Assembly: GCA_947034885.2 (NCBI GenBank) | Contig: OX344754.2 | Span: 8,811,001-8,875,000 of the forward strand | Source of the DNA: Thuidium tamariscinum | Taxonomy: Eukaryota; Streptophyta; Bryopsida; Hypnales; Thuidiaceae | Reading direction: 5' to 3' | DNA: 64,000 nucleotides | Part shown: in pieces, positions 1 to 64,000 of the stretch | Layout of the letters: every line of letters begins with the position of its first letter | Position numbering within the stretch: the first letter of the stretch is position 1 | Program-made: the position numbers and the translations under genes | Notes under the pieces: generated by a model | Told to the model about the DNA's origin: nothing | The model's input: only the letters and a program-made list of their open reading frames with translations | Database searches by the model: none

Positions 1-3000
1 TTGCAATGATAGTCGTGGAAACCAGCTTGAACGCTGTCCAAACAAGAAGGTATGGTATCGTTTGATTGCCGGATATTCTCCGATTTACGAGGAACGTTTT
101 AATGTGTTAATGTGATATTGCTTTATACGTTTTTAGTTGCTTGCATCACAGGACTTGGGCTACTTTTTTAAAAGCACAAGAACAGGATCTTGGCTCTAAG
201 GTCATAATTCCTAAAAAATGTGTACCGTATAAACTATGTCGTATGGGGTGGGGTGGATCTGCTACATCCAAATACTCCAAATATATTTCAGTAGTTAAAT
301 TCTTAAGCAAGTAGGGTTCATCTGTTGATGACATCAAATTCCATACTCTATACCTGGAAATATATGGTTGCTGGAGACTGAATTCTTTTCTCAAAATGCG
401 TCTGATTAAACGTTTTCCATGCTGTTCTTTAACTTACATTTTGTTGGGATTATTGTTTGCAGTGTGTTTGGATTTTTCTCTGTCCCGGCAAAATGGTAAG
501 GAGATCTACTCCTCTGAAGTAGTCTTGTTATATGTAATTGTTTCTGAAATATTTCATTTTTGATGGATGTTTTATTTATCATTGAACCCTCTAATACCCG
601 AATGGCCAAAAGGAGTTGAAACAAATCATTTAGGAAGATTTAAGGAAGATTACGAAATGTATCAATAGAAAGAAGAAGTCATACCCTACATTTTTGAACA
701 AAAGAAGTATGCTTTGAAAGTTACAATTATGGACCACCTGCTTCCAAAGTCAGGGACTCTTTTTATGACCTTAAAGACTCAGGGGTCATTAAATTTAGAT
801 TCTAATAGTATCTAGACGGAGTTGATTGCTTTGAATCTTCAACATTATGATCTCGCTCAGTGTATTGGACTCCGGCGACCAGGTATCCTTGGGCGCTTCT
901 GGCGCTGTTTCAGTTGTTGATGCCAAGGGCGTCGCTGCTTGGGCACCTTGCCGGCATTCTCTCTGGTTTTGCTTGTAAGTGTTTCCTTTCGTCTTTTCAG
1001 GTTCTTGGGAATGTTATGATGTGTGGGTGATATTGTCTGTGGTCCAAACTCTCCCCCTTGGTTCATAATGCCGTGATTTTCACATGCTCAACCCCTAAGT
1101 GGCCAAGCTCAAAATGAAGAGTCTCCTTTGGAACTTGGTTCTCAGGATGAGAAACTTCCAAATCATATGTTTTTTGTCAAGAATGTTGGGTATGATTTCT
1201 TCTTCGTTTTGGTATATTCTTATACCTGCTCTAAAGCCTCCTGAATCATTTATTTCAACTCCTAGTGGCCACTTTTGACCATTTAGGCACTGAGGGGTTA
1301 AGCCCACCAAGTTGAATCGCATGCATCTTGCTCTCTTAGAAATGGAAATGCCATTAGGGTTCTGTGCAATGCTTCGATTTTGTAGCATCAAATGAAATGA
1401 CTCTCGCTTCGATTTCTTGGGTCCATTGTTTAGGGTATAATTGAATGGTGAATTGAGTTAGAGAAGTCTGAGCCTCTGCATGTTTGTATCCAGATACATA
1501 TGGCCTCTTCTACTATGTCATGCTGAGTTCCACCAAGTACGCGTCCATCGAAGCGTTACCTTTTATGGTGAGTATCGTACTATCGCTACTTGGCGGTGTC
1601 CCCCTGTATGTTGTTTGGAGCCCATTTTTGTGCATGTTGGGGGTACCCACATTATAAGCTGTGTTTTTCTGAATAGGTCTGCACCAAAATAGGATATGTT
1701 TTGATTGTTGTCATCCTCAATACAATTAATAAAGCAATGTGGGTCCTTTATGTAGTACTAACTGAAAATTGCAGGCCCCTCTTGTTAGGAGACCTGGCTT
1801 CATTGTTGGAGGCAGTGGTGGCACAGCTCCATTCTCACTTCCTTCCATTTCTATGCCTGGGTGAGAGTGCACGGCTCCCTATTAGAGTAGTAGTTAATGT
1901 CAGTTGTTCGTATTGTTCAATATTTTTCCATTTAAAGTCTGTTGATTGTTGTGCTATCGCCGAATCACTTTGAATGAAGTTTTTTGAAGTTTTTTGGAGT
2001 TCCAGTAATTGTAGGGCTCACTTTAATTTCAGTCAATCTATTCGGAGATTTTACAGTTTAATCATGATTCACCATGTTTCTTCTACGTTTATATTAGTAT
2101 CTATTCTTGTAGCAATAGTCATCCCTGCTGAACATTGTAGTTTGCTGCTTTGTGGTTGTAGGAGCCACAACTTTCCTTCGTTAGGGGGAGCTGTGAGCAG
2201 ATTGCAAAGTTGGTTACCTCAAGCGAGGCAAGAGTCAACTGGGCCAGATGAGGTACACGCAGATTCCTTAGGGTAGCGTATCTCATGTGGTTGATTCTGG
2301 TGAATTTTTTCTCTGCTACACCTGATGTGTTCTTCTTGAGGTCGGAAATCTGAGATATTGATTTTTTGAATTTCTTCCATTTTAGAGAAATTGGTAGAGC
2401 TTGATTTTGCAATTCCATGTTCTGATATGCCAAACAACTTTTTCAAATTTCTTGAAGATCAACAGCAATATACACTACAATTATATAGTTGGCACTTTGC
2501 ATTGCTTAAGATTGCTCCTAATTTCATTTCATCACCCATGGATATGCGAAATCAGAATATGATCTTTCTAGGTCTCAAGAACATCACGTGATTTGCTTCT
2601 CTTTAACGGTCCTTTATATGCGATGCAGAGATTTCCTGGTCGTGGACAGTTATTAGGAAGTTCTGTTCCCCCGCCACCCCCGCCGGTTAGAGCACCGGTG
2701 TTCTCCGGTGTTTGGAGGCCCAAACCGAGTACCAATCAAACAGAGTTGGAAGCAAGACTTCTAGATCCCAGCTCTCCAGTGTCGTCACCCGACGTGCAGC
2801 AAAACTCTTCATCCACGCAACCTCAAAGCAGGTTTGTAGTACGAATTGCTTTCATTCCTTTTTTCAAAACCCGTTTAGGAATATGAGCTCGCTGTTGTTT
2901 AATGAATATCTTAAGTGCAGAAGTTTCTTTCAATCATGGTCTGCGGGCTTCCGTGACATGTTCCCATGTGGTTTAGTACAACCTTGCAACTGATGCCAAG

Positions 3001-3605
3001 GATTTGGTGCATTGCAGGGGGAGTATTCAACCGTTGAGCAATCCAGTTGGCAATCAGGTTGCAGCCTTATACTGGTTTCTGGATGATTTTCTTGTTTTGT
3101 AGTTCTTTTTCTTTAGTATCTATCTAATACGAAGAGACTTTGTTTTCTATCTTCAATCTTCTTTTCGTAATTTAAAATTTGTAAGGGTTTGTTGATGTAG
3201 GAGCCTAAGGCAGATAGCACTGCAGTTGCGAGCCTTGTTGCCATGGGATTTGACAAGGTAAGACAATTGGAATGTTGTCTGGAGGATGTAATTTTCCCCT
3301 AATTCTATGGTTGTGTTCACGAGCTGTGTAAATGAGTCCATGACCTAAGGATGTCATTTTACTTGAATTCAATATTATTTTGCTGTGTAAGGAGTCCTTT
3401 ATTTAAATCCCAGAGAAACGTTTCTGATCTCAATTTTCACGTGGGCATGAGCACTATGTCTCCGTCATTCAGTAGTTTCCCTCTTGCTCAACTTTTGACG
3501 AGGTTTGATCTTCGTTTGTGGATGCAGACCGTTGCATCAAATGCTTTAATTGCTGCGCAAGGGGATGTTGCAATGGCAGTTGATATATTGAGCTCTCAAG
3601 AATGA
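1..3605 (+). CDS. RBL15: Rhomboid-like protein with C-terminal UBA domain (3' part)
   Basis: This is the 3' part of a rhomboid-family intramembrane protease gene; the start and first membrane segments lie upstream. Exons deduced from phase and GT-AG sites: 1-49, 463-495, 883-974, 1494-1567, 1775-1860, 2162-2252, 2629-2831, 3018-3057, 3201-3257, 3528-3605 (TGA 3603-3605). The first exon reads AMIVVETSLNAVQ, just after where the family's GxSG serine motif should sit. Exon 883-974 reads YPWALLALFQLLMP then GHLAGILSGF; the histidine at 944-946 is the expected second member of the Ser-His dyad. Later exons give a proline-rich linker (RFPGRGQLLG, then a run of prolines) and a UBA domain (LVAMGFDK ... 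GDVAMAVDILSSQE). Linker and UBA order match Arabidopsis RBL15 from memory. Every phase joins without a stop, so the visible part looks functional. Natural substrates of this subclass are unclear to me. Confidence 0.88.
1088..1301. mobile_element. Possible small TTAA-flanked MITE in RBL15 intron 3
   Basis: Inside the 975-1493 intron, the segment begins TCAACCCCTAAGTGGCC and ends GCACTGAGGGGTTAA. These ends are approximate inverted repeats of the TTAACCCCT type seen in the T and U families elsewhere in the window. No internal similarity to those families was recognised. The left TTAA is degenerate (TCAA). Confidence 0.35.
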
Positions 3606-6600
3606 GTCGTGGCTTGATGCCTTCATCGGCCAATAATGCTCCAAGGACAGTTTGATTTCGGTATTTCGAGAGGGCGGAACTTGAATTCCAGTATTTTTTT
3701 ACGCACATCTAACCCATTTCAACTCACTACTTTCCTGTGCTGGAAGCAGTTCGCTTGACAGATTGTTCACCTTCGTTAAGCATCCATGAATAATAGTATA
3801 TTAAGGAGCAGATGCTGTGATATTTTGACAGTAGGTGGTGCTGATTCAATACATGTCAGTGTGCATATTCTATTTTGAACATTTCAGGGGTACATGATGA
3901 TAGGTTTTGTGTTCATTGCATGTACAATCTTAGGATAATCCATTGAAATCAGGAAGTTCCTACCTAGTGTGATCTTGAGATGAAATGAAAACTGAGGTTC
4001 ACTTTGTACAGTTTCTGCAAGTGTTCATGTCAAGCTTGGAGTATTCCTGTATAACCCAGTAGCTTGTGTTATGGTCATCCACATCTTAAACTGAGTGGAG
4101 GAATATTGAGAAGTTTGTGTATTCTTTTGAAATGGGTACAGTCTGTGCATCGGCTTTTCAAGGGCCTTAGCGGAACTGCTCGCCTTTCTGCTCAAAGTAT
4201 GATTCTGTTTTGTTAGGATTTGCAACTCGAATGCTTTGCATTCCATTCTCTGTAATTTGCACTCGTTCTGACTGCAGTTGGTGAAATTTTATGCATGATT
4301 CTTACAACTTGTTAACCGAGTCCAAAGGAGGAGAGCAGCTGAAATGGTGAATTGTTATGAACAAGTGAATAGACTTCGCGACAATCCCAACACGAACTGA
4401 AGCAGGAAGGCCATAGCTGGAATCATGAGTTAACTTAAACAATGCAACAAATGCATGCGCAGTCACCACAGTGAAATCATTTGCTGCTCTTGTTGTCCTC
4501 GTTATGAGCTAGTGGAATGGAGGTCGAGGATGGAGGCTTCAAAGCAACTACAGTAGTTTCCATAATCTTTTGTTGTTGGAGAGTTTTTACGGGGCGGTGA
4601 AATGGCAGATTGAAATTTTGCATGAGCTGCTTCAGGATCCACTAGGGTGGCCCGTGCCGTTGCCACGGTCTAATTTTTTTAGAAACTTCAAAATTCAACA
4701 ACTTTCATGCCGTAGGTTGGAACACCATGAATCAAAGCCTGTGCACCCCTCCTCGTCGAGGGCTTTCCGACGGTACCAAACATGCACCTGGGGGACTCAC
4801 GGTCCGAGAGATCTCAATGTAACAAACAAACAACGTATCTTCATAGGGGGATAATTTGATTATCTTACGCCCAATTAAAGATAGAAGTACTTGATTTTGT
4901 CCCACCCCCACCCACAATTGTAACCAAGATGAATTGACCCCTTCATGAGTATGTGATTTACGTATGGAAAAAACACTGTAATTTTTTTTTTTTGCCTCCC
5001 ATGATAAAATTTGGAATTTTTGAATTCATATTTGCAATCATATTAGTAGGGAGAGGTAAATAAATACAAAATGATGTGATACAAAGTAGGGGTGATTTTT
5101 TACACTTATTCCTTGGTTGGGGTAATGAGGGAGAATTTGGACACTTTCAAAATTGCTTTCATGAAGATTTGTAATTGGTTTGAAATATGATGCAATTTGT
5201 CATGAATCTAGAGGATGGGTGTGTTGAAATTGTACTTCAACATGAAATTTATGGGGAGTTTGAAATTCCAAATCCTAAATCTCAAATTTACTCTTTACAA
5301 AGCTTTCTAGCCCTAATTTGTCCTACACTTATACTTGTACTCAAAAAATTCTTTGTAAAGGTAGATTCATGTTGGTTTAGGATACAACATGTTTAACATT
5401 AAGTGCTTCTAATGTAGCAATGGAGGAGAGCCAATACCACAATTATAGAAAAATTGTTTTGTTAAGGATATATAAATAGAGATGATTTTTTTATAGAATT
5501 ATATATAATTGGGACCCCTAAAGCTCAAAGACTATCATACATGCCTAATGGGATAAGAAAATCTAATTCAAAAAATAGGCACCATAGATATTTTTAGAGG
5601 AGAATCTTTAGGAGATAATAATTTGTAGGTAAAAAATATGGATTTTGAATAAATATTCTAATTTCTAGAATTTGCCAAAAAAATCCTACTTTAGCAAGAT
5701 AATCAATATGAAATAGCTACCCTAATAGTCAATTATTGTAGATTTCACCAAAAAACATTCTAAAGTTGTCACCCCTAATGCAAATTTCTAAAAATTAAAC
5801 TTAAATATATTCTAATAATGGTATAAAAAAAATCACCTTATAAAAAAACTTTCCACTTATTTAGGATTTGATATGACACCCAATTTCTTGTAGGGGAAGA
5901 TCACTTAGTGTATCTATAACAATTAACAAATCATGTGTGTCCAGGTGATTTTTTGGCCCCCTATATATTTTTTTATAACTAAAATTCAACCTGTAATTTT
6001 GAGCTTTGCTTAATAATAACTATAGATTTCTATTGCCAAATAGTTCCAACTCAAATCCCAACTCAAATAACATATGAAATGATTTCTAAAATAGATTGAA
6101 AAATGAACTAAAAGGGTATAATTTTTTTTAACTCAAATATTTATAGGGAATGCATTTAGATGACAATTGCATCAATATTCAAGGAAAATATGCTTTCAAT
6201 AGAAATGTATTTCTTAAAAATTTTGTTCATTTTTTAAAGAAAAACTTCTTATATAAAATAGAGGTGTGAAAGTTATTTTCACCTCTATAGTGCAATCTCT
6301 TACTTCAAAATTCTGTTACTAATTAAAATTAACATATAAAACTATCAATAATTCAAAACATAAACATTCAAAGTAGTAAAATTTGTTTGTATATTTTTTT
6401 CTTTTTATTTAAAATTTCAGGACATAATATAGGGGGTCCAAAATCTTAACATTCGTAGTCTCTCATTGACATCCTAAGTAATCTCTTGTATTTTTTTGCC
6501 AAAGATAATTCGCATCCATTTGAAAAGAAGGTGTTTGAAATCCCTAATTCCTTAAAATGAAACTTATTGTTCAAACTTTTCAAAAAAGGAAATATGTCTT

Positions 6601-6995
6601 ATCAAAACATTAGAGATTCTAATGTAAGAAAATTGATTTGTTTTTCATTTCGTAAGGTTTCATTACAACACTTGTTTCAAAATGATCATTCAAGTAATAA
6701 TCTCTTTATTTACAAAATGTTCATTGTAAATGCAATCTTAGGTAGTTTCAAAGCCACTGCACTACCATTGCCAATAGTGCCTCTTACCTACTATTCTAAC
6801 TAAAAGTAAACAATTTATTCACTTAGCCATTGGCTTTAATTTACAAAAGCCATGCAATGGATTATGCAACTTTGAAAAGCTATTCATGGATAATAGCAAA
6901 TGCCTCTAGCTTCAAACAAATGATCACCAACATATCACCTTAGCAAATTTCAATGTTAGTGGCTCCTTCATAATCTCCTTATATTGAAATGAGAC
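3606..6995. other. Intergenic, no gene seen
   Basis: The 3' UTR and downstream flank of RBL15 occupy the first several hundred bases, of moderate composition. From about 4870 the sequence becomes very AT-rich with many short stop-bounded frames and no splice-joinable coding. A short GC-richer patch near 4640-4810 holds partial inverted repeats around a CCGTGCCGTTGCCACGG core and may be a decayed transposon end. I could not classify it. Confidence 0.5.
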
Positions 6996-7272
6996 TAAGG
7001 TAGGTACACCCAAAAGCGCCTTGTTCCTAAAAGCGCCATCTACAGTGCACATACATTTCCGAAATCAGTCATGTTCACAGACTGTAGATGGCGCTTTCAG
7101 AAACAGACTTTGACTGTTAATAACTTTTGCATACGGTATCCAAATCCTGCGTTTTTTGGTGCGTTGGAACATGCTTTCACTTGCCAACAAGACTACATAA
7201 AAATTTGAACTAATTCATAGCAGGAACTAGGCTCAGTATGAATAAGTGGCACTTTTGGGTGTACCTACCTTA
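6996..7272. mobile_element. 277-bp MITE, family M (copy M1)
   Basis: The terminal inverted repeats are TAAGGTAGGTACACCCAAAA on the left and its complement on the right (ending GTGTACCTACCTTA). Just inside the left end is a second inverted repeat, GCGCCATCTACAGT near 7034 pairing with ACTGTAGATGGCGC near 7080. A second copy of exactly 277 bp lies in opposite orientation at 47906-48182. The target duplication may be TA, because both ends abut TA, but this cannot be separated from the inverted repeat itself. No coding capacity. Confidence 0.8.
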
Positions 7273-8320
7273 TATGGCCATTTTCAATTCAATAGCCCTC
7301 ATTGACAGTGCATGTCCCAGCTTGAGAATCCAAACAATTGAACTTGTTGGGATTAACAAGGGTTGGAGATACCGCGTGGAAAACGCATTTTTCTTAGCTT
7401 TGTCTAGTGAACGGCGATGCTCATCAAAGCCTCATCTCTTTGCCTGTGTCTTTGCTTCCCCCTTTGCCCACCGTTGGAGGCTCCAGAGCTTATCAGCACT
7501 GGGAGGTTTGCTGCGAGAGACTGATTTGGAAGCGCCAACTTGAGCTGCTGCCCACTCTGTTTACTATTGATCTTGCGGAACTGTTTGGAGGTTTTACAAC
7601 CGAATTGTCGGTACGCTGGAGCGGTCGGTGGCTGGTGTATTTGCTGGGCGCTTGGGGTCGATGTGAAGGAGAGGTCGAGCTACACTTATGTTGCATTTCC
7701 AGGTACAGTTTGAATCCACTTCCGTGTGGGGTTGTTATGATCTTGCGTTTTAAGAGTTTGCTGTGGATGGAAGAAATGAAACAGAGCTAGCTTACCACTT
7801 CCATTGCACCAGTGCCACCTGCTAAGTGGTCAACTCCGTTTCTTTACCAGGATGCTCTGAAAACACTTTTGTGGCATGTCATTCCTTGAATCGTTGGTAG
7901 AATCATTTGGTGAGTCCTTTGGACTTGTCTGCAGTATATCTCCTGATTGCTTTACGGACTCGGTTCTTGGGTTTGGGGTTTTTGGTAGTAGATGGAACGC
8001 GCTAATTGGTTTTAGTGCTGGGACTTTGATGTTCCTACTGCCATAATTTTTCGTTGTGTGCACTTGCAGATTAAGAGTGAGAGGATTTATTGAGTTTTGG
8101 TCATTGTCACCATGGGTGTGGAGTTTCACTGAAGTTGCCAAAAGATCTCTCAATTCAAGCTTTTGTTAGAACAACTTTCTTCAAGCCTAAAGGTTATCTG
8201 CCTTTAAAACAGTGGAGTGAGAAATGAGTGAGTTTTAGCACAAGGGCATGTCCACTACCAACGTGTTGAATATTTGTTGAAAGAGTTGGATTGAGGTTCA
8301 TATTTTGTCGTTATTTTGTG
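7273..8320. other. Intergenic with one unrecognised open frame
   Basis: The stretch is less AT-rich than its surroundings. An open frame on the plus strand from 7407 to 7790 could encode 127 residues containing several Trp, Cys and Leu clusters, and a CAG|GTACAG donor-like site lies near 7702. I recognise no domain and no partner exon. It may be a decayed gene fragment or the ancient 5' flank of the kinase copy that follows. Confidence 0.3.
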
Positions 8321-9630
8321 ATGGGTGAATCAAGTGGCTCAAATAGTTTGGTGGCCCTTGCCAATGAATCCAAGCATCATGAAACTACCTCCATTTCTCC
8401 ACCAACTGTTTGTGAGCATGAGGGGAGCTCTATAGATGAAATGGAGGGCAGTACTATTGCAGAAAGTATTGAAAGTCAAAGAGTCATTGGAGCCAAGTGC
8501 GGGAGTTTGATTCTAACCATGAAGTGGCTAAAGTGAGCAACATGGAGCTTTTCTAGACTTTGCAAAGCCATCCCGCTTGGGGTCATTTCTTCAAGTTCTT
8601 TGGTGAAGGTGAAGGTAGTTGTGGTGAATTGGTGATGGGTCAAAAGTTTGCGGAGGATGCGCAAGCAGAGCTCTTTGATGTGCAAATAAAGTAGAATAAT
8701 CGAAAATTCAATAAATATGTCCAAGAATCTAAGCTTGAATATGTCTTGAAGGTGTTCAAGAAGGGTACTTTATTGTGATATTTGCAATCACAATGGCCAC
8801 AAGGAATGTTGCAAGATTGTGCAAATGTATGGAAATAGACATATTTTGGATTGCCACAACAATTAAGATTCCATTGTGATGTGCATTGTGCAACCTTGTT
8901 GGAAGATGGGAGGTTTGCTTTTGTGATGATGAAAGAAGCCAAAGATCTAGGGAGTATGATAGAAGAGTCCATGTTGACAAAACCAAATGACAAGGGACCA
9001 TTTTCTAAGGATAATGTTGAAGGCATTATGTATTATGTTGCACGTGGGATGGATCAATTGCATAGTCAAGGTATTGTTCACCGAGACATCAAAGCTTCTA
9101 ATGTACTTTGGTCTTGTGGATTTGCTTTCTATATAGCCGACTTTAAATGCTCAGTTGGAGTTGTGGGAACTGGATTCTTTAGAGCCCTTGAAATTTTGGA
9201 AGCTTACAAGCACGGAAATGTTAGTGAGAAGGATGAGTTATACTCCAAAGCAATGGATGTGTATGGCTATGGAATGATGTGCTACAAGATCTTGACAAGC
9301 AAACTTCCATTTGAAGGTCATCCACAAAATGACTATGACCTTGTGCTCCAAGGACAAAGGACAAAATTGCCCAAAGATGTTGATGATTGGATTTGGAAGT
9401 TGTTGAAAAGATGTTGGCACGAAAATCCTCTTGCTTGTCCTTCATCTAAAGAAATATTGAAAGTTCTTGTAGCTAATTCGAGAATATGTAGAGAAGAAGA
9501 AATATTCCTTGAAAGACGAGAAGTAGAATTAGGAATTAGGAAGGATTCCAAAGTGGCAAAGTTGAAAAGATTATTGAAGATGGTGAAGCTAAAGTTGATG
9601 TGTTCAATAGGAAGGAATCCATCTAGTTAG
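8321..9630 (+). pseudogene. Intronless protein kinase relic (TKL/RLK-like), broken
   Basis: A kinase C-lobe is open to the stop at 9628-9630. It shows HRDIKASNVL (codons from 9079), a degenerate metal-binding motif DFK in place of DFG (9139-9147), RALEILE in place of the APE-type motif, then DVYGYGMMCYKILTSKLPFE and CWHENPLACPS. Upstream, the same frame continues as recognisable N-terminal sequence (FFGEGEGSCGELVMGQKF, LKVFKKGT, QSQWPQGMLQDCANVWK) but is cut by in-frame stops at 8554, 8692, 8776 and 8836. The possible start ATGGGTGAATCAAG at 8321 is in another frame, so a frameshift is also needed. There are no introns, which suggests a retroposed copy, though no poly(A) tail or target duplication is clear. 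The C-terminal 250 residues could only be made from an internal start. Loss of DFG argues against catalysis. Confidence 0.8.
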
Positions 9631-10724
9631 ATTGTGTAAGTACTTAGTAGTGGATTTGTAGAAGGAAGCATAGGAGAATGTAAGTAGAGTAGGTAATAAT
9701 AATTGTGGAAGAAAGTAAGTAATAAGATGAGCATCAAAATGTATGGATGCTTGAATTTGGTTGTTTGCCAAACTTTGGAAGTATTTTGTTTACCATTTAG
9801 TAAGCTTTAGATGTTCAAATCACATAAGATTGTCTCTTTTGCAATGGCTTTTTATTTGAGAAATTGTTTGAGGCATATACAATTTGGTTCTCTAATTGTT
9901 TAGTTGAAGAAATGATTGTAAATGTTTAGAAGATTTTGAATGGATTATTTTTGTGTTTAAAATTCACTATAGGGAGAATATAATTATATTAATGTCATAA
10001 CCAAGTATTTGATTATTGTATGCTATCATTAATAGGTAGCAAGTTCAACACTTTTTTTAGAATAGTTAATTAATTTGACAAAATATGGTTTTAAATCCAA
10101 CTTTTTAATTTGCAGAGATAGAACATTTTTTAATTCAATTGATATAGATTTTAGCAAGTTGCCTTATCTTTATTTATGCTATATATCTTCACAAGGTGCT
10201 TCATGCTTAATGTGTGAAAGAAGGCAAGTATTTTACAAAAATAGGGAGGTAAGAAATACAACCATTCTTGTGGGATATTTTAATAAGGATATGAAAAGCT
10301 CAAGTGCCTATGTCCAAGTCGAATGTACAAATTGTTATCACAATTGCAATTAATTGAAAACTCATTTGAGTATTGTAAACTAAATTTTTTTTCAGTGGTG
10401 GAGTAGAGTAAAAAAAATAAACTTCAATTCCTTTGTTGAAATTAAATTCCAAAAAATAAGTTATGAATCAAAATAACTTTTGACAAAGATGCATCTTTTG
10501 TTTAAATGTGAAGAACTTTAAGGAGAAGGTTCATAAAAAAAGTTCCAAAAACAATTCAAATGATACAATAGATTGTATAATATATCAATGAAAAGATAAA
10601 AAATTCTCAACAAGAATGAAGGATATGACTCTTTTGCAACAATTATAAAGTTGTATTATATACTCCATATATATTATTAATTTCTACTATCTTAATTCAA
10701 TGACTTCAACTTCATATATCATTT
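9631..10724. other. AT-rich intergenic
   Basis: Nothing beyond short AT-rich open frames was seen. A plus-strand frame at 10075-10353 has a few Cys residues (for example CYISSQGASCLMCERR) but no recognised domain and no splice partners. Confidence 0.45.
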
Positions 10725-10888
10725 CACTAGAAGAAATCTACGTTTGCGTCAACAAAATCTACTTGATGTGTTTGTTGACGCAAACACAAAAACTGCGTTG
10801 AAGAACGCAGAAAAACGCAGATTTTGCGTTTGCCTCAACAAACACATCAAGTGGATTTTGTTGAGGCAAACACAATTTTCTTCTAGAG
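10725..10888. mobile_element. 164-bp CACTA-type foldback MITE
   Basis: The element begins CACTAGAAGAAA and ends TTTTCTTCTAGAG, a one-base variant of the mirrored CACTA end. It is flanked by the 3-bp direct repeat TTT (10722-10724 and 10889-10891), the target-site size known for CACTA elements. Inside, a 45-bp arm starting GTTTGCGTCAACAAAATC pairs with its complement at 10827-10872. Each arm is also self-complementary at its ends, so the whole unit folds into a long hairpin. Confidence 0.82.
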
Positions 10889-12005
10889 TTTGTTAAGATT
10901 ATACATACCATTGTAATCAGTGATGGTAATGTTGGGATCAAAAAAAGGCCCTATAAGTCCCATGATGTCATTGCCTTCATCTCTTATTTTCTTCATCATT
11001 CTATTAGCAGTTCAAATCTAGATCCTTGATGGATAGAGTTCTCCACAGTAATTTTATAGTTAGTCATATTTATCAAAGCAAAATTTATTATGTGAAATTT
11101 TGGTAATCAATTATTCCTTGGTTTATAAATTTAAGTTAATATACAACTTTTTTAATTGAAAGCCGTTTTTATATATAAATTTTAATATTGTTTTGTAGTT
11201 TAAATTCTTTGTTTTATTTATAATTTCAATTGAATCCTTTAAAGGTTATAGAAAATTGTATATAAATTAGTATATTTGACTTTTAAAATATAAATTATGT
11301 CCTAAAATATAGCAAGTTTTAGGCCATTGCAATTTTGTCATTTCTCATTTAGATCTCATTTTAACATAAAAAATTTATCAAGCTAAAATACAACACCATT
11401 ATAGGTAGTTCTCAAGTTCATTTAGGAATTGGATTACTATTCCATTTGGAAATTTTGAACAATTTCTTAAAATAATATATTTTGTGCAGTTTGAAGTTGA
11501 AGATCTATAACCACAATTCAAAATATGGTGTGACAAATTTTTGTCATGATGTTGTATTTTCTATACTATAAAATACTTCTATTTCAAGAATTTTAGATTT
11601 TTTCAAAAAATGATTTGTATATGATTTGTCTTTTCTTTAAATTTTCTTCAAAAATTTACAATTATTTGAAATTTTTTCAAGAAATTCAAAATTTTTATGA
11701 ATAATATTAGACATGTGATTCCATCTTTGAAAAATAGAAATAAGAAAATTTACTCATAAATAGAAAAAAAAATTGACAATACAAAGCCTTTGTAAAGTTG
11801 ACTATACAATACATGATCATATTTTCCGTAATTTAAGAATTAACCATTTTTTGTTGTAGGGGCTTCTAAATAAGAGTCCGGAAAAGGAATAGATGGATTC
11901 ATTGATGATAGTTTCATATGTTCTTTTGTTCAATATGAATTGCTTAACCCATAAAGTTTTTTTAACTATGTTTTCATCAAAAATGCTATAGCAACCATTT
12001 CTAGC
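10889..12005. other. AT-rich intergenic
   Basis: Extremely AT-rich with no coding or clear repeat boundary. Nothing supportable seen. Confidence 0.45.
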
Positions 12006-12737
12006 TTAACCCCTCCCTGCTGAAGGAGCCCAAAATTGGCCACCAAAAATTTGTCAGAGGCACCTTACTTAGCTCACAAGGAGGTAATTGCGGTACCACT
12101 TGAATGCATCAAATTAGAATTTTGTTACAGATACAAGTGTGGTTTTGGGGATGGTTTCCTTCAAACAAACTTTGAGTTTTGATTGTTTGATTTGGGAGTG
12201 GTCTAAAATTGCACATGGTAGTTGATTGATTATCACCGGCATTGGTTGGTCTCATACAATTGAGCTTTGGATGGATGTTGCCACACAAGGAGTAGTTTTG
12301 GTTGTAGAAAACTGCCATGACAGCCTTGACCGGTCAATGCTTCCAAATTGACCTTGCAATCCATGTAAAAATTCTTGTAATGCATCTTTTGCTCCACAAT
12401 TTTGAGAGGTGAATTTTGAGTGCATTGTGAGCATTTTCACAAATTTGTGAGAGGTTACAGTAACTACTCCACTTGCAAGCAATTCCAAAAAGCTTATTCT
12501 AGTCGCAAAAAATGGAAGTTTTTCTTTGGTCTGTACACATTGGATGCAAATTGCCAAAAATCTAACCGCTAGAATTTTGAAGGCAGACATCCCCACATCT
12601 GAACAACAAGGGCACTCAAAATCCCCACAATTACTTTGGCAAGATTCCTCTACAATCTCCCACATTTTAGTTTTTTTTGCATCGGGGGCCAAAAGTGTGC
12701 ACCCCACAACGTTTGACTGTGGGCGGTGAGGGGTTAA
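12006..12737. mobile_element. Candidate TTAA-bounded repeat with a minus-strand Cys-rich frame
   Basis: The segment starts TTAACCCCTCCCTGC and ends GGCGGTGAGGGGTTAA, so both outer ends are TTAACCCCT in inverted orientation; similarity fades after about 10 bases. Interior sequence differs from the T and U families. A minus-strand frame (12252-12782) of 176 codons crosses the right end and contains SNCGDFECPCCSDVG. I recognise no family. It may be a chance frame, or a remnant of a captured or transposon gene. Confidence 0.4.
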
Positions 12738-13627
12738 GTACAAGTACATTGAGAGGGATTTGAGGACATTGAGAGACTCCAAGTTATCTTGAATTCTTGG
12801 ATTATAGGAATGTGCCTCATCGGCAATTTAATGTTATTGAGAGAGTATTATGTCAAAAAGAAAAATTCATTTTGAATTTTTTGAATTTTTCTAAAATCAA
12901 TTTTAGATTTCTTAACACTATTTGAAATTTTGAAAAAAATAAAAAATTTACTTCCTTCAAAACTTCAGCCATTACAATTTACAAGTTGGTTCACAATTTC
13001 TATAGAGCACAAAGAATAGGTAGGGGATCAACTTTGAAACGCCTTTTCCTTGCCCTTAAATCCCTTCTAATGATTAGAAAAAAAATTACATTAAACATAT
13101 ATTAGCGTAGGATTTTATAGTTTAGTAATTTGAAAAAATATGGAAAGAATTTCAAAAGTTTCTAATAGGGGTAGTCATACCTTCTTCAATAAATAGATTT
13201 CATAGAAGAAGGGAGAAGAAACAAGAGCAAATCCAACGCCTTTCTAGGTGAAGAAGGTGTAATGCTCCGTTTTAGTGCATTGACAACAAAGATTCAAAAG
13301 TTACAAAATTGATTTACCTATATACAAGATAAAGCCAATTGGATAGGACTTGAAAAGCAAGCTGCATGAAGCTCTTGCCACTACAACAGAGGTAAAATTG
13401 TAAAGTGCTACAATGGTGAAGAAAAGTATCAAATAAAAAGAAATAGCTTGTGAAAGCTATTGCTCACCCCAAATCCACCTCTTGAGCAGAATAATCGATG
13501 TTGTGAAGGCTTTGTGGGAGATTTAAAAAGCTATGTTTAAGAACCTTCAGCACACCAACAAAACCCTGACATATCCCTGCTCTTCAAATTTGGGGTGATG
13601 CGAGAAGAAGGTGTGACTACTCTTAAT
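12738..13627. other. AT-rich intergenic
   Basis: No gene or bounded repeat identified before the T-family fragment that follows. Confidence 0.4.
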
Positions 13628-14318
13628 GTGTAGATTGCAAGATATTAGCATTTGAATTGACAAAAATCATTTTTATGGCCCTAAAGAAAACTAGGCAATT
13701 GTACTTTACAAATCACAAGATGAACTTTAAATTAAAAAAATGTCTATATTGGTGGCGCTTCTTTGGATTTGTACTTCAAGGCAAATTTTCTCTATGCTTG
13801 AAAATTTTCAGATTATATGAATTTGTACAACGTATAGGAAAAAAATAATAATTACAAAGAAGTAAAGAATTATTGAAAATACTAAATTGTCAAGAATTTT
13901 ATTATGGAATCGAAAAATGCCAATCCCAATGTTTGAAAAGTTATATTAATAAAAAATCTACATCCTATAATTTTAATTTTTTCAAAATATTGAGAATCAA
14001 GTTAAGTAAAGAACCTCAAAGTTTATTTTAAAGTAGAGAATTTACAATTGCTCATAAACTGAAACTCCTCAGAACTTAATTTCAAATTTTTGTTTTTGAA
14101 ATAATTTATTTTTTTGATTTACCTAGATTGAGAAAGAAACTACATATCATACAATAATTTTTTTTATTATATGGTCAAAAGTTATGAAAATTGTTAGTCC
14201 TTAAAGACACTCCTTGTCCACATGTTGTAGGAAAATTTCAAAGATAAATAAAAAAATCCATTTGTTATAAGCTACATATAATTTCTATGTTGCCAAAAAA
14301 ACGCCATTTAATCCTCTA
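13628..14318. mobile_element. T-family element, left-truncated and decayed
   Basis: The interior runs parallel to the copy at 45679-46612. Shared landmarks are GTAGATTGCAAGATATTAG near 13630, a region of AAATGCCAATCCCAATG near 13915, and GTTGCCAAAAAAACGCC near 14290 followed by a worn right end (TTTAATCCTCTAG). The left terminus is missing. Confidence 0.6.
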
Positions 14319-15616
14319 GAAAAAATATAGATTAATGAAGGAATCATTTAGGTAATTAGCTTCAACAATTCATTTATATTACTAAAGCCAAGGCTAAAGC
14401 ATTTGGGAGTTGTTTAAGAGGAGCCCTACAAACTAAAATTGCTTAATTTTGTATATATTGTATGTAATAATGCTTATTTAGAATCTTTGATTCCAAATAA
14501 GAATTCAAATGTTTCAACTTTGAACATTTGTGGTAACTACTTCATAATAACTTTCTATCTTTTGTTCTTTCTCCGAAGTGAAACTTAAGAGCATATTTTT
14601 CTAGGAACATATGAAGTATTTCTCTAAAAAAATCCAACCTTTAGAAAAGCAAAAATTACAAATTTTTAAAAAGATACTTCAAAATCATATTGTAGAATGG
14701 ATAATGGCTCCACAATGTACAATTCAAAATTGTTTTCTTTCCACACTAAAATTCAATTATTCTATGATTCACCTTGCAACACTTTCCATTCTCTAATATC
14801 TAGATATAAATGAAATTGGATGAATTTTTCCATCATAGAAAAAACATCACAATTTTTCAAAAGCAACCAATGCAAGATGAGAAGTTTTGGGAAGCAACAA
14901 ATGAGAGTTGAGACATTTTGAGCTTCAAAGGTGGCCATTCAAGATGAGTCTAGTACTATTTGTTTAACCCCTAAGCGTCACAAACCAAACAGCTTTGAAG
15001 ATGGGACCAATTTAAAAAAGCAACGTAACTTGAATTTGAATTGATTATTGCATTTCTCACCATACAGATCTATAGCCAACAACCTCATCAATCTAAACTC
15101 ATTTCTTTTGGGGAAATCCATCATATGGATGCAAACATTATTAGGTTTGATGAACCTAGTCTTTCAAAATCAAAAGTCTGAAAAACATCCCATATAATGT
15201 TCAAGGGTACGCTACCCTATGCTCTGAACTTTGAAAATTTGTAAAATATTGCTAGAGTGTCCGAATACTACAAAACCACCTGGGTTGCATTTCTGATGAG
15301 TCTGTCAACAATGACATCAAAATAGGACTCATAATCATAATTGGGTTTTGGGTATGAAACTTGCAGCTTATTACCTCCTTGCACGTTCAAGGCATAGCCA
15401 AAAATTCGTGGGCAGGATGTCCCGACACCGAAATGCGCACTCATCTGCTTCATCAATTGATGCCGCTCATTGAATCAGAACCTCAACTCTCCCGGAGAAG
15501 CGTTTTCGCAGAAAGGACTTGAGCTATGGCGCAACAGAGTTTTATGACTTGTGCTTGAGCGACTTCGGAATGCGAGAGGGAAAGCGTTGGCAAGGAACTG
15601 GAGACGACGATACACG
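14319..15616. other. Intergenic and presumed ARP6 promoter / 5' UTR
   Basis: AT-rich until about 15350, then composition becomes more balanced towards the ARP6 start. A lone TTAACCCCTAAGCG terminus-like motif sits at 14964 without a partner. No TATA box was convincing close to the ARP6 start codon. Confidence 0.4.
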
Positions 15617-18600
15617 ATGAAGAGGACGGGGAAAGGGGCGACGGCCACCGTGGTGGTGCTGGACAATGGAGCGGGCTACTGCAAAGCCGGCATGGCTGGA
15701 CAGACGGAGCCCACGGCCGTGGTGCCCAACTGTTTGGCGCGCCCGCGCTCGGCCAAGAAATGGCTCGTCGCGGACCAGTTGCAGGAGTGCGATGACATCC
15801 AGAGCATTGCGATCAAGAGACCGATCGACAGGGGGTACATGATCTCCCCCGACGTGGAGCGCGAGATTTGGGAACGCATTTTTAAGACGCATCTCAAGGT
15901 TTGTGTGCGTCGCCGTTGGCTGGTACTGTGTTTGAGGGTTGAGGCTTTAGGGAGAATTATCGATTGACCGGGGGTGCATGATCTCCCTTGACGTGAGGTG
16001 TGAGATTTAGGAACGCATTTAGGAACTTAGTTATGAGACTCATCTCAAGGTTTGTGCGTCTCCCTTTGCTGGTACCCTGTTTCAGGGTTTTAGGATTAAG
16101 GGCTTATGGTTCAGTCAGAGAATTGCGATCGAGAAACCGATCGACAGGGGTACATGATCTCCCCTGACGTGGAGAGTGAGATTTGAAACCGTGTTCTTAA
16201 GACTCGTCTCAAGGATTGTGTGTTTTAGGGTTTAGGGTTTAGGGTGTCTGATCAGAGAATTGCGATCGAGAATGGGGGGTACATGAGTTCATCCGACGTG
16301 GAGAGCGACCATATCTCATGGTTTTGTGTGTTGCTTTATAGTGGATCTCAGAGCAGACACTTTCATCGTTGGAGGCTCTTGTTGTTGGACTATGTTTTTC
16401 ATGTGTTACACTCACATTCTTGAATAATGCTTCCAACTTTGGAAGTTATGATGTAAATATCAGTTTCCAGCCATAATTGCTTGTGATTGGAGACTCATCT
16501 TTCTCTATTAGTTATTTGAGAGACTTCAATGAACTCTCCACTTTTGTCTTCTCCTATTAGTTCTCCCATTCCTTCTTCTCTACTCTGAAATCCACTATTG
16601 TGTTTTAGGTTTAATGCTTTGGTGCGATCCCATTCCAACGGTGCAAGCACTCAACGTTGAACATTTTGCTTCCTGAAATACTGGTCTGAATCCCGCTCTT
16701 TTGTAGAAAGATTTAAGGTTTGGTGTGGTCCTCCCACTCCGAATTGGAAGAATTAAACGTCAAACCATAGGACATCATTTGCCTCCTAATCTACTCTGAA
16801 ACCTACAATTGTGTTTTAAGGGTTTAGGGTTTGATCGTTGACTCCAGTTACGTGCAGATCAACCCTGCAGAGAGCGGTTTGATGCTGGTGGAGCCGCTTT
16901 TCACGTTGTCGTCGATTCAAAAAGCCACAGATGAGCTTGTATTCGAAGATTTCGGATTTCAGTCATTTTGCGTGACAAATGCTGCAGTCTCAACGCATGC
17001 GTACCAGGCACAAAAAGCACCAGCGAGCATCCTCGCCAGAGGGAGGACCAGCTTGGTAGTGGACTCGGGATTTTCCTTCACGCACGCAGCGCCGGTGTTT
17101 CAGAGCAAGGTTTCACTGCTGTTGCTCATTTTTGAAAATTTGCAAAACCACTGCAGCCATTTTGGTAGAGTATTCTTGTTTCCTTAAATTTGTTGTGGAA
17201 TTATTACATTTGATACATTTTAGGCTCATTTTGACGTCCCTTTTTTGTTGCAAGTCTTCAGTTTCTGGCTAGTAGCCGAGAATATCACTTCTGACCGTCT
17301 GTTTAAAAATCTGTATGTTTTTTCACTTCAAGGCGGTCACGGCGTCGGTGAAGCGGATCAACCTGGGAGGCAAGGCGCTCACGAATTATCTCAAGGAGTT
17401 GGTGTCGTACCGGGCTTGGAATGTTATGGACGAGACGTATATCATGGAGGATGTCAAGGAGCGTCTGTGCTTTGTCTCCGCGGACATTGAACGTGATCTC
17501 AACATTGCTCGGTTGGTGTCGCACATGTGGATTTCTTGGTGTTCCCATTGTATTTTTCAGGAGACTGATTGCTTATTTTGTATGTTTTGAAATTTGATTA
17601 TGTTTTTTTATTTCTTTTTAGTTGTTTGTGAGGGCTAGATTACGACGCATTGCATTGAAAATGTCTACTTGGGCTTCAGGTTGAAAGGGAAAGCCAATTC
17701 TTTACGGCGCGAGTACGTACTCCCCGATGGTGTCAAACATAAGCGAGGTTTTGTGAAGGAGTTTGAACCTGTGGCTGATGACAAGGTGAATCCCCCTTAA
17801 ACCCTAAATGATCGATTATCTCAGATTGTGCTTCATTTTTTTGAACACATTTGAGTGTGTCGTTTTAAGACTTCGTTTTTTCCCGTTGTATTTACTTTTG
17901 ACCAACACATACGATGTTCCTGTTGATAGATGATTTGGGGTTATCCGAATTACATGTTCTCACAATAGGATCAACTGATTAGGCCATTTTGCAACCATGA
18001 ATCCTTGATCCTTTACGGACTTTGGCTTTGTATTCCTGAAATTCTAGATTGGTCTTTATCGCAGAAAACTTTAGAAGGCTGAGGCTTCCTGGCTGATAAT
18101 GGCATTGAAAGGGCAATTTGTAGATCTATATATTATCGCACCTGATCTGGAGTTGCTAGGTTGTAAATGTCAGCGACGAGGATGATGAAGAGGACGAGGA
18201 CCACATTGACGAGGACCAAGTTGAAGAGAGTAGAAGACGGCGGATACAGCGAAAGCGAGCCCCTGCCTCGAAGCAAGAGGATCAGGTGATGATCTCTACC
18301 ACCTTACCAGGTGTTCCTCTCAATTTTTCGAAACTCTATTTCTAAGCATTAGCAACTGTCTCCACTCATGTTAGCAGGTGTAAGGTTTGCAGATACTCAT
18401 TGACAACATATGGTTGTAAACGGATGGTGTAGAGATAGTTTTTTCCTCGTGTACTGCATTAGGTATGAAACAATCGCTTTCACATGCTTTGCAGCAAGAG
18501 TTGACGTTGACTAATGAGCGCTTCTTGGTGCCGGAGATGTTGTTCCACCCGGCTGATCTTGGTAATTCTTCTTTCTAAAGTTTTGAATATTTGCAATCGT

Positions 18601-20290
18601 TACGTCTGGTTTCCTGCTAGATGTTGCATCTTGGTTTCCATCAGTGCATAATATTTAACGAGGAGTCCGCCATGTCAAATTTTCAGGGATGAACGAGGCT
18701 GGACTTGCGGAGTGTATCGTTCGAGCAGTCAACGCTTGTGAACCTGAACTCCATGCTCTTCTTTATCAGAGGTATGTATACTTGAGGTCATGAACACTTC
18801 ACCCTTGGTATAACTATCAACCATCTTGTGCCTCGTGATAGCATGCTGATTGTTAAATGAGCCTTGCATATTCTTTGTTCTTTGCAGTCATGGGAACAAA
18901 TGTTCTCTTCTTGGTCAGGTTGTAACATTTTCAAGGATTTGCTTTCAGGATATGGGTTTTCCTTAAGGAATAATCTCAGCCAGTACATTTGTATTTGATA
19001 ATTTGCAGTGTGCTGTTAACGGGCGGGAACACTCTATTACCGGGTTTCAAGGATCGTCTGTAAGTCACTTTCCAACTATTTACTTTGACCCTTTTTCACA
19101 CAAATATCACTGTAAGATTTTTGTTTTTTATTTATATTTATTTTTTCTTTCTTTTATTCTTTTTTCTGTATTAAGGCTATTGCCATGCTCGTCTTTCCAT
19201 TTGTCTTGTTCCACTGCTGGAGCTTATAACACTGAATCAAATACCAGAGACTATTTCTGTACGAATTAATACTTGAGAAGAATGTCTTAGTAATGTCTTG
19301 GTACACCTTTGTTGTGGTCCACTTCGGTACTTATGTCTTGTAGTATTTCAACAATTTGCTGTTCTCGTTTCTGATGATCATTTGACATTGCAAACTGCAG
19401 AGAACAGGAGCTAAGACCTCTTGTAACTGACGACTATAACATCAACATTGAGGTCGTTGGCAGGTATCCTTCAAATTCTTTCCTTATCAATGATTTGTTA
19501 CACTTCTGTGAATTGGAAAATTTCAGTTGATGTTTATCTCCGTTGTGTCGTTAAGAAATGGCATGTTTTGTAAGTCATCTCATGCAACAAATGTGCATGC
19601 CACTTGTTGGTGGAACGTATTATATGTTTCTATTGTCCTCCCCGTGGTAAAAGAGGATCATGATCAATGTCACGAAGCCAGTGACAACAAATACGATCTA
19701 TTGTCTGCTGAGTAATTAGTAGCTGAGTCGATGATTACCTTGAATAGTAACAGCTGGAGACTTGGCAAAGTGTAGTTACTGTGTCCAATGTGGAGGAAGA
19801 GCTTCTTGGTGTGACTTGTGTATATGAATAATTATTTTGTACTTCGGTTTTGTACAGTCCAATTGTAGCAGCTTGGAAAGGTGCGTCTGTAATGGCTGCT
19901 AGACCTGAGTACCACACATGGGCTGTGAGCAAGGCCGAGTACGAAGAGCACGGAACCTTGCGTTGTCGCCAGAGGTGTGTTCTGACGTAACATTATCAGT
20001 CAGTTCTAAGTTATTGGGTTCTTGGTCTCCATCAAAGTAGGGAGCCGGCTTTTGTGGTATTTGCGACCACTCTATGGAAACATCCGTCCCAAGAGGTGTT
20101 TAAGCCTCTGGTTGGTGTCAGAAAACCAAGGGATGAAATTTCTGGGTATAGAATGCTATTGAGGTTATTGTTTAAAAAACAAAATTATACTGTTTTCTTA
20201 AGCGAAAAAAAAAACGTTTTGAGAAAAAAATACTTCAAGGCTTCTAACGTTTATGTCATTGACTTTGTGTTCGACAGATTTCAGAAGTGA
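15617..20290 (+). CDS. ARP6: Actin-related protein 6 (SWR1 chromatin-remodelling subunit)
   Basis: ARP6 is a nuclear actin-fold protein of the SWR1 complex, which exchanges H2A for H2A.Z. Eleven exons join in phase: 15617-15898, 16858-17109, 17333-17511, 17680-17785, 18160-18285, 18495-18561, 18687-18771, 19009-19059, 19401-19463, 19858-19974, 20278-20290, giving 446 residues. Residues 11-28 carry the first phosphate loop (VVVLDNGAGYCKAG). Exon 2 has TDELVFEDFGFQ and the second loop LVVDSGFSFTHAAPVF. Exon 3 has RINLGGKALTNYLKELVSYR, exon 6 LTNERFLVPEMLFHPADLG, exon 8 LLTGGNTLLPGF. These match plant ARP6 (remembered Arabidopsis sequence) throughout, including the short C-terminus RCRQRFQK. Exon 5 (residues 274-315) encodes an acidic-then-basic insert (SDEDDEEDEDHIDEDQ, then RRRRIQRKR). 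The tiny last exon is inferred from phase and homology. The ATG at 15617 is the first ATG in frame giving the conserved start. Confidence 0.93.
15950..16310 (+). repeat. Decayed tandem copies of ARP6 exon 1 end inside intron 1
   Basis: The last ~100 bases of exon 1 (from GCGATCAAGAGACCGATCG to the donor) recur three times downstream in the same orientation, near 15956-16060, 16125-16225 and 16262-16308. Each keeps the block coding IDRGYMISPDVE in altered form (for example ATGATCTCCCCTGACGTGGA near 16153). Copies carry frameshifts and stops, so they are not alternative exons. Copies 1 and 2 retain the AAGACTCRTCTCAAGG-type sequence around the old splice donor. Confidence 0.8.
16224..16244 (+). 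repeat. Three perfect TTTAGGG telomere-type units
   Basis: TTTAGGG is repeated three times without interruption within ARP6 intron 1, between decayed exon copies 2 and 3. A further GGGTTTAGGGTTT lies near 16820. This may be a telo-box-like regulatory motif known from plant genes, or a simple interstitial repeat. Confidence 0.6.
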
Positions 20291-20875
20291 CTGCTGATAC
20301 CCGATTTAGGTTCAAACTGGTGTTTACAAAGAAACTAAATGTGAAATTGGTAAGTTATCAAATTAAGTCTCTCTTCTCCTTTGATCGTAGCTCACCGCAG
20401 GAACGCTTTTTAAGATGGTTTCCTTTGTTCTCATATTTTAAGGATGCCGCGGTCCTGAAAGGTTTGATGGATGACTTTGCCATTAAAGTGTAGAAACAAA
20501 GAATGCACCTTAATCAGTCCAATAATCGGAGTGTTTTGGTACCTTCCAGGGTTATCGAAATATTCTGGTGACTATCCTGGTCATGGAGTCCACATCCTTC
20601 CAAGGATCCAAGTCTGATGGATGACTTTCCAAGATCAGTGCAGAGTTGAAGAATACACCTATTGGTCCAAAAATCAAGATGGCAAAGTACCTTGGTGATA
20701 GCTCGTCCATTCAATGTCCTTCCAGAGTTACAGGACATTGTAGGCTTGAGGGACATTTTGAAAGCCATTCTTGAATTTTTACATGGTTCTTGATTTTAAA
20801 TGCTTTTGAGCTTATGTAAGAAAATGTAGCTTCAATAATCTATTTTTTATTCCATTTTAACTTTTTCAAAATTCT
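20291..20875. other. ARP6 3' flank with small dispersed repeat
   Basis: A motif around AAGAATACACCTATTGGTCC (near 20650) and a variant near 20495 recur upstream of both NFS2 genes (near 29275 and 55905), so a short dispersed repeat is present. No coding seen. Confidence 0.45.
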
Positions 20876-21114
20876 TTAATCCCTAAAGGACCAAGGTGAT
20901 TTTCTTATCAAAAAACACTCAAAACTGTCATTTATATTTCTTATAGAAAAAAACATTGAAATTTGTTTGTTTTTTCATATCTAATTGTAGGATCTTATAC
21001 TAGGCTTGTATATGAATGTGTGAAAGAAATTTTAGAAACTTTGACCTTGTAGATTGCAAGATATTTGATTTCAAATTAAAGAAAACATGTTTTTTCACTT
21101 TTTTTCACTTTACA
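20876..21114. mobile_element. T-family element, terminal fragment
   Basis: Begins TTAATCCCTAAAGGACCAAG, the T-family terminus, and continues with T-like sequence (AAACTGTCATT, TAGGATCTTATACTAGG, TAGATTGCAAGATATT). It is cut off where the X repeat starts. Confidence 0.65.
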
Positions 21115-23345
21115 ATTCACAATGCCAATTGAAATCATATTTTAAGTTGAAAAATTGTCTTGAGAAAGTTGCTCAAAGATTATTATGAAGCAATTCATAG
21201 TACAAATCAAACATACTTTGAAAAAATGATATGTGGATATTGGGCCAAGGATTATGGTGAATCCATTATTAGCACATGAGTCTAAATTTTCGGCACCAAT
21301 ATGTGACCATATAAGTACCACATAAGTGGCCATTAGATGAAAAAGATAATCAATCTACTTTGCATAATAAAGTGTATTAGCCCAATTTATTTTTACCATG
21401 TAGATAAGTGAAAACTATTATTGTCATTCAAAACATAAAAATAAAAATAGGAGACTTTGTGTATTTTTCAATGTTAGGGTTGGAAAAAAACTTCAAAGTA
21501 TTCTTTTGGTGCATGTTGGGTGCATGTCATGAAGAACCTAGACAAAAGCCCCCAAACCAATCATTGAAAGTTTGTTATTTTCAATCATGAATTCCTATTT
21601 GATAGAAATGGGAGGGCAAATAGTATTAAGCTTAGGTATTTTTTCTTTAATATAGGGAGCCATTTTCTATTTGGAATAGAAGTTAACTTTGGAAAGATGT
21701 AACCCATCAAGACCAAAGTAATCACCAAAATATTATGATTATTGAACCGATATTTAGGCGCATTTTTTGTTTTTTTAGTGAAGTCAAATCTTAAACCTTT
21801 AGGTTTGCAAAGTCTATAGAGCATTTTCATATTGAAACAACATAATAATTTGATTAACAACTACTTTAAAGGTACTTTATAATACCTACTAAAAAAGAGT
21901 GTTGTAGTTGAGGATAAGAGCTTCACTCCTATGTTGTAAAAGCCCTTTTTTTGTTGACATTGCAATGCTCACTAATAACAATGGTCCAATGACAATGGTT
22001 AGTGAGTTGACCAATGTATATTGTTGGCCCAATTTGGCCATTGTTATGTCTTCTTTAAATTGTGCCATGTCACTTTGATGACTTTGCCATTAATATATCT
22101 CAAGTACAATACTAATAATGTCCTTGTTTATAGCACCAATTGGAGATGTGATGGCAAAGCTACATTATAAAGAATCAAATTGTTCCTCAACAATTGCCTT
22201 GGACTTATTCCCACCAATTAATTTATAGATTTTGAAGAGTTGGCTTTTTCTTGCATGCATGTGACAGCATCTCCAATTGTATGGAAAAACATCATTTGAG
22301 TAAAGTATAAGAACACTATTTGTCACAATAAATTTAAGTTTGTTTCACCAATGTAACTTGCTATTTTATCTAAGTTCAACCAACCTCAAGTTAGATTCTA
22401 AGTAGCCCAAAGAGAAAGAATCTCCATCATTGCTAATTCAGTGAAATATTTGTGGAAAAAAAATAGTTATGTGGAATTTTTGTCCCTAGCAAAATTCCAA
22501 TTTTGGATGTATTGAAGAGAATGTTTTAGTAGTGTCAAGCATTTAATGCTCACTTTTCATCCAAGAAATCATCAAGTTAGGCTTGTTGGTATAAACTATT
22601 GGCAATGTTCCAAGAGTAGGCCAAATCCAATTAGAAACTAGCACACCAACACCATAATGACCGACCAACTCTAGAAAACACTCCTTAGTGAAAATTGGTA
22701 TTAGTCTCTCTTTATTCCCAAGTTTTCCATTCTCCATCCCAAATCTAACAAGTTGGCCAAATATGAAGACATTATGTAACTTGGTTTGTTGTGGAAAGAT
22801 TCACAATTGTCATATCCTTTCAAGCATTTTTAAGTATGCCAATAAAATGAACCTTCCCTATTTTGCATGAAATATCTTTAAAAAAAATATAGAATCATTT
22901 CTTTTCCTTCTTTTAATAACACTCAAAAATTCATTTGGGGTTTGGATTGCCAAGCTTCTGCATTGGGTTAATTTTTCTAAAAAATCACTACAATAGAATG
23001 GAATGAGATAATGTTCCATCCACTTCAATATTCTAATAAGGTAGCTTTCTTTGAAAGAGACCGTTCTCTAAAAGCAATAATGACACTCAAGTACATTTTG
23101 CTTTCTTCAATGTAATAGTAGTGTACATTTCAAGAGCCGTTGGGTACTTTAAGTGATTGTTGTGTTTCAACTTCAAAAATTTGTAACTAATTATTGGAAG
23201 GTCCAAAAAATATGAAACGACTTGGATTAAATGCCAAATTCATTTTCCTTCCTATAAAAACTTATTACAAATTGTTCCAAGGATTTTTGTTACCCGAAAA
23301 GGCAATCAAGTCATCAATGGTCGCTTTTAAGAAATTGCATTCCCG
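21115..23345. repeat. X-family large repeat, copy X1
   Basis: From ACAATTCACAATGCCAA to GGTCGCTTTTAAG this 2.2-kb segment is matched, with substitutions and indels, by 51767-55440 (X3). Its last ~500 bases are matched again by 25271-25769 (X2). The right end resembles the inner side of the N-family MITE terminus at 44244-44770. Only short frames are present. One minus-strand frame at 22543-22737 is 64 codons with no recognised domain. It is probably a decayed DNA transposon. Confidence 0.7.
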
Positions 23346-23391
23346 CAGTCTGGGAACCCACAGTCTCCCAATGCCCTCAAATTTCATCTAA

Positions 23392-25270
23392 TGGATTGCA
23401 AGAAACACTTGTCCTATTTTGTGTCACACCTTATATACTGATCTGTTTTTTGGCCATAACTTTTGTGTTTTAACTCCAAATGACTTAAGATTTATAGAGA
23501 AAGGTATTGATGACTATCCACTAGAAAAAAAACGTGTCTGCTACAACCGACTACACTGCAACTACACGTCCTATACAATTGTTGTGCAACTATAGCCTTT
23601 TATATTTGTACCAAATCGATGTTTACATTGTTGTAGTTGCAAAGTAGTCGCAAAGTAGTCACAAAGTAGTTGCAAAATGAAGTTTAGAGTTTACAGGAAT
23701 GAGAAAAAAAAGAATTGTGAGGTATTTTACATCCAATCTTTATTACAATTGTTGACTAGTATCTATGCAACTATTGTCTTACTGTGCAATTATTGTGCAA
23801 CTACTATGCATTTGTGTGACTTTTGTGTGATTGTGCAACTCCTATGCAACTATGCGACTATCGTGTAAACACAGTGCGACTATACCACTAGTTGTCAACT
23901 ACTCTACAACTAGCATTCAACTAGTTTTCAACTATCATGCAACTAGAATTCAACTAATACTTAAGCAACTACGTTACAACTAAGAAAAATTAGTATACAA
24001 TTAGGAAACAACTAGATTAAGTCTCATATCAATTATCCCATATCAATTGTTAGGAATACCATTAGATTAAATGTATAAGAATAATAAGTTATAGCATTCT
24101 TGTATAATGAATTTTAATGGTGAAAATCTATAATATTTCTATACTTTGTAGATTTCTGCAATTTGTAGATTTTTATAATTTGTAGATTTCTACAACTTAT
24201 AAATTTTTACAATTTTTAGATTTCTATAGTCTACAGAAATCTACCAATTGTAAAAATCTATAAAATTATAAAATTTTCTAAAGTAGTAAAATATATCAAT
24301 ATAAATATTTAGATTGCTAATCTAAAAAAAAGATAGATTTAAAATTTTGAAATCTACAAATAATCTAGTTGAAAGCCAGTTGCAAGCTAGTTGCAAGGCA
24401 GTTGTAAGCTTGTTGTAAATCAATTGCAAACTAGTTGCAACAAGTTGCGGCAATCAAGTTCCACATCAGCAACTATGTCAGAAGAGTTCATCAATGAAGT
24501 TCTATAGAGACTATCGGATGAGAAATAATTTTGCCACTTTTTGCAACTAGCTTGCAACTATTGCAACTTGTCCACTGCAACTACAGTCTCTAAATTATCA
24601 CCTAGTTGCAAACGCCTAATGCAACTATAAAACTAGTTGCAAACCCCCTTTTTTTCTTCTAGTGATCATACAACTTGCATGATTTTTAAATAATTTTCAA
24701 AAATAATTTACTATCCAAAAGTAGGTCCAAAATGTATGTTACACTTGCCAATTTGGTGGTTTCTAGTACTATTGAGTATCTTTTTTGAAAAGTTAGATTG
24801 TAAAATCTTGTGGAATGCTTTCTACTATAAAAATACAACTTTCCACGAAAGGAATTTTAAAAATAAATAACTCTATGTAGTATGGAAGTCTATAAAGTGA
24901 GCTTCTTTTTGCTTGCATTTTGAAAGATATAAAATATTATTTTCATGGTTTTTTTGGTGATTGACCATTTCCATAAGGTTCTTATAAGTTTCCACTTTTT
25001 ATTTTTTGTATTTACTTATTTTTACTAATTTTAACTAATTTTTGAATCAAAAAAATGATTTTCTTGAGATTTGGCACTTTTAAAGTTCTCCTACTTAGAG
25101 AATTTTTCTATCCATTTCCTTCAATGAAAATCTTTGTCTTAGAGGTGTATGCATTAATTATATTTTAAATTTTCTTAAAAATTAGTTTTCTAATTTTAAA
25201 GTACTTCAGAAAAAAATCATGAGTACTATTGAAAACGCAACAAATAGTACAAGTGTTTCTTGCAATCACC
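23392..25270. mobile_element. G-family element G1, split by a CACTA insertion
   Basis: Left end TGGATTGCAAGAAACACTTG and right end CAAGTGTTTCTTGCAATCAC are inverted repeats shared with G2 and G3. Removing the CACTA element and one target copy leaves about 730 bp, matching G2 (729) and G3 (734). Possible flanking TAA/TAT is an imperfect 3-bp duplication. No coding. Confidence 0.8.
23519..24664. mobile_element. 1146-bp non-autonomous CACTA element inside G1
   Basis: Starts CACTAGAAAAAAAACG and ends TTTTTTCTTCTAGTG, flanked by the 3-bp direct repeat ATC (23516-23518 and 24665-24667). G3 (reverse complement) has an uninterrupted CTATCATACATCTCGCAT at this point, which confirms the insertion. Both subterminal zones (about 23530-23980 and 24370-24655) are packed with GCAACTA / TAGTTGC motifs every 10-20 bases, mostly one orientation on the left and mixed on the right. 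This is the subterminal pattern bound by the TNPA-type protein in En/Spm elements. There is no transposase gene, so it would need one from elsewhere. Confidence 0.92.
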
Positions 25271-25769
25271 TATATGCCAATAAAATGAACCTTCCCTATT
25301 TTGCATGAAAAATCTTTTTTCTAATGTAGAGTCTTTTCTTCTCCTTCTTTTCAGAATGCTCAAAAGTCCAATTGAGGTTTGGATTGCCAAGCTTTTGCAT
25401 TGGGTCAATTTTCTAGGAAGTCATTAGAATGGAATGACATAAGGTTCCATCCACTGTCTCATAAGGTAGCTTCCTTTGAAAGAGACTATTTTCTAAATGC
25501 AATAATGGCACTCAAGTACATTTTGCTTTCTTCAATGTACTAGTGAATGTACATTTCAAAAGGTGGGTACTTTAAGTGATTGTTGTGTTTCAACTTCAAA
25601 AATTTATAACTAATTATTGGAAGGTCCAAAAAATATGAAACGACTTGGGTTAAATGCCAAATCTATGTTCCTTCCTATAAAAACTTACTGCAAATTGTTT
25701 CAAGGAGTTTTGCTTCCCTGAAAAGGCAATCAGCTCTTCAATGGTCGCTTTAAGAGCAAACTACATTAC
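25271..25769. repeat. X-family right-end fragment X2
   Basis: Repeats the last ~500 bases of X1 (from TATGCCAATAAAATGAACC) and ends GGTCGCTTTAAGAGCAAACT, close to the N-family terminus. It matches the equivalent part of X3 upstream of NFS2 copy B. Confidence 0.7.
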
Positions 25770-25784
25770 ATTACTGTCCCTGGT

Positions 25785-25871
25785 TGAGAAGACTATATGA
25801 AAATTTGATCACACCAGTAATAGTTACTAGGCACAATACCAAAAAGTGGCACTTTTAAGTGTACCCACCTT
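25785..25871. mobile_element. M-family MITE, right-end fragment (M4)
   Basis: Matches the last ~85 bases of M1 (GACTA..AAAATTTGA ... AGTGGCACTTTTAAGTGTAC) and ends ACCCACCTTA. The rest of the element is missing. Confidence 0.6.
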
Positions 25872-26554
25872 AGATGACACACTTGGATGACGTTGAAGGT
25901 CCCTCAGCCTGACTTCAATTCAACAATCCTAAATTATTACTGTCGATGGCCTAATATTCCATATTCTCTGTTTTTTCTTTGGATTCCAGGCCAATGCTAC
26001 AGGTCGAACTGATCGAAGGAGATGCTCTGGTGCATCCTCCCAAATGCAAATTGCTTTAGACTGTGGATTGAGTTCTTTCCAGTTCGTTTTTAAAATTTTT
26101 AAGAGAATCTGGATTTGGGCTTCAGGTGAGAAGTAAGTGGTTGCATTAGAGGATTTTTGAGCTCTAAAGAAGGCCTCTAAGAGGGGTGGTTGGAAGGGTG
26201 TTTTTGTATTTAAATATTGTCCTTGAGGAAGACTATTCCCCTATACCCACTCATTGGAAAAGGAAAAAAATATTGATGTACTTTTGCGGGACAATAGCTC
26301 CCATTGGGTGGGTCACGGAGACCATGATGAAGCTTTGTCATTTAAAATTTGGGTTTAGGACATGAAGATGACACTAGTACTATCCAACCATGAACACTAT
26401 GTTGTACGACCATTAAGATAATAACATAGTATTGTACATCCACTCCACTAATGGATTCTTTTTTGACAACCATCATTATAATATTGTTTTATCCAAATTT
26501 AATATTTGGTAATAGTACCTTGTTGGTTTGACATCTATTGTAGTCCTCACTTGT
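25872..26554. other. Intergenic
   Basis: The first ~50 bases (GATGACACACTTGGATGACG) recur at 55517 upstream of NFS2 copy B, suggesting the segmental duplication reaches here. The remainder shows nothing recognisable. Confidence 0.45.
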
Positions 26555-27283
26555 GGGTGATTGCAAGAAACACTTGTCCTTTTTTTTGTCCCCTTGGCCT
26601 TTAGGAGGTAGTTTTTTGCTCATAACTTTTGCATCTTTTGTTCATTTGACTTGAAACTTGAAATTAAGGTGCCTACAAAAGTTTTACATTTTGTGTAATT
26701 TTTTCAATTTTTTCAAAATTAGTTTACTATTTTGAAACTACCCCCGATTGGGTGTCTACTTTGGCCATTTTGGGGGGGGGGTGTGTGTGGGTTTAGTCCT
26801 ATTTTTTACCCAAAAATGCAAATTTTGAGCTGAAAATTGGCATGCAAGGACCTCACCTAAAGTTACACAAGACCATGAAGAGTTTTTTTGAAAATACTAT
26901 ACTATTCAACCTCCACATGTCGTCAAAGTGGCTGACTTTGCGCAAGTGTGGAGAATAAAATTTATTTTTTCCAAAGATGAAATTTGTTGGAAAAGAAAGA
27001 CCTTTACTTGAAGAATTTTTTTTTTTTTTTCATTTTTTGAATTTCTTTACTATTTTTACCAAATTAGTGAAAAAAGAGCTATTTTCATTGTATTTTCCAT
27101 TGTCTATAACATTTAGAGAAAAAAATTCTTAGGTTTGAATTTCAAGAGACATGATATTCTCATTTCTCTTCAAATTATCCATATTTTTTTCAATTTTAAA
27201 AAAAATTATTTCAAAGGGTCACAGGACTCACAGATTTTGAGCCATTTTGAGCCAAAACCAGTAAGTGTTTCTTGCAACAACCC
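26555..27283. mobile_element. G-family element G2
   Basis: Starts TGGGTGATTGCAAGAAACAC and ends GTTTCTTGCAACAACCC, flanked by the 3-bp direct repeat TTG (26552-26554 and 27284-27286). 729 bp, non-coding, with a G-run near 26772. Confidence 0.82.
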
Positions 27284-27947
27284 TTGTACTTCACACAAAA
27301 GATAGCAATAATCAAGTAGGTACTTGAGCTACTAGTTTTGCTCTTCATTAAATAGGGGTGCATGTCAGTCTTTGAGGGCCTTCTATAGAACTCAAAAACC
27401 CCGTCTAATGAGGTTAGGCAACACTCAAATTTACTTTTGGTGCAAAATTTGGCTTCAAGTTAGAAATTAGTGTAAGCTGTATGGTTTCAGAACAAAAAAC
27501 CAAAAAAACATCTTCACCAACTACAATTCTTAGATTGGTGCAAAAATAGGGCAACCATGTTTCAAAGAGGTGCAAAATAGAATGCTCATGAATTATGAAA
27601 ACTACAGCTCGCAAGTTCAAGTACATGAACTACAACTCATTCACATACTTGGGCTGTAAAGCTCAATATCTTTCTAATTCATATGCATGAAGTTTTAAAT
27701 GGTTTTTACAACAAAAATGCAACCTCAAAGATTGCAATTGGTAGGAAAAGCCAAGTAAAATTGAGAGTAAGAAAATTGTAGCTTCAAAAGGAAGTGACAG
27801 AATCTAGTTATAGGACAAAGGTGCTCTTGTATATGTGGCTATAGTCTGTACCTATATCTCCAACTTTGGTATATTATAGGCAACTGAAGATGCAAAGTTA
27901 TTGAATCAACATTTGGATAGGTGGCAATAGGGTGGAAAATCCTAGTA
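27284..27947. other. Spacer between G2 and G3
   Basis: No gene recognised. Only a minus-strand frame of 70 codons (27414-27626) without domain similarity. Confidence 0.4.
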
Positions 27948-28681
27948 GGGGTGAATGCAAGAAACACTTATACTATTTGTTGCGTTTTACTATAGTATTC
28001 ATGATTTTTTCTGGAGTACTTTAAAATTAAAAAATTACTTTGAAAAAAATTTGAAAAATATGAACAATGTATAGACCTCTGATGAAGGTTTTCACTGAAG
28101 GAAATTGATAGAAAATTTCTCTAAGTAGGAGAATTTAAAAAGTGCCAAACCTCAAGAAAATACATACCTTCATGTTTTAATTTGGGAAAAATAGTAAAAA
28201 TAATTAAATAAAAAAATAAAAAGTGGCCATTTGCAACAATTCTATGGAGATGGCCATTCACCAAAAAAACCACCAAAATAATATTTTATATGTTTCAAAA
28301 TTCAAGCAAAAAGAAGCTCACTTTGTAGACTTCCACACCACATAAAAATAACTTTTTTCAAAATCCCTCACGTGGAGGGATGTAAATCTACTAGAAGACC
28401 ATCTCATCCAAATTTTAACTCAAAATCATTAAAAAAAGGTATTCCTAAGTAGTACTAAAAACCTCCAAATTCTCATTTGTGACATTTAATCACTAGTACT
28501 ATTTTGGTATTAAACTATTTTTGAAAATTATGAAAAAATAATGCGAGATGTATGATAGACATGAGTACCTTCTCGAGAAATCTTGAGTCATTTCGAGCAA
28601 AAATGAAAAAGATATGGCCAAAAAACAAATGAGCACTTAGCTTGTGACGGAAAATAGTACAAGTGTTTCTTGCATTCACCC
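27948..28681. mobile_element. G-family element G3
   Basis: Starts GGGGTGAATGCAAGAAACAC and ends GTGTTTCTTGCATTCACCC, flanked by the 3-bp direct repeat GTA (27945-27947 and 28682-28684). 734 bp, non-coding. In reverse complement it supplies the empty site for the CACTA insertion in G1. Confidence 0.85.
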
Positions 28682-29672
28682 GTAGTCATTGTCAAGGTAG
28701 TGGCTACTAGGGTGTGATTGAAAATTTACATTTGGCTTTTTTCATTTTTTTTCCTCCAAAATTTTCTAAGAACTTGGTGTGGAAGATAATTTTTTGGTGC
28801 TTTTAGTCTTTTTATCGCCTAAAAAAAACCTGGTTCTTTCTGTTACATTTAGAAAATCCCACTTGTCTCTCAAATTGTCTCTTCCAAAATAGGCTCAGTA
28901 ATGCCAGTTCCTTAAAATTGGCGGTATTCGACGTACGTACGCAAACCAGTATGCAAGTTGTGTTTCATCCACAACACTGTACACCCCTGGGTGAAGCATC
29001 CCGGCATTCCAACTTACCTCATTCCCTGCTTCAATTCACAGCCATTTCCTTTCCGAAAGGTTCCGAGGTGCTGTTTTAATGGACCTGTGGCAAATTATCA
29101 GTAGCGGCGTTTTTGTATACCGATCATACCAGTTTATGGTTTGATTCCAAGGTGGCTGTCATCCAAAAAGCATCTCACAATGCTTCCTATATATAATAGT
29201 TACCCCGTTTTGAACCTTGTAGTTAAGGATGCTGCGAAGTCAACCTAATAAAATGAGTGATGCAGTAGAAACAAAGAATACTAACACCTCTTGGTCAACG
29301 AATCAGAGGATTTTGGTTCCTACCTTGTGGTGATGGGTTCCATGATCAAGCATCTTTTTTTTTGGTTGGATCAGTTTTTTGGAAGTCAAAAAGGGATTCC
29401 GGATTTTCTTTGCGTGCCTGCAGTTTGTTCCACACCACGTAAATAATCTATAAAATTTCAAAGTGTCAGAAACTGATTTCAGGCTGTCATATGTCAAATA
29501 GCACATTTTAAGCATGCAAGGATCTGGAGAGGTCCGTTAAAGAAATGGGTAGCAGTCACCGTACGTGCCACATGCAGCTGGATACTCTACGGTAGTGAAA
29601 GTACACCTTGGCTGGGTCCACAGACTCCCAACACTAAACAGTGAGCTACATCCCATGCACTATTCTGAAGAG

Positions 29673-29678
29673 TATAAA
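29673..29678 (+). promoter_or_regulatory. TATA-like box of NFS2 copy A
   Basis: GAGTATAAAGTAG lies 143 bases before the start codon in sequence otherwise conserved between the two copies. At the matching place copy B reads GAGTGTAAAGAAG. The function is inferred from sequence and position only. Confidence 0.45.
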
Positions 29679-29815
29679 GTAGTTCCCAGTGAATGGGAGG
29701 ATAGCTAAGTCATGCAGGCTCTGTCCTCTCGTACCTGAACTGGCTCCACCAGTTCTAATCTATTTCAAGATCGAGAATTCAAGAGCTGCTAGAGTTGTTG
29801 ATCTGAATTGCAGCT

Positions 29816-35865
<6,050 letters not shown>

Positions 35866-38800
35866 GTTGAGATTGATTTCAACCAGCATGAAAACTTAGT
35901 TTGTTAACTCAAATATAAAGAGCTGCACTTAGATGTGCTGAATTATTTCATGCCAGTACCTCGCTGGCAAATTTCAGTTTGGATAGCTCTGAAACACCAT
36001 GACCAGTTTGGCATCGTTAAAACTTCCGTTTGAGTCTGAAACACTCACGATGCCAACTGAGTGTGGTTACTACAACTAACTTTAACCGTCTGAAATTCAG
36101 ATTAAGCATCTCAACTTGTTTACCGATATTAAATTGTCTTATTTTGAGTTGCGTGTTGTTAGCAATGAAAAGGGTGTTCAATTTCCTTAATATGTATTTT
36201 TGGACACCAAGTTATCAATATACTATTATGGATTTCTGAAGTACTGGTTTAACCTGGACACCTTCTCAATCTACCTGTAATAACCTCTCAGCTCTTATGT
36301 TCAGAGATTGTACATTTTAGGCAAGAAATGAGATGGGTTTGTTTTAGTTATAGGATAAAAATCAGGTTTACATACTTTACACTGCCATGCATATCCGACA
36401 TAGGCTTAGGACTAATGACCAACTCCATCCAAATTGGTTTAGACTCAATCAGCAAAATGAAACTTGTTTTTGAATGATAGAAATAAGTGCTAGAGTAAAC
36501 TGGCGAATCACTGCACTGAAGAAATCCTTCTCCACACAAATATAGACTTGCATGTTTTGAAAATTGGCATGATTATTAAATGTCATATTAAGATTTGTCT
36601 CTGAAAACCAAAATGCAAAAAGATATCTTGCCTTCCTACAATTTTTATTGCAATTTCAAGGTGATGAAGCTAAAACCCTGAGGACTGCATTATGCTCTAG
36701 GATTATTAGAACACTAGTTGCGATGGACAATTGAAACTAGGCCTTGTGTAACACACATTCAGTCAGTCTAATAAATGCAACATGTATTGCGCAAGAATCA
36801 AATAAATTAATAACATCCTTTGCAATTCAAGCATATATGTCGAGTCCTAACAGCCTTCAACAAGCTCAATCGCACGTCTACACCTCCTAAACGCTACTGG
36901 GCAGGAGGTTTTGCATTGATCAACTTAACAAAATTATGAGGCAGGAAGTTTGAGTAGCTAGCTTACTCCAAAATTGAGAGACCTTAAAAATTAAAAACTG
37001 AAAAGTGAGATATTTCTAATTCCTCAGTTAGATATGGAAAATTCTGTAAGCGTACCAAACATTTTGAGATCCACTGTATCATAAGTCCATGAAACAAGAA
37101 CTCTTTCTGGTTTCCCGAAAACACTTATACTCAACTGAAATATTTGTCTTGTCCATTGGCCAATATCAAACAAACTTTACAGACAGAAAAGCTTCCTCTG
37201 ACTCCTCTGGGAGCAAAATTCTGAAGATAAGTTGTTCATCTGACGGAAGGACAAGAGAGTAAGAGTAGAAATCGCCATAGCCATATTAATTCTACCTGTT
37301 TCTGTTCCCAAAAAAAACCAGTCCAGAGTCTGCTGCAACATCAGCAATTGATAGACTAAAGACTCCAAGACCAAGTGAAACAATAACTTAATGCAGTCGA
37401 ATGCAACTTAATTTCTCAGTTCAAAGTGATGACCTCGCTCAAAACAATGAATTTTGTACATGCAGGACCAGCTACATATTAACAGTATGTATGTAGTTGG
37501 CTGGCACCCAGGAACCAACAAATGAAAAAAATCAATCAATGAAATGAACAGAGAGGTGGTAAAAAAAATTAGACTTTATTTTCTTACATTATATCAAATC
37601 ACAAAATGAATCATTTTGAAAGTTGTAATGAAGGCATATCTACTTTGGAGATGCAAGGATCACAAGGGGACTGACTTCCAATTGCAAGTTCTCACAATGC
37701 AAAAGCAACAAAAATCTCCACCATTTACATTGCCCACTGTAATAGTGAAAGCACCCAAAACCATCCAAATAAGGAATTCAGCATAGTTGGAGGCAGCTTT
37801 TTCTAAAAATATTATTTTTTTTAGTATTAACGAGTGAAAACTATGAATATTTTTTTTTTAAATAGATTTTCCAGATGTTGTATGCAATTTCTAGGATTTT
37901 CCAAAGTGTTGACTCCCTATACTACTGAAACCATCATGTAGGTACACCCAAATACAAACCCTGCTAAAATCAGCAGTGAGCTAATGAGATTTTGGTATGT
38001 GTCTTTAATATACATCAGCGAATTAGAGTCAAATAGTTGACACACACATTTAGTGAAGTCTACGGATGCAATTGGATGAGTCTAGGGTTCAACGCAAGGG
38101 ACAAGTGCAATATTGGGTGTTTCTCCCTTACTACATATTCTATCTATTTATCAAAGAAAAAAATAGTAATTTGGATGGCCATATTAAATAAGCAAGTACC
38201 AAACAAAATCTTTTGATGGGTCAAACATTAGTTGCACACTTTTTTGTCTGAAATTTGCAAGAGAGTATTGGACAATATTTATTGCATATGGTACGTGATA
38301 ATGCCCCCTACTCAACTGCCAATTGTCCATGACAATGCCTACATAAGGTAGCTAACCTATTTTCAATCACTTAGACAATTACGCATAGTTAGAGTGCAGT
38401 TTTTTTTATTGCAAAATTTTTCCCTTGTACAGAACTAGAATTTGGAAGGATAGCATATTTTTCTAGAAATTTATGACACAAAGTGTAATTACTATGAATT
38501 TTGTAGTAGAAGACTCTTTTTAACCTATAATGGTAATATAGACCTTACTATTTCTGACCATAGGCTGATTGCGAAATCAACCAAGGGTTGATTGCATTTA
38601 TGGGAGCCTTACAACCAATCCTAATGTGCCACAATTGCTCCAAGAGTTGCACCACAACTTCACAGAAAGGAAGAAGCCTATAGATTGGAAATGGGGGGTG
38701 ATTGAAAATAAGTTGGCCAAATCTAATACTTCACAACAAACGTCCATATCAATATTTTTTGCAAATCTTAGGGTGAAGAAAAAAGGATTTCATTATTATT

Positions 38801-40716
38801 AGTCACAATGCTTCTTTGACTATCCAATGGAATGGTGACAAAGCTACCTTGAAAGCTACGTTTGACATTCTGAAATGAAAATACTCTTTGTTCACATGCA
38901 AATTGAGAAGGATGTACCCAATCAAAAGTTTGAAAAACATGTAGATTGTATTGTAGAAAGATTAGTAAAGAAACACTTCATTTTAATCCAAATAATCTCA
39001 AATGTGCCCTCAGAGGGCTCTTGACAATTTAGATTTAAGGTAACCAACCTATAACCACCTTGATTTGCATTTTGACTATCTTGGGGCCAATTCCAAGACG
39101 GATATATATATTTTTCAGAGGTGTGTGCATGTTTTACAAATCAAACCCAAGTGGAATTATAATTTTCGAATCAAAATAAAAAAGTTTGTAAACTTTTCAA
39201 GTGTTCAACCCTAAATTACAAAAGCGCCCATGATTAGAGTCATAAACACCCTAATAACAACCCATAACCACCTTCATATATCCCTATAAGCATCTAGATA
39301 TTCACCAATTAGCTATTGCTATGTTACCCTAAATGACATAAATGCAATGATTTTTTCAGATTTCTAGACAAAGTTGGCTTATTTCTAGATAAATTTGGAT
39401 GGTAGAATGGATGGAAATGGGACCAAATACACGGTGATGGAAATGGATTGCAGATGAAATTAGACTAGTCTACCTTAGGTTTATGTGACCTCAATTTTTG
39501 TCATGATTTTTGAGACTTTTCCTTTTTAAGATTGACAAACAAATATGAATGTTGAAAATAAATTTCTTGTATCTAGCATTGTGTGGGAGAAAAAGTTGTT
39601 CCACATTGAGTTCAAAAATAGTCAAGAGTGAATAGCAAAACTAATAAAACAAACACAACTAAAGAAAAAGTTATAGAGTATCTTGTATTGTGGGCATCTT
39701 CTTAAGAACATGATACTTCAGAATCATTCTCTAACTCAATTTTCATGTTTTAAAAAACAAACAAACTATAAAATTATCTTTGATTGTTAGAACAAACTTC
39801 CAATTGGAACTAAAGTTGAAGCAATGGCATTTCAAGTATGGCAATGTATTTCTAAAACAATTGAAAAAAGAAAGATAGAAGTTCCAAATGTATAATTTGC
39901 ATATATGAATGCAAAAAATAGTTTTGAGACACCATATATTTGAACTTTAAAAACTCATAACATATTCATTCAAAAAAATTCATTTGAAAAATAAATAATT
40001 TTCAATTGCCAATGTAGTGAAAATAATTTTACATATTGATTTCACCTTGAAGTAAGGTAACTCAACCTATGATAGTGCAAATGGGAGCCAACCCATGACA
40101 AGCAAATTTATTCTAGTGTTGCACATTTCAAAACTCAAATGTACTTCACTACTATAGTTTTGCTTGTAATAAGCTAGCTCAAATTTGTTCTATCATAGGT
40201 AGGTCTTAAGGAGGTCACTTCCCTTAATGTTTTGTAACCACGTGTGTTAACTACATATTTGATTGGAGGCTATTTATCTAGTAATTATGATTTTAAGGGA
40301 CCTTTTTAATAGAGAATAAACTATTTGGTCTTAATTTTAAGCATTCTATAAGTAATTATAAATGAAAACCTAGCTTCATTTTTGACATGCTATAGTACTT
40401 ATAAACTTTAGGAATTTAGTTTTGTTTGATAATGAAGGATTTTAGGATGAGTGTTTGGTGTGAAAACTTGAAATATACCAAAAAATTTGGATCAAATTAA
40501 AAATCAACATGAAACAAAAAAATTGATTAATCATTTCACCCTTAACTTCTTGAACAACTAGAATGTGATCACTTTGATTTTTGAAGTGTTTTTCCTATCA
40601 TTAAAAAATATTTAGATGAAATTGCACTTAAAGTGATCCTTTCACAAATTAAGTTGACCATCTTTGTATGTAGTTAGATTTACATAATACATCCATTTGG
40701 TTTGAAGTCAACGAGT
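35866..40716. other. NFS2-A 3' flank and AT-rich intergenic
   Basis: The first ~130 bases match the 3' flank of copy B. Between 36.9 and 37.4 kb the minus strand has short coding-looking stretches (for example LVLPSDEQLIFRILLPEE from about 37255 to 37200, and FRRCRRAIELVEGC near 36890-36850) that I cannot join into a gene. The remainder is AT-rich with no bounded element recognised. Confidence 0.4.
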
Positions 40717-41653
40717 TTAATCCCTAAAGGACCAAGGCCTTTTTTTGTCAGAAAAAACATTCAAAACTACCACTTCTATATATTGAAAAGAATTAAAAAA
40801 TTTGAAAACTCTTTTTTGCACATCTAACTATAGGATCCCGTACCTTACAAGTATGAGAGTATGTGAAAAAAAATTCAAAATTTTTGATTGTACAAATTGC
40901 AAGATATCTTTGTTCAAAGTAAAAAAAGAAAGTTTTTTAGCACATTGTAGAATTGGATTATCTGACTCTAAACCTTCTTAACTTTAATTTTTTGCACTAT
41001 ATATTTTTGATCTTAGATAATTATAGTGGAGAATTGAGTTGAGGGTATGGAAAAAGAAGAAAAATATTTAAAACCTAAATTTGTTATCTTTAAAAAATTA
41101 TTGAGTAGAAGTAGGTATAAGATAGAAGGAAAATCTAAATTATTAATATGTCTAAGATGGAATTAAAATGCACTAAAACCAATGGTGAGAATGTGAGATT
41201 GTTTAGACAACAAAATAAACCATGTGGAACTTCTTTTTGAAAAATTGTAATAATTGCATTTAGAAATGAATTCTACAAGTAATTTTTTGAAGAAAACAAT
41301 CAAATTGCCCAATAAACAAGATTGTCTATAACTTTCTCATAACAAATCCAAATAGAATGAATGAAAACCTTCCATGTAGAAAACATATAATCTATGAGAA
41401 GAAATCTTTATTTTCTTAAAACTCAAATTCTAAATTTTTTTGGGATTGCCCCTTCTCCCCTATTTTGAGCTTATTTAGGCATATTTTTTTTTCCCACGCA
41501 TCAATTGAAAAAAAAAATTACATTCCCACAAAGATAATCAATTTTTCTATCTTAAAAAAAAGTTTTAAGAAATCAGAATAAAAATTAAGACCATAGGTAT
41601 CTACCTAAAATTCCATTTGTCCCCCAAAGGAACAATGATCTTTTAGGGATTAA
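40717..41653. mobile_element. T-family element (T3), 937 bp
   Basis: Starts TTAATCCCTAAAGGACCAAG and ends GATCTTTTAGGGATTAA. The interior follows other T copies (AAACTACCACTTCTATA, CTAACTATAGGATCCCGTA, AAATTGCAAGATATC). No coding. Confidence 0.75.
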
Positions 41654-44243
41654 ATCAAATAAAGACCATTTTTACACTCCTATATTTGACATCGAAAACA
41701 AGGAGGTGGAAGGTACCAAAATACACTAGGAAAGAATTTTTGATGATTTATTTTTAACATGTCTTCTTGTAGAAAAGGATTAATATCATCTCGATCAGGA
41801 AATTTCTACCACCATCTACTATGTATACACTCTCAAGGAAGCCTAAAAAACTTGAATAAAAACCATGCAATTCCTAGGAAGTGCATTGATTGTTGAACTA
41901 TCCATTGACTAGATGACTACTTTTTGGCTCTATTGGTATTTAGGGATTAATTTCACCCATTTATTGTATTAATCCTTTAGTAGTTAAGCAACCACATTTT
42001 AATCATTTTAGTGTCCAAAATGCAAGTAACATAAAATGTGTGAAGAATTGGAACTCATGTTTCTAAATTTAGATCATGCCATTCATAAATACACAACTTT
42101 TATAAGAAAAAAAATGTAGAGGTCTCCAACTATCAAGATACTTTTGAAAAACACACAAAAATAGTGGACATATTTTAAAATACAACAAATACTTACAAAT
42201 ATAACTTAGTATGCTATTTTTTTTAATATTTGAAAGTTTTCTATCTTCATTTGCTTGTTTTAATTGTGATTTCTTGTTCATATTCTAGCAATGAACGTGT
42301 TTTAGTCTTGATCAATGTTTCAACTCTTTTCAAAATGTAAAATTTTGGTCTAAATTGTATATGCCTAGATTACTTTCATTCATAAACTTCGCAATAATTA
42401 TGTGTGAGAGTGATACATCTAACATTGCTAAATTTTCTTTATAATATTTTTAAAAATTTGACCAAATTTCTATTCAACTCAAAAATCATTCTCACTCATA
42501 AACTTGACAATAATAGTATGTGAGTTTGTTCTTAATTTGAAAGGTTGGAAGAAAAAGGCACCTAAATGATATTGGACATTGCTAAATCACTTTACTTTTA
42601 TTTTTGAAAGTTTAACTCAAACATTATTCTCACTTATAAACCAATTGTGAACGAAGATTCTATTTAATTTAAAAGTCACTCTCATTTACAAACTTCATCT
42701 TAATTATATGTAAGTCTATTCTTGATATAAAAGGTTGCAGTATTATTTAGTTTCTTTGTTCATTATTTTATTTTTACTTTTGAAAAATTGAACCAAAATT
42801 CTATTTTACTCAAAAGTCACTCTTATTTATCAACTTTACAATTAATTATCTATGAGCTTATTATTCTTCATATAAATGGTTGCAATAGAGAAGAGATGAT
42901 ATCAATTTTTAATGTACTTAATCTAATTCAATTACACACTATGATCTTCCAATTCCACCACAGTCATTGAATTGAATTTAAGAATAACTTAGACAAAATA
43001 CTCCCACTCCAATTGAGAGTACAATCGTATAGTTAATTTCTACTTTAATCCATTTTATTTTGTTGGTGTCAATCTTGAAAGTAAAGTCTTCAAAATCTAG
43101 TGCATCTAGCTACAATATGCAAAGTGTTAAATGGTGAAAACATATTATTTTTCATTCTTCTATTAGAAAGACGGGCAATTATATTCATCCTAAATTTTTT
43201 TTTCTTCTCTAATTTTATTCAAACTAATTTATATCTACTTTTATTTAAAATCAAGACATTTTTTAATACCCTATTTTACATATAATGATGTTTTAAGAAT
43301 TAGATTTAGGCTAAAGTAGATCCAAATCATTTATAAATTTTTCCTCCAATGAATAAAATGCACTCTATAGTTTAACTCACTTGGTTTTCTACTTTTCGCA
43401 ATATGACCTTCTTGAGAGGTAGGTTTATTTTATATGGATTTGCTCAAAGTCATAGGAATAGGGGCCTCCACCTTAGTGTATTTTTATTCCATCTTAGAAC
43501 TAATAATAACTTAGTTTTTCCCTAATTCACATCTACTCATGCTCAACAATTTCTTAAAGAATAAAACATCTATCCACACTCAACAATTTTTTAAGGAATA
43601 AAAATCACATAATTTTTGTAAAATGAGAATTTTTGGATTCTTAATTCAACGATGCTAGTATGTGAGCATAGAAGTGTGAGCCTATGAGCCCTGAGCCTAA
43701 GTATAAGTAAGTATCCTACACTCATTGAAGGTGTTTATAACATAAAGACCTATAATATAGATGTTTAAAACATAAATACACTATAACCATTGAGGTGTCT
43801 ATAATATAAACACCTATTTTATAGGTATATAGAATTCTAGGTTCATAGGCTCACACTTTCTATGCTCACATACTAGCAACCATGGTCAAAATGCCAAGAT
43901 ACTTATGTATACTTTCTTCACCTTGAACATAATTCTCTTGCAATCCTTATGGTTAGAGTTGTTGAAATTTCTTCTACATATTCTTATACTAATCTTCTCC
44001 AAGATCCTATAGTTAGATATACAAAAATAGTAATAATAATTATTCTCTTTGCAATAGAAACAATTTTCAATGGAAAAAGACCTTCTAACTACTAACTTTA
44101 GGGTTTAAATCATACTGCAAATTTTCATTTAACTATTGTCTTACATGCTGGTTCTCCATCCACCCAGTCTCTCTCATTTTCCACACACTGATCATTCAAA
44201 TTCACTAATTAAATACAAATGGGGGAGCCAGCTTACTTTGACA
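41654..44243. other. AT-rich intergenic
   Basis: Several loosely repeated phrases such as ACTCAAAAGTCACTCTTATTT with CAAACTTCAT recur between 42360 and 42860, suggesting a decayed tandem array. Near 43735-43830 short units around CATAAACACCTAT repeat. No gene seen. Confidence 0.4.
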
Positions 44244-44770
44244 TAAGGTAGACTGCTCTAAAAGTGACCACTTAAGAGCTGATTGCCTTTTCGGGGAAGC
44301 TGAACTTCTTGAATCAATTTTCAGTAAATTTTCATAGGATGGAAAATGGAATTCATTGGCATCTAACCCAAGTTGTTTCATCTTTTTTGAACTTGTCTAG
44401 AATTAGTTATGAATTTTCAAAGTTCAAACGCAGTGTGCTCTAAAAGCAACTTAACATTCAGTAGCAACCTGTCACATTGCCTCCTAGTGGATGAAATGGT
44501 GTGGAATATCCCACATCATTCCATCCAACAGATGAAATGATGTGGAATATTTCACACCATTCAGGAACTAAAGTTGCAAACTTTAAGAAATGTCAGATGA
44601 AATTAGGTGATGGGGACTTCATAAAAGGAAAGGCAGTCTTTCTATGGGCTACTGAATGTTATGAACCACCTGCTGAAATATACAGCTGTAGTTTATTGAA
44701 GAATCCAAAATCTACCACTGTGGCATGATCGCTTTTAGAAACATGGTCGCTTTTAGAGCAGTCTACCTTA
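44244..44770. mobile_element. N-family MITE, 527 bp, derived from X
   Basis: The terminal inverted repeats are 26 bases with a single difference: TAAGGTAGACTGCTCTAAAA on the left and TTTTAGAGCAGTCTACCTTA on the right. The next ~100 bases inside the left end, read in reverse, match the right end of the X repeats (GAAAAGGCAATCAGC, CTTGGGTTA.ATGCCAA). A 75-codon plus-strand frame at 44501-44728 has no recognised domain. Target duplication unclear. Confidence 0.8.
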
Positions 44771-45678
44771 CATTGATAAAAGACACACATATTGTGTCAC
44801 TCTTAGTGTGAAGATATAAAGGAAGAGAGAAAAAATAAACCATATGATTGTATAGTGTTGTACATATAATTATTTGACATGCCCATGTCACTATACTATT
44901 TTTCATGTGTAAGGTACATTTAACATAATTGAATGTGGGTGGTCCATCTGGAAACATCAATACCCAAATAAATATCAGTGGAGATTGTCCATATATATGT
45001 GAAAATATAAATATAAATGTATATATAAAATAATATTTTTTTCATTATTTTATTTTTTATTTTATTTTAATTTTGACTTGAATTTTGATGGTCAAGTCAC
45101 TGCCTTGTGACATTCCATTACTCCACCGGTGCCGGACCTGTCCAGTGGACTTTTTTTTCTGGCACCGTGTGGCCAGATTGCACCATTTCAAAATAAATGT
45201 AGATAAAAGTAATCTTTTTTTGTCATAAATTTTCTAGTTCTCTTTAAAATATGGATGAAGTTGCCAAATTTGGATGAAAAAATATATGAATATGATAGAA
45301 AAGTGTTTTGAAGTCCAAAAGATGGATGAATGTCAAAATACAATGCTTCACCAAATTTGAAGTGATCGCCATCTTGACACTTCCTCAAAAGTAAAAAAAA
45401 AAAGGGCTACTATCCACGTACCTTGATGACTAAATGGGGCTAGGGCCCTCCGTCACTCGGACACTTGGAAAAATGCTGAAATTTTTTATTTTTCACTTGT
45501 GATAAAATTTGCAAATTCTGATTTCATATTTACAATCAGAGGCCCCAAATGAGGTGGATGAAGTGCAGTAGGTGAATTAATCAAGCACAAAATACAGGGC
45601 TTTGATTTTTATTTGCACCCCTACAATGACTTGGTGTAGCTGAGCGATGGGGGCCAGTTCCGATCCCAACCTTCACTG
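44771..45678. other. Intergenic
   Basis: No gene recognised. A GC-richer patch near 45110-45180 and another near 45420-45470 are unexplained. Confidence 0.4.
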
Positions 45679-46612
45679 TTAACCCCTAAAGGACCACAAC
45701 TATGTTTCCACCAAAACTGCTCCAAAACTGTCATTTCTAGGACAGCTACCAAATTTCAGAAAAAAAACATTTTTTGACACATGTAACCATAGGATCTCTT
45801 AGTGCACTAGTTTGGGAAGATGTAGAAAAAATTTCAGAAATTTCCGCCATGCACATTGCAAGATATTAGTGTTTGAAGTTACAAAAATCATTTTTTTTCC
45901 ACTGCGAAAATTCGGGCAGCTGTACTTCAGAAGGTCACATTTGTATGAAAAAATGTCCAAAATGGTTGCAACTCTTTGGAATTATTTTCCAATTCAAGTT
46001 GTCTACATGCTTGAAAATTTTCATACCATTTGGAATTGTACAACATGTACAAAAAAAATAGTAAGAAGAAAGAAGTAGAAAATGATTCAAAATACAAAAA
46101 TTGGTAACAATTTATTCATTGAATTGAAAAATGCCAATCCCAATGGTTCAAATGTTGTAATAAACAATCTACACCCAATGTTTTTATTTTTTTTCAAAAA
46201 TATTGAAAATTGAATAAAATAAAGGACTTCAAAGTTTATTTTAGAGAAGAGAATCCATAACCACCTGCAAACTAAAATCCTTCATAACTTTTGACTCATT
46301 AATCCAAATGGAACGATTCAAAGCTTTCCATATATATATAAATCTATAAAACCAATTTCAAATTTTTGTTTTCAAAAAAAGTGATTTTTTCTGATTTGCC
46401 CAAACTGTCCGAGTTGAGAAACAAACAACGTTCTATGCAATAACTTTTCAAGTATGTAGTCAAAAGTCACAAAAATTGTTGGGCTTTGAAGATACTCCTT
46501 GTCCACACCTTCTATTAAAGTTTGGTTCCAAAATATGGAAATCTCTAGCCACATGTACCTGCCCAAAATCACTATGTTGCCAAAAAAGGCATGTTGGTCC
46601 TTTAGGGGTTAA
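45679..46612. mobile_element. T-family element (T4), 934 bp, best-preserved ends
   Basis: Starts TTAACCCCTAAAGGACCA and ends TGGTCCTTTAGGGGTTAA, an inverted repeat of 18 bases including TTAA. Flanking sequences outside TTAA differ between copies, consistent with TTAA being the target site and CCCCTAAAGG the true terminus. The interior has no frame beyond 88 codons. Confidence 0.85.
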
Positions 46613-46841
46613 ACGACGAGCTGGTGGCCATGGAAATCATGAATTTTGATACCATGGGAATCATTGGTTCGAAAAAAATCAAAATCTCTCGTTGGAAGTC
46701 AAAGCACCATGAAAGATCTTCCCTTTCCACCCCTAATTTCAAGGATGAATAACTACATTTCTATCCTATACAAAAAGATACAAAAATATTTTGTCTTCTT
46801 CATCGACCAAAATATGGCCCCTCATGTCGTTTAGGGGTTAA
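46609..46841. mobile_element. U-family element (U1), ~233 bp
   Basis: Begins at the right-hand TTAA of T4 (TTAAACGACGAGC) and ends TCGTTTAGGGGTTAA. The interior (GAAATCATGAATTTTGATAC, GGGAATCATTGGTT, CTTCCCTTTCCACCCC) is shared with U2 and, reversed, with U3 and U4. The left end lacks the CCCCTA seen at the right. Confidence 0.75.
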
Positions 46842-47610
46842 AGGGCTGATATGTGAGACAATTTTCAACTGCCAAAGTTTCAAAAAGACTCATTGTCCCT
46901 TACAAGATGGACCTATAACCATTGGATTTAAGCCTCATTGCCCATCACTCAATTTGTTGCCATTTTGGAATTAGATATATATGAAAAAAAGTTATATTTA
47001 TTTTTCATTGATGAAATTACATGTCTTTTATACTTCACAAAAAATTTGGATTTAGAAAAAAATGACTTTCATGAGAATTTTTGAAGTAAACGTGAAGAAA
47101 AAATCACAAATTATTTCAAAAAATCTGAAAATTTCATCATGTGTACATTACAATGACAAACATCATGATGGTGTAAACCCAATTTCTATGTCTTTCTATA
47201 ATTTGAATGCAATAGACATTGAAAACACATTGAAAGTTCAAACCACAATTAAATATTCAATATTACAAATTTTTCCAAAATTCCAATTGGAATAGAAACC
47301 AAAGTAGATGAACTTCATTTTGTTACTTGGACTCAAACTCAAAAAATGTCATTTTCAAGGAGAAATCTCATATTTAGAACAAGGAGCAAAATTCATTGAA
47401 AGAACAAATTTTGCCATTCGTTTTTTTTACTAACTTCTCATTTACGTGAAGACAAACACTAACAAGACTACGAACTCAATTAGGTTCTCTTTATAATCCT
47501 CCATGAAAGGTCAACAAGCAAAAAATGGATGAAAAAATGCTTTTAGTCTCTCTTCACATCACTTTTCGCTCATCCAAACACTATGAATTGGCATTGGCAG
47601 CATTTTGGGG
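46842..47610. other. AT-rich intergenic
   Basis: Nothing supportable beyond short frames. Confidence 0.4.
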
Positions 47611-47611
47611 T

Positions 47612-47905
47612 TAAGGTGGGCAAGCTTACCTTGCAATACCAACCGCCACTTTTTTGGCGGTTGCGTCTAGTTATTATTGTTACATTGGTCAAATTTTATT
47701 GATTTTCTTGTTGGCAAATGAAAAGAGATTCCAATGTACCAAAGAACTTTTTCGTTTGGATATGGTATGCAAAAGTCATGAAGCATGGTTAAACTTTTTT
47801 GATGGATGTTTTGTACTTGTTTCTTCCACATACATAAATATTGATTTTGGAAATATGTGCAGAGAGTGATGATGGTGCAATTTTGGGTGTATCTGGCACC
47901 TGTCT
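47612..47905. mobile_element. Diverged M-family MITE (M3) next to M2
   Basis: Starts TAAGGTGGGCAAGCTTACC and carries the M interior in the same orientation as M2 (TTGTTGGCAAATGAAAAG, CCAATGTACCAAAGAAC, GGTATGCAAAAGTCAT). It ends ATTTTGGGTGTATCTGG just before M2. Confidence 0.6.
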
Positions 47906-48182
47906 TAAGGTGGGTACACCTAAAAGCGCCACTTATTCTTACTGTGCCTAGCTCCTGTTATCATACTATTCAGATTTTCATGCAGTCTTGTTGGCGAGTG
48001 AAAGCATGTTCCAACGCACCAAAGAACAGAGGATTTGGATACCATATGCAAAAGTTATTAATGGTCAAAGTCAGTTTCTGAGAGCACCATCTACAGTCTA
48101 GGTACATGACTGATTTTGAAAATGTATGCACATTGTAGATGGCGCTTTAAGGTCAGGTGCCATTTTGGGTGTACCTACCTTA
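47906..48182. mobile_element. 277-bp MITE, family M (copy M2)
   Basis: Starts TAAGGTGGGTACACCTAAAA and ends TTGGGTGTACCTACCTTA. It is the same length as M1 but inverted relative to it, with the same internal block (GCATGTTCCAACGCACCAAA) and inner hairpin arms around CACCATCTACAGT and TGTAGATGGCGC. Confidence 0.8.
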
Positions 48183-49068
48183 TTGTCAAATTCCAATTGC
48201 ATATTTCTTTTTTCTTTTTTTTTGAACAACTGGGCAAGGCCCATTGCAACCAATTGCATATTTCACTTCTGTAAGTACATCTTTCAGTTGTTGTTGGTAC
48301 TTTTTAAGAAAACAATTATTCTATTTTATGATACATTTGAAATGGAATTTCATTACAAAGTAAGAATACCTACCTACCAGAAATTATGGTCCAGCCTACA
48401 GTACTGTAGCTGATCTCAGAATCAACTTCTGATGGCATGAAGCCAAAAGCCTCATCCTGTACTTTTTCCTTTGCAATGGAATTTGTCCAATATGTGTTTA
48501 AAAAATAAACCAAAAAGAAATCATCCACCCTGCATAGCATTTATAAAAATAAAATAAAATAAAAACTCATCCACCCTGCATAGCATTTATAAAAACAAAA
48601 CAAAATAAAAACTCATCCACCCTGCATAGCATTTATAAAAACAAAATAAAATAAAAATTCATCCACCCTACATTGCATTTACCAAAAAGAAATTAAAAAA
48701 AATTCAAACTTAGCTTAGCCTACATGGCTCTTGTCTCTTTGGCAAAAAAGTACTCTTAACCAATAGTCAATGTCTAGAGGCTTCCAATTTCCATCAATTA
48801 AGAGTTACTCACTACTTCCTACTTTCTCACACACTAATTCAGGACATGTTTCGTAACCATGTTTATTTTCAACCTCAAAAAGGACCAAAAAAATACATTT
48901 CACGCTTTGGTTGGAGATATATTTTAGCCTGGATTGAAAATATAGAACCCCCTACATATTGGATATTGGATGTAGTTGGTTACTAGTGCTTCAACCTTAG
49001 TTTGTTGTTAGGTAGAAATGTCTACTTTGTAGTCTCAAACTGTGTTTCAATTCATCATAAGGTCCACT
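48183..49068. other. Intergenic containing a minisatellite
   Basis: Apart from the tandem repeat at 48521-48690, annotated separately, no gene or bounded element was seen. Confidence 0.4.
48521..48690 (+). repeat. 46-bp minisatellite, about 3.7 units
   Basis: TCATCCACCCTGCATAGCAT followed by an A-rich tail recurs at 48521, 48567, 48613 and 48659, exactly every 46 bases. Units differ by a few substitutions and the last is most diverged. Confidence 0.85.
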
Positions 49069-49442
49069 TTAACCCTATAACGTTGAACATTGCAAATACT
49101 AAATGTTCAAGGGAAATAGAAAATCCTTTGATGTAAGATATATAAAAGTGCAATTGTTCATGCTTGAAATTTTGGGCAAAAAAGGGAGGTCTTGCATAGT
49201 TATTTGACTTCCAATTAGTACTTTTTGATTTTCTTAAAGTAGATGACTGACAGGACCAAAAGGACCTAAATGACCAAAGTGCATCTCTTGGCAACATAGT
49301 GATTTTGGATAGGTTCTTATAAATGGAGTTTTTGTTGTTTTTTCTTTGAAATTTTCACACAACAATTTTCCCGGGGTGTAGCTTTAAGGCCCAACAATTT
49401 TCATAACTTTTGACTACATGGTTCAAAAGTTATTGTATGATA

Positions 49443-50928
49443 CTCCCTCTATCCTTCTAAAAGCTTCCAAAACTCTTTCCCTTAACCCCTAAAGGACCAA
49501 CCTACCAAATTTGGCAACATAGCAATTTTGGGCAAGTACGTGTGAGTGGAGATTTCCATATTTTGGGCTGAAATTTTAGTAGAAGGTGGTGACAAGGAAT
49601 ATCTTCCATATGTACAAAAATCAGGACATTTGGAAATACAAGTCAAAAGACATGGCCTAATATGTTACTTTTTTCGTAACTAGGCAGTTCGGGCAATTTG
49701 GAAAAAATCACTTTTTTCAAAAATAAAAATTGAAATTAGTATTCTTCATTTATGTATGCGAGGAAAGCCTTAAATCATTCTATATTGATCAATGAGTCAA
49801 AAGTTATGAGTTTTTTTTGTTTGTGGGTAGTTATGGATTCTTTACTCTAAAATAAACTTTGAAGTCTTTTATTTTAGTCAATTTTCAGTATTTTTTGAAA
49901 AAAATAAAACTACAGGACGAAGATTGTTTATTACAACAATCCAACTATTGGGATTGACATTCACGATTAGATTCTCAACAATTTTATATTTTGAAACATT
50001 TTCTACTTATTTTTACTTTTTTTTTTCCTATATGTTGTACAATTCTAAAAAATTTGAAATTTTTTAGGCAAGTACCCTACTTGGCCTCAATAATGAATCC
50101 AAAGAGGCACAACCATTTTGGACCATTTTCATATGATTGTTGCCATCTAAAGCACAGCTGCCTTGTTTTCTGCAAGGTGAAAAAAATGATATTTGAGCAT
50201 TCAAACGCTAATATCTTTCAATCTACACGGTGAAAACCCCTAAATTTTCTTGTACATGTTTTAAAACTAGTTTACTACAAGATCCAACGGTTACAAATCT
50301 CAAAAAATGTTTTAAGAAAAAAAATTGGTATTGGTACTAGATATGGCAGTTTTTGACCATTTTTGGAATGAACATTGTCAAAGAACTTTAAGGGGTTAAG
50401 AAATTAACTATGTTTTTTTTTATCAAAGTGACTAAAATACATGCATTCAAGAATAAATAACCCATTCATTAGATCTATGCAAAATTTGAAGCTTAAGCAC
50501 TATCGTTTAGGCACCTAAAATACAAGTAAAAAGTACAAAATTTGCCATTTTATAATTGTTGCTAACTCTATCATTTTAGATGATTTAAAGGGTGGTGGAT
50601 ACAATAGGATTCTAATAAGATGTTCCCCAATCTAAGTATCCAAAAACAAATAAAAGTAGCCAACTTTATGATCAAATTTTAATAATGCCAAAGTGATTAC
50701 TAAACAAGTTGTGAATACTACTATTTGAGGAAGCAATTAGTACAAGGTGCCTCATATTGCCATTTTAGGCCAAGCTTGCAAGGCCAATGACATGCTCTTA
50801 GATTGTTTCACTTGCCCCCACAAGGTCGTTCAAACAACATTCACTAAACGGTCAAAATCACAAAAAGGAGCTTTTTAGAAGGACATAAATATTGCTTGAT
50901 TTGGAAGCTTATAATGGAATAGAGGGAG
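49443..50928. mobile_element. Stowaway-like element, itself split by T5
   Basis: Ends are CTCCCTCTATCCTTC on the left and GGAATAGAGGGAG on the right, flanked by TA (49441-49442 and 50929-50930). CTCCCTC termini with a TA duplication are the hallmark of plant Stowaway (Tc1/mariner) MITEs. A second inner match is AAGCTTCCAAA near 49461 with TTTGGAAGCTT near 50900. Without T5 it is about 580 bp. Non-coding. Confidence 0.8.
49492..50399. mobile_element. T-family element (T5), innermost insertion
   Basis: Starts TTAACCCCTAAAGGACCAAC and ends AAGAACTTTAAGGGGTTAA. 908 bp with T interior (GGCAACATAGCAATTTTGGG, GTGGAGATTTCCATATTTTG). It is intact and lies inside the Stowaway-like element. Confidence 0.82.
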
Positions 50929-53755
50929 TATGTAGTATTCATTCCTTGGCGTGCAGTTTGGACAGAAAAAAATGTCTTTGAAAATTATTTTCTTAAGAAA
51001 TGATTGAAAAAGTTTTGAATCATTCCATTTTGATCAATGAGTCAAAAGTTATGAGGATTTTTAGTTTGGGGTAGTTTGCAGCTAGTTATAGAATCTCTAA
51101 ACTACAAGAAAAAGAGTTTGAAATTCTTTATTTAATTTGATTTTAATATTTTTGAAAAAAATAAAAACATTAGGTATAAATTGTTTAACACAACATTACA
51201 ACCATTGGAATTGGATTTTTTAAAACTATACATAAATTGTTAATAATTTAGTATTTTGAATCATTATCTACGTACTTCTTTCTACATACTATTTTTTCAT
51301 ACATGTTGAACAATTCCAAATGATTTGAAAATTTTCAAGCATGTAGCCAACTTGGCTTGAAGAATGAATTCAAAGAGTTACAATCATTTTGGACATTTTT
51401 CCATACAAATAAGGCCTTTTGAAGTGTAGCTTCCCGGATTTTCGTAGTAGTAAGTAAATGATTTTCATCATTTCAAATACTTATATCTTGCAATGTAGAC
51501 ATCAAAAAAATTTGCATTTTCTTCCACATCTTTTCAAACCAATGTACTAAAAAATTCTATGGTTACATTTGTCTAAGAATGTTTTTTTCTTAAAATCTAG
51601 TAGTTGTCCTAGAAATGACAGTTTTGGAGCATTTTTGGTGAAAAACATAATCAAAAACCTTTAGACGTTAATTCAAAAAAGATGATTTCAACAATGACTA
51701 GCCTATCCTTATTAGATTAATTATATTACAATCCATTGCAAGCATGATGTGAAATTTGCCAACTTTACAATTCACAATGCCAACTGAAATCATATCTTAA
51801 GTTGAAAAATTGGCTTGAGAAAGTTGCTCAAGGATTATAATGAAGCAATTCTTAGCACAAATCAAACATAAGTTGAAAAAATTATGTGTGGGACATTGGG
51901 CCAAGGATTATGGTGAATTTATTATTAGTATTTGAGCCACTATATTTTTGGCACCGATACATGACCATATAAGCACTACATAAGTCGCCGTTGGATGAAA
52001 TGAGAATCAATCTACTTTGCATAATAGAGCATATTGGCCTAATTTAAGGATCTAAACACTCCTATTGGTTGATTTTGGTAATTTTGAATTTAGACCATTA
52101 ATAGGGTGTTAATGTGAATAATGTAGACTATTTAGTTTGAAGTCTCCTTGACTTGGGGGATAATCATTCTTGAGTTAAGTTGAGTTGTATTCTCTATTTT
52201 GCAATGAGTTTTTCATTATTTTTTTAAAAAACACCTAAAAGAAGATACTTAATTTGGAATTCAAACAATTTCAAGTGAACTTCAAGTAAGGTAGAGACAT
52301 TTGCATGTGTGCTCACTTAAGTTGATGTGTATAGATGGAGTCAAAATCACAATTAAGTGTGTTATTTTTACCATGTAGACAAATGAAAATTATTAATATC
52401 ATTCAAAACATAAAAATAAAAATAAGAGATTAACTTTTTGTATTTCTTAAAGTTAAGGTTGGAAAAAAACTTCAAAGTATTCTTTAGGTGCATGTTGGGT
52501 GTATGTCATGAAGCACATGGAAAAAAGCCCCCAAACCAATCATTGAAAGTTTGTTATTTACAATCATGAAGAGTCATTTGTAAAATAGAAGGCATTCAAA
52601 AGGAATGGTTTGAGGTCATATTGGTGACACTTCAAATAGACACCTATTTGATAGAAATGGAAGGGCAAATAGTGTGAAGCTCAGGTATTTTTTTCTTTAA
52701 GAGAGGGACCCATTTTCTACTTGGAATAGAAGGTAACTTTCAAAATATGTAACCCATTAAGACCAAAGTAATGACCAAAATATTATGATTATTGGACTAA
52801 TATTTAGGTGCATTTTTGGTTTCTTTAGTGAATTCAAATCTTTGATCTTTAGATTTGCAAAGTCTATATAGCATTTCCATTTTGAAACAACATAATAACT
52901 TCATTAACAACTACGGTAAAGGTACTTTAAAGTACCTGCTAGGAAGGAATGTTGTCATGAATGTTGTAGATAGTTGAGCATAAGAGCTTCACTCCTATGT
53001 TGTAAGAGCCTTTTTTGTTGATATTGCAATGCTCACTAACAACAATGGTCCAATGACAATGGTTAATGATTTAACTGATGCGTAATGTTGGTGTGACTTG
53101 GCTATTATTATGTCTTCTTCAAATTGTGCCATGTCACTTTGGTGACCTTGCTATTAATGTATCTCAAGTACAACACTAATAATGCCCTTATTCATAGCAC
53201 TAATCAAAGATATGACCGCAAAGCTACATCATAAAGAATTAAATTGTTCCTCAACAATTACCTTGGATTTATTCCTACCAACTAATTTATAGATTTTGAG
53301 GAGTTGGTTTTTTCTTGCATGCATGTAAGGGCATCTTTAATTGTATGGAGAAACATCATTTGAGAAAAATATAAGAACACTATCTGTTAAAATAAATTAA
53401 GTTTTGTTTCACCAATGGAATTCTCTATTTTATCTAAGTTCAACCAACTACAAGTTAGACTCTTAGTAGCCTAAAGAAGAAAGACTCTCCATCATTGCTA
53501 ATTAAATGAACTATTTGTGGAAGAAAAAATAGCTATGAGGTATTTTTGTCCCTGGCAAAATTCAAATTTTGGATGTACTGAAGAGAGTGTTTTAGTAGTG
53601 TCAAGCATTTAATACTCACTTTTCAACCAATAAATCATCAAGTTAGACTTCAATTGTTGATATATACCATTGGTAATGTTTTAAGAGTATCCCGAATTTG
53701 ATTAGAAACTAGTACACTAACACCGTAATGACCAAGCAACTCAAGAATGCACTCC

Positions 53756-54684
53756 TTAACCCCTAAAGGACCAACATGCTTTTTTTGGCAACATAACTAT
53801 TTTTGGCAGGTACGTGTGACTAGAGATTTCCATATTTTGGGACCAAATTTTAATAGAAGGTGTGGATGAGGAATATCTTTAAAGCCCAACAATTTTCGTG
53901 ACTTTTGACTGCATGGTTAAAAAGTTATTGCATGATATGTTGTTTATTTCTCAACTTGGGCAAATTGGGCAGATCAGAAAAAATCACTTTTTTAGAAAAT
54001 AAAAATTTGAAATTGATTTTATAGATTTATATATATGTGGAAAGCTTTGAGTCATTCCATTTGGACTAATGAGTCAAAAGTTATGAAGAGTTTTAGTTCG
54101 TAGGTAGTTATAGATTCCCTACTCTAAAATAAACTTTGAAGTCCTTTATATACTCAATTTTCAATATTTTTGGAAAAAATAAAAAATTGGGTGTAGGTTA
54201 TTTATTAAAACATTTGAACCATTTGGATTAGCAAGTTTCAATTTCACAAATAAATTCTTAACAATTTAGTATTTTGAATCATTTTCTACTTCTTTTTAGT
54301 TACTATTTTTTTTCTATATGTTGTCCAATTCCAAATGATTTGAAATTTTTCAAGCATGTAGCCAACTTGCCTTGGAGAATGAATCCAAAGAAGCACTACC
54401 ATTTGGACTCTTTTTCATGCAAATGTGAGCTTGTAAAGTGCAGCTGCTCGAATTTTTGCAGTGATAAAAAAGGATTTTTGTAACTTCAAAGACTAATATC
54501 TTGTAATCCACACGATAAAAATTTCTGAAATTTTTTCCTCGTCTTCTCAAACCTGAATACTACAAGATCCTATAGTTATATGTGTCCAAAAACAATATTT
54601 TTCAAATATTTGGTACTTGTGTTAGAAATGGCAGTTTTGGAGGGTTTTTGGTGAAAACATAGTCAAAGAACTTTAAGGGATTAG
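53756..54684. mobile_element. T-family element (T6) inserted in X3
   Basis: Starts TTAACCCCTAAAGGACCAAC and ends GAACTTTAAGGGATTAG, 929 bp. X1 has no element at the matching place (CACTCCTTAGTGAAAATTGG then TATTAGTCTCTC near 22679), giving a related empty site. About 16 bases of X are missing at the junction in X3. Confidence 0.82.
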
Positions 54685-55203
54685 TCCCTCTTTATTTTTC
54701 AAGTCTACCATTTTCCTTGCCAAACCTAACAAGTTGGCCAAATATAAAGAGGTCATGTAACTTGGTTTGTAGTAGGAAGATTCACAATTGTCATACCCTT
54801 TCAAGCATTTTTATGTATGGCAATAAAATGAACCTCCTATTTTGCATGAATTAAAAAAGAATATATAGAATCTTTTCTTCTCCTTGTAATGATGTTCAAA
54901 AGTCCATTTGAGATTTGGATTGCCAAGCTTTTGCATTGGGTCAATTCTTCTAAAAATTCACTAGAATGGAATGAAATAAGGTTCCGACCACTTCAATATT
55001 CTAATACTTAAGGTAGCTTCCTTTGAAAGAGACTGTTCTCTAAAAGCAATAATGACACTCAAGTACATTTTGCTTTCTTCAATGTTTTAGTAATGTACAT
55101 TTCAAAAGGTGGGTGTTTTTAGTGACAGTTTATGTTTCAACTTCAAGAATTTATAACTAGTTAAATCTTGGAAGATCTTAAAAATATGAAATGACTTGGG
55201 TTA

Positions 55204-55333
55204 GAGCAGCCCCACAGGGACACGGCCAAGCAACACAGTAAGTGTTGTGGGCCATAGATCCTCTTTGTCAGAAGAAGATCAATGGCCCACAACACTTACA
55301 GTGTTGTTTGGCCGTGTGCCTGTGGGGCTGCTC
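55204..55333. mobile_element. 130-bp near-perfect hairpin MITE (Tourist-like)
   Basis: Arms start GAGCAGCCCCACAGG and GGCCAAGCAACAC and pair along almost the whole length with a small loop near 55262-55285. It is flanked by direct TTA (55201-55203 and 55334-55336), the 3-bp target of PIF/Harbinger-type MITEs. Absent from X1 and X2. Confidence 0.85.
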
Positions 55334-55976
55334 TTAGATGCTGATTCCATTTTTCTATCTATAAAAACTTACTGCAAGTTGTCCCAAGGAGTTTTGCTTC
55401 CCCGAAAAGGCAATCAGGTAGTCAATGGTCGCTTTTAAGAGCCAACAACCGTATGTTACTGTCTCTGGTTCTGCACTTCCACTCATAGATTGGCAAAACG
55501 TCACTCTGGACTAACTTAGATGACACACTTGGATGACGTTGAAGGTCTCTCAGCGTTGAATTAATACGAACCCTGGTTTCTCGCACACCAAATAAATTTC
55601 TCCAAGAAGGAGCTTCTGCATGCCGTTATTCGTTATTCTGCATACTGTTGAAATTGGCGGTATTCAATGTACCTACACAAACCAGTATGCAAGTTGTGTT
55701 TCATCCACAGCACTGTACACCACTCCCTCACCAGTTTATGGTTTGATTTCAAGGTGACCATCATCCAAAAAGCATTTCACGATGCTTCCTGTAATACTTA
55801 CCCCGTTTTGAACCTTGTAATTAAGGACGCTGCGAAGTCAACCTAATACAATGAGTGATGCAGTGGATAACTTCAGTCTTAGTTGACTATAGAAACAAAG
55901 AATACACCTCTTGGTCCAAAAATCAGAGTATTTTGGTTCCTACCTTGATGATGGGGGTTGCCTTTTTTCATCATGA

Positions 55977-56206
55977 TTAACTCTTAAACGTCAAAGAGGA
56001 CATTTTGCTTTCACTGAATGAGAGAAAATCTTCCCTTGTAGAATGGAAATGCAACTATTGATCCTTGGTTTTAGGAGTGAAAAGGGGAGATCTTCTACAG
56101 GGCTTTGACTTCCAATGAATATATTTGGTTTTTCTAAAGTAGATGATGTCACACAAAATCAATATGCATGATTTCCATGGTCACCAATCCGTCTTTCAAG
56201 GATTAA
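55977..56206. mobile_element. U-family element (U3), 230 bp, reversed
   Basis: Starts TTAACTCTTAAACGTC and ends CTTTCAAGGATTAA. The interior is the reverse of U1 (GGGGAGATCTTCTACAG, GCATGATTTCCATGGTCACC). It lies in the 5' flank of NFS2 copy B only. Confidence 0.7.
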
Positions 56207-56469
56207 GCGTTGTGTTTCTTCTTAAACACATGGACAAATTCCATTGCAGAGAAAAAAGTACACAGAACCAAAGGCCAGAGCCTCGACGAGTAAAATTTTT
56301 TTGTCATTTTTCAAAACTAAAAATGAGAGAAGACACCTAGAGACCAACACTCATGGCAGTGAGGCCCACCCGTGGTCACTTGCCACCCCGCCAAATTGGA
56401 TGATGGACATCGCCAGAGACAAGAGAGCAACTCAGAAGAAAGCCATCATCTTGTGGTGAACTAAATTAA

Positions 56470-56855
56470 GAGCATCCCCACGCATGGCCTGGGCAAATGA
56501 CCCGGCCAAGGAGCAATTGGTCATGTCATGAGTGAAGCCCGGGCCCGACCAAACGAATTTGCCCCACATCAAGCTTGGCAACAAGCTCGGAAAAGAATTG
56601 TATTCGGATTCCAAGGTGCCACCTCATGGTTGCCACCGAGAATCAATTCTTCTAAACTTGAAAAGTGCCTCGAACAAAGGAATTAAATATAAAACAATTG
56701 TACACCGAGCCCAACCACACGCTGGCCACTTGGCCGTGTCATTCTTTAATTTGGCCGGGCCCGGCCTTATTTTTGGCTTTGTGGGGCAATTACTTCGACT
56801 GGGCCCGGCTACTTGCCAAGTTTGCATCGAATTGTGAGTGGCCGCGGGGATGCTC
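56470..56855. mobile_element. 386-bp Tourist-like MITE
   Basis: Ends are GAGCATCCCCACGC and GCCGCGGGGATGCTC, flanked by TAA (56467-56469) and GAA (56856-56858), a one-base-decayed 3-bp duplication. GAGCATCYCC termini with TWA targets are typical of PIF/Harbinger MITEs. The interior is GC-rich with several GGCCCGG-type inverted blocks (near 56500, 56755 and 56805). The 100-codon frames within it are by-products of that composition. Confidence 0.82.
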
Positions 56856-57236
56856 GAAGCATCTTTTTTTGGTTGGATCAGGTTTTGGAGGTAAAAAAGG
56901 GATTCCAGATTTTCTTTGCAATCCCGCTTGCAATTTGTTCTTCACCACATGAATAATCTATAAAATTCAAAGTGTCAGAGACTGATCTCAGGCTGTCATA
57001 AATGAATTAATAGCGAGTACTCCACCGTTTCAGCAAGAATCTTCAGTTGAGAGGTCGGTTAAAGAAACAGGTAGTAACTGGTATTTCGTTAAATGGCTGT
57101 ATGCCTTAAATTTGGCATTTTAATGTGTAGACCATGTGGTATACCGCTGCAAGATACCAACGCCCTGAGGTCTGAAGTCTATACTAATTCTAGAAAATGA
57201 AAGAAAAATGGAGTATGAATACTGCCATAACCCTAA

Positions 57237-57659
57237 ACAACAAGCCGATAGTTGTGGAAATCATGAATTTTGATACTATGGGAATCATTGGTTTAAAAAA
57301 ATCAAAAGCTCTTGTAGGAAGTCAAAGCATTGTGGAAGATCTTCTCTTTCCACCCCATATTCCGAGTATGAATAACTGCATTTCTAGTCAATGAACAAGA
57401 CAGAATAACTGCATTTCTGTCTTGGTCATTGACCAGAATATGGCCTGCGCAAATCATGAATTTTGATAATGTGGGAATCATTGGTTTAAAAAAATCAAAA
57501 GCTCTCGTTGGAAGTCAAAGCATTGTGGAAAATCTTCCCTTTCCACCCCATATTCCGAGTATGAATAACTGCATTTCTAGTCAATGAACAAGACAGAATA
57601 ACTGCATTTCTGTCTTGGTCATTGACCAGAATATGGCCTGCACGTTGTTTAGGGGTTAA
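57237..57659. mobile_element. U-family element (U2) with an internal 193-bp tandem duplication
   Basis: Starts ATAACCCTAAACAACAAGC and ends CACGTTGTTTAGGGGTTAA. Its core repeats exactly end to end at 57258-57450 and 57451-57643. Removing one unit leaves 230 bp, the normal U size. Each unit holds a hairpin formed by CAATGAACAAGACAGAA and TTCTGTCTTGGTCATTG. Confidence 0.82.
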
Positions 57660-57809
57660 CGAAATATCTGTTCATTCTGTTGTAGCAGTTACCATGCCAC
57701 AGCTGGATACAGTACTCTACAGTAGAGAAAGTAGTCAAAGTACACCTTGGCTGGGTCCACAGATTCCCGACAAAATAGTGAGTAACATCCCATGCACTAT
57801 CCCGAAGAG

Positions 57810-57815
57810 TGTAAA
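57810..57815 (+). promoter_or_regulatory. Altered TATA-like position of NFS2 copy B
   Basis: TGTAAA stands here where copy A has TATAAA, in an otherwise similar promoter block. This may weaken or shift initiation. It is an inference from sequence only. Confidence 0.35.
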
Positions 57816-57960
57816 GAAGTTTCACAGTGAATGGGAGGATATACAGTAAGTCATGCAGCTAGGCTCTGTCTTCTCGTACCTGACAACTCCCACCAGTTCT
57901 AATTAATTTGATCGATCGAGAATTCAAGAGCTGCTAGAGTTGTTGATCTGAATTGCAGCT

Positions 57961-63840
<5,880 letters not shown>

Positions 63841-64000
63841 GTTGAGGGGATTAAATTCAACCAGTCTATAACATAGCATGTAAGCTTAGTTTGTTAACTC
63901 AAATATAACGAGATGCACTTAGATGTACTGAATTTTTTCATGCCAGTACCTCGCTGGTAAATTACGGTTTGAATAGCTCTGATAGGACCAGTTTGGCATC

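Follow-up and report, generated by a model that had tools for sequence, protein, structure and literature searches.

The segment at 49069-51720 of the window analyzed here (the whole 64,000-nt stretch of DNA, 8811001-8875000 of its contig, in a 363-Mb genome of 19 contigs) raises the question of how pieces of several repeat families came to be interleaved, in what order they arrived, and which class of transposase would have moved them. A preliminary description had read the segment as a four-level nest, in which a U element encloses a T element, which encloses a Stowaway-like element, which encloses a second T element. The nest of four elements is real: in silico excision of each insert restores the host at every level of the stack, with U being the least firmly established level. 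The segment very probably consists of four non-coding DNA transposons, nested by successive cut-and-paste insertions. Its parts, from left to right, and the further T and U copies in the window are as follows.

49069-49261, plus strand: left part of U (layer 1), starting TTAACCCTATAAC, with the boundary to T within 49249-49261
49262-49442, plus strand: left part of outer T (layer 2, old subfamily); T profile match at 49262-49443, by a profile that includes outer T
49443-49485, plus strand: left part of the Stowaway-like element (layer 3), its last four bases forming the left-hand TTAA of inner T
49482-50399, plus strand: inner T (layer 4, young subfamily), 918 bp including both TTAA copies
50400-50928, plus strand: right part of the Stowaway-like element, up to the TA at 50929-50930
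50931-51671, plus strand: right part of outer T, ending in TTAA at 51668-51671
51672-51720, plus strand: right part of U, ending in TTAA at 51717-51720
13511-14319 (minus strand), 45679-46612, and 53756-54683: T copies besides those of the stack
46609-46841, 55977-56206, and 57233-57659: other U copies

Inner T carries a TTAA target duplication, with TTAA preceding CCCCTAAAGG at its left end and following CTTTAAGGGG at its right end, and it sits at a TTAA of the Stowaway-like element, which bears out the claim that an intact second T splits that element at TTAA. The longest ORF touching inner T is 80 aa. Elsewhere in the genome, at least 33 near-full-length T copies at 82-88% identity were found among 58 matches outside the window, copy counts that are lower bounds because 40 of 13358 first-look candidates were scored. 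The window further contains, at 40717-41653, a divergent copy resembling T, which measures 937 bp and has TTAA at each end.

With inner T removed, the Stowaway-like element (49443-50928) is 572 bp long and is bounded by TA at 49441-49442 and TA at 50929-50930. Its ends, CTCCCTCTATCC and CTCCCTCTATTC, form inverted arms of 32 nt that are 84% complementary, the left-end repeat pairing with 50900-50931. Only two zero-mismatch matches to CTCCCTCYRTYC occur in the window, and these are the two ends of the element; with up to two mismatches, 16 matches are present in the window, a number not above chance (mean, 12.6). Ends of Stowaway MITEs begin with CTCCCTC and are of a type typical of plants, and the inverted ends here begin in the same manner. 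The TA target duplication is likewise visible, with TA on each side of the element where two other T copies that lack the insertion have just one TA.

The unoccupied site with its one TA lies at 14140-14154 (minus strand) in the first of these T copies and from 53928 in the second; the rebuilt outer T used for this comparison and for the distances given below was without base 50931, leaving a one-base gap at the junction. Another T copy had previously been said to show the empty site, and this holds for 13511-14319 and 53756-54683 and less well for 45679-46612, which reads AGAA at the position of the Stowaway insertion. Excision of the Stowaway-like element yields an outer T of 922-934 bp, according to the choice of left boundary, a range that includes the 926 bp proposed earlier. 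The rebuilt element, in a version off by a base or two, aligns across the junction to 46606-45679 (74%), 53762-54675 (71%), inner T (66%), and 14319-13597 (65%). With a T profile built without outer T, the joined sequence gives one match spanning profile positions 7-931 (522 bits), while the unjoined parts give 437 and 75 bits, the 75-bit left part corresponding to positions 7-182. Outer T is thus one element split at TA by the Stowaway-like element, as had been claimed. Its left TTAA and first ~6 bases are eroded beyond recognition, for which reason the boundary between U and outer T is known only to 49249-49261; the end of the left U-type sequence as given earlier, near 49257, falls inside this range.

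Removal of outer T leaves a stack U of 230-242 bp, bracketing the size of about 238 bp given before, with TTAA at 49069 and 51717-51720. A U profile built without the stack copy matches 49144-49261 only (52 bits) and leaves 49069-49143 unmatched, the support for that part being its end motif and length. The right part is where a three-level stack comes into consideration, in which T would have landed in unrelated sequence beside a left U remnant. Consistent with this alternative, the right match is short, 51672-51720 on its own is not listed by the same profile even at E 10, and its local alignments to four U stretches are weak, with scores reached by 42, 73, 150, and 405 of 2000 shuffles. A global test, run after the local one with 49-mer pools that came from the window and so contained true U tails, speaks against it: the score of 51672-51720 versus U 55977-56206 was reached by 10 of 20000 random 49-mers, 5 of 20000 AT-matched 49-mers, and 10 of the 926 49-mers ending in TTAA, and that versus U 46609-46841 by 89 of 20000, 65 of 20000, and 39 of 926, respectively. 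These two comparisons are the ones that count, as a third, meant for the U at 57 kb, used a wrongly cut stretch and scored at chance level (4853 of 20000). The preliminary description had named a right-hand match no better than random AT-rich sequence as grounds for doubt; by global scores the match exceeds random sequence, modestly. Furthermore, the segment terminates in TTAA where a U of normal length would, its join to the U left part ranked first of 301 joins, narrowly (55.0 versus 54.7 bits), and a U profile that includes the stack copy, and is partly circular in this respect, ends at position 197-200 on the left side of T and picks up again at 195 on the right. Absence of the U level is considered improbable, and U very likely forms the outermost layer.

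U starts with TTAACCCCTAAAC at 46841 and 57659, with TTAACCCTATAAC at 49069, and with TTAACTCTTAAACG at 55977; most U tips are CCCCT, and both the copy at 55977-56206 and the stack U have TTAA on both sides. Since U copies bear TTAA and CCCC-type ends, U itself would be a TTAA element; these ends of U are an addition to the preliminary description, which lacked them. The copy at 57233-57659 carries a 193-bp internal tandem duplication (57253-57638), with copies 96% alike. The T copy at 45679-46612 stands at the right end of the U copy at 46609-46841, where the GTTTAA of U runs directly into the CCCC of T; the GGGG end of this U seems lost, perhaps by deletion in a palindrome formed by both ends.

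A stack of this appearance might also arise by rearrangement or duplication rather than by insertion, and tandem arrays and adjacent T copies are indeed present nearby. Given target duplications at two levels and hosts restored on excision, however, such an origin is barely credible. Just left of the stack, a 46-base tandem repeat occupies 48500-48683, with successive 92-base pairs 85-89% alike.

Who sits inside whom gives the order of arrival, oldest first: U, outer T, the Stowaway-like element, and inner T. The claim that the stack orders the activity of its families is supported by this nesting, which ranks them in time without any substitution rate. In the proposed course of events, a U element would have inserted at TTAA, an old-subfamily T would then have inserted into U, a Stowaway-like element would have entered the old-subfamily T at a TA, and a young-subfamily T would finally have inserted at a TTAA of the Stowaway-like element. 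T and U would presumably have been moved by a TTAA-specific transposase from autonomous relatives at other sites of the genome, and the Stowaway-like element by a mariner-type transposase.

Because outer T predates the Stowaway-like insertion and inner T postdates it, the T family was active at least twice, as previously suggested. A comparison of divergence, which had been proposed together with the nesting, agrees with that order. Inner T differs by 6% from a consensus of ten copies (built from 10 of 12, with outer T and the 13.5- to 14.3-kb copy left out) and by 10-12% from seven individual copies in the genome. Outer T differs by 28% from the same consensus, a figure that overstates its age because it belongs to another subfamily than the consensus, and by 24% and 27% from its two nearest T copies in the window, these two being 15% apart.

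The ends of T and U bear on the transposase class. Since U too has TTAA/CCCC-type ends, this kind of end is common to three of the four layers. In the window, TTAACCCC occurs 12 times versus 1.6 expected, a count reached by none of 100 shuffles; seven of the 12 occurrences mark the end of a T or U copy, and the other five are at 1301, 12006, 12737, 14964, and 47614. At 12006-12737, TTAACCCCTCCCTGCT and TTAACCCCTCACCGCC face each other over 732 bp, with 13 of 16 bases alike, and a third TTAA family there is possible, judging by these ends. A minus-strand ORF of 176 aa (12252-12782), its larger frame being without a Pfam match, overlies this interval.

According to PMC2872659, piggyBac elements have TTAA, terminal inverted repeats 12-19 bp long, and tips reading CC[C/T]T; piggyBac-type elements are recognized there by TTAA in combination with C-rich repeats. 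Among eight T copies (inner T and seven genome loci), TTAA is found on the left in seven, the exception being a TGAA at one genome locus, and on the right in all eight. In the copy at 45679-46612, the perfect terminal repeat is 18 bases long with TTAA counted in, which leaves 14 perfect bases beyond TTAA and lies within the 12-19 bp range; terminal repeats of the young T subfamily are shorter and less exact than in that copy. The T tip is CCCCT, so that CC[C/T]T is matched one base in and not at the extreme end. From these features, a single TTAA-specific class, most likely piggyBac-type, is tentatively proposed to have moved both T and U.

Two other classes of movement were weighed against this proposal. 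Insertion at TA alone, by a mariner-type element whose inner ends read ACCCC and whose outer T and A reflect target preference, would give a sequence identical, letter by letter, to a TTAA duplication when it occurs into TTAA; yet a T stands outside the left end and an A outside the right end in eight of eight copies, for which the chance is about 1e-8 unless TTAA preference is strict (window T, 0.33; A, 0.31), making this route highly unlikely. Kolobok and Sola3 also duplicate TTAA, and either of these, rather than piggyBac, could have supplied the transposase for T and U. The CCCCT tips of T and most U copies, which are not exactly CC[C/T]T, would allow for this, as would the listing of plants with Sola elements (Sola1 in a moss, and pepper) in PMC9033089. 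Conversely, the combination of C-rich tips and 14-base repeats next to TTAA comes near the piggyBac description in PMC2872659, which for TTAA MITEs knew only piggyBac/TTAA. A Kolobok or Sola3 origin is therefore regarded as rather unlikely. T and U are filed here as TTAA MITEs that would work like piggyBac MITEs, with membership in piggyBac putative. On this piggyBac-type reading, which is somewhat doubtful as a whole, T, U, and perhaps 12006-12737 would be TTAA-specific MITEs that multiplied over a long period in the nuclear genome of a plant, T undergoing a burst later on; if true, the stack records activity of this group in one lineage that both preceded and followed that of Stowaway.

A Pfam search of ten of the 110 stop-to-stop frames of at least 75 aa in the window gave no transposase; the same search of these ten returned kinase-family, actin, and aminotransferase matches. 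No match to plasmids was obtained for 49000-51800 with megablast, and none to Rfam (gathering threshold) or in a tRNA scan across the window. The window also holds a protein kinase fragment at 8839-9627 (Pfam) and plus-strand Pfam actin matches at 15548-15964 and 16828-17184, with a further one below the cut-off at 17276-17587; the frames at 15548-17587 are presumably those of an actin-related protein 6. For the frame at 35127-35459, the best PDB match is a chain named chloroplastic cysteine desulfurase; on the strength of this match and of the plant-type Stowaway-like ends, the host is taken to be a plant.

Nested transposons are everyday in plant genomes, and the stack is filed as an ordinary nesting of known kinds; less ordinary than the nesting is the presence of TTAA and C-rich ends, unusual for plants, in three of the four layers. 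The term piggyBac appears zero times in the available parts of two plant sources, a review of land-plant transposons that names six TIR superfamilies (PMC9033089) and a survey of MITEs from 207 plant genomes that uses five superfamilies and Micron (PMC12550479). Since these two sources, in the parts available, provide no class for them, TTAA families in plants could be overlooked or misfiled. Among the papers listed by searches of open-licence literature, none dealt with plant TTAA MITEs; the word TTAA occurs in two of the plant papers listed (PMC9277781 and PMC5787218). Nevertheless, piggyBac-type elements are unusual rather than unheard of in plants, because two sources report them: piggyBac-like elements occur in plants according to PMC8086355, and the repeat annotation of the fern Ceratopteris, a land plant as well, tabulates PiggyBac at 1230 copies (PMC6890710, a table row alone).

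Among known systems, Stowaway MITEs of the Tc1/mariner superfamily share with the stack element the TA target and ends beginning CTCCCTC, and no tested feature differs, the element being 572 bp without inner T and present as a single copy in the window. Tourist MITEs (PIF/Harbinger) share with T and U an AT-rich target, small size, and commonness in plants and differ in their three-base duplication. Tourist, with its TTA/TAA duplication, was considered as a candidate for T and U and rejected: the flanks read TAA before CCCC and TTA after GGGG, with no direct three-base repeat, and are unreadable as such a duplication. The piggyBac/TTAA MITEs of coral, the CMITEs, as described in PMC2872659, share with T and U the TTAA on both sides, the short C-rich inverted repeats, and the non-coding nature, and, as in the stack, a MITE of this kind is described there as inserted into a second one; unlike them, T and most U copies have a CCCCT tip in place of an exact CC[C/T]T, and T and U reside in a plant-like host.
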